Shown: piece after piece, positions 1-64,000 of the stretch | Layout of the letters: every line of letters starts with the position of its first letter | Numbering within the stretch: position 1 is the first letter of the stretch | Assembly (NCBI GenBank): GCA_951828535.1 | Contig: OX639990.1 | Coordinates: 793,300 to 857,299, forward strand | Direction: 5' to 3' | Source of the DNA: an uncultured Candidatus Entotheonella sp. | GTDB taxonomy: Bacteria > Tectomicrobia > Entotheonellia > Entotheonellales > Entotheonellaceae | Length of the DNA: 64,000 nucleotides | Translations under genes and position numbers: made by a program | Notes under the pieces: model-generated | Databases searched by the model: none | What the model saw: the letters and a program-made list of their open reading frames with translations, nothing else | Told to the model about the DNA's origin: nothing

Positions 1-138
1 GACGATACCCAGGGCCTGATGAGCGAGCTCATCGAAACGGGCTATAGCCATCTCAACGAGACCGACCTGGAGGCGATAGCGGTTTACATCCGCTCGCTGC
101 CCCCTGTTCACAACAAGGTTGTTCCACGAGAGAAGTAG
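1..138 (+). CDS. C-terminal end of a c-type cytochrome (partial)
   Basis: The first bases read in frame 1 as the last 45 residues of a protein cut by the window edge. The tail has the usual end of a class I cytochrome c domain: a helix of the form LxExDLEAIAVYIRSLPP, followed by a short basic tail and TAG. This helix packs against the haem. The haem-binding CxxCH and the signal peptide would lie upstream, outside the window. It is probably the electron acceptor of a periplasmic dehydrogenase encoded further upstream, but its partner cannot be seen. Confidence 0.75.
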   Translation, partial: DDTQGLMSELIETGYSHLNETDLEAIAVYIRSLPPVHNKVVPREK

Positions 139-305
139 GCCGGAGCCAACCGTGGTATCGGCTTCGCGGTACGTCGTACAATGCACCCCAACCGGGAGTC
201 GTGTCTCACTTCAGACTCTCCCTCGCCCCAATCCTCTCCCGCCAGAGGAGTGGCTGCAGCAATTTGCTTCGGGGCGTCAGCGCCGCGCCGCCATGAAAGG
301 TCGTT

Positions 306-1481
306 ATGAACGACACACCGATCATCGAGCGAATCCAGCTCACCCGCTACCGCTTTCCGTTCAAGAACGTCGGATACGACCTCAGCTTCGCCATGGGGGC
401 GTTTTACGAGCCCGGCCAGCAGGGCGCCCGCTCAGCCTTGGGCATCCGCATCCATACGGATGTGGGCGTGACCGGCGAATACGTCAGCATCGCGCCCGCC
501 ACCTTCGAGCAGATCAACCTGTTCGCGCCGTTCCTGATCGGCAAGAACGCCCTCGAACGCGAGCGTTTTTACAACCAGGCCAAGGTGATCCTGCGCAAGA
601 ACGACCGCATGGGCATCGGCCCCATCGACATCGCCCTGTGGGACCTGGCGGGTAAGGTGCACCAGGCGCCGATCTACCGGCTGCTGGGCGGTTATCGCGA
701 AGGCCTGCCGACTTACGCCAGCACCTACCACGCCGACCGCACGTCCGGCGGTCTCGACTGCCCGGAGGCATTTGCCGACTTCGCCGAGCAGTGCCTCGAA
801 ATGGGCTATCAGGGATTCAAGATTCACTCCTGGGGGGAAGGCCCCATCGCGCAGGAGGTTGCTACGGTGCACGCCGTCGGACGCCGCGTCGGCGGCAGAA
901 TGGCCCTGATGCTCGATCCGTGCTGCGCTTACAACACCTACGCCGACGCCTTGCGGGTCGGGCGCGCCTGCGACGCCGAAGGGTTTTTCTGGTACGAGGA
1001 CCCGCTCAAGGACGGCGGCGTGTCGCACTACGCCCACCGGCAACTGCGCCGCGCCCTGACCACACCATTGCTGCAGGGTGAGCACCTGCACCTCGTCGAG
1101 GCGCACGTCGACATGGCAGCCGCCGAGGCCACCGACTTCGCGCGCGCCGATCCGGAGTACGACGGCGGCATTACCGGGGTGATGAAAATCGCCCACGCCG
1201 CCGAAGGGTTCGGCATGGACCTGGAACTACACATCGCCGGCCCAGCGCAGCGACACTGCATGGCCGCCATGCGCAACTCCAATTTCTACGAAATGGGCCT
1301 GGTGCACCCGAAGCTGGACAACATCGTATCGCTGCCCATCTACCAGGACGGCTACGCTGATGAGCTTACGAGCATTGACAAAACCGGCTGTGTTCGGGTG
1401 CCGCAGGGGCCGGGCCTCGGTGTCGGATACGACTGGGCCGCGGCGGAGCGCTTCCGGGTGGATGAGGTGGTGATCAAATAG
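306..1481 (+). CDS. Enolase-superfamily (mandelate racemase/muconate lactonizing type) enzyme
   Basis: This 391-residue protein has the full length of the mandelate racemase/muconate cycloisomerase family, whose members abstract the alpha proton of a carboxylate bound to Mg2+. Visible in order are the N-terminal capping domain, a KxH motif near residues 172-174, and probable metal ligands D204 (LMLDP), E231 (WYEDP) and E259 (QGEH), with histidines near 309-317. KxH rather than KxK is usual for acid-sugar dehydratases, so a sugar-acid dehydratase is my best guess; the substrate is unknown. An AAAGG ribosome-binding site lies about five bases before the ATG. It converges on nnr with an 18 bp gap. 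Confidence 0.8.
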   Translation: MNDTPIIERIQLTRYRFPFKNVGYDLSFAMGAFYEPGQQGARSALGIRIHTDVGVTGEYVSIAPATFEQINLFAPFLIGKNALERERFYNQAKVILRKNDRMGIGPIDIALWDLAGKVHQAPIYRLLGGYREGLPTYASTYHADRTSGGLDCPEAFADFAEQCLEMGYQGFKIHSWGEGPIAQEVATVHAVGRRVGGRMALMLDPCCAYNTYADALRVGRACDAEGFFWYEDPLKDGGVSHYAHRQLRRALTTPLLQGEHLHLVEAHVDMAAAEATDFARADPEYDGGITGVMKIAHAAEGFGMDLELHIAGPAQRHCMAAMRNSNFYEMGLVHPKLDNIVSLPIYQDGYADELTSIDKTGCVRVPQGPGLGVGYDWAAAERFRVDEVVIK

Positions 1482-1499
1482 GCGATGACCTGCCACCGC

Positions 1500-3068
1500 T
1501 CAGACGATTTGCGGCCCGGTGTAGCGCTCGTCCCACGGTTTGCCGCCACGCACTTGCCGCATGGCCGCCGGCAGCGCCCGCAGGATGTCCGACGCCACCA
1601 GGCCGTCGGCGCCGGTTTCGGCAGCCGCCAGGTCACCGGCCACGCCGTGCACGAAAACTCCCATGCGCACCGCCCCGGGAATCGCAAGACCCAACCCGAA
1701 CATGGCGGCAATGGCGCCCGTCAGAACGTCGCCCGAGCCCGGGGTGGCCATACCGGAGTTCCCGCTGAGGTTGATGAATACCCGCCCGTCGGGGGTAGCA
1801 ATCAGCGAGTGCGCGCCTTTCAGGACGATTAACGCCCTGAGCCGCGCCGCGGTTTCCTGGACGGCAGCGATGCGGTCGGCTTCTACCTCGTTGGCAGAGC
1901 GGCCGGTCAGGCGGGCCATCTCGCCGGTGTGCGGGGTCAGAATGGTCGGTTGCTGTCGATTAGCGAGGATTGACGGTTCCCCGCACATGGCCGTGATGCC
2001 GTCGCCATCAATCAGCAGCGGCTTGCTCAACTCGGCAGCCAACTCGCGAGCCAGTTGCTGAGATTCCGCGTCCAGTGACAATCCGGGGCCGAGCACCACG
2101 AAATCCACACCCGCGGCGAGGTCCAGCAAAGCCGCCTTGTTGCCGATACCGATGCTGCCAGCAGGTGTTTCCTGCTGCGGCACAAAGACGATCTCAGAGC
2201 CTTGGATGGCAAGAAACGGCGTCATGGCGGCGGGAGCGGCGAGCCGCGCGTAGCCGCCGCCGGCTTTCAGGAACGACAGGGCGGCCAGGTACGGAGCACC
2301 GAAGTAACTGCCCGCACCGGCGATAAACAGCGCGTCGCCAAACGTTCCCTTGTGGCCCTGCGGGTCGCGCGGCGGCAGGGGCAGGGGATCATTGACGGCC
2401 ACCTGCAGATCGGCCGCCTCGATCATGGAGGGCGGGAACGAGAGGGGAGAAACGTATAGCTTTCCGCAGTGTCCAAACCCGGGCCACAACAGGTTGCCGC
2501 GTTTGGGCAGGCCGAAGGTGACGGTCAGGTCGGCGCGCACGGCGACGCTCATCACGGCGCCGGTGTCACCGTGTATGCCAGAGGGCACGTCGAGACTCAA
2601 CACGGTTTTGCCGCTGTCGTTGATGTGCTCAATGACCTCGCGTTGCAGACCCGCCACCGGACGGGAAAGCCCCGTGCCCAGAAGGGCGTCAACAACGACG
2701 TCGCAGGCAGCCAGATCGGCGGCCAGAGGATCAATTTCTTTGAGGGTGTCAACCTTGACCGGCAGGCGGGATAAGGTCTGCCGATTTTTCATGGCAGGGC
2801 CGCGCAGGCGATTTTCGTCACCGACCACGACCACGTTCACGGCAGCGCCGTCGGCATGCAGTCGCCGCGCCACCACGAAGCCGTCGCCACCGTTGTTGCC
2901 GACGCCGCAGACGACGACAAAGCTTTTGCCCGCGACGCCGACCTCGCGCCCGAGCACCGCGCGGGCTGCCTCGCCGGCGTTCTCCATGAGCAGGTCCTCG
3001 GGAATGCCGAAAGCTTCAATCGCCTCGCGGTCCAGCGCCCGCATTTCTTCAATACTGCTGACTTTCAT
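1500..3068 (-). CDS. nnr: Bifunctional NAD(P)H-hydrate epimerase / ADP-dependent NAD(P)H-hydrate dehydratase
   Basis: This is a repair enzyme for hydrated nicotinamide cofactors. The N-terminal YjeF_N domain (about residues 1-210) epimerizes R- and S-NAD(P)HX; it shows the start MxxIDREAxE-like helix, MENAG, and the glycine-rich CGVGNNGGDGFV loop. The C-terminal ribokinase-like domain (about 225-510) dehydrates S-NAD(P)HX with ADP; it shows KGTFG, the GPGL loop and the NSGMATPGSGDVLTG signature with the catalytic Asp. At 522 residues it matches the usual length of the fused enzyme. It is a cytoplasmic housekeeping gene, monocistronic as far as can be seen. Confidence 0.95.
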   Translation of the reverse strand: MKVSSIEEMRALDREAIEAFGIPEDLLMENAGEAARAVLGREVGVAGKSFVVVCGVGNNGGDGFVVARRLHADGAAVNVVVVGDENRLRGPAMKNRQTLSRLPVKVDTLKEIDPLAADLAACDVVVDALLGTGLSRPVAGLQREVIEHINDSGKTVLSLDVPSGIHGDTGAVMSVAVRADLTVTFGLPKRGNLLWPGFGHCGKLYVSPLSFPPSMIEAADLQVAVNDPLPLPPRDPQGHKGTFGDALFIAGAGSYFGAPYLAALSFLKAGGGYARLAAPAAMTPFLAIQGSEIVFVPQQETPAGSIGIGNKAALLDLAAGVDFVVLGPGLSLDAESQQLARELAAELSKPLLIDGDGITAMCGEPSILANRQQPTILTPHTGEMARLTGRSANEVEADRIAAVQETAARLRALIVLKGAHSLIATPDGRVFINLSGNSGMATPGSGDVLTGAIAAMFGLGLAIPGAVRMGVFVHGVAGDLAAAETGADGLVASDILRALPAAMRQVRGGKPWDERYTGPQIV

Positions 3069-3451
3069 AAAGGTTCACCACCTTGTGCCAGAAAGCTCTA
3101 CTTATGACTTGTCTCGTTAACGGGGAAGCTTATGCACCCGGCGCCGCGAACGCTGACGGCCGATGTCTGCCACGCTGCTGTCGCACCACAAGATAGCGGG
3201 CTCAGCACCCGCAAAACGGCCCATGAGCGCGTGCCTGTGTAGGATGCAATGAGGGTATTTTATGGCCTCAGGGGAAGCAGGCCAAGCCGATTGCTTTTGG
3301 TTCTGGCCTGGACTAGGATCATGCGCGATAATGGCCACCCCGCATGAGGACCCGCCGATGGTCAAGCATCGCCGACGGAAAACCACAATCGTCGCTCTGG
3401 GCCCGCGCTGCGAAAAGAGCGTTACCGCGGTGCTGCTTTCTGAGCAGTGGC
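3069..3451. other. Intergenic stretch, no gene supported
   Basis: This stretch of about 380 bases lies between the divergent nnr and the cysteine hydrolase. Short open frames occur on both strands but none has a ribosome-binding site or a recognisable product. Promoters for the two divergent units are expected here; I cannot point to convincing -35/-10 pairs. The upstream in-frame ATG at 3344 would add 36 residues to the hydrolase that lack resemblance to the family. Confidence 0.5.
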
Positions 3452-4099
3452 ATGACGGCCTTTCCTGCTGACGCTACGGCGGTGGTCGTCATCGACCCGC
3501 TTAACGACTTCGTATCCCGCCGGGGCAAAGGCTGGCTATTGCTGCGGCCGGTTGCCCTCCGTGTCGATTTGATCGCCAATCTCCGGCGCGTGCTTACCGC
3601 TACGCGACGGTCAGGGGTTCTGGTCGTCTACGCGCCCCATCACCGGTACCATCCAAACGAGAATCAGCCACGATTCCCGAACCCAAGTCAATTTCTCGGA
3701 CGCCGAAATCGGTTCTTTCACGCCGGGCGACATGGTGGCAAGTTTCACAGTGAGTTGGCCCCTGAGGCCGCCGAGTTTGTTGCGTGCGAGCATCCGGTTT
3801 CCAGCGCCTTCGGTGGCACGGATCTGGACCCGCATCTGCACGGCGCGGGGATCACCCACATCGTGATCTGCGGTCTGCTCACCAACACCTGCGTCGAATC
3901 GACCGTCCGTCAGGGCGTCGATCTCGGCTACCACGTCACCGTATTGCGCGACGCGGTAGCCTCGTGGAGTCATCGGGACCACGACGCGGCGATCGAAGGA
4001 ACGCTCCCACTCGTCGCGCATCGGCTGATGACCGTGGCCGAGTTCGAGCGGGCCATAGAGACAATGCGGGAGGGCGGTCATGCGTCGGCATCGGGATAA
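3452..4099 (+). CDS. Isochorismatase-like cysteine hydrolase
   Basis: This is a cysteine hydrolase of the isochorismatase fold, the family that includes nicotinamidase and related amidases and hydrolases. The Asp of the triad is in VVVIDPLNDF close to the N-terminus, and the nucleophile is in LLTNTCVEST. The middle triad position reads CEHPVSSAF, so the usual Lys is Glu. An E-H variant at this position also occurs in a common subfamily, so activity is likely but the substrate is unknown. I start at the ATG at 3452 because family similarity begins immediately after it; an earlier ATG at 3344 is possible. The 3' end overlaps the next gene by 20 bases. Confidence 0.8.
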   Translation: MTAFPADATAVVVIDPLNDFVSRRGKGWLLLRPVALRVDLIANLRRVLTATRRSGVLVVYAPHHRYHPNENQPRFPNPSQFLGRRNRFFHAGRHGGKFHSELAPEAAEFVACEHPVSSAFGGTDLDPHLHGAGITHIVICGLLTNTCVESTVRQGVDLGYHVTVLRDAVASWSHRDHDAAIEGTLPLVAHRLMTVAEFERAIETMREGGHASASG

Positions 4100-4781
4100 C
4101 ATCTTCAACCGGGTAATGAACGGCTACATGCGCCGCGCCGCGGAGCGTGCGCTGCGATGCGACCTGGCCTTCAACGCTGCCGATACTGCCGTCTTACTGG
4201 TCGCCTGTCAGAACGACTTGTTTACGCCGGACGGCCGTGGCAATGATCTGACCGCCGGGCCTGAGGCTGCTGCCTCCGTCGTCTTGACTCTTGCGAGACT
4301 TCTCGATACGGCCCGCGGACGCGGGTGGGACGTGGTCTACGCACCCCACGCTGGGTTGGCGGACTTGGTGGGCGACAAGCCCCTGCCTCTCGTCCCGATT
4401 CTGTCACGGATGCGAGAGCAGGGCCTCTTCGAAGCCGGCAGTTGGGGAGCGGAGATGCACGAACGGCTGGCTCCGGCCGCCGGGGACGACGTGCGCCCTC
4501 CCTATGCGGGCTTGAGCGCGTTCGCTGGCACCGGCCTTGCCGGTCACCTTTGGGCAGCAGGGGTGGCACGCGTCGTGGTCGTGGGCGCCCTCGCCGACGT
4601 CCAGGTCGATTCCACGGCGCGCGATGCAGTGGAGAACGGGTTTCAGACTATCATCATCGCCGATGGCTGCCTGGCATCTTCCGAAGCCAACTGGCGACGG
4701 GCCATTGAGGTCAATCTCCCACGCCTGGTTCATGCGGTACTTTCCGGCACGACATTCGACGCGCTTTGCCGCTCCGCATAG
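4080..4781 (+). CDS. Isochorismatase-fold paralogue lacking all catalytic residues
   Basis: This 233-residue protein aligns along its length with the preceding hydrolase and was probably formed by tandem duplication. None of the catalytic triad survives: VVVIDPLND is LLVACQND (Asp to Ala), the Glu/Lys position in front of SAF is Pro, and TNTCVEST is ADVQVDST (Cys to Gln). The fold landmarks (SAFAGTGL, GFQTIIIADGCLAS) are kept. Start at ATG 4080 is supported by a GGGAGGG ribosome-binding site within the end of the upstream gene, so the two are translationally coupled. A structural or regulatory partner of the active paralogue is the likeliest role. Confidence 0.75.
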   Translation: MRRHRDNIFNRVMNGYMRRAAERALRCDLAFNAADTAVLLVACQNDLFTPDGRGNDLTAGPEAAASVVLTLARLLDTARGRGWDVVYAPHAGLADLVGDKPLPLVPILSRMREQGLFEAGSWGAEMHERLAPAAGDDVRPPYAGLSAFAGTGLAGHLWAAGVARVVVVGALADVQVDSTARDAVENGFQTIIIADGCLASSEANWRRAIEVNLPRLVHAVLSGTTFDALCRSA

Positions 4782-4823
4782 AGGGTTACGGTTTCGTCTG
4801 CTTCGTAATCTGCACGTCCCTCG

Positions 4824-4843
4824 GCGCCTTTGAGCAGAGGCGC
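4824..4843 (+). terminator. Weak hairpin after the hydrolase pair
   Basis: A six-base stem (GCGCCT with AGGCGC) and an eight-base loop lie about 40 bases after the stop. There is no T-run, so this is only a candidate transcription end. Confidence 0.25.
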
Positions 4844-5005
4844 TGCCTGGTTGCAATCACGTCCTGAACCGCAGAAATCGGGTTGATCGCCTGCGGCGTA
4901 TCTTGTCTCCACCATGCGCTGTACCCGGCCGGTGAGAAGCATCGTTATGACAATCGTCAAGACAGTCCAAGCCTCGAATCGTTCACTTGTTCACGAGGCA
5001 CGACC

Positions 5006-5839
5006 ATGACACAACAATCACTCAGCCCCGCTAATTCTGTCTCGTCCCGTTTGCCTTCAGCCCTTGATCCCGGCACCGACCTGGCGCGTCAACTGGAACT
5101 CAAACCGCCTGTCGTGTTTCTGGATTACGACGGCACCCTGACCCCTATCGTGGCGCGTCCCGAGCTGGCCATCCTGAACGAGGCCGTGCGCCGCACACTC
5201 ATAGCGTTGGCCGAGCGCTGCCCGGTAGCCGTTGTCAGCGGCCGCGACCGCTCCGACGTGCAACGTCTGGTCGACATCGACGGCCTCATCTACGCCGGCA
5301 GTCACGGTTTCGACATCGGCGATCCGGGCCTGCAAACCGAACACGGAGCCCCGTATCTGCCGGACCTGGACGACGCCGAGGCGGAACTTCGGCAGTCTCT
5401 CGCTCACATCCGGGGAACATTACTGGAGCGCAAGACATACTCGCTCGCCGTGCACGTGCGGGGACTGGCGCCGGATGCCGCCCTCGCGGCTGAGGCCGCT
5501 GTTGACGGCACCCTCAGCCGCCATACCCGCCTACGCAAGGGTACCGGCAAGATGGTATTCGAGCTGCTGCCGCGCCTTGATTGGCATAAAGGCAAGGCCG
5601 TTCTTCACATCTTGGAAGTTCTGCGGCTTCCCGCTGCCGATGTGTTGCCCATTTACATCGGCGACGACCGTACCGACGAGGACGCCTTCGCCGCCCTAGC
5701 CGGCCGCGGCATCGGCATCCTGGTCGCCGAATCGCCGCGGCCAACCGCGGCCTACTATACACTACGGGACCCTGACGAGGTGCACCGCTTCCTGCGGCGT
5801 CTGGTTGACGCTGTTGGGCCGCGCGCCTTGTCGTCTTGA
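5006..5839 (+). CDS. otsB: Trehalose-6-phosphate phosphatase
   Basis: This HAD-superfamily phosphatase removes phosphate from trehalose-6-phosphate, the last step of trehalose synthesis. Motif I is LDYDGTLTPI, with the nucleophile Asp near residue 38. Motif II is in VVSGRDRSDV, the substrate loop contains GSHGFDI, the later Lys is in HKGKAV, and motif IV is in YIGDDRTDEDAF. At 277 residues it has the length of bacterial OtsB. Start at ATG 5006 follows a GAGG about eight bases upstream. No otsA is in the window, so the synthase must be elsewhere or the enzyme acts on another sugar phosphate. Confidence 0.9.
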   Translation: MTQQSLSPANSVSSRLPSALDPGTDLARQLELKPPVVFLDYDGTLTPIVARPELAILNEAVRRTLIALAERCPVAVVSGRDRSDVQRLVDIDGLIYAGSHGFDIGDPGLQTEHGAPYLPDLDDAEAELRQSLAHIRGTLLERKTYSLAVHVRGLAPDAALAAEAAVDGTLSRHTRLRKGTGKMVFELLPRLDWHKGKAVLHILEVLRLPAADVLPIYIGDDRTDEDAFAALAGRGIGILVAESPRPTAAYYTLRDPDEVHRFLRRLVDAVGPRALSS

Positions 5840-5911
5840 TCCCGTATAGTGCGACACGTATGATGCGCCGGTTGAGCCGACCCAGCACTATCGATGCAAA
5901 GGGGATTACGC

Positions 5912-6910
5912 ATGCAAATGAAAGCAGCCGTTTATCACGGGCCGCGAGACATCCGGGTGGAAGAGGTTGATCGGCCGGAAATCGGCGATCACGACGTGTT
6001 GGTGCAGGTGAGGGCGTGCGGCATCTGCGGCTCCGATTTGCACATGTACCGGCTCGGGATGTTCGAGACGTTGGGGCGCCCGATTGACGACCATCGGCGC
6101 ATCATGGGTCACGAACTGAGCGGTGAGATCGTTGAGGTAGGCGAGAAGGTCAGCGGCTTTCGGGTTGGCGACCGCATCACCGGGGTGGGGCAGGGCGGCT
6201 TCGCGGAATACGTGTCGGTGCCGGTCACCGAGCGCAGCCCGCACATTCTGCCGGAGCCGATCAGTTTCGAGGATGGCGCCACCCTCGAACCCTTGGCTAC
6301 CTCCTTGCACGGCGTGTCGCTTGGGCAGCCTGCCGCCGGCGAGACGGTCGTGGTGCTGGGTGCTGGCATTATCGGTCTGGGCTGCGTCCAGGCCATCCGG
6401 GCGACGGTCGATTGCCGCATCATCGCCGTCGACGCATCCGAACGCCGACTGGATATGGCCAAATCCCTCGGTGCCGATGCCACCGTCAACCTGACCGAAA
6501 CCGATTCGGTGGAAGCGGTTATTGAGCTCAGCGGAGGCGCCAAGCCGGTGGAGCGCTTCGGGGTTCGCGGCGGCAACGCCGATTTGGTCATCGACTGCGC
6601 CGGGGCGCCGGCTTCGCCCAACCAGGGTCTGCTCATGTTGAAACAGCAGTATGGCCGTCTGGTGTTCGTCGCCCTTTTCGAGCGCCCCGCCGACCTGGAT
6701 TTCAACCAGGTGGTGCGCAAGCATGTCGCCATCTATGGGTCCTGGACCTGGACCGGCGACGACTACCGCCGCGCCATTGAGCTTGTTGAAAGCGGGAAGG
6801 TCCAACGCCAGCCCTTGATTTCCCATGCCCTCGACCTGGACGAAGCCCCCGAGGGGTTCGCCATTCAGGACCAGCCCGACGCCGCCGTTAAGGTGGTGCT
6901 GAAGCCTTGA
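5912..6910 (+). CDS. Zinc-type medium-chain alcohol/polyol dehydrogenase without structural zinc lobe
   Basis: This is an NAD(P)-dependent dehydrogenase of the medium-chain family, resembling threonine, sorbitol or galactitol dehydrogenases. Catalytic zinc ligands are in CGICGSDLH and the GHE of IMGHELSG. The Rossmann dinucleotide site is VVLGAGIIGLG. The four-cysteine structural zinc loop that usually follows GDRV is absent: the chain goes from GDRITGVGQGG straight to FAEYV. I start at ATG 5912 because AAAGGGGA lies about eight bases before it; an ATG at 5894 has no such site. The substrate is unknown. Confidence 0.85.
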   Translation: MQMKAAVYHGPRDIRVEEVDRPEIGDHDVLVQVRACGICGSDLHMYRLGMFETLGRPIDDHRRIMGHELSGEIVEVGEKVSGFRVGDRITGVGQGGFAEYVSVPVTERSPHILPEPISFEDGATLEPLATSLHGVSLGQPAAGETVVVLGAGIIGLGCVQAIRATVDCRIIAVDASERRLDMAKSLGADATVNLTETDSVEAVIELSGGAKPVERFGVRGGNADLVIDCAGAPASPNQGLLMLKQQYGRLVFVALFERPADLDFNQVVRKHVAIYGSWTWTGDDYRRAIELVESGKVQRQPLISHALDLDEAPEGFAIQDQPDAAVKVVLKP

Positions 6911-7195
6911 GCACGGGCGGGCATCCGTAGGCTACTGGAAATTTTCGTGCAGCACGGACAACGCGGAGGCACAAAGCGCGCCGAACGGATCGACCGCCAC
7001 CCCGCTGACCCTGACTGCAGACAATGCCACGCCCTTCGAGGGCGCCACGATCAACGCGACGGCCACGCTGGCCAATGCGCCGAGCGGGAATACGGCCGTG
7101 GCTTTCCACTGCCCCGTATCCGAGGACAGTGTCTTTTGCAACGAGTCGCGGCTACGATCCCGAACGGGGGCTGACAATGTCGCCGTAACCCAGCG
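6911..7195 (+). pseudogene. Possible remnant of an Ig-like-repeat secreted protein
   Basis: The 314 bases before the toxin-antitoxin pair hold no intact gene. One plus-strand frame is open for about 95 codons without a start and reads like a bacterial Ig-like domain: Thr/Ala/Asn-rich segments such as TPLTLTADNATPFEGATI and ATLANAPSGNTAVAF, with two cysteines. Composition of this type is typical of secreted repeat proteins and unlike chance high-GC frames. The frame loses this character near 7195, just before the antitoxin ribosome-binding site. I call it a decayed fragment; it could also be chance. Confidence 0.35.
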
Positions 7196-7224
7196 CAAGC
7201 CTGCATCGCCGCAAGGAGAATGCC

Positions 7225-7443
7225 GTGTTGTGGATCCAACTCCCCGAAGACATCGAAGCCCGACTCGAGCATCTTGCGAAACAAACGGGTCGAAGCAAAA
7301 GCTCCTACGCCCGTGAAGCCATCCTCGAAAAAATCGAGGACATGGAAGATATTTACCTGGCCGAAAAAGTGCTGGAGCGCGTTCGCAAGGGAGAGGAGGA
7401 AATCATCAGCGCGGAAGACATGTGGCGTGACCTGGAGGATTGA
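7225..7443 (+). CDS. relB: RelB-like ribbon-helix-helix antitoxin
   Basis: This 72-residue protein begins with a short strand (LWIQLPEDIEARLEHLA) and a helix (TGRSKSSYAREAILEKIED) of the ribbon-helix-helix DNA-binding fold. An acidic C-terminal helix follows that would wrap the toxin. It has the size and layout of RelB/DinJ-type antitoxins. AAGGAG lies seven bases before the ATG. The gene overlaps the toxin by 17 bases, the usual arrangement of type II modules, which are autoregulated by the antitoxin alone and in complex with the toxin. Confidence 0.85.
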   Translation: MLWIQLPEDIEARLEHLAKQTGRSKSSYAREAILEKIEDMEDIYLAEKVLERVRKGEEEIISAEDMWRDLED

Positions 7444-7696
7444 ATATACCGGTAGCGCCCGAAGGTCCATCCGCCGACTCGACCCGCAGGTTCAACGGCG
7501 CCTGCGGGATTTCCTGGAAAACCGATTGGCACACATGGATAACCCGCGCCAACTCGGGGCCGCGCTGCAGGGAACGCCATACCACGACCTGTGGCGATAC
7601 CGGGTAGGAAACTACCGGATCATTACCGAGATAGACGACGACAGCATCCGCATTCTCGTCGTCCGCATCGCCCACCGCCGCGAGGCATACCGATAG
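7427..7696 (+). CDS. relE: RelE/ParE-superfamily toxin
   Basis: Read from the GTG at 7427, this small basic protein of about 89 residues starts MTWRIEYTGSARRSIRRL, the standard start of RelE toxins. It continues with LWRYRVGNYRIITEI and ends in RIAHRREAYR, both conserved in the family. RelE-type toxins cleave mRNA in the ribosome. The GTG start lies inside the antitoxin gene and I chose it because it restores the canonical N-terminus; no ATG is available. The paired antitoxin is directly upstream. Confidence 0.85.
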   Translation: MTWRIEYTGSARRSIRRLDPQVQRRLRDFLENRLAHMDNPRQLGAALQGTPYHDLWRYRVGNYRIITEIDDDSIRILVVRIAHRREAYR

Positions 7697-7880
7697 CGGA
7701 ATAAAACCGTGGCAAGATGGCCCCGTGCTGAAGGGAGCATCAGGGTTTTGATTCATGGCTTGAGGACCCTTTTGGCGGAGTGCGGGTGGGGCACCCGCTT
7801 TGGCCGCCCTGACGTCCAGCAACGGCGCGGATTTCAGGGCTGGTCGAAGTTACATAATCGCCCGTATCGGAAGGTGGGCA

Positions 7881-8537
7881 ATGGGCAATTCTTGGGGGAT
7901 TGTGGTGCTTCTGACGTTTATAGACGGCCCGGTCACAGTGTTGACGGTAGGGGCCGCCGTTGGTGAACAAGAGGTCGTCCTCGGGATAGTTGGGATAGGC
8001 GTTCCGGTCATAGTGGCGATCATAGCGGCGGCCGCGTCAACTAGGAGAGAAGAAAAGCGAAGAGAAGCGGTGGAGTTAAAACGACTCCAGAAGGACGAGC
8101 AAGCAAAATGGCTGGAGGCGGAGCTACAGGCAAGAAAAAGGAAATCGGAAAAAGCAGAGTGGTTGCGACAGGAAAGGACGAGATGGGAACGGGAGGAGAG
8201 GGATCGAAAGCAAGCGGAAGAGAGAAGGAGGCAAATACAGATAGCTTTGTTTGGGCCGTCTTCGGCGAATCACCCCCAGACGGCTTTGTTTGGGAACTAC
8301 CCCCGGACGGAGAAGCACCTGCTATATGGCAATCAGGAAGACCGATGCACCGGCTGCTGCGGCCTGCTCCCCTTCCCCAACATGACGATCGATCATGTCG
8401 TCCCCCAGGCCAACGGCGGCACCGACCGCATCAGCAACCTGCAACTGCTCTGTAATGCCTGTAATTCCATGAAGGGCACGGGTACACAGGAGAAACTCAT
8501 CGTGCGGCTCATTCAGGATGGGATTCGGACGGGATAG
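7881..8537 (+). CDS. Membrane-anchored coiled-coil HNH endonuclease
   Basis: This protein of about 218 residues has three parts. Two hydrophobic segments (around residues 6-20 and 33-52) probably anchor it in the membrane. A long, highly charged Arg/Glu/Lys helix (about 53-120) is likely a coiled coil. A C-terminal HNH nuclease domain has a CxxC pair (CTGCC), IDHVVPQANGGTD, and NLQLLCNACNSMKG, so the catalytic His and the zinc cysteines are present. The ATG at 7881 is preceded by AAGGTGG. It lies between a toxin-antitoxin pair and a DUF2971-like gene beside an insertion sequence, so a role in defence or in a mobile island is plausible but unproven. Confidence 0.75.
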   Translation: MGNSWGIVVLLTFIDGPVTVLTVGAAVGEQEVVLGIVGIGVPVIVAIIAAAASTRREEKRREAVELKRLQKDEQAKWLEAELQARKRKSEKAEWLRQERTRWEREERDRKQAEERRRQIQIALFGPSSANHPQTALFGNYPRTEKHLLYGNQEDRCTGCCGLLPFPNMTIDHVVPQANGGTDRISNLQLLCNACNSMKGTGTQEKLIVRLIQDGIRTG

Positions 8538-8566
8538 GAGGAAAGACACATCCAGGACAGATATCA

Positions 8567-9244
8567 TCAATGCGGTTCAACAAGCCCTGGATGACGTCGC
8601 CCTCTACCACCGGCCTCGGCTACGACGTCGGCTTTCATGGCCACCTGCTCCAGAGCTTCCGCTTCGCCCTTCAGCCCTTTCGTTTCAATGATTGTTTCGC
8701 CGGACGTACCTAAAGAGGCCCTGAAGGTTGCCACACACGGTTTCAGCGTATCGTTCAGAAGCCTGAGCGGCGGCGACAGGAAAATGACCAACCGCCATTC
8801 CCTTTCGCGGGCAAAGCATGCTGGCTTACCGTAATGCTTGCGATGCCGCTCCTCGTATGGGTTAGGTACAGCGTCAAGATGTTCTGTCTTGTCGTATGTT
8901 ACCTTGAGCCATTCAACCGTGGTCCCTTTTGGAAATCGGCACTCCACGCGCTTGCGCAATGCGCAAGGGTCCAAAAGCTTCAGTCCGAAATTGCCATACT
9001 TAGGCAAGGGCTTTTCGCTAAAACACTGAATGAAAGCAGGGAATATCGGTTTGTCATCTGCAATATCCCCATGCTGCTCCCCACGGACCGTGTACGATCC
9101 AAGACCTTCCATCTCATCCCTGCCTGCTCCTTCTTGCATACGAAAACGCTTCAATGACCGAAACCAGAGGATTCCCAGAAGATGGTTTCTCCTAGCTTCT
9201 TCGCTGTCAACCGTGCGATGAAGAATCTGAGGCAATGAAGTCAT
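8567..9244 (-). CDS. DUF2971-like protein
   Basis: This is a 225-residue protein of unknown function. It shows features of the DUF2971 family: an early WFRSLKRFRMQEGAGRDEMEG segment (shortened here to its core), a central FIQCFSE motif followed by a Gly-containing strand, and a C-terminal segment with FAREREWRLVIF. The family is found often in accessory islands and in some phage-resistance loci. The gene converges on the HNH nuclease with a 29 bp gap. The insertion sequence lies 70 bp upstream of its start and may have separated it from its promoter. Confidence 0.55.
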   Translation of the reverse strand: MTSLPQILHRTVDSEEARRNHLLGILWFRSLKRFRMQEGAGRDEMEGLGSYTVRGEQHGDIADDKPIFPAFIQCFSEKPLPKYGNFGLKLLDPCALRKRVECRFPKGTTVEWLKVTYDKTEHLDAVPNPYEERHRKHYGKPACFAREREWRLVIFLSPPLRLLNDTLKPCVATFRASLGTSGETIIETKGLKGEAEALEQVAMKADVVAEAGGRGRRHPGLVEPH

Positions 9245-9314
9245 TTGGGCCGTCTCCTCAAGAGGGGATGTCTTTCACCTGTCTGGGGATATATCTGGAC
9301 GGCGCAACAAGGTC

Positions 9315-9334
9315 TGAGCTCGACTTTGTACAAA
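9315..9334 (+). repeat. IS left terminal inverted repeat
   Basis: TGAGCTCGACTTTGTACAAA reads as the reverse complement of the right end except for one base. Confidence 0.85.
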
Positions 9335-9415
9335 ATGAAGGAGTATTCAGGGACACCGCCGCCCGTATTGTAAGATGGCAGTTTCTACCCAAACCATCTT
9401 GCAGCGAGGTCAGCG

Positions 9416-10765
9416 ATGTCCCCTTCAGCAAACACTAGCACCCTACTGGCGCCCTTTCAAAGTCTCTTCAGCGCACCCACTTGGCGCAAAGTCCAACGCC
9501 TGTTCATCGGAACCCTGTTGGCCCGCGGACGGCGCACCGTGACGGCGGCCTTGAGGCACACGGGGCTGGACGACACCCCGTCGTTCAGTCTCTACCATCA
9601 GGTGTTCAACCGCGCCCGATGGTCCGCCCTCAAAGGCAGTCGCTGTCTGTTGGCCCTGCTGATGCAGACCTTTGATGTTGCTGGTGGCAGCCTCACGTTT
9701 GTCATTGATGAGACGCTAGAGAGGCGCTGGGGCCGACGCATCAACAAGCGCGGTCACTACCGCGACCCGTTGGCTTCCAGCCGCAGGCGTGCCGTGAGCA
9801 CCAGTGGGCTGCGCTGGATCGTGCTGACCCTGGTCATCACGCCACCCTGGAACAACCGTTGTTGGGCTTTACCTATCTTGAGCGTGCCGGCGCCAACACC
9901 ACAAGTCAGTGAACGCCTGGGACTGAGACACAAGACCATCGCCCAGTGGGCACGCCAGATGATCCGGGTGGTACGGCGCTGGCTGCCACATGCCGCTATC
10001 ACCGTGCTTGGGGATCAAGCCTACAGTGTCCTTGAACTCGGGCATGCCTGCCGACAGTGTCAGGTGCGCCTGATTGCCCCCTTGCGCCTTGATGCGGTTC
10101 TCCATGAAGCGCCGCCGCCGCGCCAGCCGGGCACGCGGGGACGACCCCGTCGCAAGGGCAAGCGATTGCCCAGCTTGGCCGAGCGCCTGCGCGATGCGGC
10201 GACTTCTTGGCAGTCTCTGCGTGTGCGCTGGTACGATGGCCGCGTGCGACGCTTGCAAATCAGTAGCGGGACTGCCCTGTGGTACCGCAGTGGCCAGCCG
10301 GTGCTGCCGCTCCGGTGGGTTCTGGTACGTCCCTGCGACGCTCAGCACCCGCCACGGGCCTTCTTCTCGACGTGTCCCGGTGATCGGGCAGGTGATATCG
10401 TGGCATGTTTCATCAAGCGCTGGAGCATTGAGACGACCTTTGAAGAGAGCCGCGCCCACCTGGGCTTCGAGACTCAACGCCAATGGTCAGACTTGGCGAT
10501 TGAACGCACGACGCCGTGCCTGCTGAGCTTGTATTCGATCGTGGCGCTGTTGGCTCATGGCCTGTACCTGGAGGGTCGTTTGGCGGTGCGCCGAAGCACT
10601 TGGTATGCCAAGAAGCAGGCGACCTTCAGCGATGCCTTGGCGTCGGTGAGGCGGTGTCTGTGGGAGGCCGAGTATTTTTCAACATCGGCCTCCGACGCCG
10701 ATAGGGTGGAAATTCCTCGGGTTCATTTGCAGCGCTTGATGCAATCGGCCTGTTATTCGCACTGA
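9416..10765 (+). CDS. IS701-family DDE transposase
   Basis: This 449-residue transposase has the RNase H-like DDE core. The first Asp is in FVIDETLERRWG, the second in VLGDQAYSV, and the Glu is in the C-terminal RWSIETTFEESRAHLGFE helix, which is followed by the conserved ERTTPCLLSLYSIVALL region. The full-length frame and intact motifs suggest it is active or recently active. It occupies almost all of the element between the inverted repeats. Confidence 0.9.
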   Translation: MSPSANTSTLLAPFQSLFSAPTWRKVQRLFIGTLLARGRRTVTAALRHTGLDDTPSFSLYHQVFNRARWSALKGSRCLLALLMQTFDVAGGSLTFVIDETLERRWGRRINKRGHYRDPLASSRRRAVSTSGLRWIVLTLVITPPWNNRCWALPILSVPAPTPQVSERLGLRHKTIAQWARQMIRVVRRWLPHAAITVLGDQAYSVLELGHACRQCQVRLIAPLRLDAVLHEAPPPRQPGTRGRPRRKGKRLPSLAERLRDAATSWQSLRVRWYDGRVRRLQISSGTALWYRSGQPVLPLRWVLVRPCDAQHPPRAFFSTCPGDRAGDIVACFIKRWSIETTFEESRAHLGFETQRQWSDLAIERTTPCLLSLYSIVALLAHGLYLEGRLAVRRSTWYAKKQATFSDALASVRRCLWEAEYFSTSASDADRVEIPRVHLQRLMQSACYSH

Positions 10766-10777
10766 CACCTATCAAAG

Positions 10778-10797
10778 TTTGTACAAAGTCGAGCTGA
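10778..10797 (-). repeat. IS right terminal inverted repeat
   Basis: TTTGTACAAAGTCGAGCTGA is the inverted copy of the left end and begins 13 bases after the transposase stop. Confidence 0.85.
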
Positions 10798-10902
10798 GGA
10801 CACTGTGATCTCATTCACAGATCAAGCACGTGAAGTCATAGAGCCATTCGCCTTGATCAGCAACACCGCCCGCGCTGCTCGTCCATGTGCCCGCCCACTC
10901 CA

Positions 10903-11136
10903 TCACTTTCTCAAGACCGTTGCCAGAAAATAATACATCCCCAGCACAATCCCCAGAACCGCCCCAACCAATAGAAACGCCGGCTCCGTGCCCCAACGCG
11001 TATCGGCCCAGCGTCCGGCAAGAACCCCCAACAGGATGGTCAGTACCAGCGTCCAGCCAACGTGCAGGTACGGCCCTGCCGTGCGCATGGCCTCGGCCCA
11101 GGACGACCCCGGACGGGGCGGATTGTTGTCTGCCAT
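10903..11136 (-). CDS. atpZ: AtpZ/AtpI-family small membrane protein
   Basis: This 77-residue protein has two transmembrane helices (about residues 22-41 and 49-71) with the family signature LLGVLAGRWADTRWGTEP between them and VGAVLGIVLGMYYFL in the second. AtpI/AtpZ proteins assist ATP-synthase rotor assembly or Mg2+ uptake and are usually encoded at the start of the atp operon. No atp gene is nearby, so this is an orphan copy. GGAGGAGG precedes the ATG at 11136; the longer upstream frame is not needed. Confidence 0.75.
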   Translation of the reverse strand: MADNNPPRPGSSWAEAMRTAGPYLHVGWTLVLTILLGVLAGRWADTRWGTEPAFLLVGAVLGIVLGMYYFLATVLRK

Positions 11137-11152
11137 GGTCCCTCCTCCAGCC

Positions 11153-11686
11153 CTACCGTTTTCCGTCGGCCGGCAACATCCAATAGCCATCCACCGGCCG
11201 CGCCCGTTGCGATGGCACCGACGCCGGAACGGGATAACCGCGCGTCTGGCGCATCTCGCCGATCCAGCAGTCGTGTTGGTATTCGTGGTTGATCAAGTTG
11301 ATCAGAAGCGTCCGTAGGGTATGCGATGCCTGTGAAGGGGCGGCGTGTTGGCCGTTCAGCAACTGCTCAAGTCGGGCATGCGTGCGGGCCGCCGCGGCGT
11401 CGCGGTACGCCACGATGTCGGCCAATGGCGGCAGGTCGCCGCGGTTCTCCTCCGGGTTGGCAGCATCGAACAGAGCATCGAAACGGGGACTGATGCTGGG
11501 CTCGGCGTCGAACAGGTTGCGCAGCAGAAAATGGTTCACCGCCGCCTGATGCCCGAGGTGCCAGGCAATGGCGCTGCTTTTCGGCTCCGGTCGCCATTGC
11601 ACGTCCGACTCCGGCAGATCCTCGTACAGGCTCTGGGTATACAACCGCGCCAAGTCGTATTCATCACGTAGAGTCACAAGATCCAT
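11153..11686 (-). CDS. DinB-superfamily protein
   Basis: This 177-residue four-helix-bundle protein belongs to the DinB/YfiT group of metal-dependent, thiol-transfer-like enzymes. The metal ligands are visible: His residues in AIAWHLGHQ near residue 46 and HEYQHD near residue 140. The start at 11686 is set by GGAGG ten bases upstream. The substrate is unknown. It is followed 16 bp later by atpZ on the same strand and is divergent from nrtR. Confidence 0.75.
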   Translation of the reverse strand: MDLVTLRDEYDLARLYTQSLYEDLPESDVQWRPEPKSSAIAWHLGHQAAVNHFLLRNLFDAEPSISPRFDALFDAANPEENRGDLPPLADIVAYRDAAAARTHARLEQLLNGQHAAPSQASHTLRTLLINLINHEYQHDCWIGEMRQTRGYPVPASVPSQRARPVDGYWMLPADGKR

Positions 11687-11843
11687 AGCAAATCGCCTCC
11701 TATTGCGTGCAGTTATCCTCGCCGCCAATTGGCATGTCAAGGCGAAAGTCCCGCTGGGACGTAGCGCGGTCCTGGGGCGGCTGGTGTACACTAGTCGCGG
11801 GAATCATTAGCAACGATCTATCGCCGAAGGAACCGACCCGCCC

Positions 11844-12878
11844 ATGGCCACCCGCCGCGCTGCCTTGGAATCCGCTCGCCTGCCCAGAAAGTCAGCATCC
11901 GAGACGGTCCCGTCCGTGGTCATCGGCCTGAATGCGGTCATCGTGGCGGTGACGGATGAGGTGCCGCGGGTGCTGACGGTAAGCCGTACCGACCACGCGT
12001 TGGCGGGCAGCGCAACGGCGGACGCGTTGCCGTTCGGGCCGTTGCGGCCGGAGCAGCACCGCACCTTGGAACGCGGCTTGCGAAGTTGGGCGCGGCAGCA
12101 GACAGGCATTCGGTTGGGGTACGTCGAACAGCTATACACGTTCGGAGACCGCTTTCGAGACCCGCGAGCAGGGCAGGGCGGACCGTGGATGATTTCCGTC
12201 GCCTATCTGGCCCTGGTGCGCGAACAGCAACTTGCCGGAAGGGGCGAGGCGCATTGGCGCGACTGGTACGACTACTTTCCGTGGGAAGACTGGCGCTCCG
12301 GTCCGCCGGCGCTCATCTCTCAGGCAATCGCGCCAGCGTTGGAAAGCTGGTTGACCCAGGCATCCGATACGCCTGATGCGCGGGCGCGCCGGGAACGCCG
12401 GGACATTGCCTTCGGCCTGCACCGGACGCCGTGGGACACCGAGCGCACCCTGGAACGCTACGAATTGCTGTACGAAGCGGGCCTCGTCAGTGAGGCCACC
12501 AGTGACGTCGGCGAGCCAACGCCCCCGGAGGCGGAGAATCTTGGCCGTCCCATGGCCTTGGACCACCGGCGCATTCTGGCCACCGCCCTGGGGCGTCTGC
12601 GGGGCAAGATCAAATACCGCCCTGTGGTCTTCGAGTTGTTGCCGCCCACGTTTACGCTGTCGCACCTGCAGCGGGTGGTCGAGGCACTGGCGGGCATCCG
12701 GCTGCACAAGCAGAATTTTCGACGGCTGGTCGAACGCGGCGGCTTGGTCGAGGGAACGGGTCAATATGACGAGGAAACCGGCGGACGACCCGCCGAATTA
12801 TTCGCTTTCCGCCGCGAGGTTCTACGTGAGCGCGCCGCTCCCGGCGTCCGGCTTCCCGGCCCCCAAGCACGCGTGTAG
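11844..12878 (+). CDS. nrtR: NrtR-like Nudix-domain transcriptional regulator of NAD synthesis
   Basis: This 344-residue protein has an N-terminal Nudix-like domain (about 24-150) and a C-terminal winged helix (about 235-330). The winged helix carries the NrtR hallmark run: a DHRRILATALGRLRGKI helix, FELLPPTFTLSHLQRVVEAL and LHKQNFRRLVE. The Nudix box is degenerate, with the expected REUxEE replaced by LRSWARQQ, so it likely binds ligand (ADP-ribose type) without hydrolysing it. NrtR proteins repress NAD biosynthesis and salvage genes; the direct neighbours nadA-nadC downstream support this role. Confidence 0.85.
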   Translation: MATRRAALESARLPRKSASETVPSVVIGLNAVIVAVTDEVPRVLTVSRTDHALAGSATADALPFGPLRPEQHRTLERGLRSWARQQTGIRLGYVEQLYTFGDRFRDPRAGQGGPWMISVAYLALVREQQLAGRGEAHWRDWYDYFPWEDWRSGPPALISQAIAPALESWLTQASDTPDARARRERRDIAFGLHRTPWDTERTLERYELLYEAGLVSEATSDVGEPTPPEAENLGRPMALDHRRILATALGRLRGKIKYRPVVFELLPPTFTLSHLQRVVEALAGIRLHKQNFRRLVERGGLVEGTGQYDEETGGRPAELFAFRREVLRERAAPGVRLPGPQARV

Positions 12879-12915
12879 GGACGAGCCCCAGGAGGTGTCG
12901 CCGTTTCTTGTGGTC

Positions 12916-12944
12916 TTGACATTTGTTTTGCTCAGACGTAGCCT
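12916..12944 (+). promoter_or_regulatory. Candidate sigma-70 promoter upstream of nadA
   Basis: A perfect TTGACA -35 (12916-12921), 17-base spacer and a weak TAGCCT -10 (12939-12944). A hairpin with T-run lies between it and nadA, so transcripts from it would pass a terminator-like structure. Confidence 0.4.
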
Positions 12945-12972
12945 AACGGAATCTTCATATGGGGATTATCGG

Positions 12973-13001
12973 GAAGCCGGAATCGGTCGGCTTCTTTTTT
13001 T
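12973..13001 (+). terminator. Intrinsic terminator between nrtR and nadA
   Basis: Seven-base stem GAAGCCG/CGGCTTC with an eight-base loop, followed immediately by seven T residues. It fits an intrinsic terminator for nrtR, or a leader attenuator for nadA if transcription starts at the TTGACA box upstream. Confidence 0.75.
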
Positions 13002-13011
13002 ACCCATCTAA

Positions 13012-13030
13012 TATGCTCAATATGAGTATA
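13012..13030 (+). promoter_or_regulatory. Palindrome before nadA, candidate NrtR operator
   Basis: TATGCTCA and TGAGTATA form a near-perfect dyad with a three-base centre (one G/T mismatch per arm). It covers a possible TAATAT -10 (13009-13014) and the start of transcription, and ends just before the AAGGA ribosome-binding site of nadA. This is the position expected of a repressor site. Confidence 0.5.
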
Positions 13031-13041
13031 AGGAAACGAAT

Positions 13042-14085
13042 ATGCTTCAAGAACCTCCTGTAGCCACGTCCTCCGTGCCGCTGCAGCCGTACACGCCGGA
13101 GTTGGCGGCGGCCCTGGCGCCGCGCTATGAGCGTTTGCAGGCGGTCATTCCCGAAGCGGAGTGGGCCGTGCACGCGCCCTACGTCGCGGCCATCGAAGCC
13201 CTCAAAGCCGAGCGTCATGCCGTCATCCTGGCGCACAATTACCAGACACCTGAAATTTTCCACGGCGTTGCCGACCTCACCGGCGACTCCCTCGCCCTCG
13301 CTCAGCAGGCCTCCGAAACAGACGCCGACGTGATCGTCCTGTGCGGCGTCCATTTCATGGCCGAGACCGCCAAGCTGCTCAATCCAGACAAAACCGTGCT
13401 CATCCCCGACCTGGAGGCCGGCTGTTCGCTCGCCTCGTCGATCACCGCCGCCGACGTGCGCGCCCTGAGGCAACAGCACCCGGGCGTTCCGGTGGTCACC
13501 TACGTCAACACCAGCGCCGCGGTGAAAGCCGAGTCCGATCTCTGTTGCACCTCGGCGAATGCCGTGCAGGCCGTCGAGTCGCTCGGTGCCGACCGCGTCA
13601 TCTTCATCCCCGACGAATACCTCGGCAAATACGTCGCCAAGCAGACCGACGTCGAGGTCATCCTATGGCAGGGCCATTGCGAGGTGCACGAACGCTTCTC
13701 TGCCACCGAGCTGCGCCTATACCGGGAGGACAACCCGGACGTGTACGTCCTGGCCCATCCCGAATGTCCACCCGACGTACTGACCGAGGCCGATTTTGTT
13801 GGTTCCACCGCCGGCATGGTGCGCCATCTGGAAAAACAGCGCCCCCCCCAGGTTGTCATGTTGACCGAATGCTCTATGAGCGACAACGTAGCCGTGGCGC
13901 TGCCGGATGTCGATTTCGTCCGGCCCTGCAATCTCTGCCCGCACATGAAGCGCATTACCTTGAAGAAGATTCTGCGGACCCTGGAACACATGGAGTACGC
14001 CGTCGATGTGGATGCCGATGTTGCGCACCGCGCTCGCCGTTCCGTACAGCGCATGCTGGAACTGGGCCGCGGAGAAGGTCGATGA
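13042..14085 (+). CDS. nadA: Quinolinate synthase
   Basis: NadA condenses iminoaspartate with dihydroxyacetone phosphate to quinolinate using a [4Fe-4S] cluster. The protein shows LAHNYQTPEIF, the first cluster Cys in VLCGVHFMAETAK, VTYVNTSAAVKAESDLCCTSANA (core of the second domain), HPECPPDV and the last cluster ligand in NLCPHMKRITL. At 347 residues it has the standard length. It overlaps nadC by four bases (ATGA), giving translational coupling, and sits directly after the nrtR-like regulator. Confidence 0.97.
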   Translation: MLQEPPVATSSVPLQPYTPELAAALAPRYERLQAVIPEAEWAVHAPYVAAIEALKAERHAVILAHNYQTPEIFHGVADLTGDSLALAQQASETDADVIVLCGVHFMAETAKLLNPDKTVLIPDLEAGCSLASSITAADVRALRQQHPGVPVVTYVNTSAAVKAESDLCCTSANAVQAVESLGADRVIFIPDEYLGKYVAKQTDVEVILWQGHCEVHERFSATELRLYREDNPDVYVLAHPECPPDVLTEADFVGSTAGMVRHLEKQRPPQVVMLTECSMSDNVAVALPDVDFVRPCNLCPHMKRITLKKILRTLEHMEYAVDVDADVAHRARRSVQRMLELGRGEGR

Positions 14086-14960
14086 GTACGGCGCCGACCG
14101 CCAACCCCCTGCCTCTATATCTCCTGCAATACGAGTCGCTGGTGCGCGCTGCCCTGATTGAGGACCTCGGGCGTGCCGGCGACCTCACCACCAACGCCAT
14201 CGTGCCGCCGGGCGCCCGCGCTACCGGCTACCTGATGGCCCGCCGCGGCGGCTGTTTGGCGGGCCTGCCGGTGGCGGCCACGGCCTTCCGCCTCATGGAC
14301 CCCGATGTTGACTTCACCTTCCATCGGCATGACAGCGACGTCGTTGAAGGCGACCAGACACTAGCCGTTATTCGGGGCTCGGCGCGCGGCCTGCTAAGCG
14401 CCGAACGCACCGCCCTCAACTTTCTGGGACGCCTGTCCGGCATCGCCAGCGCCACCCAGGGTCTGGCGCAGGCCGTCCAAGGCTACGCCACGCGCGTCGT
14501 TTGTACCCGCAAAACCACCCCTGGCATGCGCCTGCTGGAGAAATACGCCGTGCGCTGCGGCGGCGGCGCCAATCACCGTTTCGGCCTGGACGACGCCGTG
14601 CTCATCAAGGACAACCACCTGGTCGTGGCCGGCGGCATCACCGAGGCCGTTCGCCGGGTACACGCGGCAGTCGGGCATCTGGTCAAGGTGGAGGTGGAGG
14701 TCGACACCCTAGCACAGCTCGAAGAGGCGTTGTCGTGCCGCATCGACGCGGTGCTGCTGGACAACATGTCGTCTGAGCAACTCGCCGAGGCCGTGCGGAT
14801 GGTCGGCGGTCGCGTCCTCACCGAAGCCTCGGGTGGCATCACGCCGGACACGGCGCGAGACGTGGCTGCCGCCGGTGTTGACCTGCTGTCCGCCGGCTGG
14901 CTGACGCACAGCGCCGCGGCGCTAGACGTGGCGTTGGACGTGGTAGGGTTGGGTGCGTGA
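14082..14960 (+). CDS. nadC: Nicotinate-nucleotide pyrophosphorylase (carboxylating)
   Basis: Quinolinate phosphoribosyltransferase converts quinolinate and PRPP to nicotinate mononucleotide. Visible motifs are EDLGRAGDLTT, the ERTALNFLGRLSGIA helix, CTRKTTPGMRLLEKYAV, GGGANHRFGLDDAVLIKDNH (core residues) and the C-terminal EASGGIT phosphate-binding turn. The ATG at 14082 overlaps the nadA stop codon in an ATGA, giving 292 residues, the normal length. It forms a two-gene de novo NAD operon with nadA; nadB is not in the window. Confidence 0.97.
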   Translation: MSTAPTANPLPLYLLQYESLVRAALIEDLGRAGDLTTNAIVPPGARATGYLMARRGGCLAGLPVAATAFRLMDPDVDFTFHRHDSDVVEGDQTLAVIRGSARGLLSAERTALNFLGRLSGIASATQGLAQAVQGYATRVVCTRKTTPGMRLLEKYAVRCGGGANHRFGLDDAVLIKDNHLVVAGGITEAVRRVHAAVGHLVKVEVEVDTLAQLEEALSCRIDAVLLDNMSSEQLAEAVRMVGGRVLTEASGGITPDTARDVAAAGVDLLSAGWLTHSAAALDVALDVVGLGA

Positions 14961-15063
14961 AGCGGGTGCGCGGGCACTTAGGACTTTGGACGCGTATCCT
15001 TTACCCCCCGACACGACGCGCCAAGCCGCAACCGATATCTGGTTTTGTGCCCAGCCGCGCAAC

Positions 15064-16368
<1,305 letters not shown>

Positions 16369-16517
16369 CTATGCGTGTGTCGTGAAAGATAGGGTTATCG
16401 GGGAGAAGAACCGTGTAGTACTACGGAGGAGTTATGGCACTGAAAGGATTTCCCTGGAACAGCCCCAACGCCAATGAGGCAGGCACTCTTGGCCCCTTCT
16501 GCACGAGCAGACAACGT

Positions 16518-17027
16518 TCAGCCGGTCTCACCGGCCCAGGCGTCGATGCTCCAGGCATCATGCCGTCGCACAAACACGGAGGCCAGTATACCCAGCAGAA
16601 TGAGATCACGGATAAGGACGTGCAGGGGCGTCTCACGAATCCCCAGATTCCCGAAGCAGCCGCAGTCTTCTATGGGAATTTGCGCCACCAACACCACGAC
16701 CATGAGCAAACTGAAGCTGACCAGCTGGGCGCCGATTAGCCACGCCGCGGGCGTGGTCAGGAAACCGATGCATAAGGCCGTGCCGGAAGCAAGTTCGAGC
16801 CACGGCAACCCGGCAGCAATCGGAGAGACAAGAAAGTCGGGGATCACCTGATACTGTTTCACCAGCGCCATCACCTCGCCGTGGGGCAAAACGATCTTGC
16901 TGATTCCCGAGACCACGAACAGTCCGCCGACAAGCACCCGTGCCGCCACAGCCACCCATGGCGCTGCTCTGACACGCTGTCCTAACGCCTGCAGAGGCGA
17001 CCGTTCATTGCGCTTCCCGTCGTGCAC
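16518..17027 (-). CDS. MauE/DoxX-like redox-associated membrane protein
   Basis: This protein of about 169 residues has four probable transmembrane helices. It resembles the MauE/DoxX group: LVGGLFVVSGISKI in helix 1, LPWLELASGTALCIG in helix 2, and a CGCFG motif near residue 122 after IEDC. MauE-type proteins help form disulfides in periplasmic enzymes. It overlaps the end of the DsbA-like gene, and I start it at GTG 17027 in that overlap since no ATG is available before the first helix. The pairing suggests it re-oxidizes or reduces the DsbA-like partner, much as DsbB or VKOR would. Confidence 0.75.
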   Translation of the reverse strand: MHDGKRNERSPLQALGQRVRAAPWVAVAARVLVGGLFVVSGISKIVLPHGEVMALVKQYQVIPDFLVSPIAAGLPWLELASGTALCIGFLTTPAAWLIGAQLVSFSLLMVVVLVAQIPIEDCGCFGNLGIRETPLHVLIRDLILLGILASVFVRRHDAWSIDAWAGETG

Positions 17028-17709
17028 GGTCCAGCTCCTGTCGGATGGTACGAACGAAGTCCCCTTCCCGTTGCGCCCCAACGATGCGCTTGTCGTTGAT
17101 AAAGACGGTGGGGGTACTGCGCACGCCAAGGCTACGGCCGTACGCCTTGTCGGCATTGATCAGTTTTTCCATGCGGCCGCTTTTCACGCAACTGGCGAGG
17201 GCGGTGGTATCAATCCCGAGAGTCTCGGCGAATTCCTGAAGGCGTTGGCGGGGGTTGGGCAAACGGCGCCACCGTTCCTGGCGGGCATAAAGCATGCGGT
17301 GAAATTCCCAGAATTGTCCCTGCTCGCCCGCACAAAGAGCGGCCTGCGTGGCGACCCTGCTGGTGTCATTCAGGGCGAAGGGATACAACACCAACTGCAC
17401 GTCGCCCTCAAACCGGGCAAGCACGCGCTCCATCGTCTCCTGGAGCGCCCTGCAATGGGGTCACGTGTAGTCGCTGAATTCCTTCATCACGACAGGGGAG
17501 CCGGGCACACCCTTACTGTAATGATTATCCAAGGCGCCCTGAAGGCGAAGCGGCAGATTCCGCTGTTGCCAGGAGCGAATTGCCACGCCGGCAGCCAGGA
17601 CAAGAATCACAATGACACCGCCCAAAATAAGCTTCTGGCGCCGCTTGGCGGATGGATTGGCGTTGGACCGCCGGGACTTCGACCCGCGCGGTGTCGGTTT
17701 CTTGGCCAT
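17005..17709 (-). CDS. DsbA-family thiol oxidoreductase, candidate selenoprotein (in-frame TGA = Sec)
   Basis: One frame runs from ATG 17709 to 17005 with a single internal TGA at 17463-17461. Before the TGA is a Lys/Arg-rich N-terminus, a membrane anchor (about residues 28-44) and a strand ending FSDYT. After it come PHCRALQETMERV, a DsbA helical insert and the cis-Pro segment RSTPTVFINDKRIVGA. The TGA thus falls exactly on the first Cys of the family's CPHC active site, giving UPHC. A SECIS-like hairpin follows. Length with Sec is about 234 residues, normal for membrane-tethered DsbA-like proteins. The alternative is a TGC or TGT to TGA mutation or sequencing error; the hairpin argues against it. 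It overlaps a MauE-like gene, its likely partner. Confidence 0.8.
17425..17448 (-). promoter_or_regulatory. SECIS-like hairpin downstream of the in-frame TGA
   Basis: On the coding strand an eight-base perfect stem (GCGCTCCA with TGGAGCGC) closes an eight-base loop GGAGACGA. The loop opens with GG and begins 20 bases after the TGA. This fits the published bacterial SECIS pattern (a G among the first two loop bases, 16-37 bases from UGA to the loop). It would bind SelB to insert selenocysteine. Confidence 0.7.
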
Positions 17710-17896
17710 CAATATCTCGCATTAGGATTGAATCGCTTCATTTTTCAAGTGTTGCGGGATGATACAACAGCGGCGACGGCTGCGCCACCGACGTGAGAAT
17801 GACAGCGATGTCAACCACGGATAGACATCCCCAAAGGGATTTGCGAGAATCCCTCCGCTAATTAACACCCGTTTCTCAGCTTCTGAGGTGTGAATC

Positions 17897-18217
17897 ATGG
17901 ACGTCAGGCACGTGACAAGTTGCAAGGCTTTCAACACTGAGAAGATGAACAAGGTCAATCTCTTTGAGACCGACCGTATGTTCTGCGATCTCTATTGTTT
18001 TGAACCCGGGCAGCAGCAAAAGGTGCACACACACGCTGGCTCCGACAAGGTTTACTACGTTCTTGAGGGTTGCGGCACGTTCCATATTGGCGGCGAAAGC
18101 GAAGAACTGCGGGCGAGCAGCACGGTCATGGCGCCTTCGGGGGTCGGGCACGGGGTCACCAACACAAGCAACGAGCGATTGGTGTTGCTGGTGTACATGG
18201 CGCCGAAGCCGAGATAA
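17897..18217 (+). CDS. Small cupin-domain protein
   Basis: This 106-residue single-domain cupin has the two conserved motifs: HTHAGSDKVYYVLEGCG (metal-binding His pair and Glu-like region) and PSGVGHGVTN (last His). Such small cupins bind a metal and act as isomerases, dioxygenases or sensors; the substrate cannot be told. It is cytoplasmic. AGGTG lies seven bases before the ATG. The next gene starts 12 bp downstream on the same strand, so they are probably cotranscribed. Confidence 0.8.
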   Translation: MDVRHVTSCKAFNTEKMNKVNLFETDRMFCDLYCFEPGQQQKVHTHAGSDKVYYVLEGCGTFHIGGESEELRASSTVMAPSGVGHGVTNTSNERLVLLVYMAPKPR

Positions 18218-18229
18218 CAAGGAACCCAC

Positions 18230-19288
18230 ATGAACGGCACCGGACAGGAACAACAGATCCAAACGGTTTGCGTACTGATTGTCAGCATGGTGGCGATTGC
18301 CGTGGCGCTCTTCTGGCTACGCGGGGTCATGGTCCCGTTTGTTTTTGCCACCCTCATCGCGTTTGGTTTAGCGCCTCTCATCGATTTGCAGGTGCGTTAC
18401 CTGCACCTGCCGAGATCCGTCGCGCTGCTGGCCACGCTGCTGGCAAGTTTCGTCATACTGGGTTTGGTTGGCGGCCTGATTTCACTTTCCGTAGCGCAAT
18501 TGGCGGCGCGGGGAGATATCTACCAAGAGCAACTCGGGCAATTATTGGACACCGGCATGGCAGCCCTGCCACTTGAAAGGTTCGGCGTGCAGATTGAACA
18601 GGCCGTTGAGTCCTTATCCGATATTTCCCTCACGACGGTTAGCAGCATGCTGCTGACGGTGACCAGGGAACTCCTGGGCTGGGTGTCGAGCGGTCTGCTG
18701 GTGATGATATTTGTCGCCTTCATGCTGGTCGGCAGCACGGGCCTGGAGATGGCCCGGGCTGGATTCTGGGGGGAAGTGCAGTCTCGTATTCAACGCTACA
18801 TCATTGTTAAGGCGTTGGTATCCGCACTGACTGGCGTGCTTGTTGGACTCACCCTGGTCCTTCTTGGCGTCGACCTCGCTCTGGTCTTCGGCGTCTTTGC
18901 CTTTCTGCTCAACTTTATCCCCAGTCTGGGATCGATCGTGGCCACCCTCCTGCCTCTGCCCGTGGTGTTGGTAAGCCCAGACCTCACCCCTGCGGCGAGG
19001 GTATTGGCCATTGTGGTGCCGTTGGTGATTCAGTTCATCATTGGGAACATCGTGGACCCGAAACTTATGGGCAAGTCCCTCGATCTGCATCCTGTCACAC
19101 TACTCCTCGCCTTGATCCTCTGGGGCACGCTTTGGGGCATCGTCGGGATGTTTTTGGCGACGCCTATCACCGCAATTCTGAAGATTATTTTTGAAAGGAT
19201 GGAGGTCACAACGCCGTTTGCGGAACTGTTGGCGGGACGGCTCAAGTCTAACGCGGACTCTGGTAGGGAAACCGTCTTGAAGGAGTAG
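18230..19288 (+). CDS. AI-2E-family (PerM-like) permease
   Basis: This 352-residue inner-membrane protein has about eight transmembrane helices in the usual AI-2E transporter layout: two pairs near the N-terminus (residues 10-95), a soluble stretch with amphipathic helices (95-150), then the C-terminal block. It shows VFGVFAFLLNFIPSLGSIVA, GNIVDPKLMGKSLDLHPV and LWGTLWGIVGMFLATP, all family hallmarks. Members export autoinducer-2 or act as Na+/H+ antiporters; function here is not resolved. It follows the cupin gene closely. Confidence 0.9.
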   Translation: MNGTGQEQQIQTVCVLIVSMVAIAVALFWLRGVMVPFVFATLIAFGLAPLIDLQVRYLHLPRSVALLATLLASFVILGLVGGLISLSVAQLAARGDIYQEQLGQLLDTGMAALPLERFGVQIEQAVESLSDISLTTVSSMLLTVTRELLGWVSSGLLVMIFVAFMLVGSTGLEMARAGFWGEVQSRIQRYIIVKALVSALTGVLVGLTLVLLGVDLALVFGVFAFLLNFIPSLGSIVATLLPLPVVLVSPDLTPAARVLAIVVPLVIQFIIGNIVDPKLMGKSLDLHPVTLLLALILWGTLWGIVGMFLATPITAILKIIFERMEVTTPFAELLAGRLKSNADSGRETVLKE

Positions 19289-19300
19289 GGGGACGAGTCT

Positions 19301-20029
19301 TTACAATTCGGGTCCCTGTCTTGCTTCCGCTATTCGCACCAAGATGATGCTCACCTCGTACAAGGCGATCAGTGGCAGCAGCAGGGCGCTCATGGTGAAG
19401 GCGTCCGGCGTGGGGGTCAGAATAGCCGTGAGCACGGCGCTGGCCAGCATCGCGTACCGCCGGTTCTGTGTCAGTACTTCGCGTGAAAGCAGGCCCATCG
19501 TGTGCAGGATAACGACCACCAGCGGCAGTTCAAAAAGGCATCCGCAGGTAGCAGACAAGCCTAGCGTCAGCCAGAGATACCTGCTCACCGCAATGCCGGT
19601 GTCCAGGCTCTCCCCGCCAAAACTGAGCAAGAAGCGTAGCGTAACGGGCAAGACAATGAAGTAACAAAAGCTCGCCCCCACCAGGAAAAGCCCTCCGGCA
19701 GCTACCGTGCAACGTCGCGTCATAGCAGCCGACAGGCCCATGGCGCGCAACACGCGGCCAAGGGTGTACAGGATATATGGCGCCGACAGACAAAAACCCG
19801 TCGCCAGCGCGACGGTGATGTAGCCCAGAAATCCCTCCATAGGGGCGTACATGACCAATTTCATCCCCAGCGGTTGAGCCAGTAAGCCCAGTAGATATGA
19901 GGCGAAAGGGTAGGCCAGCAAACTCGTGCCCAGAAACACGATCACAAGACGGAACAATACCGAACGCACCTGTTGCATGCGCGCCAACAGGCCCGTGTTC
20001 AGGATATGGGGTTCCGCAGGCGTTACCAT
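19301..20029 (-). CDS. tatC: Twin-arginine translocase subunit TatC
   Basis: This 242-residue protein has six predicted transmembrane helices of the TatC family. Family marks include the EGFLGYITVALATGF segment (the conserved first periplasmic loop and helix), the FELPLVVVILHTMGL turn and ILTPTPDAFTMSALLLPLIALYEVS at the C-terminus. TatC recognizes the twin-arginine signal of folded exported proteins. No tatA/B is adjacent. Several Tat substrates (SoxY, Rieske, flavoprotein, IorB, DsrO-like) are encoded just downstream in the window. Confidence 0.9.
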   Translation of the reverse strand: MVTPAEPHILNTGLLARMQQVRSVLFRLVIVFLGTSLLAYPFASYLLGLLAQPLGMKLVMYAPMEGFLGYITVALATGFCLSAPYILYTLGRVLRAMGLSAAMTRRCTVAAGGLFLVGASFCYFIVLPVTLRFLLSFGGESLDTGIAVSRYLWLTLGLSATCGCLFELPLVVVILHTMGLLSREVLTQNRRYAMLASAVLTAILTPTPDAFTMSALLLPLIALYEVSIILVRIAEARQGPEL

Positions 20030-20134
20030 CAGAGACCGCGCCTTTCACAATATTTGGAGCAGGGGCCACATTAAATCTGGGGGGAGGGAAGGGGGGCGTA
20101 ACGTTGGGGCCAAAAACCAGTCGATACGCAAGTT

Positions 20135-20575
20135 CTAGTCGGATGAAGGCACAGCGCTTTCACCCTGATATGTCTTGAGTGTGTGCACACTGTACTTAAA
20201 GCCTTCTCGATAACAGCGTACGATCGCATCTTCGTTATGATCGCCTTGAAAACGATGGCAGTGACGATACTGTTTGTGGAACTCCTGATCCCCGGTTAGC
20301 TCCGCAGCCAGCAACGAGGCTTTGTCAAAACACGCGACCATCGTTTCAACTTCACCGGAAACCGAACAACCTTCGAACATGATCCAGCCAATGGAGAGCG
20401 CAAGGACGAGCTTTCCGCTGTTGATACAGCGACTCTCCCGCTGCAGGTTATGGCAGATGGATTCCAGAAAACGTACTTTGTCGTCTTCGGTGAGGGCTTC
20501 CACGGCGAGGGAAGAGGAGAGACAGAAGAATGCGAGGAAGGCAAGAGCGAGCAGCCGGATTGACGTACGACGCAT
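20135..20575 (-). CDS. Small secreted cysteine-containing protein, unknown
   Basis: I do not recognise this 146-residue protein. A clear Sec signal peptide (Arg-rich start, LLALAFLAFFCLSSSLAVEA) is followed by an exported domain with six cysteines (SICHNL, RCINSG, GCSVSG, VACFDK, RHCHRF, VRCYRE), spaced as if forming three disulfides. This suggests a periplasmic or surface role. It resembles in outline small Rap1a/Tai-like immunity proteins, but I cannot confirm this. A strong hairpin of the next operon ends about 50 bases beyond its start side. Confidence 0.55.
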   Translation of the reverse strand: MRRTSIRLLALAFLAFFCLSSSLAVEALTEDDKVRFLESICHNLQRESRCINSGKLVLALSIGWIMFEGCSVSGEVETMVACFDKASLLAAELTGDQEFHKQYRHCHRFQGDHNEDAIVRCYREGFKYSVHTLKTYQGESAVPSSD

Positions 20576-20623
20576 ACGGCGACCTTATCAGTTGTCCATG
20601 AAGAACGGACACCCCAAACGAAT

Positions 20624-20654
20624 CCGGCGGCCGCCCCGTAGGAGCGGCCGCCGG
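20624..20654 (-). terminator. Strong hairpin after iorB
   Basis: Eleven-base perfect stem CCGGCGGCCGC/GCGGCCGCCGG with a nine-base loop, about 28 bases after the iorB stop. It is followed on the minus strand by ATTCGTTT, a weak T-run. Likely terminator of the iorAB unit. Confidence 0.7.
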
Positions 20655-20681
20655 ACATCACGGTACTACCTCAAACCCGGC

Positions 20682-22889
20682 TTACGCCAAGCTGTAGCCG
20701 TGATTCTTCAGAGGCACGGAGCGGACACGCTTGCCCGTCGCGGCGTAGAGCGCGTTGACCAGCGCCGGCGTAACCGTATGGAACACCGGCTCCCCAATAC
20801 CGGTCGGGGAATTGGTGTTCTTCACCGTGTGCCATTCCATCTCCGGCATCTGCGAAATGCGCAGCAAGCGGTAGTTGTCAAAATTGCTCTCAACCAGCTT
20901 GGCACCTCTGACAGTGTGCTCGCTGTACATCGCCATGGTGAGACCCCAGACCAAGCCGCTCTGGCACTGCGCTTCTACCTGATCCGGGTTCACGACGATA
21001 CCGCAATCAAGAGCACGGACAACCTTGTGGACCTTGATGCGACGACCGCCGCGCACCGAAATCTCGATCACGTCCGCGAACGGCGTGTCGAAACTGTTGT
21101 GGAAGGCGATACCCTGGTAATGGCCCTTCGGTAGCGGCTTACCCCATCCCGCCTTCTCGGCAGCGAGGTCCAAAACAGCCTGCATGCGCGGCTCTTTGGC
21201 GAGCAGTTCATGCCGCAGCTCATAGGGATCCTTGCCAACCGTTTCGGCAACCTCATCGAGGAAGGACTCGATGAAGAAGCAGTTCATGGTGTTTCCGACA
21301 CCGCGCAGGAAGACGATGGGCACCGGAAAGTCCTTCTGCACCCAAGACACCTGCAGATTGGCAAAGTCGTAGCCGATGTCCTTGCCACCCTGTACGGCGT
21401 GGAAGTCGACACCGCTTTCGCGCTGGCCCTTCAGGAAGTCGGAATCCGCAAACAGGTCTTTCAACCTGGAGGAGCGGTAAGGTGACAGCCAGATGCCAGG
21501 GCCGACGTTCCGGTGCCGCCAGGCAACCGGCTTGCCGTCCGCATCGATACCGGCGGTCATCTTGGCCAAGTAAGCCGGGCGATGGAAGTTATTTTGCATA
21601 TCTTCCTCGCGCGACCAAACCAGCTTGACCGGCTTCTTCAGTTTCATGGACGCCTCGACGGCCTGCTCAAGATAGTCCACCTCGACACGGCGCCCGAAAC
21701 CGCCGCCCAAGAAGGTGACATGGATCTTGATCTTGTCCTGCGGCAATCCGCTGAGCTTCTCGGCCATGATATAGCCGCCGCCCGGATCCTGCGTCGAAGC
21801 CCAGATTTCCAGGAAATCGCCGCGATAATCAGCCAAGCAGTTCATCGGCTCCATCGGCGAATGGCTGAGATACGGCACTTCGTAGTGAGCTTCCACGACC
21901 TTATCAGCCGATGCAATAGCGGCGTCGAAGTCGCCATCGACGCGACCCAAGGCACCCTCTTCCTCGGCACCCTCGACGAAAGCCTGGTGAATCTGGGCGC
22001 TGTCGAGCCCGGCCCAGCCATTACCGTCGAAGGTCGGATTGGCCGCCTTCAGGCCCTGTTCGGCCTGCCAGTACGTATCGGCCGTGACGATCAAGCAGGG
22101 CACGTTGTTCTCGGGATAGACGGCCTGCCCGATTTCGAGCACGTCGTGTACACCGGGAACGGCCATTGCCGCCGCCTCGTCGTAGGCGGCGATTTTGGCG
22201 CCAAACGGGGCGTGACGGATCGCCGCCACGACCATACCGGGAATCGAGACATCCATGCCGTAGATGGCCTCGCCCGTCACCTTCATCTTGCTGTCCAGAC
22301 GCTGGGTGGCGGTACCGATCAAACGGAACTGATCCGGCGTCTTCAAGGTCGGTTCTTCCGGCGGCGTCTCTTGGGCCGCAGCCGCTGCGAGCTCGCCAAA
22401 CGTGGCCGACATGCCGCTGCCGGCATGCGTCACCACGCTGTTACGGGCGCTGCACTCGTCCGCGCTCACACCCCACTGCTTGGCAGCAGCGTTGATCAGC
22501 ATGTGACGGGTCTGCGCTCCGGCCTTACGCATCACGTCCCAGAAACCAGGGGTGGCGGTGCTACCGCCGGTGATCTGAAGACCGGCCAAGGGGTTGATAT
22601 ACTCAGGACGACCGGAACCGAACTCGAAACTCACCGGCCAAGCGCACTCCATTTCCTCAGCAAACATCATCAGGTTACCGTTGGTGGGACCCTGACCCAT
22701 TTCGCTCTGGCTGGCGCGCAGCGTGACCGTGTTGTCCGGGGCGACGTGCACCCAGGCATTCAGTTCAGGCCCGTCGGTCGCGGCCGAGGCGTAACGCGAG
22801 GGCAGATGAAAGCCCACAACGAGAGCGCCGCCGACCGTCGCAACGGATTGGATAAAGGTTCTGCGTTTCATTTCCATGGCTTGACTCAT
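20682..22889 (-). CDS. iorB: Isoquinoline 1-oxidoreductase-like molybdopterin (beta) subunit
   Basis: This is the large molybdenum-cofactor subunit (735 residues) of a xanthine-oxidase-family hydroxylase that lacks an FAD subunit, like IorAB or nicotinate dehydrogenases. An RRTFIQSVATVGG Tat-type signal predicts export to the periplasm with cofactor. Family marks include SQSEMGQGPTNG, the VTFLGGGFGRR cofactor loop, the RGVGNTMN region and the catalytic Glu in TGIGEPVFHTVTPAL. It is 18 bp downstream of the [2Fe-2S] subunit; GGAG precedes the ATG. Electrons probably go to a c-type cytochrome. The substrate, an N-heterocycle or aldehyde, is not predictable. Confidence 0.9.
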   Translation of the reverse strand: MSQAMEMKRRTFIQSVATVGGALVVGFHLPSRYASAATDGPELNAWVHVAPDNTVTLRASQSEMGQGPTNGNLMMFAEEMECAWPVSFEFGSGRPEYINPLAGLQITGGSTATPGFWDVMRKAGAQTRHMLINAAAKQWGVSADECSARNSVVTHAGSGMSATFGELAAAAAQETPPEEPTLKTPDQFRLIGTATQRLDSKMKVTGEAIYGMDVSIPGMVVAAIRHAPFGAKIAAYDEAAAMAVPGVHDVLEIGQAVYPENNVPCLIVTADTYWQAEQGLKAANPTFDGNGWAGLDSAQIHQAFVEGAEEEGALGRVDGDFDAAIASADKVVEAHYEVPYLSHSPMEPMNCLADYRGDFLEIWASTQDPGGGYIMAEKLSGLPQDKIKIHVTFLGGGFGRRVEVDYLEQAVEASMKLKKPVKLVWSREEDMQNNFHRPAYLAKMTAGIDADGKPVAWRHRNVGPGIWLSPYRSSRLKDLFADSDFLKGQRESGVDFHAVQGGKDIGYDFANLQVSWVQKDFPVPIVFLRGVGNTMNCFFIESFLDEVAETVGKDPYELRHELLAKEPRMQAVLDLAAEKAGWGKPLPKGHYQGIAFHNSFDTPFADVIEISVRGGRRIKVHKVVRALDCGIVVNPDQVEAQCQSGLVWGLTMAMYSEHTVRGAKLVESNFDNYRLLRISQMPEMEWHTVKNTNSPTGIGEPVFHTVTPALVNALYAATGKRVRSVPLKNHGYSLA

Positions 22890-22907
22890 CTCGCAGTACT
22901 CCTATTC

Positions 22908-23360
22908 TTAGGCATTGGCGGCCCGGTGGATGGCGGAGCGGATACGCGCGTACGCGCCGCACCGGCACAGTTGATCCTTCATCGCCAAATCGATGTCGCG
23001 ATCCGTCGGCTCCGGGTTGGTCGCCAACAAGGAGGCCGCTGCCATGATCTGTCCAGGAATACACCAGCCGCACTGCGACGTGTTGTCGTCGATGAAGGCC
23101 TGCTGCACCGGATGGAGACCATTGGCGCCGAGACCCTCGATCGTGACGATGTCCGCGTTCAGAGACTTGCCGACGGCCCTGTCGCAGGATTTCACCGGCT
23201 CTCCGTTCATGTGGATCGTGCAAGACCCGCACTCTCCAATACCACAGCCGTACTTGGTTCCGGTCAACCCCATGTGCTCTCTGAGGATCCACAAGAGGGG
23301 CGTATCGGCATCGACATCTATCGTGCTGGTCTTCCCGTTTACCGTAAGTGTTATGTTCAT
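22908..23360 (-). CDS. iorA: [2Fe-2S] subunit of the IorAB-like molybdenum hydroxylase
   Basis: This 150-residue iron-sulfur subunit has two clusters. The plant-type ferredoxin site is [14 protein letters not shown] with a later Cys in VKSCDRA. The helical second site is [12 protein letters not shown] and CRCGAYARI. Start at ATG 23360 gives the standard N-terminus ([22 protein letters not shown] core); longer starts are not supported. It lacks its own signal and is presumably carried out through the Tat system with IorB. It precedes iorB by 18 bp, and no FAD subunit or maturation gene (XdhC-like) is adjacent. Confidence 0.93.
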
Positions 23361-23635
23361 AAACCTGCCCTCTCCCTTTCTTGGCGCGCCAAGCGCGTTT
23401 GGCAAATCCCGCGCCGCCCTTGCCTCCACCTTGGGGGAAACCCGGCCGACAGTGGGCGCCACTCCCATCGACGTCACATTCAGGAACTATTTGGAGTTCC
23501 TCTCCCACTTAACCTTGCGGCTCAGTTTTTCAGTGACACCTCCGTATCGTGCATACCCTCCGCACGTTTGTCAAGGGGTTAATGTCACCCTCGCCCATAC
23601 GAGGACTGCTTAATAAACCCTGTTATGTGTCAGTC

Positions 23636-25087
23636 TCAGAACATCTCGTTGTAGTGGACTCGCGCCCACTCGAGCATGGCTTCTCCCATCTCCTCGCTGC
23701 GGTTCATTTTCCGGTCGCGCCACGCAAACGCCGCTCCCGTATGCGTCCAAAAGGCAACCACCCGTTCCATCGCCATGGGCGTGATGCCGGCTTGCGGGGG
23801 CAGGTATTTGAAGCCCAGATAGATGGCCTCCATGGGGTCGGAGTTCACCATCGAAAAGCAACTGGTGTAGGGCGTCTCCCACTTGAGCTCCTGCCCCTTC
23901 ATCCTTCCGGCAATAACCCTGGCGACGAATTTCGCCTCTTCCTGGGCTGTACTTCCGCTCTTGGAAAAACCCGTCGGGCGCGAATCTCCGATGACATACA
24001 CCCGGTCATCACCGACCACGTTGCTGTGGAACTGGTCAATCCAAGCCTCTTTCTGCGGGCTGTATTTGTTCACCAAACCCAAGGACTCGATCAGCTTGGC
24101 ACCCCGGATGCGGGGATAAATGGCCGCATCGTCGAAGGTATAGTCATCAAACTCACCGATGACGGTCTTCTTCTCAACATCCACCCCAACGATACTCACG
24201 GAAGGGTAGTATTCCAGGTAATCCTTATACAGCTCATGGAAGGCGGCTTCAAAACCTTCCCGTTTGATCTTGATCGTCGGGTTATGGTCCAGAAGGAGCA
24301 CCTTGCCCTTAATTTTGTTTTTCTTGAAGACCGAAGCAATCATGCAAGCGCGCTCGTACGGAGCGGGCAGGCAACGGTAGTTTCCGCTGGGCACCGTGAG
24401 CGCGAACAAACCGCCCTCGAAATTGTCGATTTTGGCCTTCAAGGTCAAATGCTCAGAGCCGGGTTTGAAGGCCGCTGGATAACGCGACATCAAGGCCTGC
24501 TGCTGCTCAAGGTCGTGTACACCGATGGCATCGTAGTCATAGTCGATGCCGGGAGCAAGGACGAGATAGTCGTAATCAATGTACCCCCTGTCCGTGTAAA
24601 CCCGGCGTTTATCCCGATCCGCATCAAAAACGGTTGCGTTGAGGAAGGTGTAGTTGTTGTTTGCAGCCGCATCGAGAAAGCTGTGGGTAATAAAGCCTTG
24701 ATCGACCAGCCCCGCCAACCACAAATTGCTAATGGGGCAGGAAATAAAAACGGAATGGGTCTCGACAAGCACGACGTCCATTTCCGGGCTTTGTAGTTTG
24801 AGATGCTTGGCCATGGTGAGCCCGCCCCAGCCGCCACCCACAACGACCGCTCGCGGTCCTTTCGGCTCGGACAACTCTGCTTTTTTGTGGATAACGAACG
24901 AGGCCGGGCGCATAGCCGGCCCTCTTTGGGCGCCGTGGTACGTCGGGTCCTGCGACGGAGTGCCGCGGTAGGACTCCGCCCCCTGGCTGATTTGTCCTGA
25001 CCCACCCATCATGCCGGCCGCTGCCACACCCGCAACCGCGCCTTTCGACCGCCGTAGGAAATCGCGCCGTGAAATGTTCTCTTTCAT
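23636..25087 (-). CDS. Flavocytochrome-c sulfide-dehydrogenase-like flavoprotein (FccB-like)
   Basis: This 483-residue periplasmic FAD protein carries a Tat signal (SRRDFLRRSKG). The FAD site is RAVVVGGGWGGLTMAKHL near residue 80. Redox-active cysteines of the FccB type are kept: Cys117 in SCPISNLWLAG and Cys239 in YRCLPAPYERA. The C-terminal FAD contact is VYVIGDSRPTGFSKSG. FccB oxidizes sulfide or bound polysulfide and usually pairs with a cytochrome FccA; none is adjacent, but a Rieske protein and SoxYZ are directly upstream in the same transcription unit. I therefore infer a sulfur-intermediate substrate, possibly SoxYZ-bound. Confidence 0.85.
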   Translation of the reverse strand: MKENISRRDFLRRSKGAVAGVAAAGMMGGSGQISQGAESYRGTPSQDPTYHGAQRGPAMRPASFVIHKKAELSEPKGPRAVVVGGGWGGLTMAKHLKLQSPEMDVVLVETHSVFISCPISNLWLAGLVDQGFITHSFLDAAANNNYTFLNATVFDADRDKRRVYTDRGYIDYDYLVLAPGIDYDYDAIGVHDLEQQQALMSRYPAAFKPGSEHLTLKAKIDNFEGGLFALTVPSGNYRCLPAPYERACMIASVFKKNKIKGKVLLLDHNPTIKIKREGFEAAFHELYKDYLEYYPSVSIVGVDVEKKTVIGEFDDYTFDDAAIYPRIRGAKLIESLGLVNKYSPQKEAWIDQFHSNVVGDDRVYVIGDSRPTGFSKSGSTAQEEAKFVARVIAGRMKGQELKWETPYTSCFSMVNSDPMEAIYLGFKYLPPQAGITPMAMERVVAFWTHTGAAFAWRDRKMNRSEEMGEAMLEWARVHYNEMF

Positions 25088-25130
25088 ACCCGCCTTCCTC
25101 TGTGAATCATCTTCTTGAAAGTGGCACCAC

Positions 25131-25844
25131 TCAACAAAAAAACTGCCGTTTCGTATAGTCCGACATACGCATCACAACGGCCTCGCCGGAGCTTTCCTGC
25201 AGCGCTAGAGCAGTGCCAAATTCCTGCCTCAATTCCTTACGATAGGCTTTGAAATAAGCCTTAAAAACTTCCCCACCATGGGTGCCGACAGCATGGATTC
25301 CGTCCGTCGCCTCGTCATAGTCCAGTTCTATCGCCGTAAGAGCCTGGGGAGCCGGGCCACCCACTACTTTGCCACCCTGTGCCGGATCGAACATGCTGCC
25401 GTGCAGGCAGCACGTAATCCGACCCGACGCCTCGCCGGATTTACCCCCTTTGGGATTGTAATTAATAAAGCTTTTTTTGGGGGAAGGGCGTGTCACCTGA
25501 TGCGTGCAGATTGCCGCGTAGGCAACAATAGAACGGTCAGCGCCAATCCCCCCTGGCCATCCGCACGGGTTACCATAGGCCGATGCCAGACGCAAGCCGT
25601 CGTGCTGTGCGCCGAGGTTTAACAGAAAACACGGCGTGCCCATGTATGGGTAAAAGAAAAGGTAACTCTCGTCCTTCTTCAACGCAGCCGTTTTGATCCC
25701 ATTCCCTTGGGCATCAACCAGTTTCACACGCTGGTAACGCTTCAGCGTTGCCGCATGTCCGCCGCGCCCCAAAAGAGGGGCCGTCCCCAAAGCGAAGATG
25801 CCGGCGGCGAATCGAATGAAGCGTCGTCTCTGCATGCCACTCAC
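25131..25844 (-). CDS. Tat-exported Rieske [2Fe-2S] protein
   Basis: This 237-residue protein starts with a Tat signal (QRRRFIRFAAG). The two halves of the Rieske site are present: C-T-H at residues 113-115 (AAICTHQ) and C-x-x-H at 145-148 (ITCCLHGSMFD), followed by the PAPQALT proline-loop region. It is not accompanied by cytochrome b, so it is not part of a bc1 complex. Its place between soxZ and the FccB-like gene (63 and 43 bp gaps) suggests it carries electrons from the flavoprotein. The C-terminal 70 residues are an unusual extension I cannot assign. Confidence 0.88.
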   Translation of the reverse strand: MSGMQRRRFIRFAAGIFALGTAPLLGRGGHAATLKRYQRVKLVDAQGNGIKTAALKKDESYLFFYPYMGTPCFLLNLGAQHDGLRLASAYGNPCGWPGGIGADRSIVAYAAICTHQVTRPSPKKSFINYNPKGGKSGEASGRITCCLHGSMFDPAQGGKVVGGPAPQALTAIELDYDEATDGIHAVGTHGGEVFKAYFKAYRKELRQEFGTALALQESSGEAVVMRMSDYTKRQFFC

Positions 25845-25907
25845 TGCGAAATGTACCTTTGCGCCAAGCCACCGGTTCCCGGGAAAGATGCCAATGCTCG
25901 GTGGATG

Positions 25908-26237
25908 CTAAACGCGAATGTCCACGGTTTCCGTGTATTCCTCTCCGTGCGTGTCCTTCCAAACCACCCGCAACGGGGCCGAATGCGTGGCCTTCAGGGC
26001 AAACGTGAAATAGGGATTCTGGCTGATGCCGGCGGACGCATCCATGGAAATGATAAGCTGATCGCCATAATAAACTTCGATCAGGTGTATGAAGTGCTGG
26101 GCAATGTAGCCTTTATCCTCGTACTTGTGCCGGCCATTATGATTCGGGTGAATGATACGAGTCTTCACCTCGATCACATCATCCTTGCCGTATTCATGAC
26201 GAGGCAAGCGAACTGCGCGTCGACCTATCTTCAACAT
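25908..26237 (-). CDS. soxZ: Sulfur carrier subunit SoxZ
   Basis: SoxZ is the partner of SoxY in the periplasmic thiosulfate-oxidizing Sox system. The 109-residue protein matches the family in length and layout: DVIEVKTRIIHPN near the start, FIHLIEVYYGDQLI, SQNPYFTFALKA and a final strand GEEYTETVDIRV. It has an immunoglobulin-like fold and is exported with SoxY, having no signal of its own. It starts 39 bp after the soxY stop. Confidence 0.93.
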   Translation of the reverse strand: MLKIGRRAVRLPRHEYGKDDVIEVKTRIIHPNHNGRHKYEDKGYIAQHFIHLIEVYYGDQLIISMDASAGISQNPYFTFALKATHSAPLRVVWKDTHGEEYTETVDIRV

Positions 26238-26276
26238 AAGCGCTCGGAGCCCTTCATTGATCAGTTGCCGCCTCGG

Positions 26277-26768
26277 TCACCCACATCCACCGACAAGCAC
26301 TGCGACTTCGACTTCGTTTACGAACAGGTCACCGTTATTCATTTCTGCAAATGCCCGAATCCGGGTGCTATCGGCCAAACGAATGTTCAATTTCCACCGC
26401 GCGCTCCCGGCGCCCGGGTGAAGGCTCGCCGAGAAAACCAGCGGATCGGGATTCTGGTCAGCGATCAGATACAGCTTCTGCACATAATCCAGGTCTGTCA
26501 TCGGGCTTTCCACGTCCAGTTGCAACGGTACCGTGCCGCCGTCCTCGGCAAGGGGCGGCATGGTCAACGTTACCCGTTCGTGCCTGGGGGTCCTGCCGGC
26601 AAGGATAGGGGTCAGCCGTTCTTGAAGGGTACGCCCTTCGGGGACCTCAGAGGCAAGCTCGAATGGTAATTCTTCTCCCTCCACGCGGCGCCGGAACAGC
26701 AGCACAGCAGAAAGGGCGATCCATTTACCCAACAGACCACGCCGCGTTATAGCTTCACGCCAAATCAT
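26277..26768 (-). CDS. soxY: Sulfur carrier subunit SoxY
   Basis: SoxY carries sulfur intermediates on a C-terminal cysteine. This protein of about 163 residues (from ATG 26768) ends in VLVGGCG, the mobile GGCGG-type arm that bears the substrate. A Tat-type signal (TRRGLLGKWIAL) leads it. The core shows the SoxY pattern with VTLTMPPLAEDGGTVP, a DYVQKLYLIADQNPDPLV segment (middle shown) and RIRAFAEMNNGDLFV. No SoxAX, SoxB or SoxCD is encoded nearby, so the carrier is likely loaded and discharged by other proteins, possibly the FccB-like one. Confidence 0.93.
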   Translation of the reverse strand: MIWREAITRRGLLGKWIALSAVLLFRRRVEGEELPFELASEVPEGRTLQERLTPILAGRTPRHERVTLTMPPLAEDGGTVPLQLDVESPMTDLDYVQKLYLIADQNPDPLVFSASLHPGAGSARWKLNIRLADSTRIRAFAEMNNGDLFVNEVEVAVLVGGCG

Positions 26769-26831
26769 AAGACAATTCCATTGATCGGTGTTCGCAACCA
26801 CGCTCAAGGGACCGCGCAGGCGCCCTCGCGA

Positions 26832-27572
26832 TTATTCATGACTCGTAACCGGCACGGCGAACCGTTGCAAGTTTCCCCGCACTTCGGGGGCCGGCACCGG
26901 GGTTTCAAGGGCTATTTGAGGCCGGTGAGCGTCATGACACTCCGTGCAGGTACGAAGCACGCGGGTTCCCTGCCACAGCCCGATGCGTAGTCCATGCACG
27001 CCGTACTCCCAATCCTTGTGAGCCTTGAAATGGCATTCACCGCAATGCAGATATCCGTGGTCCATGTCAATACGCCTGCCATCCTTGGACGCCAGGAAAT
27101 CCATCCCTTTGCCGTCGTGACAGGCCGTGCACCAGAAACGATCATTTCCGTGATCGACAATTAAATCAGCGTGTTTCTCCTTGAGTTCCCGAGGCGTGTA
27201 ATTGATTTCCATTTTCTTATGGCAGTCAGAACAGGGAAACATGGGAACATCTTCCCACTTGCGCATTGGAATCTGAAATTTGGGTGCCCCGTACATGCCG
27301 ATGCCGAATCCTCGCTCTCCAGCAATCACCCAACCGTCCTTGTCAGCATCGTAAATCGTCTCTACCAGCTCTTCCTCTACGCCGGTTGTATGCACGCTGT
27401 CCCAAACCTGGGTCACTGAAGGGGTCGATTCAGGCGACTCGTCCGTATCGACCGTCGGCTGATCCCTGTCCTCGGCAAATGCTGGCAGCGGTATCCGGCC
27501 CGGGTGTTTGAGCATCAAGTGCGCCACACCAACGCAAAGTATGCAAAGCATGATCGGATACAACCGCGACAT
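26832..27572 (-). CDS. Periplasmic tetraheme c-type cytochrome
   Basis: This protein of about 246 residues begins with a hydrophobic signal or anchor (YPIMLCILCVGVAHLML) and has four CxxCH haem sites: CSDCH, CTACH, CGECH and CTECH. Extra His residues between them could be distal ligands. It resembles NapC/NirT-independent small multiheme cytochromes such as those linked to sulfur or nitrogen respiration, but I cannot place it in a named family. It is the gene directly upstream of soxY (64 bp), so it may move electrons between SoxYZ-linked oxidation and the NrfD module. Start at 27572 is preferred; 27587 is possible. Confidence 0.85.
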   Translation of the reverse strand: MSRLYPIMLCILCVGVAHLMLKHPGRIPLPAFAEDRDQPTVDTDESPESTPSVTQVWDSVHTTGVEEELVETIYDADKDGWVIAGERGFGIGMYGAPKFQIPMRKWEDVPMFPCSDCHKKMEINYTPRELKEKHADLIVDHGNDRFWCTACHDGKGMDFLASKDGRRIDMDHGYLHCGECHFKAHKDWEYGVHGLRIGLWQGTRVLRTCTECHDAHRPQIALETPVPAPEVRGNLQRFAVPVTSHE

Positions 27573-27769
27573 GTGGCACCCATCCATGGGGCGTTTCGGG
27601 CCGTGGGATTATGACCCGTCACTGGGCGAGCACGACAATAACACAACACCAAATGTTAACCTGCGGAGGGCCCGTCAGGCCAGGGCACTGTAATAAAACC
27701 CCTTTTCAGTCGCAAGGGAAAAACGCCAGATACCATCCATGGTTCAACATTCGATCCAGGTGCAAGTGC

Positions 27770-27798
27770 TTGCGAAAAGGCCAGCCAGCACCTAGCAT
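27770..27798 (+). promoter_or_regulatory. Candidate promoter for the monoheme cytochrome gene
   Basis: TTGCGA (27770-27775), a 17-base spacer and TAGCAT (27793-27798), 77 bases before the ATG at 27875. The roughly 300-base region 27573-27874 is the divergent spacer between two cytochrome genes; apart from this I see only short, unsupported frames in it. Confidence 0.35.
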
Positions 27799-27874
27799 TA
27801 CGCCGCCTTTGTCACCTGTTGCGGCTTGAAGAATCAGCAACTGAAACCATACCCAGAATGCATAAGGCAATGCG

Positions 27875-28360
27875 ATGCCGCGAGTGCTTTATTGGTCCGG
27901 TTCTGTCGTTTCGGTCATGACCCTTGGTGTCCTCTTTTTAGCCCCAATGCCCTTGCAAACCAAACTCCTCTCACCTGTCCCAAGGGGCTGGGCGGAGGTT
28001 TGGGCGATGGATTCCGCACAGAACGCGGCACAGACCGATGAAGACTCATCGACTGCGGACCGACGCATCCCCGACAGCCTGGAGGGAGATCCCGAAGCCA
28101 TCGCGCTCGGCAAGCGCATCTTCCACACTTATTGCTGGGGATGCCATGGCCGCAACGGTACCGGCGCACAGTGCCCCGACTTTAGCGACGACAAGCAGCT
28201 TCACGGCAGCAGGTATGAAGACTTGGTCAAGGTCGTGACCAACGGCGTGAAGGGGAGCCCTATGGGACCGTGGGGTTACGCCTTAGGCAGGAAGAGGCTT
28301 TTGCAGGTAGTCGCCTACGTGTTCAGCCTCAAGGGGACTCGAGAGGCTCGCCAGAAATAA
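27875..28360 (+). CDS. Monoheme c-type cytochrome
   Basis: This 161-residue protein has a signal anchor (VSVMTLGVLFLAPMPL) and one class I cytochrome c domain with the haem site YCWGCHGRNGTG near residue 86, an axial Met in GSPMGPWG, and the final helix RLLQVVAYVFSLKG. It is probably a periplasmic soluble or tethered electron carrier. It is the only plus-strand gene in the cluster and ends 12 bp from the convergent nrfD-like gene. AAGG lies nine bases before the start. Confidence 0.88.
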   Translation: MPRVLYWSGSVVSVMTLGVLFLAPMPLQTKLLSPVPRGWAEVWAMDSAQNAAQTDEDSSTADRRIPDSLEGDPEAIALGKRIFHTYCWGCHGRNGTGAQCPDFSDDKQLHGSRYEDLVKVVTNGVKGSPMGPWGYALGRKRLLQVVAYVFSLKGTREARQK

Positions 28361-28372
28361 CGGCCCAGGGCT

Positions 28373-29584
28373 TCAGGTTGAATATCTCACCCGGCCAAGC
28401 ACAATGGGCAGGGCAATTTTGACCAGGACCGTGAAAACCAACAAACCGATCGATAAGACCCCCACGGATATGAATATCTCGGCCTCGGCCGGCATGTATT
28501 CAAATATTTCGCCCATGGAGGTGGGGATAAATCCCGGGATGACCAATCCCATGGTCTTCTCGATCCAGATTTCCGTTATGGCCAGCAGGCACGCGATATT
28601 CAAGAGCACTCGCCGTTGGCGCAACGCCCGCACCAGGACGAGGCAAACGGCAACCACCCCTAGGCCGTGCGCGATCCATATCCACGGCACAAGCCGGCCA
28701 AATCCCTTGAGCCCGAAGTAGAGGTATTTCGCAGATATGGAATGCTCGCCTTGCGTGTAAAAATGAGTAAACATTTCCACGCCGACGAGAAAGAGATTAA
28801 ATAACAAGGCCGCTTGCATAATGATTGCCAGCAAGTCGATCGCCGGTGCTGTCGCTCGCTGCTTGTCGAACCAACCCACCACTTGGAGCACCAGGATGAT
28901 GACGGCCGGTCCCGAAACAAAAGCGGCCGCCAGGAAGCGGGGAGCCAAGACGGCGGTATTCCAAAACGGCCGCGCCTCGTATCCGGATAGCAGGAATGCC
29001 TCGACCGTTACCATCCCTATGACAAACACCATGGCGGCAATGCCCACCCACTGGCGCATAATCGGTGCGCCCTGAGCCTGCCCGCGGTAATTCTTGAACA
29101 GCATCGTACCGGTAAGCCACAGCGTAAACAGAAGATAGACGTTCAGCACCAAAGCGTCCCAAGACAGCAGGGAGTAGGGGAAATTGTATCTGCCAATGAA
29201 CGGAATCATGTGCCAGAGGCGGTCCGGTCTGCCGAGGTCGACGAGGATGTACAGCGAACTCATGATTACCGCCGACAACGCCACCACGACACCCATCAAC
29301 GCCGCCTGACTGACGTCCTCGCGCTTGTAGAGGATGGCGGCGATCACCAGCACGATCGACGCGGCGGCGACCCCTCCCATGAAAATGAAATTGGCGATGT
29401 AGAGTCCCCAATTGACCTGGTCACTCAGGTGCGTGACAACCATGCCGGTTCTAAGTTGGTCGCCGTAATGCATCACGCCCACACCGATGCCCGACAGCAG
29501 CACCACCAGCCAAAGCCAGTAATACCACTTGCCGCGAAGCGTCAACTTGACACAGTCGAAGCAAAAGCTCCCGAATGCCCGCAT
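28373..29584 (-). CDS. NrfD/PsrC (DsrP-like) quinone-interacting membrane subunit
   Basis: This 403-residue integral membrane protein has about ten transmembrane helices, the long form of the NrfD/PsrC family seen in DsrP and ActC. It shows YIANFIFMGGVAAASIVL, the LYILVDLGRPDRLWHM turn at the quinone side, and SLLSWDALVLNVYLL. These proteins exchange electrons with the quinone pool without cofactors of their own, through a partner iron-sulfur protein. That partner is encoded 53 bp upstream. The pair makes a quinone-reducing or quinol-oxidizing module. Confidence 0.9.
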   Translation of the reverse strand: MRAFGSFCFDCVKLTLRGKWYYWLWLVVLLSGIGVGVMHYGDQLRTGMVVTHLSDQVNWGLYIANFIFMGGVAAASIVLVIAAILYKREDVSQAALMGVVVALSAVIMSSLYILVDLGRPDRLWHMIPFIGRYNFPYSLLSWDALVLNVYLLFTLWLTGTMLFKNYRGQAQGAPIMRQWVGIAAMVFVIGMVTVEAFLLSGYEARPFWNTAVLAPRFLAAAFVSGPAVIILVLQVVGWFDKQRATAPAIDLLAIIMQAALLFNLFLVGVEMFTHFYTQGEHSISAKYLYFGLKGFGRLVPWIWIAHGLGVVAVCLVLVRALRQRRVLLNIACLLAITEIWIEKTMGLVIPGFIPTSMGEIFEYMPAEAEIFISVGVLSIGLLVFTVLVKIALPIVLGRVRYST

Positions 29585-29637
29585 GCTTGATGACTCTTTA
29601 TTTTCCGTGAGTTGCCATTACGGCCGGATGGAATGGC

Positions 29638-30609
29638 TCAATCAAAGTAGTACCAGAACTTGGGATCACAGCCCGCTTCCTCTTTGAGACGGAACACGCG
29701 CTTATTGTCGAGGACGTAGCGAATCTCACTGGTGGGATCAAGCAGATTGCCGAACACCCGCGCGCCGGTGGGGCAGGCCTCCACGCAGGCCGGATTGCGG
29801 CCATTGCGCGACCGCTGAATACAATTGGTGCACTTCTCCACAACGCCGCGTTCCCGAGGCCGATTACCCAAGAAATGGGTGTCGGTGTTAATCTCGTCCT
29901 TCGGGATGACCGGGTCAGCCCAGTTGAAGCGGCGCGCGGAGTAGGGGCAGGCCGCCATGCAGGCGCGCGTCCCGATGCACCAGTCGTAATCCGTCACGAC
30001 AATCCCGTCCGGCTCCAGCCACGTCGCATCTACCGGGCATGCCTTGACGCAAGGCGGATTGTTGCACTGCACACACTGCATCGGCATATAAATCTTGTCG
30101 GGCAGGGGAACTTTCTCGGTATCGTAATAATGGTTGGATTCATGGAGGTCCAAAGAGCCTTTTTTCAATTCCACCACGCGAATGTATTGCACCTGCGGCG
30201 AGCGGCTCAGATTGTTTTCCTGCACGCAAGCCTCGACGCATTCCCGCACACCCGTGCAGCGCGACAAATTGAGCGCAAACCCGAACACCACGCCGGGCGG
30301 CGGCGGGGCGTCGCCCACTTTGATGTCGACGTTATAACGCCGCTTTGCCTTGCGTTCGATGCGGCCAATCGCCTCCTGGATCTCGTCCTTGGTCATTTCC
30401 TGGTATTGCTTTTGAAAAAAATCTCCGATGCTGTCCGAGAAGGCACTGCCCTCATCGGTTGCCGCCCGCGCCCCACCGGCCAAGCCGCCTCCAAGCAGCA
30501 TGCCCAACGACCCCAGCCAGCCGCCTCTGCGCAACAGGCTGCGCCGGGATAACAGCCGTTCCTTACGACGCGGATTGGAGCGCGCTTTGCTAAAGCCAGA
30601 CCACTTCAT
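29638..30609 (-). CDS. DsrO/NrfC-like periplasmic ferredoxin subunit
   Basis: This 323-residue iron-sulfur protein has a Tat signal (LSRRSLLRRGGWLGS). Four cluster motifs are visible: CTGVRECVEAC, CVQCNNPPCVKACP, CIGTRACMAACPYSARRF and CTNCIQRSRNGRNPACVEACP. In the first and third, the second Cys is Val and Thr, so those sites may hold [3Fe-4S] or be altered. It would sit on the periplasmic face and pass electrons between the multiheme cytochromes and the NrfD-like subunit, encoded just downstream. The segment upstream of it has been occupied by a MITE-like insertion. Confidence 0.9.
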   Translation of the reverse strand: MKWSGFSKARSNPRRKERLLSRRSLLRRGGWLGSLGMLLGGGLAGGARAATDEGSAFSDSIGDFFQKQYQEMTKDEIQEAIGRIERKAKRRYNVDIKVGDAPPPPGVVFGFALNLSRCTGVRECVEACVQENNLSRSPQVQYIRVVELKKGSLDLHESNHYYDTEKVPLPDKIYMPMQCVQCNNPPCVKACPVDATWLEPDGIVVTDYDWCIGTRACMAACPYSARRFNWADPVIPKDEINTDTHFLGNRPRERGVVEKCTNCIQRSRNGRNPACVEACPTGARVFGNLLDPTSEIRYVLDNKRVFRLKEEAGCDPKFWYYFD

Positions 30610-30650
30610 GTCGCCCCCCCTTGAAGACAGGTTGCCGATTGCTGCCGCCC

Positions 30651-30989
30651 TAGTACTACAGTTGTAGGTTACGTTTTGCTCTCATTTGAACGCCGAAGCT
30701 CTCTGAGGTATCGGCCAGAGTGTTCACCGTGAAAGCGCGTTCGGTTGCCGTCAATCGGTGCAACCCCCCAACCCCCCTTGTCAGGGGGGCTTTTGGAGAG
30801 CCGCTTTGGTTACTCGGAGCTTTAAATCCCCCCTGTCAAGGGGGGCAAGGGGGGTTAAGTCCCCTGCGACCGGCGTGCAAACGCCTGCCCGCTGTCTTCC
30901 TCCGCAAGGTCCCAGCCGGATTTTCACCCTTGAGGCTGTTCGGATCAGCAGTGCGCAAGCCACCATGGTAGATTACAACTGTAGTATTA
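30651..30989. mobile_element. MITE-like element with terminal inverted repeats
   Basis: The 378 bases between the tetraheme cytochrome and the iron-sulfur gene hold no gene. They are bounded by inverted repeats of about 22 bases (TAGTACTACAGTTGTAG at 30651 and TTACAACTGTAGTATTA ending 30989; 18 of 22 positions agree in inverted alignment), with TA at each outer end. The element is about 340 bp, has no transposase and contains a second palindromic repeat. Its right end supplies the TAA stop of the upstream cytochrome gene. It may also disturb transcription into the downstream genes. Confidence 0.6.
30762..30856. repeat. Nested C/G-rich palindromic repeat
   Basis: Two inverted arms of about 28 bases, each itself a C6-spacer-G6 hairpin (AACCCCCCAACCCCCC at 30762; GGGGGGCAAGGGGGGTT ending 30856), enclose about 38 bases. 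It is a small mobile palindrome of the kind scattered in many high-GC genomes; a related copy lies near 59.35 kb. Confidence 0.7.
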
Positions 30990-31649
30990 GTAGTCCTCGT
31001 ACAACCACTCGCTGTCCTCGCGAATGTCGTGCTTTTTGAGCGGCACGTGCTTATGGGCTTCTTCAAGACCTTGCCAATAGGCGTCATCCGCAAAGTCCGG
31101 CTCCGGGAACGGGTTGTCCGGGTCGGTATTGTGGCAATACGTGCAGGTCTCGAGTTCCCCGTACTTCATGCCCGTAGCAATGACTTCTTCGCGCGGCCAA
31201 TCGTCCTCTGGATAACTGTCCTTGACGGGCTGGTAATCGCCCGCCGGCCCGTGGCACGTCTCGCACCCCACGCCGCCCAGCTTTCTCATCTTGCGCATTT
31301 TGCCGATGACGTAGCCGCCTTGCTCCCAGCCGGTGACGTGGCACTTCACGCACTTTGGATCCTCCGTGTAGTCCTTCGTCGGGTCAAGATCGTGCTTTTT
31401 CTTCGCCCCCACATCAGTCCCTGCCTCTAGGGACTCCATGGCATCGGCATGCTTGGTCTTCTTCCACGAGACGTATTGTTCCTCATGGCAATTCGCGCAG
31501 CGCTTCTTTTCCCAGTGCCCTAGATATTTGATCTGCTTCTCGGCAGCGACCGCCGTCCGGACATCGAATAGAGACATGGCGGCCAAAGCGCCGCAAACAG
31601 ATAGCACAGCCACGAGAAGCAGAGGCCCGTATCGTCTGGAATGGTTCAC
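30987..31649 (-). CDS. Tetraheme cytochrome c554-like protein
   Basis: This 220-residue exported protein (signal about residues 9-35) has four CxxCH motifs: CANCH, CVKCH, CETCH and CTYCH. The KRCANCHEEQYVSWKKTKHADAM start (core shown) and GVGCETCHGPAGDY segment match the cytochrome c554 family used by electron-transfer chains of nitrifiers and sulfur oxidizers. It is the first gene of the minus-strand cluster and would pass electrons to the iron-sulfur/NrfD module. Its stop codon lies within the right end of a MITE-like insertion, so the C-terminus may be shortened or altered. Confidence 0.85.
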   Translation of the reverse strand: MNHSRRYGPLLLVAVLSVCGALAAMSLFDVRTAVAAEKQIKYLGHWEKKRCANCHEEQYVSWKKTKHADAMESLEAGTDVGAKKKHDLDPTKDYTEDPKCVKCHVTGWEQGGYVIGKMRKMRKLGGVGCETCHGPAGDYQPVKDSYPEDDWPREEVIATGMKYGELETCTYCHNTDPDNPFPEPDFADDAYWQGLEEAHKHVPLKKHDIREDSEWLYEDY

Positions 31650-31928
31650 AAACGTTTCCTCATCCCGAGTATGGGAATGCGTTTCCGTACAAGGTGTCAG
31701 TGCCCCCCTGCGACGTCTCTACAGGCACGCCGGATGCCCAAGAATTCCCTGCTTTCGCAGCATCGCTTAACGGGTCGTCCAAACAGGTCGTTGGCTTCTT
31801 GCAGGCAAGGGGTCACAGCAGGGTAAAATCGTTGCGCTACTCTAGTGAAAATGCCCACGCATAGCAAGCCAAATCGGGGAGAAGTCGGCAGCCGCGCACG
31901 GGCAGCCCCTCGACAAGTAAAACACCCG

Positions 31929-33377
31929 TCATTCCTCCAAGAACGCCCGCACCCGGTCGGTCATCGGCTGTTTGTCGTATAACGAGTTCAGCAAAAACGC
32001 GTTCCGCACCTGATCGCCTTGGAAAAAGCGCTCATACAGGACCTGGCGGGAAGCGAAAGCACTGCAGCAAGTGTCCCACGCCAATCGGAACAGGCGGACC
32101 CTGTCTTCCGCCGAGGCCGTGTCCGTTTCGAGATAACGATGGATCTCCGCGGCCAATGGACCGCTGAGGTCCGCCTCGGTCGGCAGCGCCATCAAACTGC
32201 TCGACCCCAGCAGGTGCAGTATTTCCGCCATCCTCGGATACATGCGCATGAACAGTTGGCGGGCCACCATGAGGGGCGTTTCGGCCGGCGACATGACGCC
32301 CCATTCGTCGATCTCCGCGTCCACCTCGGCGGTCCGCAGGCATGCCTTGGTCACCTCTAGATTTTCGATGATCTCGGCCAACATCTGATGCACCTGCGGC
32401 AACTGGCCGGAGCCCAGCGTTTGCACCATCAGGTTGGCCAATCCCAGGACGAACTCGCACTTGACGACATTCTTGGTGACCACCTGGTGCCCCGAATGCA
32501 CGTACTGGCGGGTCTTTATGGACATGTTGTTGCACAGGTCCACGTCGCCCAGCAGGAAGACGCGCTCCCAGGGAACCAGCACGTTATCGAAGAAGGCGAT
32601 CGCGTCCATCTCCTCGAAACGCGAACCCAGGGGATGGTCGAACCGCGACCGTTGCAGATCGAAGCTTTCCCGGCAGAGGAATTTCAGACCGGGTGTGTTG
32701 CAGGGCAAGGCGAATGCGAAAGAAGTTGGTGCCGCCGCGTCGCCGGGCAGGCGATGGGAGCGGGCCGGATATACCGCGATCTCGTCCGCGATCGGCAGGG
32801 TGGCCAGCACGCGAGCGCCGTTGACGACGATGCCCCCGTCCGTTTCCTTCACCACCGAAAGGGCCACGTCGGTCGTATCCTCCAGCCCGCTGCCGGAGGG
32901 CAGGCGGCTGCGTTGCAAATTGATCAGGGTGTGCGTGAGCACCAGGTCGTTCTCACGAACGTATTCGTAATAAGCCCGGACGTTGTGTTGGAACTCCGGC
33001 CGGTTGCGGGCAAAGTATTCCCCCGCCGCGGCCATCGCCATGAAGCTCACGTTCAGGAAATCCGGCGTGCGGCCCATCATGCCGCAACTGACGCGCGCCC
33101 AGTGCGTCATCATCGTATTCCGCCGCTCAAGGTCCCCCTGGCTTTGCGGGGTAATGAACGACAGGCCGACCCGGTCGCCCGAGGACGGCGACACGTAGGT
33201 CATGGCGTCCCTCAAATCCGGGTCGTGCTGCAGGTCGTACAGTCGGGCCAGGGTATGCACCCCGTTGCGTAGACCGGGATGAGTCGTCGGGTCCTTCACC
33301 CGCTCGCCTTGCAGGTAAAGCTCCGGGGAGTTTTCCCTTAGCCCCGCAATGTATTCGTCACCGGTTCTTGCTGGCAT
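31929..33377 (-). CDS. 4-hydroxyphenylacetate 3-hydroxylase (HpaB)-family flavin monooxygenase
   Basis: This 482-residue protein has the length and layout of HpaB, the oxygenase component that hydroxylates phenolic compounds using reduced FAD. It starts with the family's RTGDEYIAGLREN and shows LERRNTMMTHWARVSCG, the flavin-site LTHTLINLQRSR, the VPWERVFLLGD turn and QYVHSGHQVVTKNV. The cysteines that bind the [4Fe-4S] cluster in the related 4-hydroxybutyryl-CoA dehydratase are not present as a set, so I favour a hydroxylase. No HpaC-type flavin reductase is adjacent. It is divergent from the acyl-CoA dehydrogenases. Confidence 0.8.
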   Translation of the reverse strand: MPARTGDEYIAGLRENSPELYLQGERVKDPTTHPGLRNGVHTLARLYDLQHDPDLRDAMTYVSPSSGDRVGLSFITPQSQGDLERRNTMMTHWARVSCGMMGRTPDFLNVSFMAMAAAGEYFARNRPEFQHNVRAYYEYVRENDLVLTHTLINLQRSRLPSGSGLEDTTDVALSVVKETDGGIVVNGARVLATLPIADEIAVYPARSHRLPGDAAAPTSFAFALPCNTPGLKFLCRESFDLQRSRFDHPLGSRFEEMDAIAFFDNVLVPWERVFLLGDVDLCNNMSIKTRQYVHSGHQVVTKNVVKCEFVLGLANLMVQTLGSGQLPQVHQMLAEIIENLEVTKACLRTAEVDAEIDEWGVMSPAETPLMVARQLFMRMYPRMAEILHLLGSSSLMALPTEADLSGPLAAEIHRYLETDTASAEDRVRLFRLAWDTCCSAFASRQVLYERFFQGDQVRNAFLLNSLYDKQPMTDRVRAFLEE

Positions 33378-33575
33378 GCTCGGCCCTCCCGTTTGTGTCC
33401 TCGACTTGCCACGGCGCCTTCAGCTGAATAACCTCAATATACCATCCGTGGAGGCGATTATGTGCAACTCGGAAACATCCCGTCAAACAAGCCCGTCGCT
33501 GGATTACCCTTCGCCAACCCTGCTATGATGACGCCCGCCATCGGTGCGGCCACAACGATCCCATGGAGACATGAA

Positions 33576-34808
33576 ATGGACTTCGAAGTGACGTATACGC
33601 CTGAGCAGGAGGCTTTCCGTGCGGAGGTGCGTGGTTGGCTGAGCGAGAATATCCCGGCGGATTTGACGCAACCGGTCGATCCGGCTGACCTCACCCTTGA
33701 GCAATACCACAAGCTGCGCGAGCTTGGCCGTCGTCTGGGCGCCAAGGGCTGGCTTTATCCAACCTATCCTCAGGCATACGGCGGCGGGGACTTGGCGGTC
33801 GACGTCGTGATGATTCTGGAAGAGGAGCTGGACCGCTACGGGTTGCACCTGCCTCCCTATTACGACTCCGGCGGCCGTCTGGGAGGTGCCAGCATCTTCG
33901 TGTGGGGCACGGAGGAGCAGAAACAGCACTTCCTGCCGCCGATCTTTCGCGGCGAGTGGCGCACCTGGCAACTGCTCAGTGAGCCCAATGCCGGCTCCGA
34001 CCTGGCGGGCGTGCAGACGCGGGCCGTGCGCGACGGCGATTCTTATGTGATCAACGGACAGAAGATCTACATTGGCAGTCTGTACGGCTGCGAGATGATG
34101 TGGACGATCGTGGTCACCGATCCCGAGGCACCGAGGCACCACAACCTCGGATGGCTGATGATCCCCTATGACCTGCCCGGCATCGAGGTGCGACCCATGG
34201 AACTGCTCACCGCCGGCGGCGAGGGGGGCGCTTCCCCCGGGCTCAAGCACACCATATTTTTCGACAACGTGCGGGTGCCGGCCTTCAATCTGGTCGGCGG
34301 CGAGAACAACGGCTGGCAGGTAGCCACCACCCATCTGGAGTTGGAACACGGCGGCGGTGGCATCGTTCGCCGAAACCGGATTGTGGACCAATTTCTCGAG
34401 TACTGCACCACGACCAAACACAACGGCGCCACCCTCAGCCGGAATCCTGACGTCCGTGACGACATGGTCGATGTGTACGTCAAGAGCGAGATCAACCGCC
34501 TCTTCGGGCTGCGCACCTACTGGCTGAGCCATGCCCACCGGCCCAGGTCCTATGAAGGCCCGCAGGGTTCCTACTACCGCAAGATTACGGCACTGGAAAT
34601 AGCCGAAACGATGCTGCGCGCCCTTGGCCCGTATGCGATGACAAACGATCCGCAGTGGGGTCCGCTGCAGGGGCTGCTGGAGCATTATCAGCGGGCCGCC
34701 GTGGTCGGTTTGCATCCTGGCGGGACGACGGATATTCAGAAAGTGGTGATGTCACGGCGCATCGGCATCGGTCGCGCCGCGAAGGAGCAGGCAGGCCGGT
34801 TGCGCTGA
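33576..34808 (+). CDS. Acyl-CoA dehydrogenase, large subunit type
   Basis: This 410-residue FAD enzyme oxidizes an acyl-CoA to its 2-enoyl form. The first helix (YTPEQEAFRAEVRGWL), the FAD-binding LSEPNAGSDLAGVQTRA and YVINGQKIYIGSLYG, and the C-terminal helical domain are standard. The start at 33576 follows GGAG. It is followed 40 bp later by a second, different dehydrogenase; such pairs often form mixed tetramers that oxidize bulky acyl-CoA substrates (steroid or terpenoid side chains). It is divergent from the HpaB-like gene, and the three may serve one degradation route. Confidence 0.88.
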   Translation: MDFEVTYTPEQEAFRAEVRGWLSENIPADLTQPVDPADLTLEQYHKLRELGRRLGAKGWLYPTYPQAYGGGDLAVDVVMILEEELDRYGLHLPPYYDSGGRLGGASIFVWGTEEQKQHFLPPIFRGEWRTWQLLSEPNAGSDLAGVQTRAVRDGDSYVINGQKIYIGSLYGCEMMWTIVVTDPEAPRHHNLGWLMIPYDLPGIEVRPMELLTAGGEGGASPGLKHTIFFDNVRVPAFNLVGGENNGWQVATTHLELEHGGGGIVRRNRIVDQFLEYCTTTKHNGATLSRNPDVRDDMVDVYVKSEINRLFGLRTYWLSHAHRPRSYEGPQGSYYRKITALEIAETMLRALGPYAMTNDPQWGPLQGLLEHYQRAAVVGLHPGGTTDIQKVVMSRRIGIGRAAKEQAGRLR

Positions 34809-34848
34809 GCGCACCGGAACCTGGGGCTGAAGAAAGGAACCGACGGGC

Positions 34849-35985
34849 ATGGACCTGGGATTGACGGAAGCCCAAGAGATACTCAAAACAGCGGCAGCCG
34901 ATTTCGTGCGGCAGGAATATGACAAAGATACGCTGATTGCCTTGGAAAACACGCCCACGGGCGTCACCCCCGAACTCTTCCGCCAAGTGGCTGCCCTTGG
35001 TTGGTTAGGCATTTTGATCCCCGAGTCCTACGGCGGCACCGACCGTTCCCTTACCGATACTGCCGTTTTATTTGAGGAATTGGGCCGCGGCCCTGTTCTG
35101 GGGCCGCATTTTTCCTCAAGCGTCCTTGGCGCCCTTATCGTCCTCCTGGGCGGCACGGAGGACCAGAAACAGGAATTGTTGCCCGGCGTCGCGCAAGGAA
35201 CGACGGTATTAGGTGTCGCCGTTACCGAGCCTAACTATGGCTGGATTCCCGACACGGTGCAGATGCCGGCCAGCCGGCAGCCGGACCAGTACGTGCTCAG
35301 CGGCACCAAGCTGTTCGTGCACGACGCCCAGGCGGCAACGCATCTGCTGTGCGCCGCCCGCACGGCGCCGCCCGACAACGGTTCCGGCAGCGGCATTTCT
35401 TTCTTCGTCGTTAAAGCCAACAGCCCCGGCGTAGCGATTCGGACGCTGCCGGGCTGGATGTCGCAGGTGGACGAGATCCGCTTCGACAACGTGCGGGTGC
35501 CGGCCGCCAACGTTCTGGGCGATACACCCGGAAATGGGTGGGATATCCTCGAAGCGGCGTCAATGGGAGCGATCCCCGTCCTGTGCGCCTATCAGGTCGG
35601 TTCCTGCCAGGCCGTTGTGGACATGGCCGTGGCTTACAGCCGCACCCGGCACCAGTTTTCGCAGCCAATTGGGCGATTTCAGCGCGTCCAGGACCATATC
35701 ATCGGCGCCGTCAACCACCTGGATGCCGCCCGTTGGACGACCTACGAAGCCCTCTGGAAGCTCGATTCCGGGCGCGACGCACGCTCCAGCGTTCATCTTG
35801 CCAAGGCGGTAACGAGTGAGGCATACCTCAAGGTCTGCGCCGGTGGGCACGAGGTTCATGCCGGCGTGGGCGTGATGCGCGAGTATGGCCTGATCCTGCA
35901 CACGCAGCGCTCACGCACCCTGTATCACTGTCTCGGAGACGCACGCTACCACCGCCGCCGTCTCGCTGACGCACTCGGGTGGTAA
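34849..35985 (+). CDS. Acyl-CoA dehydrogenase, second subunit
   Basis: This 378-residue acyl-CoA dehydrogenase has an N-terminal helical domain (LTEAQEILKTAAADFV), GWLGILIPESYGG, a middle beta domain with a shortened FAD region (GVAVTEPNYGWIPD instead of the usual TEPxxGSD), and a C-terminal domain with YSRTRHQFSQPIGRFQRVQ. The altered FAD loop suggests it is the partner rather than the main catalytic chain of a heterotetramer with the upstream gene. It is followed 19 bp later by modA, but this may be chance. Confidence 0.85.
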   Translation: MDLGLTEAQEILKTAAADFVRQEYDKDTLIALENTPTGVTPELFRQVAALGWLGILIPESYGGTDRSLTDTAVLFEELGRGPVLGPHFSSSVLGALIVLLGGTEDQKQELLPGVAQGTTVLGVAVTEPNYGWIPDTVQMPASRQPDQYVLSGTKLFVHDAQAATHLLCAARTAPPDNGSGSGISFFVVKANSPGVAIRTLPGWMSQVDEIRFDNVRVPAANVLGDTPGNGWDILEAASMGAIPVLCAYQVGSCQAVVDMAVAYSRTRHQFSQPIGRFQRVQDHIIGAVNHLDAARWTTYEALWKLDSGRDARSSVHLAKAVTSEAYLKVCAGGHEVHAGVGVMREYGLILHTQRSRTLYHCLGDARYHRRRLADALGW

Positions 35986-36004
35986 CCCCGGGAGCTGCGA
36001 ACCG

Positions 36005-36811
36005 ATGACAGGGCAGGGCAGGGTTTCAACCGTTCTGTTCGGCATGATCTTGTTGATGGGTATGGCCAGCCCTGCTGGCACGACAGCATCGCCACCCAGC
36101 GGCGAGGTGGTGGTTTTGGCAGCCGCTTCCCTGACGGATGCCTTCACGGACATGGCCATGGGCCTTCGCGATGCCCATCCCCGGTTGCGTATCGTGTATA
36201 ACTTTGCAGGCTCGCAGACGCTGCGAACCCAACTCGAACAGGGTGCCGCAGCGGACGTTTTCGCCTCAGCGAATGCCGAACAGATGCAACGCGCCCTGGA
36301 GAGTGGGCTGATACAGGGATCGCCGCGGGCTTTCGTTCGGAACACGTTGCTGATCATCGTGCCGCGTGCCAACCCGGGCCAGGTGACTTCCTTTGAGGAC
36401 CTCGCAAAGGAGGGCCTGAAATTGACGCTTGCAGGCCCGCAGGTGCCCGCCGGCCGCTATAGCCGGGAGGTTCTGCAAGCCGCGCAAGCGGACTATGGAA
36501 CGGACTTTGCGGCGCGAGTCCAGCGCAACCTGGTCTCGGAAGAAACAAGCGTCAAACAGATACTGGTCAAAGTTCTGTTTGGCGAGGCGGATGTCGGCAT
36601 CGTATACGCCTCGGACGTTTCCGAAAATATCCTGCGGGAGGTCAGCCCTATACCCATTCCGGACGCCTACAATCGCCTTGCCAGCTATCCTATCGCGGCA
36701 ACGCAGGCAGCGCGCAATCCCACAGGAGCGGCGGCCTTCATCCGTTTCGTCCTCTCGCCAACGGGGCAAGCCATCCTGAAAGCTCACGGGTTCATTCCGG
36801 TAACCGAATAA
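36005..36811 (+). CDS. modA: Molybdate ABC transporter substrate-binding protein
   Basis: This periplasmic protein binds molybdate or tungstate. The signal peptide covers about residues 9-28 (VSTVLFGMILLMGMA). The ModA core then shows VVLAAASLTDAFTDMA, VYNFAGSQTLRTQLEQGA, DVFASANAEQM and GEADVGIVYASDV, the residues around the oxyanion pocket. At 268 residues it has the family length. It begins the modABC operon, with modB 10 bp downstream. Molybdenum uptake fits the IorAB-like molybdoenzyme 13 kb away. Confidence 0.95.
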   Translation: MTGQGRVSTVLFGMILLMGMASPAGTTASPPSGEVVVLAAASLTDAFTDMAMGLRDAHPRLRIVYNFAGSQTLRTQLEQGAAADVFASANAEQMQRALESGLIQGSPRAFVRNTLLIIVPRANPGQVTSFEDLAKEGLKLTLAGPQVPAGRYSREVLQAAQADYGTDFAARVQRNLVSEETSVKQILVKVLFGEADVGIVYASDVSENILREVSPIPIPDAYNRLASYPIAATQAARNPTGAAAFIRFVLSPTGQAILKAHGFIPVTE

Positions 36812-36821
36812 AGTCCTTCTC

Positions 36822-37655
36822 ATGCCAAATCATGGGCGTCGACATTCCCGTTTCTGGCCTCTTGCCGGTCGAAGCATCTTTTGGCGTCTGCCCGCCTTGC
36901 TCGCGGTCACGTTTCTGACCCTCCCCCTGCTGGCGATTTTCCTCAAAGTTCTGCCGCAGAGTCATCTGTGGCGGACCTTGCAAGAACCGTTTGTCACACA
37001 AGCCCTGCGGACCAGCCTGATCACGTCACTGAGCAGCCTTGTGCTGACGGTCGCCTTTGGCACCCCGCTGGCCTACGCTCTGGCACGGCGCCGCGGCCCC
37101 GGAACCACCTTGTTCGACACCCTATTGGACCTGCCGATGGTGCTGCCTCCTACTGTGGCTGGCGTGGCCCTATTGATGACGTTTGGGCGCCGCGGCCTCC
37201 TGGGGCCGTGGCTGGACGCGATGGGCATACAGGTTGTGTTCACCACTACGGCGGTCATTCTGGCCCAAAGCTTTGTCAGCATGCCGTTATATGTCCGCTC
37301 CGCCCAAGCCGGCTTTCGCGGCGTCGACCCGGAATTGGAGCGCGTTGCCTATACCCTCGGATACTCCGGCGCCAGGACGTTCTTTCGCGTCACCGTGCCC
37401 CTGGCGTTCCCGGCCTTGTTGAGCGGCGCCGTCATGGCCTGGGCACGCGCTTTGGGCGAATTCGGCGCCACCATCATGTTCGCCGGAAACCTCACCGGTC
37501 GCACCCAAACCATGCCGCTGGCCATCTATATCGCCATGGAGTCGGATCTGACCACCGCCCTGGTTCTCGCGACGCTGTTGATTATCGTGCCGTTCGGCTG
37601 CCTCTTCGCCACACGGTTCTTCGCTCGCCGCAGGAGTTACGGAACCTATGCTTGA
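36822..37655 (+). CDS. modB: Molybdate ABC transporter permease
   Basis: This 277-residue inner-membrane permease has about six transmembrane helices and the ABC-importer EAA loop near residues 165-185 (VDPELERVAYTLGYSGARTF core). It shows LDLPMVLPPTVAGVALL, a ModB hallmark, and the conserved C-terminal GEFGATIMFAGN. It forms the channel for molybdate delivered by ModA. Its 3' end overlaps modC by eight bases. Confidence 0.95.
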   Translation: MPNHGRRHSRFWPLAGRSIFWRLPALLAVTFLTLPLLAIFLKVLPQSHLWRTLQEPFVTQALRTSLITSLSSLVLTVAFGTPLAYALARRRGPGTTLFDTLLDLPMVLPPTVAGVALLMTFGRRGLLGPWLDAMGIQVVFTTTAVILAQSFVSMPLYVRSAQAGFRGVDPELERVAYTLGYSGARTFFRVTVPLAFPALLSGAVMAWARALGEFGATIMFAGNLTGRTQTMPLAIYIAMESDLTTALVLATLLIIVPFGCLFATRFFARRRSYGTYA

Positions 37656-38733
37656 CGTGGCCCTGCGCAAAAAGCTCGGCGACTTTCAACTCGACGCGGC
37701 CTTCGCAGCGCCGGACGGGTTGATCACGCTGTTTGGACCCTCGGGATCAGGCAAGAGCCTGACCCTGCAGACCGTTGCCGGGACCATAGAGCCGGACGAG
37801 GGACACATCCGACTCGACGGTCAGTCCATTTTTGACAGCTCCAGCGGCCTTAATCTCCCCGCCCAAAAACGCCGTGTCGGATACGTGCCCCAGCATTACG
37901 CCCTGTTTCCACACCTCGACGTTGCCGACAACATTGGCTTCGGGCTGGCTCGTCTACCGCGCCGGGCGCGGCAGCAGCGGATTGCGGAGTTGCTCCGAAA
38001 TTTCGACCTGGAGGCGCTGGCCGAGCGCCGGCCACGCCAGCTCTCCGGCGGTCAGCAGCAACGGGTCGCGCTCGCGCGTGCGTTGGCCGTGCAACCGGAC
38101 TTGCTGCTTCTGGATGAGCCGTTTGCGGCGCTTGATGCCGCCCTGCGGGGCGCCTTGCGCCAGGAGCTGGCGCAGGTGCAAAAGCGGTGGAACATCTCGA
38201 TGCTGATCGTGACGCACGACCTGTCCGATGTCTTTGCGCTCGGACAGCGGGTCATCGTGTACGACAACGGCAGGGTGATTCAGCAGGGGACGCGGGATGA
38301 GGTGTTCTTCCGTCCGATGAGCCGGCGGGTGGCGGAGTTTGTGCAAACGGGCAACATCCTGCCGGCGGTCGTGGACCGCGTCGACGACAAAACGATGTGG
38401 CTGAGGTGGTTTGGCCATCTGTTGGCGACGGACGCGCAGCCCCTGGCGGCAGGAACACCGGTTTATGCTTGCATCCGCCCGACGCAGATTCTGATCGTGC
38501 GTCCGGACCGGTTCGCCGCCCGCGAGCGCCAGAATCTGCTAAGCGGCTCCATCGTCCATACCGACATGCAGGCGGAGACCTACACCCTTCATTTGCGCCT
38601 GGACAACAGTGAGGCGGCATACGATTTGGAGATCGTGCTGCCGGGCTACGTCTATCACCGGCTGGCACTGCAATCGACGCCGAATCTCGTTGTCGAGCTC
38701 AGCCGGCAGCATTTGCACGTCATCCCGAGATAA
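37648..38733 (+). CDS. modC: Molybdate ABC transporter ATP-binding protein
   Basis: This 361-residue ATPase powers the Mod importer. Walker A is GPSGSGKS near residue 32, the Q-loop and VGYVPQHYALFPHL follow, the signature is LSGGQQQRVALARAL, and Walker B is LLLLDEPFAALD. The C-terminal part (about 285-355) is a TOBE/Mop-like domain that senses oxyanion. The gene overlaps modB by eight bases. It closes the operon; a small regulator (modE) is not present. Confidence 0.95.
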   Translation: MLDVALRKKLGDFQLDAAFAAPDGLITLFGPSGSGKSLTLQTVAGTIEPDEGHIRLDGQSIFDSSSGLNLPAQKRRVGYVPQHYALFPHLDVADNIGFGLARLPRRARQQRIAELLRNFDLEALAERRPRQLSGGQQQRVALARALAVQPDLLLLDEPFAALDAALRGALRQELAQVQKRWNISMLIVTHDLSDVFALGQRVIVYDNGRVIQQGTRDEVFFRPMSRRVAEFVQTGNILPAVVDRVDDKTMWLRWFGHLLATDAQPLAAGTPVYACIRPTQILIVRPDRFAARERQNLLSGSIVHTDMQAETYTLHLRLDNSEAAYDLEIVLPGYVYHRLALQSTPNLVVELSRQHLHVIPR

Positions 38734-38901
38734 GAAGCGAGTATTTTCAGGGTAAGCGCAGAGGACGCTCAATTTGGAAAAGGATGGACAATCACAATCA
38801 ACGTGATCAAGACCACATCATCTCGAAGTCGCGGTCTGCCCAACGAGCCATGACGGCGGGACAAGACAGAATGGCGCCGCTCGTCCCGCCTGGGCTGGTT
38901 G

Positions 38902-40695
38902 TTATGGGAGTTCAAACGCCACCAGCGCGGCGCTCTGCTCGTAATGCAGCAGCTTGTCCGCGAATGCCGCGGCAATTCCCCCACCCACGTAGGAACCATG
39001 ACCGGAAGCAACGGCGACGTATTGCCTGCCGCCGGCCTCGTAGGAAATGATCCCGCCGTTGTGGCCTGAACCGGTGTTGAACTGCCACAAGACTCTGCCG
39101 GTCCGCGCGTCCAGGGCTTCCGCAAAGCCCTCATAGGTGCCGTTGAAGATCAACCCGCCGGCTGTAGACATCAACGCCGAGTGCGGCACGATGTCGTAGC
39201 GCCTCTCCCAGGCCGTTTCGCCGGTGAGCGGGTCCCGCGCCGTGATGAAGGCGTGATAGTTCTCAGGCCCCTCCTTGGTCGGGTCGGCCGGATCCGGCGG
39301 GCGGGCCACACCCCAGGTGGCAGACATGAACGGCTGCGCGAAGGGTTCGGTAATCCGGGTTGTGGCGCCAATGGTGACGGCGTCCTGACCGCCTTCCTTG
39401 GCGATGGTCAGCCACATGCACCATTCCTGCGCAACGCGGTAGAACAAGCCGGTATCGGGGTTGTAGGCACCGGAATTCCAGCTGTGCCCACCCTCGATAT
39501 GCGGACACACCAGCGTTTTCACTCCCGCTTCGGGCCACAACATGTTTTCCCATTCGCCGGTTTCGAGGTTGAACCCGGTGGTCCAATTGATAGCCTTGGT
39601 GTTGGGATACACATTGACCGGCCTGCCGGATTTGCGGTCATGCACGTGGTAAAACCCGTTCTTGCCCACGTGCAGCACCAGCTTCTGGCCGTTGCTTTCA
39701 AACAGCACGTATTCGCCCGGCGATGAATCGTAGTCGTACGGGTCGCTGGGCGCTTCCTGGAAATACCAGTTCAGCTTCCCGGTATCCAGGTCCAGGGCGA
39801 CGGTCGAGGACGTGTACAGATTGGCCCCCGGCCGGTAGGCGTCGGCGTTGACGTCCAGGCAGTCCGACCCGCAATAGTCGAAGTCCGGGTTGGGATTGCC
39901 CGTACCGAAGAAGATCTGGTTGTTCTCGTAGTCCACGGACCCGGCCTGCCAGGAGCCGCCCCCGCCATACTTCCAGGTGTCGCCTCCCCAAGTGGCCAGG
40001 GCGTGCGGGTCACCCCGCCCGGTGGTGTAGAAGGTCCATTTCACGTCGCCGGTCTTGGGATCCAGACCGAAGATGCGGCCCTCAACGGGATACTCCCCGC
40101 CGTTCTGACCGATTACCAGCAGGTCCGAGTTCACGAACGATCCGCCGCCGCTGAAGCCGGCAGTGTCCTTCTTGGAATCCACGATCTGCTGATCCCACAT
40201 GATCTCGCCGGTTTGTTCATCCAGGGCAACGATGCGGCCGTCCGCTTGGCCCATGTACACGCGGCCGTCGCCAATGGTCACGCCTCGGGTGTGGGCAAAG
40301 AAGGTGCGGGAAATGATCGCGTCATCCATCTCCGGGACGTAGACCCAGATTCGTTCCCCTGTCGCCCCATCGAGCTTCCACACCGTCGACGGATTGACGG
40401 GGAGATAAATCATCCCGTCGATGGCCAGGGGCGTGCTGATCAACCCCATGGGGACCTTGCCGGGTTGAAACATCCAGGCCGGACGCAGTTGCCCCACGTT
40501 GCCCGTATTGATCTGGTCCAAGGGACTGTGCCGCCATCCCAGGTGCGAGCGATTGTAGGCGCACCAGTCGCCGGCCGGACAGTCCTTGATGCGGCTCGCG
40601 GAAGAATCCGCCACCGCAACCGGAACCGCCATTATTGCGGTGAGAACACACGCCACCGCCACATATCCCAACTTCGTCATGAGCAATCTACGCAT
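38902..40695 (-). CDS. PQQ-dependent alcohol dehydrogenase, predicted lanthanide type
   Basis: This 597-residue quinoprotein is of the eight-bladed propeller methanol/ethanol dehydrogenase family. A Sec signal (VAVACVLTAIMAVPVAVA) precedes the propeller, whose tryptophan-docking repeats recur (for example GERIWVYVPEMD, GDVKWTFYTTGRG). Metal ligands are visible: Glu201 in GGEYPVEG, Asn267 in GTGNPNP and Asp321-Tyr322-Asp323 in PYDYDS. The extra Asp two residues after the catalytic one is the lanthanide signature of XoxF/ExaF enzymes. The vicinal disulfide of classic methanol dehydrogenase is absent. A cytochrome partner is not adjacent. The Shine-Dalgarno GGGAGGG is strong. Confidence 0.88.
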   Translation of the reverse strand: MRRLLMTKLGYVAVACVLTAIMAVPVAVADSSASRIKDCPAGDWCAYNRSHLGWRHSPLDQINTGNVGQLRPAWMFQPGKVPMGLISTPLAIDGMIYLPVNPSTVWKLDGATGERIWVYVPEMDDAIISRTFFAHTRGVTIGDGRVYMGQADGRIVALDEQTGEIMWDQQIVDSKKDTAGFSGGGSFVNSDLLVIGQNGGEYPVEGRIFGLDPKTGDVKWTFYTTGRGDPHALATWGGDTWKYGGGGSWQAGSVDYENNQIFFGTGNPNPDFDYCGSDCLDVNADAYRPGANLYTSSTVALDLDTGKLNWYFQEAPSDPYDYDSSPGEYVLFESNGQKLVLHVGKNGFYHVHDRKSGRPVNVYPNTKAINWTTGFNLETGEWENMLWPEAGVKTLVCPHIEGGHSWNSGAYNPDTGLFYRVAQEWCMWLTIAKEGGQDAVTIGATTRITEPFAQPFMSATWGVARPPDPADPTKEGPENYHAFITARDPLTGETAWERRYDIVPHSALMSTAGGLIFNGTYEGFAEALDARTGRVLWQFNTGSGHNGGIISYEAGGRQYVAVASGHGSYVGGGIAAAFADKLLHYEQSAALVAFELP

Positions 40696-41052
40696 ACGTC
40701 ATCCCTCCCTTGAGTTGAGCAGTCCGCCACATGCGAGAAGAAATAGGATCTCTGGCGGGGTTACCACAGAAGGCCCGGCATGTCAATTCTGCCGGGGTGT
40801 ATCCTATCTTCCCCGCCTTCCTCTGAAGGCTCCCCAGAGTTGCTTGCGACGAACGGGAACACGGCGATGGCCGGACCCAAGAAGAGGGTTCCGGGGTAAG
40901 TTTCCTGGACCTAACGACTCTTCCAGACCGCCGCATTCTACGCGCCGGTCATGAGAGAGCCGGCGCACCTGCACGGTTTGAAAAGTGGGGGCTTAGCTCG
41001 CGCACTTCGCCTTAGATGATCATCATCTGGCCTGGTGTTCCCTACTTCAACC
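40696..41052. other. Divergent spacer upstream of the PQQ dehydrogenase
   Basis: About 357 bases without a credible gene, between the PQQ dehydrogenase start and the aldo/keto reductase stop. It carries the candidate PQQ-dehydrogenase promoter and a short palindrome (GATGATCATC at about 41013). Nothing else is seen. Confidence 0.5.
40758..40786 (-). promoter_or_regulatory. Candidate promoter of the PQQ dehydrogenase gene
   Basis: On the minus strand a perfect TTGACA (40786-40781), 17-base spacer and TAACCC (40763-40758), about 63 bases before the start codon. The -10 is weak, so an activator may be needed. Confidence 0.45.
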
Positions 41053-41961
41053 TTACTCCCGGTCCAGCTCCGCGATCTGTTCGTCGGTCAGCGTCAGATC
41101 CGCCGCCTTCGCCGAATCCTCAATGGTCGTCTTGCGGCTCGCCCCCGGAATCGCGAAGACATGCTCGCCCTTGGAAAGCAGCCACGCCAAGGCCACTTGA
41201 TAGGGGCTTACGTGCAGGTCACCGGCGATACGCGCCACCGCTGAACCCGGCCCGCCCAGGGCCTTCGCTTGGCCCGTGCCAGCGAACGGAGCCCAGGCGA
41301 CGAACGCCATGCCGCGCTTGGCCGAAGCGGCCAGCGTGCCGGTGGTGTCCGGCTCCGTACCCGGCGGTGCGGCACCGACTTGCCAGCCCGGCAGTCGATG
41401 GCGCAGGGAATACTCGTTCTGCACCCCGACGACGGCAACCAGCGATCGTGCCGCGTCGATCTGCGCCACGCTATGATTGCTCACCGCGGCGTGCGCGATC
41501 TTGCCTTCTTCATGCAAACGGGCGAGTTCGCCGATGCTGTCGGCCAACGGCACCTGGGGATCGATGCGATGGTAGTAATATATGGCGATCCGCTCGACGC
41601 CGAGGTTCTTCAACGACTGCTCGCATACGGCGCGCAGGTGCTCGGGGCGGCCATTGCGCGCCCAGCGGCTCTCGGGGCGCAGCAGACCGCCCTTGGTGGC
41701 GATCACCACCCTGGCGCGCGTCCCGGCAGGCAGTTGCGCCATGGCCTTGCCGAGGAGCCGCTCGTTGTGGCCGGCTTCGGTGGTGTCGATGCAGTAGCTG
41801 TCAGCCGTGTCGATCAGGGTAATGCCGCAGTCGATGGCGTGATGCACAACGGCAATGGCGTCGTCTTCGCTGGGCCGGGCAGGCGTGAGCGAGAGCGGCA
41901 TGGCGCCGAGGCCGATCACGCTGACCTCCAGGCCGGTCGAGCCGAACGGACGGTATTTCAT
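41053..41961 (-). CDS. Aldo/keto reductase
   Basis: This 302-residue NADPH-dependent oxidoreductase has a (beta/alpha)8 barrel. The catalytic tetrad is visible: Asp and Tyr in LIDTADSYC, Lys in VIATKGG and His in YYYHRID. The NADPH site is the C-terminal AIPGASRKTTIEDS. The start at 41961 gives the usual RPFGSTGLEVSVIGLGAM N-terminus. It is divergent from the polyol-type dehydrogenase pair (129 bp apart), so a joint role in sugar or polyol turnover is possible but not shown. Confidence 0.9.
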   Translation of the reverse strand: MKYRPFGSTGLEVSVIGLGAMPLSLTPARPSEDDAIAVVHHAIDCGITLIDTADSYCIDTTEAGHNERLLGKAMAQLPAGTRARVVIATKGGLLRPESRWARNGRPEHLRAVCEQSLKNLGVERIAIYYYHRIDPQVPLADSIGELARLHEEGKIAHAAVSNHSVAQIDAARSLVAVVGVQNEYSLRHRLPGWQVGAAPPGTEPDTTGTLAASAKRGMAFVAWAPFAGTGQAKALGGPGSAVARIAGDLHVSPYQVALAWLLSKGEHVFAIPGASRKTTIEDSAKAADLTLTDEQIAELDRE

Positions 41962-42089
41962 GGGGTGACTCCTCTGCGGGAAATCTGTCGCTTGTCCGGT
42001 AGCACACACCTCATTACAATTCGCAGCACTTGCAGGGTTGGCGGATTTTCCTTTCCAGTAAAGGAATTCTTAGCACAAGGGCAGCGGCG

Positions 42090-43130
42090 ATGACAAAAGC
42101 AAATCAAGCCTCCGTTCTTCATGGCGTCGGTGACCTGCGCATCGACGAGCGCCCCGTTCCCAGTCCGGCGCCGGACGAGGTACGGGTTGCGATGCGCGCC
42201 GTCGGCATCTGCGGCTCCGACGTCCATTACCTCGAGCACGGGCGCATCGGCAGCTTCGTCGTCCAGGCGCCCATGATACTGGGCCACGAATCGTCCGGCA
42301 TCGTGGAGGCGGTAGGCGGCGGGGTCACGTCTCTCCGCCCCGGCGACAAGGTCGCGCTTGAACCCGGCGTGCCGTGCCGGCGGTGCACCCACTGCAAATC
42401 GGGCCGGTACAACCTCTGTGCCGACGTGCGGTTCTTTGCGACGCCGCCCGTCGACGGCTCGATGGCGACCTACGTCACGCATCCTGCCGACTTCTGCTAC
42501 AAGCTTCCAGAACACATGTCGTTGGACGAGGGCGCCATGATGGAGCCCCTTTCGGTCGGCATTCACGCCTGCCGCCGCGGCCGTGTCGGCATGGGCAGCC
42601 GGGTGCTGGTGATGGGAGCCGGCCCGATAGGGCTCGTCACCGTGCTGGCGGCGCGGGCAGCCGGGGCGTCCTTTATCGCCCTCGCAGACCCGCGGGCGGA
42701 ACGGCTGGGTCTGGCTCAGCAAGCGGGGGTCGATTACGTCACCAGCGCGGTCGGCCCGATGCTGACGCCTGACCTGGTGGACCGTGCCGGCGGCATGTTC
42801 GACGTGTCCGTTGACTGCTCGGGCGCCGAGGCCGCAGTGCGTACGGCGATGACCGCCACCCGGTCGGGCGGCAAGGTGGTTCTGGTGGGCCTTGGGCCTG
42901 AGGAGATGACCTTGCCGATCGTCGAGTCCGCCACCCGGGAAGTCGACCTGCTGGGCATCTTCAGGTACGCCAACGCCTACCCGGCGGCGCTTGAGCTGAT
43001 CGCCTCCGGCAAGGTGGACGTCAAGCCGCTTGTCACGCATCGTTTTCCCATGCAGGCGGTGAACGAGGCGTTCGACGTGGCCAAGACGGGGCGCGACGGC
43101 GCCGTCAAGGTCATGGTGACCATCTCATGA
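42090..43130 (+). CDS. Sorbitol/xylitol-dehydrogenase-like zinc enzyme
   Basis: This 346-residue medium-chain dehydrogenase has both zinc sites. The catalytic ligands are in [11 protein letters not shown] and GHESSG, and the structural site is [15 protein letters not shown]. The dinucleotide fold is [25 protein letters not shown] and the [14 protein letters not shown] segment are typical of L-iditol 2-dehydrogenases and related polyol enzymes. AAGGG precedes ATG 42090. It overlaps the following SDR gene by four bases (ATGA), so the two are coupled and probably act in one polyol or sugar-alcohol route. Confidence 0.9.
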
Positions 43131-43888
43131 CGGTGCCCATCGACCTGTCGGGACGCCGTGCCGTGGTGACGGGGGCGGGCAAGGGAATCGGCAGGGCCAT
43201 TGCCCTGGAGCTCGCCGCCGCCGGGGCGGGCATCTTCGCCGTCAGCCGCACCGAGGCCGACCTGAAGCGTCTCGGCGCCGACATCAAGGCGCTGGGCAGG
43301 CCGTACGGTTACGGCGTGGAGGACTTGCGGGGCAAGGCCGGCGCGGACCGCGTTGCGGCCGCGGCGCTGGCCTCCCTGGGACAGGTCGATATCCTGGTGA
43401 ACAATGCCGGCGTGTCGGATAACGCCCCGGTTCTGGAGGTCACCGAAGCGCAGTGGGACGCCACGATGCACATCAACGCCAGGGGCGCCTTCTTCCTGGC
43501 CCAAACCCTCGGCAGACACATGGTGAAACAGGGATGGGGCCGCATCATCAACCTGTCGTCCCAGGCCGGCATCGTGGCGCTGGAAAAGCACGCCGCCTAC
43601 GGCGCCAGCAAGGCGGCCCTCGACCATACCACCCGCGTGCTGGCCTTGGAACTGGGCCCGTACGGCATCACCGTCAACTCGGTGGCCCCTACCGTCATCC
43701 TGACCCCCATGGGAGAGCGTGTATGGGGCGACGCCGAGGTTGCGCGCCCGATGCTGGCCGGCATCCCCGCCGGCAGATTCGGTCAACCCAATGAGGTCGC
43801 TTCCTTGGTGGCTTTCCTCGCCAGCCGCGCGGCTGCCATGATAAACGGCGCGATTATTCCCGTAGATGGCGGTTATACGGCCCATTAA
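43127..43888 (+). CDS. Short-chain dehydrogenase/reductase (threitol/xylulose reductase-like)
   Basis: This 253-residue classical SDR has the cofactor site [12 protein letters not shown] near residue 14, the NNAG motif in [12 protein letters not shown], catalytic Ser in IINLSSQAG and the YGASK active site near residue 159. The C-terminus has [20 protein letters not shown]. It resembles D-threitol dehydrogenase or L-xylulose reductase types. It is translationally coupled to the polyol dehydrogenase upstream. Confidence 0.9.
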
Positions 43889-44460
43889 CCCGCATGGCTA
43901 CTGCCGCGAATTCAACTCAGCAACAACCTCTCGATCAGCCCCGCAATCGTTCGCCATGCGCCTCGAGGGCGTCAGACAAGCCGCCTTCACCGATTTCATC
44001 CTGCCCCTCAACGCCTACGAAACGGCAGTCGGCCATCCTATCTGCCGATCATGTTCACCACTCATACTCAGGTCCAGGTGGGCCACCGGTCCGCTCACAC
44101 TCATGGCCGAGGCCGACGCTGAAGATCAGGCGCGGCGCGTGCCGATCCGCCCAGGTACCTCTCGGTCGGTAGAGGGATCGACCGGTGCATGCCGGAAAAT
44201 TGACGTAGGAGGTCTTGTCGGAAATCGGGGATGGCTGTCAGGCAGTGTGCTCACCTACACCGCAACTCGCTTTGGTTTAACGAAAAACGATGGCGTCCAA
44301 GCCAATTCCCTGGACGATGAGCCGCCAGCCGTATCGGTTGACACGCCCGTTGCGCCGAGCGTATGGTGCGCTGCCCGCGATTGTCCGGCAAACCGGAGTT
44401 CCAGGCTGAGGCATAAGTCGGGATTACAACACCATGTTTAGCCACACGAACGACCGACAT
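43889..44460. other. Noncoding or degenerate stretch before a terminator
   Basis: About 570 bases between the SDR gene and a terminator hold no convincing gene. A 190-codon plus frame runs through it but has no ribosome-binding site, and its composition drifts. Parts of it (for example FTDFILPLNAYETAVG) look weakly protein-like, so it could be decayed coding sequence. The stretch just before the terminator could also encode a small RNA; no known RNA family was recognised. Confidence 0.35.
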
Positions 44461-44509
44461 AAGCACACGCGGACCGTCTTCCACACGGAAGGGCCTGGTG
44501 TGCTTTTTT
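44461..44509 (+). terminator. Intrinsic terminator upstream of the cyclase gene
   Basis: AAGCACAC (44461-44468) pairs with GTGTGCTT (44498-44505), runs into TTTT, and encloses a second small hairpin (CCGT/ACGG). It ends 50 bases before the cyclase start, so it could end the upstream unit or act as a leader attenuator. Confidence 0.75.
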
Positions 44510-44558
44510 CGTGGCGTTTCCCAGATCAGTCTCTGCAACAGCAAGAAGGAGATGTGCG

Positions 44559-45566
44559 ATGAGACGGACGGTTGCAATACTCGGGATCATTGGAGTGGTG
44601 ATGGTACTCATTCTGGCGTCTGGAGGAGCTTGGGCGCAGGACGGCGAGAATATGGCGGCAAAAAGTCCGTGGGGTCCCGATGATGAAATCGGCGCCCTGA
44701 ATATGATGACCGATACCTCCAGGCTCGACGTCATCAAGCAGGTCATGAGCGGCAAGGTGTACGACCTCGGCGTCGACCTGTATTCGGGAATGCCGAGTTG
44801 TTGTAGTGCCTTTGGCGATCCCCAGTATCATCTCTGGATGACGCACACGCCCCGCGGGACCGTCGCCGCCAATCCATTCGGCGTGTCGCGCGAGGTCAAT
44901 GAACGGGTGAGCTATTCGGGGGATGGGGTCACCATGTATACGCATTCGGGTACCCATCTGGACACCCTCAATCACTTCGGCCTGCACGGCAAGATCTGGA
45001 ACCAGTTCAGTGCCGACGAACATCTCGGCGACCAGGGGTGGTCCAAGGCCGGCGCGGACAAATATCCCCCGATCGTGGCCAGAGGGGTGCTCATCGACCT
45101 GGCGAAGTCCATGGGTGTGCAGCATTTGCCCGCGTCCTACCCCATTACGTCGGCAGATTTGCAGACGGCCTTGCGGGAACAGGGGACGCGCCTGCAGCCG
45201 GGCGATGTCGTCTTATTCCGAACCGGTCTCATGACCTTGTGGCCCGATTCCTCCAAGTATCAGCTCGGCAATCAGGCCGGCCTGAGCCTGGAAGCGGCAA
45301 AGTGGCTGGTGGAAGACAACCAGGCCATGCTCTTAGGAGCGGACAATTTCGGCATCGAGGCCTTCCCCTCAACCGATCCGGGCAACTATGTGCCGGTGCA
45401 CACCTATCTGTTCGCCGAGCGGGGAGTGTCGGTCATCGAAGTCATGTGGCTGGAAGATCTGGCGCAGGATCAGGTGTATGAATTTCTGTTTATCGCCGCT
45501 CCCCTCAAACTGCGGGGTGCCACTGGCTCGCCGATACGTCCTATGGCGATTCCCGCACAGCGGTAG
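44559..45566 (+). CDS. Secreted cyclase (kynurenine-formamidase-like) family hydrolase
   Basis: This 335-residue protein has an N-terminal signal peptide (AILGIIGVVMVLILASGGAWA) and a cyclase-family domain. The metal-binding motif HSGTHLDTLNHFG is near residue 130 and further conserved segments include GDVVLFRTGLM. Family members hydrolyse N-formylkynurenine, arylformamides or cyclic esters with Zn2+ or Mn2+. Export is unusual for the family. The start at 44559 has GAAGGAG eight bases before it. The gene follows a terminator-like structure. Confidence 0.85.
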   Translation: MRRTVAILGIIGVVMVLILASGGAWAQDGENMAAKSPWGPDDEIGALNMMTDTSRLDVIKQVMSGKVYDLGVDLYSGMPSCCSAFGDPQYHLWMTHTPRGTVAANPFGVSREVNERVSYSGDGVTMYTHSGTHLDTLNHFGLHGKIWNQFSADEHLGDQGWSKAGADKYPPIVARGVLIDLAKSMGVQHLPASYPITSADLQTALREQGTRLQPGDVVLFRTGLMTLWPDSSKYQLGNQAGLSLEAAKWLVEDNQAMLLGADNFGIEAFPSTDPGNYVPVHTYLFAERGVSVIEVMWLEDLAQDQVYEFLFIAAPLKLRGATGSPIRPMAIPAQR

Positions 45567-45640
45567 GAGTGGGGTCGGCGTTCTCTGTTGCAGGTGTCAA
45601 CGGGATGACGCCATATGCGCCTACCCCGTAGGTCCTGAGC

Positions 45641-46603
45641 CTATTCATAGCGCTGCGGATGGGCCTGCAACTCAAGCAGGAAATCTTGCATCAGGGTTTC
45701 CAGGTCATATCTCGGTCGCCAGCCCCATTCCTGCTGTGCCTTGTGGTCGTCAAGCGGTCGCAGAGCCGCCTGAATCAAGCGCTGTAGCTCCGCATCTGGC
45801 TTGAATTGAATCTGCGCCCCGAGGCATTTGGACCGAACCATGTCGGCCAGTTCAGCCGCGCTCGGCGTGGGCTGCACGCCATTGACGAGGTAGTTGACCG
45901 TGGTGATGGCCTGCCGCGGCGCCTGTGCCAATTGCACGGTGGCCAGCGCCGCGTCCTTGATGTACATGACCGGAACCTTGGTTTCAGGCTCGACCCAGAT
46001 AGTGTAGGGACGGCCCTGGGCGCACGATTCGATAACCCATGAGGTGTATTGCACAGCGCCCGGCGTACGGACGCCGGGTCCAATAATGGAAGGGTAGCGG
46101 ATACCACGAAAGTCAATTCCGTGCTTGCGGCGGTAAAACAGCCCCATGTGCTCACCGAACACCTTGGTCATGCCATAGAAAAGCTGTGGACGCTGGATCG
46201 TCGCATCACCGATCGTGTCGCCCTGGATGTCAGAGCTGTAGGTGCCCAGGCTACTGGCAAATATAACCTGCGGGACATCAAACAACCGCGCCGCTTCCAG
46301 TACGTGAAAGGTCCCCATGGCATTCGTTTGCATGGCGCTGGCCGGATCGGACTCGGAAGGCACGGACAGAGTGGCGCCCAGATGGTAGATGACCTGCGGT
46401 CGCGCCTTCTTGACGGCCTCCAGCACGTGGCTGAAATTCCCCAGGTCGGCCCGCATTACTTCCACCTCATCGGCTAGGTCGCCCAGCCGTTTCAGAGAGG
46501 GATTCCGGCTCATCACCAGCGGACGCTTCTCGCCCCGTGAAAGAAGAAGCCGCAGCACTTCCAGGCCGATGAACCCGGCGCCTCCCGTAATCAACGTTGC
46601 CAT
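45641..46603 (-). CDS. NAD-dependent epimerase/dehydratase (extended SDR)
   Basis: This 320-residue protein has the extended-SDR cofactor motif ITGGAGFIG at the N-terminus, DLGNFSHVL, YHLGATLSVPSESDP, catalytic Ser in FASSLGTYSS and YGMTK near residue 144. It resembles UDP-glucose 4-epimerase/dehydratase and L-threonine-dehydrogenase-like SDRs; the substrate is open. Start at 46603 sits directly before the cofactor strand with GGGGG upstream. It is 37 bp after the HAD-UbiA gene on the same strand, so they form one unit. Confidence 0.85.
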   Translation of the reverse strand: MATLITGGAGFIGLEVLRLLLSRGEKRPLVMSRNPSLKRLGDLADEVEVMRADLGNFSHVLEAVKKARPQVIYHLGATLSVPSESDPASAMQTNAMGTFHVLEAARLFDVPQVIFASSLGTYSSDIQGDTIGDATIQRPQLFYGMTKVFGEHMGLFYRRKHGIDFRGIRYPSIIGPGVRTPGAVQYTSWVIESCAQGRPYTIWVEPETKVPVMYIKDAALATVQLAQAPRQAITTVNYLVNGVQPTPSAAELADMVRSKCLGAQIQFKPDAELQRLIQAALRPLDDHKAQQEWGWRPRYDLETLMQDFLLELQAHPQRYE

Positions 46604-46640
46604 CTTTACCCCCTGCGAATTGGATCCCAATTCAACCCCG

Positions 46641-47717
46641 TCAACTCTCCCAGAAAGCCAGCAACCCCGGGAACAACGGAGCCCGCACGACGGCCGCTCC
46701 CGCGACGACGGGAAATACGTTGAACACGGCGCGGGCGACGCGGCCGAGGCGTGTTTTCTGCCTGAGCCAAAGCAAGTAGCATAAACCCAGGAGGGCGTAC
46801 ACCAGGATGCCAAGCCCAACCGCGGCGGAAAGCCAAAAGGCGAGGGCGAGCCCCCCTGCTGCCAAGGCGGAGCTGACACCAATCATGGAAGGCAGAGGCG
46901 TTTTACCCGCTGCCATGGGTTGGTGACGTTTGCCCGCACGTTGCCGGTCGCGCGGTAAATTGAGCAGGTCTTCAGCAATACAGCGGCTGGAGGCACATGC
47001 TGACAAAGCCGCAAACACACCGGCCGCAATCAGGTAATGCCCGGCATGGGCATCCGGCGCCGCAATGGCAGGAACGAATACGAGCCCATTCGCCACCCAC
47101 TGGCGCGGGCGCAAGGCACGAAGAAAGTCAAAGGCGCCGCCGCCGAGGCCTGGAAGGAAACGGGCCTGTTGATCCAGCGCTTTCACCTGCTGCGCCAGAC
47201 GTGTCGAGAGATTGACGCCAATGGCCCGCCGCGCGCGCTTCCAGACGGCCAAGTCGCGCCGCTCGTTACCGACGTAGTCGAAACCGGCCTCACCGAAATG
47301 CTTGACGAGGAGAGCGGCCTTGGTGTGGCCCACCAGATTGTTGCGTCCGTCCGAAGCGAAACACCCCGTGGCTCCCACCTCTCGGGCGAGGGGAGCAACG
47401 ACCCATTCGTCCGAGCCGGAAGCCAGCCACACCTCACTCCCTGCCTCCCTGGCGGCGTCAATTTCCTGCAACACGGCCGGGTTCAAGACCAGGGTCGCCG
47501 CCGGCAGGGTGCCGGTTTGTTGTGCGAGCCAGCGTTTCATCGGGGCGCGCCCCCCGGCCAGCCAAAACGGCAGGGCGAATAATTTGGCAGGCGAATGATC
47601 GAATAGCCGCAACAATCCTTCCGTCAACAGGTCGCCCCTGACCAGCGAGCCGTCAACGTCGACGACGAGTGGAAAAGCGGCGTTCTCCTTGGTTTGGTCA
47701 GAACTTGTGGACGGCAT
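46641..47717 (-). CDS. HAD-phosphatase/UbiA prenyltransferase fusion protein
   Basis: This 358-residue fusion has a HAD-like domain first (about 1-175; nucleophile motif VVDVDGSLVRGD, then VWLASGSDEW and VGNERRDLAVW) and a membrane UbiA-type prenyltransferase second (about 185-355, seven or so helices). Such fusions make decaprenyl-phosphoribose or similar glycolipid precursors. The first UbiA Asp-rich motif reads EDLLNLPRDR, so NDxxD has become EDxxN; the second acidic site also looks weak. It is followed by the epimerase gene, which fits a role in a lipid-linked sugar pathway. Confidence 0.8.
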   Translation of the reverse strand: MPSTSSDQTKENAAFPLVVDVDGSLVRGDLLTEGLLRLFDHSPAKLFALPFWLAGGRAPMKRWLAQQTGTLPAATLVLNPAVLQEIDAAREAGSEVWLASGSDEWVVAPLAREVGATGCFASDGRNNLVGHTKAALLVKHFGEAGFDYVGNERRDLAVWKRARRAIGVNLSTRLAQQVKALDQQARFLPGLGGGAFDFLRALRPRQWVANGLVFVPAIAAPDAHAGHYLIAAGVFAALSACASSRCIAEDLLNLPRDRQRAGKRHQPMAAGKTPLPSMIGVSSALAAGGLALAFWLSAAVGLGILVYALLGLCYLLWLRQKTRLGRVARAVFNVFPVVAGAAVVRAPLFPGLLAFWES

Positions 47718-47977
47718 GTGATGGTATCGTCTCGGCGGCAAGCAGTTGACGCGGCACCTTCCGGGCCGCACGGCAGGAATACTGGCAGCACCACTTGAAT
47801 CACGGAGGGTACAGCATAGGAACTCCACCGGTGCAATTCAAGTTCCCTCCCGGTCCCACAGATCGGACTCCCCGCGTCTCCTATTGAACGCAGAGCCCGC
47901 TCAACATAGAATGGCGCCTTGACAATTCAAGCCGAACCGCATGCCGATTGAAGACAGCCACCATCGAAAGGACTGAC

Positions 47978-48991
47978 ATGGCGACCAATGACCACTGGCT
48001 TTCACTCGTGCAGGAAGACACGATTGAGCCGGACCTGCCGATTTGCGACCCGCATCATCACTTGTGGGACCACCGTTATGAGCGGGTCGAGCCGCGCTAC
48101 CTGCTTGACGAGGTTCTGGCCGACATCAACAGCGGCCACAACGTCGTCTCGACGGTCTTCGTGCAATGCAGCGCCATGCACAGGGCCGACGGCCCGGAAG
48201 CCATGCGGCCGGTCGGCGAAACAGAATTCGTCAATGGTATTGCCGCCATGAGTGCTTCGGGAGCGTACGGCCCGAGCCGGGTCGCCGCCGGCATCGTGGG
48301 CACGGTCGATCTCAGGCTGGGCGACGGCGCAGCGCCGGTGCTCGAAGCTCATATCCAGGCCGGGGGCGGACGCTTTCGCGGCATTCGCCACAGCGCCTCG
48401 TGGGACGCAGCGGGCCCTCTCATCTCCAATCGCCCAATGCCGCCGGCGCATTTGTACCTCGATGCCAATTTCCGTTCCGGGTTCGCCCACTTGGCCCGCT
48501 ACAACATGACCTTCGAGGGCTGGTGTTATCACCACCAGATCACGGAACTCACCGACCTCGCCCGGGCCTTTCCCGATACCACGATCATTCTCGATCACTT
48601 CGGCGGACCCCTCGGGGTCGGCCCTTACGTGGGCAAGCGCGAGGAAATCATGACGCAGTGGCGTAAAGACATCAGCGAGTTGGCGATGTGCGACAACGTC
48701 GTGGCCAAGCTCGGCGGCATCAACATGGAGGTCAACGGCTTCGGTTGGCACGAGCGCGAACGTCCGCCCACCTCGCAGGAGTTGATGGAGGCCACACGCG
48801 CGTATTACGAGCACACCCTGCAACAGTTCGGCACCGCCCGCTGCATGTTCGAATCCAACTATCCGGTCGACAAGGTAAGCTGCAGCTACAACGTGCTGTG
48901 GAATTCCTTCAAGCGTCTCACGGCGGACTATTCCGCCGACGAAAAGGCACAGCTTTTCCACGACACCGCGGCTCGGGTCTACCGGCTCTGA
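47978..48991 (+). CDS. Amidohydrolase-family (amidohydro_2) enzyme
   Basis: This 337-residue TIM-barrel hydrolase or decarboxylase has the family's metal site ICDPHHHLWDHRYE near residue 22, a later Asp/His strand (TIILDHFGGP) and the C-terminal CMFESNYPVDK. The group (PF04909) includes 2-pyrone-4,6-dicarboxylate lactonases and ACMSD-like decarboxylases. AAAGGA precedes ATG 47978. It is followed 57 bp later by a fumarylacetoacetate-hydrolase-type gene, suggesting a joint ring-cleavage or lactone catabolic step. Confidence 0.85.
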   Translation: MATNDHWLSLVQEDTIEPDLPICDPHHHLWDHRYERVEPRYLLDEVLADINSGHNVVSTVFVQCSAMHRADGPEAMRPVGETEFVNGIAAMSASGAYGPSRVAAGIVGTVDLRLGDGAAPVLEAHIQAGGGRFRGIRHSASWDAAGPLISNRPMPPAHLYLDANFRSGFAHLARYNMTFEGWCYHHQITELTDLARAFPDTTIILDHFGGPLGVGPYVGKREEIMTQWRKDISELAMCDNVVAKLGGINMEVNGFGWHERERPPTSQELMEATRAYYEHTLQQFGTARCMFESNYPVDKVSCSYNVLWNSFKRLTADYSADEKAQLFHDTAARVYRL

Positions 48992-49047
48992 TGTCCACCA
49001 CATGCCTGGCCAAGCACGGAACAACCTGTGCAGAACAGGAGCACACG

Positions 49048-49923
49048 ATGAAACTTGTCACGTTTACCCATGAGGGTCGCACGCGCCTAGGCGCCGTTGA
49101 AGCTGACGCCGTGGTTGATTTTGCTGCCCATGGACGTGGTCTGCCGGATGACATGCTGACCTTTCTCGCCCAAGGCGAGGCCGCCTTCAATACCGCCCGA
49201 GAGGTGTGCGCATCCGGGACAGGACGTCTGGCCCTGAGGGACGTGAGCCTCGACGCGCCGATTCGTCGCCCACCGAAGATTCTTGCGGTTGGGCTCAACT
49301 ATAGGGACCATGCGGCAGAAGGGGGGTTTGACATTCCCACGGTGCCCATGATCTTCAACAAGCAATCGACCGCGGTGACGGGTCCTCAGGGCGCCATTTA
49401 CCTGCCAAAAGAGTGTGTCCAGCTTGATTATGAAGGTGAGTTTGCCTTTGTCATCGGCAAGCGGTGCCGACATGTCCCCAAAGAGAAAGCCTTGGACGTC
49501 ATCGCCGGTTACACGATTGCCAACGATGTCAGCGTACGGGAATGGCAGTTCCGTTCACCAACCACGACCATGGGCAAGTCCTGGGATACCCACTGTCCTT
49601 TGGGCCCCTATATGGCGACGCCTGATGAAGTGAGCGATCCTCATAACCTGACGCTGAGAACGTGGGTGAATGGCGAGCTCCGCCAAGACTCCAATACCAA
49701 GAATCTGATTTTCAATCTTCCCGACATCATCGTTCATCTCTCCACCGCCTTTACGCTGGAGCCAGGCGACGTGATCTGTACCGGCACGCCTAGCGGCGTT
49801 GGTTTGGGGATGGATCCACAGGTGTGGTTAAAGGCTGGCGATGTGGTACGCATCACGATTGATCAACTCGGCACGCTCGAAAACCGCGTCATCGACGAGC
49901 CGGACGACACGGTACGGTACTAA
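49048..49923 (+). CDS. Fumarylacetoacetate hydrolase-family protein
   Basis: This 291-residue protein has an N-terminal cap (about 1-70) and the FAH beta-roll domain. Metal ligands are expected in VQLDYEGEFAFVIGK and the NDVSVREWQ segment; ILAVGLNYRDHAAEGG and CTGTPSGVGLG are conserved signature regions. Family members cleave C-C bonds of acylpyruvates or isomerize 2-hydroxy-muconate derivatives in aromatic breakdown. The start at 49048 gives the usual KLVTFTHEG N-terminus. It lies after the amidohydrolase gene and is probably cotranscribed with it. Confidence 0.9.
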   Translation: MKLVTFTHEGRTRLGAVEADAVVDFAAHGRGLPDDMLTFLAQGEAAFNTAREVCASGTGRLALRDVSLDAPIRRPPKILAVGLNYRDHAAEGGFDIPTVPMIFNKQSTAVTGPQGAIYLPKECVQLDYEGEFAFVIGKRCRHVPKEKALDVIAGYTIANDVSVREWQFRSPTTTMGKSWDTHCPLGPYMATPDEVSDPHNLTLRTWVNGELRQDSNTKNLIFNLPDIIVHLSTAFTLEPGDVICTGTPSGVGLGMDPQVWLKAGDVVRITIDQLGTLENRVIDEPDDTVRY

Positions 49924-49941
49924 GGTTTTGAGGACAGCCGT

Positions 49942-51981
49942 TTACCGTTTGAAGAAGAACGTCTGCGGCCGAGAGAGGGCCGGCGGCTTGTAGGTGTTCA
50001 GGTTGGCCTGCCGGTCCGGGATATTCCCCATCCGGTTACTGACCACCCGGACGCCCATGACGGCCCCGGCTTGTCCCACCACGCCGAGATGCCAGACTTC
50101 ATCGAGGTGGATACGCCAGATTTGCTTGCCAATCTCCACCCGCTCCTCGAACGGCACCATGAAGCCACGTTTATACAGGTCCATCACCCGGCGCATCGGA
50201 GCAGGGGGCTCTTTGCCCCGCATGCCGCTGGAGGCAAACCAGGCACCGTATGGCGAGCTGACCCAGTGCCCTCCCTGCAGAGGGACCAACCAGAAGGGAA
50301 AAATGAATAACGAGTCCGTACCATCGTTACCCCAGGCGAAAAGCTGCCCCTCGTTTGCGCCTGCCCGCGTACCCCACAGGCTGCGCTCGTGCTCCTTGAC
50401 GAAGACCTCGATGCCGATCTGTTTCCAGTGCTCGCGGACCATTTCCGAGATTTGGGTGTGCTGGACGAACTGACTCCCCAGCGTCGCCAGCTCGAGCTGT
50501 AACCGCTCCTCGCCGTCGGTGCGCAGCCGGAAGCCCTGCTGGTCTTTGTTAACCAAGCCGATGGCGTCGAGCATCTGGTTGGCCCTGTGTGGATCGTAGG
50601 TGGCCCAGCGGGTGCGGTACTCAGGACCGGGGCTGTACGGGTTATTCTCTGCCGGGGCCACGGAACCGGCTATGCCAATGCCAAGAAAGAAAATCTCATT
50701 GATCTGGTCTCGATCGATTCCCAGCGCCAGGGCACGACGAAAGTCGCGATTGTTGAGCCATTGGGCTATTTCCGGGTCGGCGTCGTAGGCCAGGTTGAAC
50801 CAGATACCATAATCCGAACCATTTTCCATGGGATCCAGAGACACCTCATAGCCACCCCGCTCCTGATTCTCCAAAAGCACCGGGAGCTTCTGGATATCGA
50901 TGTGCCTGGCCTGGAAATCATATTCACCCGAGATGGCGCGCAAGTTCAGCACCTCCAGGTCCTCCGCTAACGTCATGACGACCTTGTCGATGTATGGCAG
51001 CTGATTGCCGGCCGTGTCCACAGCCCAATAAAATGGGTTGCGTTCGAGCATCCAGGTGGTCTGGTTAATCGGCAAAACGGTTTTCCAGGCCGTAATGACC
51101 GGCAGATCCACGTTGAGTGCCCAGTCGTTTTTGAATCTGAATAAATTCACCCAGTTGTCATAGCCCTCGGCCTGCACGATCTTTTGCACCGCGTCCGAGT
51201 CGGCGTAGTTGGGGTGAAACTGCTTCAAATAATGTTTCGGGGCGTACCCGCCCATGCTGAAGAGCCCTTGATAGGCGTGGCCGCCAAGCGGTGTGGCAGC
51301 GGCCAGCAATTCAAGGAACAGATAGTAGGGCTCCGGGAATTTGAACTGAATGGTGTAAGGGTCGACCTTCTCCAAGGCGCCTGGCTTGCCATTGATGGAC
51401 ATGACTTGATGCCGGGTCGGGTTAAGCTCCTCGTTCAGAAACATGTCTTCGTACCAGAACACAAAATCGTCGGCCGTGAACGGGGTGCCGTCGCTCCACT
51501 TCATGCCCTGACGCAGAAACAGGATGAACGTCCGCCCCTGGTCGGAGACCTGCCAGTCCTTGACCACGTTGGGCACGAGCTTTTCACCCCGAAAGTCGAC
51601 GTAGGTCAGGGTGTCGAACGCACAACAGCGATAGCCACTCCACTTATCGGCCGGACCCGTGAAGCCGCGATGCCAGGTGCCGCCGTAGGTGCCGATGGCG
51701 TGTAAAGGTTTGATCACCAGTGGCTCGGCAGGTAGACGCTCGGTTACTGGCGGCAACTTTTCCTGCTCGACCAAGGCGGCTAGCGTCGGCGCTTCCTGGA
51801 ACTGCGTCGGCATCCGGGTCGGATCGGTAATGACCTCGGGTCCCTCAATGGTGCCGATGAGATGGGCACCCATACGTTGTTCATCAAACGCTGCCGTTGC
51901 CTGTGCCGCGACGCTGGCCAATAGAAGCGCCAGGCAAGTCAATACGCCTAATCCCTTGAATGCCCCATATTCTTTCTGCAT
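49942..51981 (-). CDS. Peptide/nickel-type ABC substrate-binding protein (SBP_bac_5)
   Basis: This 679-residue periplasmic binding protein belongs to cluster C (oligopeptide, nickel and opine binding). A signal peptide (residues about 10-30, LGVLTCLALLLASVAAQATA core) is followed by the family's WSDGTPFTADDFVFWYEDM region near 165, LDPMENGSDYGIWFNLAY, and RRALALGIDRDQINEIFF. It is longer than most members. No cognate permease or ATPase is encoded next to it, so it is an orphan that must use a transporter elsewhere. It ends 18 bp from the FAH gene, convergent. Confidence 0.88.
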   Translation of the reverse strand: MQKEYGAFKGLGVLTCLALLLASVAAQATAAFDEQRMGAHLIGTIEGPEVITDPTRMPTQFQEAPTLAALVEQEKLPPVTERLPAEPLVIKPLHAIGTYGGTWHRGFTGPADKWSGYRCCAFDTLTYVDFRGEKLVPNVVKDWQVSDQGRTFILFLRQGMKWSDGTPFTADDFVFWYEDMFLNEELNPTRHQVMSINGKPGALEKVDPYTIQFKFPEPYYLFLELLAAATPLGGHAYQGLFSMGGYAPKHYLKQFHPNYADSDAVQKIVQAEGYDNWVNLFRFKNDWALNVDLPVITAWKTVLPINQTTWMLERNPFYWAVDTAGNQLPYIDKVVMTLAEDLEVLNLRAISGEYDFQARHIDIQKLPVLLENQERGGYEVSLDPMENGSDYGIWFNLAYDADPEIAQWLNNRDFRRALALGIDRDQINEIFFLGIGIAGSVAPAENNPYSPGPEYRTRWATYDPHRANQMLDAIGLVNKDQQGFRLRTDGEERLQLELATLGSQFVQHTQISEMVREHWKQIGIEVFVKEHERSLWGTRAGANEGQLFAWGNDGTDSLFIFPFWLVPLQGGHWVSSPYGAWFASSGMRGKEPPAPMRRVMDLYKRGFMVPFEERVEIGKQIWRIHLDEVWHLGVVGQAGAVMGVRVVSNRMGNIPDRQANLNTYKPPALSRPQTFFFKR

Positions 51982-52219
51982 CGCCCATCTCTCCTCTGAG
52001 CAGTCATGGCAAACCGGTCACGGTACGACAACATACCACCTATCGTGGTGTCAACTCTGGCTGGGAAGCGGTTCGTGATTCTGTACGGGATCGTGCACTT
52101 TCCGATTGACTCCGCCTGGTGATACTTGAAAATACAGATGCAGCGCTCTAGGCAGAGGGGCCGTGGGCCGGTCGAGCCTGGAGGCGATGACCTGTGAGAA
52201 CCGTCTGGGAGGAGTCAGG

Positions 52220-53302
52220 GTGGCCCGCATTGTGCTTGAAAATCTCGTCAAGATATTCGGCGCCGGGGTCACAGCCGTCGCCGGCGTTAGCCTGGACATC
52301 CAAGACGGCGAGTTCATGATTTTCGTCGGTCCTTCCGGTTGCGGCAAAACGACTACCCTGAACATGATCTGCGGTCTTGAGCAGCCGACCAGCGGCAACG
52401 TGATCATCGGAGACCGCGTCGTCACTGATTTGGAACCAGGCGAGCGCCACCTGGGCATGGTGTTTCAGAATCTCGCGCTGTTCCCTCACATGAGCGTGTT
52501 CGAGAATATCGCCTTTGGGCTGCGGGTTCGCAGAGTCCCCCCTGCCGATCTGAACGAACGCGTTCACCGCGTCGCTGAAACCTTTCAGATCACCCACCTG
52601 CTGGGCAAGAAACCGGCCCAATGCTCCGGCGGCGAGGCGCAACGCGTCGCCCTGGCGCGCACCACCATCAGCAACCCCGACGTGCTCCTGCTGGACGAGC
52701 CGCTGTCCAGCCTCGACGCCAAGCTGCGGGTTGAAATGCGCACCGAACTCAAACGCCTGCACGAGCAGTTGCGCTCCACCTTCGTCTACGTCACCCACGA
52801 CCAGGCCGAGGCGATGACCATGGCCGACCGCATTGCCGTCATGCAGGCGGGCCGCATTCAGCAGATCGGCACACCGCTGGAGATCTATCGCCGTCCGGCC
52901 AACCTATTCGTCGCCAGCTTTTTTGGCATGCCGACCATGAATCTCATCTCAGGCCGCCTCAGCGACACCAACCCGCCACGCTTTCAAGCAGACCATGTCG
53001 ATCTGGAATTGCCCGTCGAGGCCGTGCCCGCCGCCGCCGTGGGCCGTGACGTCTGCGTCGGCGTCCGCTCCGAACATATTGTGCTGGGTGCTCAAGGCGC
53101 TGCCGGGCGCGTTCAGCTGACCGAACCGCTGGGCGATGAAACGCTGATCCATTTCGATTACGGCGGCCCGTCCCAACTCGTGGCCAAGGTCAGGGGCGAC
53201 CACGGCCCAACAGACTTTGAAGTGGGGGAAGCCATCGCCTTTGACTTCGACCCCAAGGGCGTGCTCGTGTTCGACGCGGAGGACGGGACACACCTGGAAT
53301 GA
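52220..53302 (+). CDS. Sugar-type ABC transporter ATP-binding protein (MalK/UgpC-like)
   Basis: This 360-residue ATPase has Walker A GPSGCGKTT near residue 38, the VFQNLALFPHMSVFENIAFG Q-loop, the signature CSGGEAQRVALART (Leu to Cys in LSGG), Walker B LLLDEPLSSLD and H-loop YVTHDQAEAM. A C-terminal OB-fold/TOBE regulatory domain follows (about 240-360), as in the sugar CUT1 group. GTG at 52220 is preceded by GGGAGGAG. It starts a four-gene importer operon with the binding protein and two permeases. Confidence 0.92.
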   Translation: MARIVLENLVKIFGAGVTAVAGVSLDIQDGEFMIFVGPSGCGKTTTLNMICGLEQPTSGNVIIGDRVVTDLEPGERHLGMVFQNLALFPHMSVFENIAFGLRVRRVPPADLNERVHRVAETFQITHLLGKKPAQCSGGEAQRVALARTTISNPDVLLLDEPLSSLDAKLRVEMRTELKRLHEQLRSTFVYVTHDQAEAMTMADRIAVMQAGRIQQIGTPLEIYRRPANLFVASFFGMPTMNLISGRLSDTNPPRFQADHVDLELPVEAVPAAAVGRDVCVGVRSEHIVLGAQGAAGRVQLTEPLGDETLIHFDYGGPSQLVAKVRGDHGPTDFEVGEAIAFDFDPKGVLVFDAEDGTHLE

Positions 53303-53334
53303 ACCCGAATCAGCATCCCAAAGGAGGTGACACT

Positions 53335-54798
53335 ATGAAACATATCAGGCTGCTAGCCGTCATGTCGCTCTGCCTCGCTTGTTTATGCGCACTGGCGCAC
53401 GCCCAGACCCTACCCGGCGACACGGTGGAGGAACGCGCCATCAACGGCGCCAAGGCGTACGTCGAAGAGCACCAGTTGCAAGAACCGTCGCTCACGATCC
53501 TGCTCATCTCTCTGTTTCGCAATGCTATGCCGGCGTACGCCAGGCAGTGGGAGGAACTGACCGGCATCAAGGTAAACTTCATCGAATACGGCTACACCGA
53601 CATTCCCTCCAAGATCATGGCGGAGGCGATCGCCAAGACGGGGCAGTACGACATCTTCAACCACTTTCCCTACGTCGTTCCCGATGGCGCCGGTGCCGGC
53701 GTGCTGATGCCGCTTGACAACTTCACCGAGCGCGGCCGCCCGGACTTTACCGGCATCGAGCCCGCCCTGCGCGCCCAACAACGCTACAACGGCAAACAGT
53801 ATTTTTTCCTGCTCGACGGCGATCACATCATCCTGGTGCTCCGCCAGGACATCCTGGAGTTGCCGGGCGCCAAGGAAGAATTCCAGGCGCAGTATGGCTG
53901 GGAGGCCGGTTGCCCGGAAACAATGGCGCAGTGGGAGCAATTGGCGTCGTTTTTCCATACCAAGAAAGGCGAAACCCGCTGGGGCAAGACGTTCGACCAG
54001 GACTTGTACGGCGCCATGGCTTACCGCGCCATCAACTTTTCATACCGCCATTTTCCGGCCTACTTCGGGGGTCTGCTGTTCGATCAGGACATGAATCCTC
54101 TGGTCAACACGCCGCGCGGCATTGAGGCCGTCCGTGCGTTCAGCTCGATCGTGCAGTACATGCCGCCCGACATTCAGGGCTGGGGAACGCCGCAGATTTA
54201 TCCCTTTTGGGCAAGCGGTCAGGCTTTTTCGGTGATGTCCTTCCCCTCCATCGTGGGCTACGGCAACAAGAACCCGCAGACGCAGATCGCCGGCCAACAG
54301 CTCAGCTGCATCATCCCCGGGGTGATGCGAGACGGCCAACTGGTGCGCCGCTCGCCGCAGGCCGCCGGCACCGGCTATATGGTGAACCGCCACGGCAACC
54401 ACCCGGAACTGGCTTACTACTTCCTGCAGTGGTTCACGGGCCCGCAACAGGGCGACGCCGCGATCGCCGACCCGCGGGGCTTCTGGGACCCGATGCGGCG
54501 CTCGAACCTGAACAACCCGGCGATTGTCGAAAAGTTCGGCAGCCAGTTCATCGAGACGACGATGGCGAACACCAAGTACGCCATCTCGCTGCTGATGCTG
54601 GAGGGCAATTACGAATACTTCAACGTCCTGGATAAGAACCTGGCGCAGGTGATGCAGGGCAACCTGACGCCGGAGGAGGCCGCCGCGCGCATCGAAAGAG
54701 GCTGGAATTCCGTCACGGAAGACGTGGGCCGCGACTACCAGATCGAATCCTGGCGCAACGGCGTTGCAAGCGGCGCCTATCTCGACACCTTCAAGTAG
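53335..54798 (+). CDS. Sugar-type extracellular solute-binding protein
   Basis: This 487-residue periplasmic binding protein of the CUT1 type has a signal peptide (residues about 3-23) and two-lobe fold. It shows ARQWEELTGIKVNFIEYGY (core) near residue 68, the DNFTERGRPDF segment and GYMVNRHGNHPELAYYFL. An almost perfect Shine-Dalgarno AAAGGAGGTGA sits five bases before ATG 53335. It follows the ATPase gene after 32 bp and precedes the permeases. The ligand is not predictable; an oligosaccharide or glycerol-phosphate-like compound is typical. Confidence 0.9.
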   Translation: MKHIRLLAVMSLCLACLCALAHAQTLPGDTVEERAINGAKAYVEEHQLQEPSLTILLISLFRNAMPAYARQWEELTGIKVNFIEYGYTDIPSKIMAEAIAKTGQYDIFNHFPYVVPDGAGAGVLMPLDNFTERGRPDFTGIEPALRAQQRYNGKQYFFLLDGDHIILVLRQDILELPGAKEEFQAQYGWEAGCPETMAQWEQLASFFHTKKGETRWGKTFDQDLYGAMAYRAINFSYRHFPAYFGGLLFDQDMNPLVNTPRGIEAVRAFSSIVQYMPPDIQGWGTPQIYPFWASGQAFSVMSFPSIVGYGNKNPQTQIAGQQLSCIIPGVMRDGQLVRRSPQAAGTGYMVNRHGNHPELAYYFLQWFTGPQQGDAAIADPRGFWDPMRRSNLNNPAIVEKFGSQFIETTMANTKYAISLLMLEGNYEYFNVLDKNLAQVMQGNLTPEEAAARIERGWNSVTEDVGRDYQIESWRNGVASGAYLDTFK

Positions 54799-54805
54799 GG
54801 GATCG

Positions 54806-55777
54806 GTGAAACTCGTGTTGGCGGAAATGGAAGCAACCCCCAAACGGCCGGCCGGCTTGGCGGCGTGGTTGGCGCAGGAACGGATATTCCGGCTCGTGCC
54901 GTTCGTCATGGTGGAGGGCATGTTCCTGCTCTTGCTGGCCCTGCCGTTTGCCCTGACGATCTACATCAGCCTGCTCAGATGGCGCGCCAACCGGCCCTTC
55001 GAACAAGCTTATTTTCAGGGCTTTGTAAATTATGCCAGGGTCATCGCTGAGCCGGAGTTCTGGTGGTCGCTCGGCAGGACGTTTTACTTCGCCGCGGCGG
55101 CAGTGACCCTCGAACTGGTGCTGGGGTTCTTCCTGGCCATGCTGGTGCACCAGGCGTTTCGCGGACGGCGGCTGTACATCACCATCTTTCTGATCCCCAT
55201 GATGGTCGTGCCGGTGGTGGTGGGCTACAACTTTTCGATGATTTACGTCGATTCCGGGCCGCTGAATCAAATTCTCGCGCCGATTCTGACCCCGTTCGGC
55301 GTAACGGCCCGCATCCGCTGGCTGTCGCATCCGCTGGCCGCTCAATGGGCGATTATCCTGGCCGACGTCTGGCAATGGACGTCGTTGACGTTTCTCATTT
55401 TCCTGTCGGGATTCGCCGCTCTGCCGCCGGAGTTGATCAACGCGGCTCGCGTCATGGGCGCAAGCCGCTGGCAGATTTTTCGCCGCATCCAACTGCCGCT
55501 GCTGAAGCCTGCCATCGTCATCGCGGTCGTCATTCGCACCATGGAAGCCCTGAAACTGTTCGACCAGGCCGTACTGCTCACCTTCGGCGGGCCCGGCGAC
55601 AGCACGCAGACCATCGCCTTCTTCCTGTGGCGCCAAGTGTGGCAATTCAACAAGTACGGCTTCGGCGCCGCTGCTTCGGTCCTGCTGTTGCTGCTCTTGT
55701 CCAGCCTGATATACGGCGGCATATACCTTTTGGTGCGCGAACGAGCCCTGTTGCAGCAGCCTGAGGGGAGGGGATGA
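54806..55777 (+). CDS. Sugar-type ABC permease, first subunit
   Basis: This 323-residue inner-membrane permease has six predicted helices, a periplasmic stretch after the first helix, and the conserved EAA loop near residue 222 (INAARVMGASRWQIFRRIQL core) that binds the ATPase. The C-terminal GGPGDSTQTIAFFLWRQVW is typical of UgpA/MalF-like proteins. I start at GTG 54806 behind AGGGG; ATG 54827 is an alternative. It overlaps the next permease by four bases. Confidence 0.9.
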   Translation: MKLVLAEMEATPKRPAGLAAWLAQERIFRLVPFVMVEGMFLLLLALPFALTIYISLLRWRANRPFEQAYFQGFVNYARVIAEPEFWWSLGRTFYFAAAAVTLELVLGFFLAMLVHQAFRGRRLYITIFLIPMMVVPVVVGYNFSMIYVDSGPLNQILAPILTPFGVTARIRWLSHPLAAQWAIILADVWQWTSLTFLIFLSGFAALPPELINAARVMGASRWQIFRRIQLPLLKPAIVIAVVIRTMEALKLFDQAVLLTFGGPGDSTQTIAFFLWRQVWQFNKYGFGAAASVLLLLLLSSLIYGGIYLLVRERALLQQPEGRG

Positions 55778-56727
55778 TGGCAGCGACCGATCGGCCTCAC
55801 GCGCCAACCGCCAAGGCGAGGCGCCGGCGACTTTTTCCTTATTTTCGGCACGCGGTCCTGATCGCCTGGTCCCTGATCGTTCTGTTTCCCATTTTCTGGA
55901 TGGTTTCGACCTCTTTCAAGGGATCGGGCGAGTGGGTCGCCTGGCCGCCGCACTGGCTGCCGCACCAGCCCACCCTATACAACTACCAGCAGATTCTGGC
56001 CGTCGGCCCCTTGGCCACCGCGCCTAGCCGCGAGGCCACCGAACAGGTCTACAACATCTGGAAAGCGGTCGGCGACTCGGTGGCTATCGCCACGCTCAGC
56101 TCGCTGATGGCGCTGCTCATGGGCACCTTCCTGGCCTACTCGATTTCCCGATTCAACGTGGGTGGCAAGAACTTTCGCTACCTCGTCCTCACCATCCGCA
56201 TGGTGCCGCCCATCGTCATTGCCATTCCCATCCTGATGTACTACGCGGTGCTGATGCCTTACACCACCGACCTGCTGCTGGGCGTGCGGGTCAGCCTGTT
56301 CGATACCTACGTCGGGCTCGGCCTGCTCTACGTAGCGACAACCCTGCCGTTCGTGATCTGGATGATGCTCAGCTTCATCGACGAGGTGCCCTACACCCTG
56401 GAGCACGCCGCCCGCATCATGGGCGCCGGCCGCATCTACACCCTACGGCGGGTTGTTCTGCCTCTGGTGGCCTCGGGCATGATGGTGACGTTCCTCTTCA
56501 TCTTCATCCTCAACTGGAGCGAATTCCTGCTGTCGCTGACCCTCACGCAGCCGCAGGTATCCACCCTCCCGGTGCTGCTGAACAAGTTCCAGAGCGCCGT
56601 GGAGGGCCGCCTGTACGGCCCGCAGGCCGCTATCGGCACGGTCATCACCCTGCCCGTGGTCGTGCTCGGCATCCTCATCCAGAAGCATCTGATTACCGGA
56701 TTCAGTTTCGGCATGTTACGGAAGTAA
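55774..56727 (+). CDS. Sugar-type ABC permease, second subunit
   Basis: This 317-residue permease is the MalG/UgpE-like partner. It shows six helices, the FPIFWMVSTSFKGSGEW start typical of the group, TFLAYSISRFN and an EAA-type loop near residue 210 (LEHAARIMGAGRIYTLRRV). The C-terminus has VLGILIQKHLITGFSFGMLRK, normally GAVKG-like. With the ATPase, binding protein and first permease it forms a complete importer of one sugar-like solute. Confidence 0.9.
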   Translation: MMAATDRPHAPTAKARRRRLFPYFRHAVLIAWSLIVLFPIFWMVSTSFKGSGEWVAWPPHWLPHQPTLYNYQQILAVGPLATAPSREATEQVYNIWKAVGDSVAIATLSSLMALLMGTFLAYSISRFNVGGKNFRYLVLTIRMVPPIVIAIPILMYYAVLMPYTTDLLLGVRVSLFDTYVGLGLLYVATTLPFVIWMMLSFIDEVPYTLEHAARIMGAGRIYTLRRVVLPLVASGMMVTFLFIFILNWSEFLLSLTLTQPQVSTLPVLLNKFQSAVEGRLYGPQAAIGTVITLPVVVLGILIQKHLITGFSFGMLRK

Positions 56728-56814
56728 AATTGCCATTGTGGAACTTATTGGGGCGTGATGACTGTTTAGGGATGCAGGCTGATTGTTAAACCAATTTGGA
56801 AAAGGAAGCGTATT

Positions 56815-57429
56815 ATGACAACGAAACGCATACCCACCTGGATGACTGCTCTTGCGCTGGCCGGCGCCTTACTGGCCGTGATGGCGACTCACGCAACAGC
56901 GCAAGAGGCCGAACACGCCAAAGCCACGTTTGCAGGTGGCTGCTTCTGGTGCGTGGAAGAGGCGTTCGAGAAAGTTCCGGGCGTTATATCGGCTACCTCA
57001 GGTTACACCGGAGGGAACGCCGATAATCCGACGTACAAACAGGTCATCAGCGGCCGAACCGGTCATGCGGAAGCCGTCGAGGTGATTTACGATCGGGCGC
57101 AGATCACCTATGAGCAGCTACTCGACGTGTTCTGGCGCAATGTCGATCCCACCGTCGCGGACCGGCAATTCTGTGATTTCGGAAACCAGTACCGCACCGC
57201 CATTTTCGCGCATGGCGACGAGCAGATGCGACTCGCCGAAGCTTCCAAAACGGCGCTCCAGGAATCCAAGCCGTTCGCGGAGCCGATCGTAACGCCGGTC
57301 GTCGCGGCTTCGAGGTTCTATCCCGCCGAGGATTACCACCAGGACTACTACAAGCACAACCCGTTGCGCTACAAGTTCTACAAATGGAACTGCGGCCGTG
57401 CCCAGCGCCTGGAGGAACTCTGGGGCTAA
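56815..57429 (+). CDS. msrA: Exported peptide-methionine (S)-S-oxide reductase
   Basis: MsrA reduces methionine-S-sulfoxide in damaged proteins. The catalytic site is ATFAGGCFWCVEEAFEKV near residue 44 (nucleophile Cys in GCFWC), followed by GYTGGNADNPTYKQV, GHAEAVEV and AEDYHQDYY. A signal peptide (TALALAGALLAVMATHATAQ) predicts the periplasm, where it would repair oxidation of exported proteins. It has 204 residues and overlaps the convergent amidotransferase gene by four bases. Confidence 0.93.
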   Translation: MTTKRIPTWMTALALAGALLAVMATHATAQEAEHAKATFAGGCFWCVEEAFEKVPGVISATSGYTGGNADNPTYKQVISGRTGHAEAVEVIYDRAQITYEQLLDVFWRNVDPTVADRQFCDFGNQYRTAIFAHGDEQMRLAEASKTALQESKPFAEPIVTPVVAASRFYPAEDYHQDYYKHNPLRYKFYKWNCGRAQRLEELWG

Positions 57430-58073
57430 GCCTGCCACGGCCAGTCGCCGAAGGGTTCGGAACAAATCAGGCGCACGCCTCTGCGCTGCGCCTGATGAAT
57501 TTGATAGTACGGATGGCCGGTGGGATTGCCGTTGTGGCTCGCCTCCTGCCGGCCGTCGCTGAGGCCCATGTTGCACGCCTGAATTCTGCGGCTGCGGCGC
57601 TCCAGAAAAGCGTACACCCACGCCAGGGCCTCCCGCAGTGCCAAGCCTTCCTCCAGCCTTTGCCGCACCAGATACCAGATTTTCTCCGCCCCGATGGCAC
57701 CGGGAATCTTCATGCCGCGCGGTAGGCGGACCCCCGCAATGAGACCGTTGAACACGAAAGCGTACGGCCCGTGCACGTAGGGCTGCGCAAACGCCAGATC
57801 ACCCTTGTGTTCCGGGAATGAGGCGGCACGCGCGTGCACCACGAGGCGGCGCGTGGCGGGCAATTGGCGCCCGTAATCCGTCTCGGTCCAGATCGGCGCC
57901 AGAGACCGATGCAGGGACCAGCCCTCACCCTCCCGCCACCAGGCCACGCCCCATCCATCCCCTTGCCAATCGCCATCCAGGCAGGTGCTTTGTTCGCACA
58001 TGCGCGCGAATTGCTCCACAACCTGCTGCACGTCGCAGGGTTCGTCGGATGACAGCAGTAGAAACCGACACAT
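57426..58073 (-). CDS. Class II glutamine amidotransferase
   Basis: This 215-residue protein starts with catalytic Cys2 (MCRFLLLSS), the Ntn-hydrolase nucleophile that releases ammonia from glutamine. It continues with DGDWQGDGWGVAWW, the VVHARAASF strand and PYVHGPYAFVFNGLI, the oxyanion-hole region. Stand-alone proteins of this type (YafJ/EgtC-like group) act in ergothioneine or other amide metabolism. No synthetase domain follows. It is convergent with msrA. Confidence 0.88.
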   Translation of the reverse strand: MCRFLLLSSDEPCDVQQVVEQFARMCEQSTCLDGDWQGDGWGVAWWREGEGWSLHRSLAPIWTETDYGRQLPATRRLVVHARAASFPEHKGDLAFAQPYVHGPYAFVFNGLIAGVRLPRGMKIPGAIGAEKIWYLVRQRLEEGLALREALAWVYAFLERRSRRIQACNMGLSDGRQEASHNGNPTGHPYYQIHQAQRRGVRLICSEPFGDWPWQA

Positions 58074-58208
58074 GGGCGCCTCCTGGCTGTGATAGAATCC
58101 GCCGTCGATACTATCGGAAGAAAACGCGAAGGGTCAACCGGATGTCGGACGGGCCGCAGTGCGTCGATCGCCCGTATCCGCGCAACCGAACCAACGGAGG
58201 GAACGTTA

Positions 58209-59309
58209 ATGTTACGGCTTGCATACGTGGGCGGACTGGGGCTGATGGCGGGTCCGGCAGGCACGCATCTGAAACCGGGGGGGCCGGCCCGCGTGCCGCG
58301 GGTGCACGACCGGGGCAACCCGGGCCAGCAAAGGGACGCCTTTCGCGAGGGCTGGCGCCAACACGGCGCCGAGCTCGTGGGCACCTTCGATGCCTTGGTC
58401 GGCGACGGACAGATCGACGGTGTCGTGGCGTGTTGCGGCAAGAACGGCGACGACCTGAAGGTAATCGCCGACCTCGCCCGGCTGCTGCACGAGCGCTGCG
58501 ACGCGACGCCCTTCATCTTGCACATGTCGACCGTCAGTGCCGGCTTCACGGTTGCGGCCGAGGCGTTTTGCAAAGGGCTGGACGTTGGCTACGCCAATTA
58601 CCCACTCACCGGTGGACCGCTGGGCGCCCAGCTCGGCGGCGGGCATCCCAACGGCATGCTCATCTTGGCCAGCGGCGACCAGGAGATCTACAGCCGCCTG
58701 GAACCGACGCTCGAAGCCCTGGGGCGTCCCCGCAACTACGGTGCCTCCGTCTCGGCTGGCGCTGAAACCAAGCTCATCGGACAGCACTTGGTGTTCAACG
58801 GCTGCACCGGCATCTGCACCGGCGCCGCGCTGTACGCGGAATGCTTCGCCGACGGCGTTATGGGCGGCGAACAGCAGGGCGCCTACTTCGACTTTCTCAA
58901 CGGCGGCGCCGGCGGCACCCGGCAATGGGACGTGGCCCTGAGCAAGGGCGTCAAAGACGACGACTGGGCCACCGGCTTCAGCATCCGGCACGCCGTGGTC
59001 GATGCCATTTACGCGGCCAAGCTCGCCCAGGAAAAGGGCCTGTCCCGGCTGTCCATCCAGCCGATGATCAACATCACCCTGGCATTTTCCTTCATCCTGG
59101 ACCGTTACCCGGAGCGTTCCCTGGCTACGCACGCCATTGCCCAGGACATGATCGCCAAGGGCGCCAGCGACCTGGATGCCTTCCTCATCACGCATGGCGC
59201 TTTCGCCCCGGACATTGACACCTGTCTCGCCAGTTGCATTGCCTCGTTGCCGCCGTCGGTGCAGCAAACCGTATTGCTGGACGTGGGACTGGCGGACTTT
59301 AAGGCTTAG
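58209..59309 (+). CDS. Beta-hydroxyacid dehydrogenase-like (HIBADH/6PGDH-fold) protein
   Basis: This 366-residue protein resembles the 3-hydroxyisobutyrate dehydrogenase family. The N-terminal cofactor strand is LRLAYVGGLGLMAGPAG, with the family's GLGxMG pattern slightly changed. The substrate motif is YPLTGGPLGAQ (usual form P-V-S-G-G), and the catalytic Lys is in GAETKLIGQHL. The C-terminal helical domain is longer than usual, about 366 against 290-300 residues. A GGAGGG sets the ATG at 58209. Specificity is unknown. Confidence 0.7.
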   Translation: MLRLAYVGGLGLMAGPAGTHLKPGGPARVPRVHDRGNPGQQRDAFREGWRQHGAELVGTFDALVGDGQIDGVVACCGKNGDDLKVIADLARLLHERCDATPFILHMSTVSAGFTVAAEAFCKGLDVGYANYPLTGGPLGAQLGGGHPNGMLILASGDQEIYSRLEPTLEALGRPRNYGASVSAGAETKLIGQHLVFNGCTGICTGAALYAECFADGVMGGEQQGAYFDFLNGGAGGTRQWDVALSKGVKDDDWATGFSIRHAVVDAIYAAKLAQEKGLSRLSIQPMINITLAFSFILDRYPERSLATHAIAQDMIAKGASDLDAFLITHGAFAPDIDTCLASCIASLPPSVQQTVLLDVGLADFKA

Positions 59310-59324
59310 GGTTGACGAAGCCTC

Positions 59325-59402
59325 TCTAACTCCCCCTTGTGAGGGGGAGAACATTGGAATCGAGCATGGACATCGAAGCCCCCCGAGAAGAGGGGTTGGG
59401 GG
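59325..59402. repeat. C/G-rich palindromic repeat, second copy
   Basis: CTCCCCCT and AGGGGGAG form an eight-base stem with a TGTG loop (59330-59349). After about 25 bases comes a G-rich arm (CCCCCCGAGAAGAGGGGTTG). It resembles the palindrome in the MITE near 30.8 kb and sits between two genes of the same strand, where the hairpin could also end transcription. Confidence 0.55.
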
Positions 59403-59434
59403 ACTGCGATGAACCGTATAACAAGGAGCGGTTA

Positions 59435-60292
59435 ATGATGAACGTAGGCATTTTCGTTTTCCAGACCAACACGTCAGTCGATTCGGCGGTGCTCGCCAAG
59501 CATGCTGAAGATTTGGGCTTTGAGTCGTACTGGGTGCCCGAGCACGTCATCCTTCCGGTTCACACCACGTCGCGTTTTCCCGGCTCACCCGACGGCGCCG
59601 TTCCAGACACCTACGGCCGCATCGTCGACCCCTTCATTGCCCTGGCGCGTGCCTCCGCCGTCACCCAGACGATCAAGCTGGGCACCGGCATTTGCCTGGT
59701 CCCGGAGCACAATCCGCTGCATCTGGCCAAGGTCATCGCCTCACTGGATCAAGCGTCCGGCGGGCGTTTCCTGTTCGGCATCGGGGCGGGCTGGCACAAG
59801 GAAGAAAGCGAAATGATGGGCGGCGACTTTGCACATCGCTGGACCCAGACGCGCGACGCCATCCTGGCCATGAAGGCGTTATGGACCGAGGAGGCAGCGG
59901 AATACCACGGCGCCTACTACGATTTCGCGCCGGTGCTCTCGGTGCCGAAACCCGCCCAGAAGCCCCATCCGCCCGTCTTTCTGGGCGGCAAGGCGCAGAA
60001 CGTCTTCAAGCGTGTGGTCGAATGGGGCGACGGCTGGATGCCCAACCGCACCTCGGCCGACGAGATCCGGCGCGGCCGCAACACCCTCAGCGAACTCGCC
60101 GAAGCGGCCGGCCGCGACCCCGACACGGTGCAGATCCTGGCCTTCGGACACGCCGGTCATTTCCAGAGCCGCGAGGCGGTGTTGGAAACCATTGATGCGG
60201 GTGCTGACCGCGTCACCATCTGGCTGGACCAAACGGAAGGCGAGGGCGCCCTGACTGAGATGGATGAGATCGCGCAGCGGATTCTGGCCTGA
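59435..60292 (+). CDS. Luciferase-like monooxygenase (F420- or FMN-dependent type)
   Basis: This 285-residue TIM-barrel flavin enzyme of the bacterial luciferase-like family has the N-terminal strand VGIFVFQTN, ESYWVPEHVI near residue 32, LGTGICLVPEHNPLHLAK (core), a FLFGIGAGWHKEE segment and GDGWMPNRTSADEI. These are typical of the F420-type LLM group that oxidizes or reduces small molecules. AAGGAG precedes the ATG at 59435. It is on the same strand as the preceding HIBADH-like gene, but the repeat lies between them. Confidence 0.88.
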   Translation: MMNVGIFVFQTNTSVDSAVLAKHAEDLGFESYWVPEHVILPVHTTSRFPGSPDGAVPDTYGRIVDPFIALARASAVTQTIKLGTGICLVPEHNPLHLAKVIASLDQASGGRFLFGIGAGWHKEESEMMGGDFAHRWTQTRDAILAMKALWTEEAAEYHGAYYDFAPVLSVPKPAQKPHPPVFLGGKAQNVFKRVVEWGDGWMPNRTSADEIRRGRNTLSELAEAAGRDPDTVQILAFGHAGHFQSREAVLETIDAGADRVTIWLDQTEGEGALTEMDEIAQRILA

Positions 60293-60301
60293 CCCCCAAA
60301 A

Positions 60302-60325
60302 GGCGCCTCGCACCCGTGAGGCGCC
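60302..60325. terminator. Bidirectional hairpin between two monooxygenase genes
   Basis: GGCGCCTC pairs with GAGGCGCC around an eight-base loop, ten bases after the plus-strand stop and 56 bases after the minus-strand stop. Flanking A and T runs are short (AAAA before, CTCT after), so it may serve both strands. Confidence 0.7.
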
Positions 60326-60380
60326 CCTCTCAATTCCTACCCAACCACATTGGCGGCCCTACAACCCTTGAGGCGAGACA

Positions 60381-61460
60381 TTACTGCCGGAAGTACGGCA
60401 TCACGTGCTTGCCCATCAGCCGCATGGCGCTCATGATCTTGTCGTGCGGCAGCTTGCCGTATTGCATGAAACACAAGACCTGATCGACGCCTTGCTCCTC
60501 GTACTTCTTGATCGTCTCAATGCACGTGTCAGGGTTGCCGATGCAGAAGGTCCCGCCGTCGACGTAATCCTGAATCGTGCGCCCGGCGCGTTCCTTCTGA
60601 ATCGCGTTCACGGCGAACTTGTACGACTCCGGCACTTCGCCGCCTTTCTGGCGCCACGGCTGGTACAGGTCCACCGTTTTGTCCATGAACCACAGCCCGT
60701 GCATGCCGGCATTGTCGATGGCTTCCTCGTCGGTCTCGGCGCAATGAAGGATGCACAGCGCCGCCACCTGATTGTTCACGAACTTCCCTACCGGCTTGGC
60801 GTTCGCAATGCCCTTGCGGTAATTGTCAATACGGTTGCGAAGCTCCTCGGGCACGCCGATGTTGAAGCACAGGGCGCCCAGGCCCTTCTCGCCCGCCGCG
60901 TAGAAACTTTCCGGCTGGCCGCAGGCGACCCATAGCGGCGGGTGCGGATCCTGCACCGGCTTGGGAATGACTGAGCGGGGCGGAATCTTGAAGTAGTGGC
61001 CGTCGTGCTCGAAGGGGTCCTCCGTCCACATGCGCGGGATAATGCTGACGGCCTCTTCCCACATCGCCCGCGTTTCCTCAGGGCTGATCTGGAATCCGTC
61101 CATCTCGATCAGCGTCGTCGAGCGCCCGGTGCCAAGATCGCAGCGCCCGTCGCTGAGAATGTCCAACACCGCGGCCCGCTCAGCAACGCGCACCGGATGG
61201 TTATACTGCGGCGGCAGCAGGGCCACGGCGTGGCCGATGCGAATGTTCGAGGTACGCTGCGAAATCGCGCCGTATAGCACTTCCGGCGCCGAGCAGTGCG
61301 AGAACTCCTTCAGGAAATGGTGCTCGACCGTCCAGAAGTGGTCAAACCCCACCTCGTCGGCAAGGGTCACCTGATCCAGGACTTGCTTGTACACGTCCCG
61401 TTCGATACCCGGGTAATGGGGTTCGGGAATCTGAATCTCGTACATAAGCCCGAATTTCAT
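60381..61460 (-). CDS. Luciferase-like flavin monooxygenase (LuxA-type LLM)
   Basis: This 359-residue flavin monooxygenase has the classic alkanal/LLM start (KFGLMYEIQIPEPH), FDHFWTVEHHFLKEFS, GHAVALLPPQYNHPVRVAER (core), LDILSDGRCDLGTGRS and TCIETIKKYEEQGVDQVL. This is the group that uses FMNH2 from a separate reductase. Its substrate is unknown. It is convergent with a different LLM gene, the two together suggesting related oxidative breakdown of a sulfur or ester compound. No reductase is adjacent. Confidence 0.9.
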   Translation of the reverse strand: MKFGLMYEIQIPEPHYPGIERDVYKQVLDQVTLADEVGFDHFWTVEHHFLKEFSHCSAPEVLYGAISQRTSNIRIGHAVALLPPQYNHPVRVAERAAVLDILSDGRCDLGTGRSTTLIEMDGFQISPEETRAMWEEAVSIIPRMWTEDPFEHDGHYFKIPPRSVIPKPVQDPHPPLWVACGQPESFYAAGEKGLGALCFNIGVPEELRNRIDNYRKGIANAKPVGKFVNNQVAALCILHCAETDEEAIDNAGMHGLWFMDKTVDLYQPWRQKGGEVPESYKFAVNAIQKERAGRTIQDYVDGGTFCIGNPDTCIETIKKYEEQGVDQVLCFMQYGKLPHDKIMSAMRLMGKHVMPYFRQ

Positions 61461-61551
61461 AGGTTCATCCTTTCATCTCTCATAAGCCATGCACATGGCA
61501 GCACGTTGACGCACAATTCGTCCCATACAGGGGGATGAATGCAATCGGAAA

Positions 61552-61875
61552 TCAAGGTTCGACCTGGCCCAAGGGCCGCGCGAAGGTATATTTCGCCGGC
61601 TTGACGACCAGGGCTTTGGCCGCATCGTCAGCGCTGCGCGTTGGCAGGCTGAAGGGGAGGGTGGCAATGAACGCGGCCGTGCCCAAAACCGTAGCGGCAA
61701 GCCCCAGTGGTCGCAGAAGGAAGGCATCCACCAGCATCATGCCGGCCGGATTCGGCGCCTCTAACGTCTCGTTCGTCTCGTCTGTCTCGTTCGGCTTGAT
61801 GGTTCCCTGGGCCGCCGCAAGCGTCGTAGCCGAGAGCAGCACCATGATCAGGAGCATATTAAACCATGACTTCAT
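61552..61875 (-). CDS. Small exported membrane protein, unknown function
   Basis: This protein of about 107 residues has a signal peptide (residues about 5-22), a short Asn/Glu/Thr repeat (PNETDETNETLEA), then a conserved-looking segment: DAFLLRPLGLAATVLGTAAF, a probable transmembrane helix, followed by ATLPFSLPTRSADDA and PAKYTFARPLG. I recognise the pattern from small conserved membrane proteins in many proteobacteria but not a function. The NET repeat is coded by repeated GTCTCGT-like units (61769-61795 on the plus strand), a possible slippage site. Confidence 0.65.
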   Translation of the reverse strand: MKSWFNMLLIMVLLSATTLAAAQGTIKPNETDETNETLEAPNPAGMMLVDAFLLRPLGLAATVLGTAAFIATLPFSLPTRSADDAAKALVVKPAKYTFARPLGQVEP

Positions 61876-61924
61876 TGTGGACTGAGGCATGAGACTTTCT
61901 CCAGAGATGAGTTAGAAGCTGTTG

Positions 61925-64000
61925 TCAGAAGAGTTTGAGTTGCGCGTCCGGCGTTCTTGAACGAGCGCCTGGAAGCCGGAAACGTTGTCGGTCCAGAAAG
62001 CCTTCCTCCAGATTATCCAGGAACGGTGAGGCCGCCAGCGCTTGCACGCGGCCGTGCCAGAGGCGTTGGCGGGCGTGGCACAGATATAAATGGGCCTTGG
62101 CCCGCGTTATCCCCACGTAGAACAGCCGGCGTTCTTCATCGAGGTCCGCCTGGCTGCGCTGACCCCATACGAGCGGCAGCAGGCCGTCTTCGCACCCCAC
62201 GATGAAGACGACCGGGAATTCCAGACCCTTGGCAGCGTGGAGCGTCAGCAGGGAGATGCGGTCGGCCCGCGGGTCCCACGTGTCCACCTGGGTTCCCAAG
62301 GCCAACTCGGCAAGAAATCGCTCGACATCGTTCTCACACGCAGCCGCCAAAGGCTGCAAGAGGTCGAACGCTTCGCGGCAATCGGCAGCCTGTGCAACGG
62401 TATCTGACTCGCCATCGGGCACGCGGGACGTGATAGCGGCGGCGAGCTGCTCACGCAGGAAACCTGCACCCTGTCGCTGCAGCAGGGCATCGAGGAGCGG
62501 GGGAACGCCGGGGTGGTCCATGAGAAGGCGATGCGAACGGTGCTGGAACGGCATGCCGGAGCGATGCAGCGCCTCGACGAGTGCCGGCGCCTGGGCTTCC
62601 GTGCGGTAGAGCACGGCAATGTCCGCAAACGATAGGTTGCCGCCGGCGGCCTCCGCGGCCCGCCCGCTATCGATTGAAAAAAACGAATGACCGCCGAGAA
62701 GTTGCTCAACGGAACGGACCACAAATTCCGCCTCTGCTGCCTCACTGGCGGCCTCATGCAGGATGATACGGCGTGGCTCCGCCGAATGAACAGAAATAGA
62801 TATGGGTTGGAAGGCGGACTGCGCCATGAGTTGGCTTGACAGCGTGACGATGTGAGGCTCGGAGCGAAAATTGCGCTTCAATCGCACCACCTGCGCGTGC
62901 GGAAAATCGTCCTGAAAGCGTTCAAAAAAGCGCACATCGGCGCCCCGAAAGCCATAGATCGCCTGATTCGCATCGCCAATCGCGCACACATTGCCGTCTG
63001 CTGGCACAAGTCGCTTGATCAAACGCACCTGTTGCTCGTCAACGTCCTGATACTCGTCGATAAACAGCCAGGGGTGACGCTGACGATATGATGCCTGCAA
63101 GTCTGGCTGCGAACCCAGCATGTCGGCCGTTAGACCAACGAGGTCGTCATAGTCCACCAGGTTGCGAAGGGTCAGTTCGCACTGATAAGCCTCGCAGGCA
63201 TGCGCCAACCTGTCCGCCTCGGGAGCAGTTTGGGTCCGCTTTGCGTTCGAGATCACTGTCAGCAAGCGGCGCGCTTGCGGCTCGGAAACGTCCAGCGCCT
63301 CCCGCAAGATATTAAGGCGTTGCACCGGCGTCGCAATACGAAAGCCGCGCTGCAGGCCGGCTGCATTCCAGTGTTCCCGGAGGATGGAAAGACCCAGGGC
63401 GTGAAACGTGAAGATGGGAATGTGCGCCCAGACATCGGGGAGCAGGGTTTGCAGGCGAGAGCGCATCTCGTCCGCGGCTCGCCGTGTAAACGTAATCGCC
63501 AGGCAGTGGGCTGCGGGCACGCCGCGGTGACGAACAAGATGGGCGATACGATGGGTCAAGGTCCGGGTTTTGCCGGAGCCGGGTCCGGCCACGATGAGAA
63601 GGGGGCCCGTCCCAGCCTCGACGGCTCGGCGTTGATCCGCATCCAGTTCAGGGACGGCCTCATTTCTTTGTGGATAGGCAACCGGTGCTTCCTGCGCCCT
63701 CGCACCGGGGTGCGGTGCCGGCTCCTGCGTGATGGGAGCGGCTGGTGAGCGGTTGTCCGCCGGAACCGAAGTCAGCGCCGTGGCATCCGCAAACAAAGAC
63801 GCCCCGACGATGTGATGGCGCAATTCGTCAGCCTGAAAAAGCCGGATCGTCCCGTAGACGCCGTCGAAACCGGCTTCCCGGATGACGCGGTGCTGACGCA
63901 GGCGGGTGATCGCCTCGGCAAACAGGGATGACGTCACACGCCTGATGTCATCCAGCGGCACCTCCGTAAGCAGGGGTAGCTCGGGGCCGAGCTGACCCAG
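61925..64000 (-). CDS. EndoQ-UvrD fusion helicase, N-terminal part outside the window
   Basis: The frame runs past the window edge on the minus strand, so the start is not here. The first visible residues (DGVYGTIRLF after a DDIRRVTSSLFAEAI helix) match the C-terminal end of the PHP-fold EndoQ nuclease, which cuts next to deaminated bases. An Ala/Pro linker (about 75-105) follows, then a UvrD/PcrA superfamily 1A helicase: Walker A AGPGSGKTRTLTHRI, motif II LFIDEYQDVDEQQ, motif IV/V TLHAAKGLEFPVV and VI ERRLFYVGITRAK. The fusion suggests excision and unwinding in one repair protein. Confidence 0.9.
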   Translation of the reverse strand: MGQLGPELPLLTEVPLDDIRRVTSSLFAEAITRLRQHRVIREAGFDGVYGTIRLFQADELRHHIVGASLFADATALTSVPADNRSPAAPITQEPAPHPGARAQEAPVAYPQRNEAVPELDADQRRAVEAGTGPLLIVAGPGSGKTRTLTHRIAHLVRHRGVPAAHCLAITFTRRAADEMRSRLQTLLPDVWAHIPIFTFHALGLSILREHWNAAGLQRGFRIATPVQRLNILREALDVSEPQARRLLTVISNAKRTQTAPEADRLAHACEAYQCELTLRNLVDYDDLVGLTADMLGSQPDLQASYRQRHPWLFIDEYQDVDEQQVRLIKRLVPADGNVCAIGDANQAIYGFRGADVRFFERFQDDFPHAQVVRLKRNFRSEPHIVTLSSQLMAQSAFQPISISVHSAEPRRIILHEAASEAAEAEFVVRSVEQLLGGHSFFSIDSGRAAEAAGGNLSFADIAVLYRTEAQAPALVEALHRSGMPFQHRSHRLLMDHPGVPPLLDALLQRQGAGFLREQLAAAITSRVPDGESDTVAQAADCREAFDLLQPLAAACENDVERFLAELALGTQVDTWDPRADRISLLTLHAAKGLEFPVVFIVGCEDGLLPLVWGQRSQADLDEERRLFYVGITRAKAHLYLCHARQRLWHGRVQALAASPFLDNLEEGFLDRQRFRLPGARSRTPDAQLKLF

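Follow-up and report, generated by a model that had tools for sequence, protein, structure and literature searches.

Selenoproteins of the DsbA-like type, in which selenocysteine (Sec) replaces the first Cys of the CxxC active site, were first reported in 2005 from the Sargasso Sea, with nine sequences (PMC1088965). The GOS ocean survey named the UxxC form 'DsbA 1' (PMC2398784), and a family table from 2026 lists it as DsbA-like selenoprotein form 1 (PF01323, UxxC) (PMC13188914). The NCBIfam family NF041057 (Rcas_1661 thioredoxin-like (seleno)lipoprotein, 'DsbG-like', UxxC) likewise has a thioredoxin-like domain, in which Sec is optional. Among the DsbA-fold oxidoreductases, BdbD of Bacillus subtilis works with BdbC, a DsbB-type partner, and in the methylamine utilisation (mau) system, MauE is encoded beside the thioredoxin-fold thiol oxidoreductase MauD.

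We analysed a window of 64,000 nucleotides from an uncultured Candidatus Entotheonella sp. (contig OX639990.1, positions 793,300 to 857,299 of the forward strand), in which an earlier note had proposed a gene for a DsbA-like selenoprotein. Positions given here are those of the window; genomes carry G numbers, G000 being the window's own, and loci carry L numbers. The features of the locus are as follows.

17005..17709, minus strand: DsbA-like (Thioredoxin_4) candidate selenoprotein gene, 234 amino acids with Sec at position 83, assigned by Pfam, fold and alignment
17461..17463, minus strand: in-frame TGA, candidate Sec codon, first residue of UPHC, conserved in G001-G004, G091, G089, G077 and G096
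17425..17448, minus strand: candidate bacterial SECIS hairpin GCGCUCCA-GGAGACGA-UGGAGCGC, from folding, covariation and a published model
17005..17007, minus strand: terminating TGA of the DsbA-like gene, TAA in the 89%-identical orthologue
16518..17027, minus strand: gene of a MauE/DoxX-family membrane protein (PF07291, CGCFG motif), the proposed redox partner

As had been claimed, the minus-strand frame 17709-17005 is continuous and open apart from one codon: translation gave 234 residues, and TGA 17463-17461, in the context FSDYT-U-PHCR, is the sole internal stop. The read-through product matched PF13462 Thioredoxin_4 (E 1.4e-26; 94.1 bits versus a curated cut-off of 23.2) and PF01323 DSBA (E 1.5e-21; 77.5 versus 25.6 bits), and the two Pfam matches jointly span residues 67-222. 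In the alignment with homologues, which the earlier note had named as a check, the TGC/TGT genes have Cys at the TGA column, in agreement with its placing of the TGA at the first Cys of CxxC. Its description of the part past the TGA as normal DsbA-like sequence, cis-Pro included, was borne out by the Pfam matches and by the cis-Pro region RSTPTVF, which is kept, with T199 and P200 invariant. The protein has a basic N-terminal tail, one predicted transmembrane (TM) helix and a thioredoxin-fold domain. In the structure model, the N-terminal helix covers residues 19-51 and the DsbA-type domain is confident (pLDDT mostly >90); the best PDB neighbours were DsbA/TsdA, BdbD, ScsC and alpha-DsbA. Judged from sequence and model, the protein is a member of the DsbA-like group (PF01323/PF13462), with a predicted thioredoxin fold that carries UxxC and the cis-Pro. 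Divergent from its gene lies a small cupin-like ORF (17897-18217, plus strand), judged by translation alone.

Compared by description only, the protein is like DsbA-like selenoprotein form 1 in its DSBA/thioredoxin fold, in the predicted Sec for the first Cys of CxxC, in a bacterial SECIS shortly downstream and in its widespread Cys homologues, but it is TM anchored, belongs to the Entotheonella phylum and is paired with MauE. NF041057 was the best NCBIfam match (E 1.9e-32, residues 63-223), but the equivalog cut-off was missed (112.8 versus 190 bits), and the window protein has a TM anchor and, as far as can be read from its sequence, no lipobox. BdbD and the DsbA/TsdA of Corynebacterium diphtheriae, DsbA-fold oxidoreductases that are among the nearest solved structures by both sequence and fold, have Cys in the active site where the window protein would have Sec, and whereas BdbD has BdbC, the neighbour here is MauE. 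As in the MauD-MauE system, a MauE-family gene stands next to a thioredoxin-fold gene, but the thioredoxin-fold partner in the window is DsbA-like and would contain Sec. The neighbouring stretch that was read showed no genes for methylamine dehydrogenase.

Having a single TGA is unremarkable alone in this GC-rich window, since it was found in 24 of 205 TAA/TAG-free runs of at least 200 codons. Likewise, about 40 UxxC/CxxU-like TGA sites were found in the window by pattern; a redox-homologous frame is known for 17463-17461 only, and the frames of the remaining sites look non-coding by eye. However, the TGA of the DsbA-like gene is well beyond chance because it is kept in the orthologues of 5/5 phylum genomes examined, the window's own included, and in remoter homologues. 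The orthologues in G001, a genome of the window's genus, and in G002 to G004 are 89, 60, 56 and 41% identical, respectively, and TGA was also found at the equivalent codon in homologues of the distant lineages G091, G089, G077 and G096. A scan of genome contigs gave OY282375.1 (Candidatus Entotheonella sp.) as the closest orthologue, the other matches being distant relatives, and a search of the phylum of G091 found no additional member. TGC or TGT stands instead in paralogues of Entotheonella-type genomes and in the copies of several other genomes; one such Cys paralogue, L078, is located elsewhere in the window's genome.

If the TGA that interrupts the frame were a nonsense mutation in a decaying pseudogene, the product would end after 82 residues or would not be made at all, and L078 could do the work. 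However, past the TGA, G000 and G001 differ by 46 base changes, of which 28 fall on third codon positions, and the codon differences comprise 25 synonymous and 15 non-synonymous ones; therefore, constraint continues downstream of the TGA. Moreover, all five phylum members have TGA at the same place, even at 41% identity, the downstream part is conserved, a covarying hairpin follows and the linkage to the downstream MauE gene is retained. Decay is thus very improbable, and the view of the earlier note that this is not a decayed gene stands. A sequencing or assembly error, by which TGC or TGT was misread as TGA, would require only one base, and the window's genome is a single assembly, but the same codon recurs in other assemblies, from different genera and from distant lineages, and the Cys relatives are without the hairpin. 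The chance of such an error, which the earlier note had named as a possible refutation, is negligible. Both explanations were rejected on the basis of the conservation of the TGA across species.

The hairpin at 17448-17425 has a stem of 8 bp and a loop of 8 nt beginning with GG, with -14.8 kcal/mol; it starts 12 nt past the TGA, and the GG of the loop is 20 nt past it. It agrees with all four constraints of the published bSECIS model, that is, a stem of 4-16 bp, a loop of 3-9 nt with G in the first two loop positions, a spacing of 16-37 nt and an MFE at or below -7.5 (PMC13188914). When eight TGA genes were aligned without gaps, the fixed helix was paired in 92.2% of the cells, and three helix pairs were changed on both sides, with seven both-sides-changed (compensatory) cells. 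None of 500 shuffles came up to the real alignment in pairing, covariation score or number of such cells. This set leaves out the TGA genes L031 and L070-L072, whose stems are placed differently. Because defining the helix on the window's own sequence biases the count in its favour, eight Cys (TGC/TGT) genes were used as a control, and here the same columns were paired in 46.9% of the cells, which is the shuffle level. Folding z-scores, calculated against a null in which the protein was kept and synonymous codons were drawn from the gene, were -0.9 to -4.1 in 12 TGA genes versus -1.6 to +0.7 in eight Cys genes. The two outermost pairs of the stem do not form in G089 and form only in part in G091 and G077. 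A predicted hairpin of the SECIS type is present in the TGA genes and absent from their TGC/TGT homologues.

The check for Sec machinery in the same genome, as proposed in the earlier note, found all of selA, selB, selC and selD. In the window's genome (one contig, 3.62 Mb), SelB was above the curated cut-off, selA is immediately upstream of selB in locus L001, a single tRNA-Sec (selC) scored 73.9 bits and has the anticodon TCA, and selD/SelD is present. Over the window itself, ARAGORN found no tRNA, selC being elsewhere in the genome, and an Rfam search gave nothing above the gathering thresholds. SelB was also above the cut-off in seven of the eight other genomes with TGA genes, and tRNA-Sec was found in 9/9 when the window's own is counted; for comparison, SelB was found in 7/14 genomes with other DsbA-like relatives. 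The exception is G077, an assembly of about 80 contigs, in which neither SelA nor SelB was above the cut-off, despite TGA genes and tRNA-Sec; this is perhaps due to an assembly gap or to divergent factors. G077 would also fit a recoding of UGA without Sec, by a near-cognate suppressor or by a code in which UGA means Trp or Gly. However, TGA is found exactly at catalytic Cys columns and not at Trp or Gly columns, and the Sec machinery is complete in the window's genome. Moreover, the DsbA-like gene itself ends in TGA; TGA 17007-17005 is a genuine stop because the 89%-identical orthologue has TAA there, and therefore, only the first TGA (17463-17461) would be recoded. A recoding without Sec is, thus, highly unlikely.

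The stretch 17005-17709 on the minus strand is almost certainly a functional selenoprotein gene, with Sec for UGA 17463-17461. This interpretation had been put forward in the earlier note and is supported by the Sec machinery, the Cys column, the conservation of the TGA and the covarying hairpin. The hairpin directly downstream of the UGA would recruit SelB with Sec-tRNA(Sec), and we infer that the ribosome would insert Sec at the first position of the UPHC active site, where it would act as the nucleophile. The single N-terminal helix would hold the product in the inner membrane with the DsbA/BdbD-like thioredoxin domain outside, and this domain would exchange selenenylsulfide/dithiol electrons with client proteins.

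Of the 10 AhpC-TSA family genes of the window's genome, 5 likewise carry a single TGA where the active-site Cys would be encoded.

L120, L121, L122, L125 and L126, window's genome, outside the window: AhpC-TSA family genes with TGA at the active-site Cys

Two are of the peroxiredoxin type (FTGGU and FTGVU), one is Prx-like (AWUPYC) and two are TlpA-like (ATWUGNC and ATWUGIC). All five are probable further selenoproteins, so that this genome probably has several selenoprotein genes, the window gene among them. As a side observation, several UPxC TGA genes (L030, L071, L072 and L080) were seen in the distant genome G077. L072 (G077:C20) is a short thioredoxin-like gene with a membrane anchor; its TGA stands in U-P-N-C, and its N-terminus resembles the MAKKP tail of the window protein.

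The MauE gene probably starts with GTG at 17027, preceded by AGGAG, and overlaps the selenoprotein gene by 23 nt; it scored 77.0 bits with PF07291, versus a Pfam gathering cut-off of 27 bits. A MauE gene overlaps or closely follows the 3' end of the TGA gene in all five genomes of the phylum (G000-G004) and in two from distant lineages (G091 and G077), seven in total, and the CGCFG motif is invariant among these neighbours. In G039, a Cys-type Thioredoxin_4 gene adjoins MauE as an independent pair, and a search for VKOR in nine genomes found none. Because of the conserved neighbourhood, the invariant CGCFG, the Cys pair of G039 and the lack of VKOR hits, we propose MauE as the membrane electron partner: from gene order, it is probably the redox partner of Sec-DsbA. 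The four-helix MauE, with the invariant cysteines of CGCFG, would reset the active site as the electron partner, and we infer that the two proteins would form a membrane-anchored selenothiol/disulfide exchange pair. MauE genes (L107 in G039 and L101 in G087) were seen beside other thioredoxin-fold or rhodanese-like genes, which have the Cys form, and the linkage of MauE with redox proteins may be general.

When the MauE model was compared with solved structures, NACHO/TMEM35A gave Z 12.2 (rmsd 3.1, 120 aligned), GGCX gave Z about 6-7 and VKOR-like gave Z 5.4, which is inside the helical-bundle background. The model thus resembles NACHO/TMEM35A and GGCX and not DsbB, bearing in mind that helical bundles match broadly, and a role of MauE that is specifically DsbB/VKOR-like is proposed with low confidence. 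The DsbA-like protein could also be a selenoprotein without MauE as its redox partner, if the two genes are merely co-transcribed or if MauE has a different envelope function. In favour of this explanation, MauE/DoxX proteins have been little characterised, no redox homologue stood out from the helical-bundle background in the fold search, and no MauE gene follows the TGA homologues of G089 and G096; on the other hand, the overlapping or adjacent order kept in the seven genomes, the invariant CGC motif and the independent Cys-type pair in G039 speak against it. We regard it as a serious, albeit lesser, possibility. The preferred reading is that MauE is the redox partner. More tentatively, Sec-DsbA and MauE might make up an envelope redox couple of their own, with MauE, quinone-linked or otherwise, in place of DsbB/VKOR as the membrane electron partner; such a couple might exist in bacteria of the Entotheonella type and in other uncultured ones.

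Since UxxC DsbA-like selenoproteins were already reported in 2005, the selenoprotein itself adds a member to a known type. In the literature on selenoproteins that was searched, there was no mention of MauE and no link of MauE to DsbA-type selenoproteins; the pairing of Sec-DsbA with MauE is the part that we did not find described there, and it is a fresh lead. The data indicate that selenocysteine is used by relatives of Entotheonella, a sponge symbiont with a rich chemistry, and apparently in several of their redox enzymes; these would be truncated if TGA were read solely as a stop. The functions of this class of selenoproteins are largely uncharacterised (PMC13188914), and the conserved MauE neighbour provides a testable partner for the DsbA-like selenoproteins.
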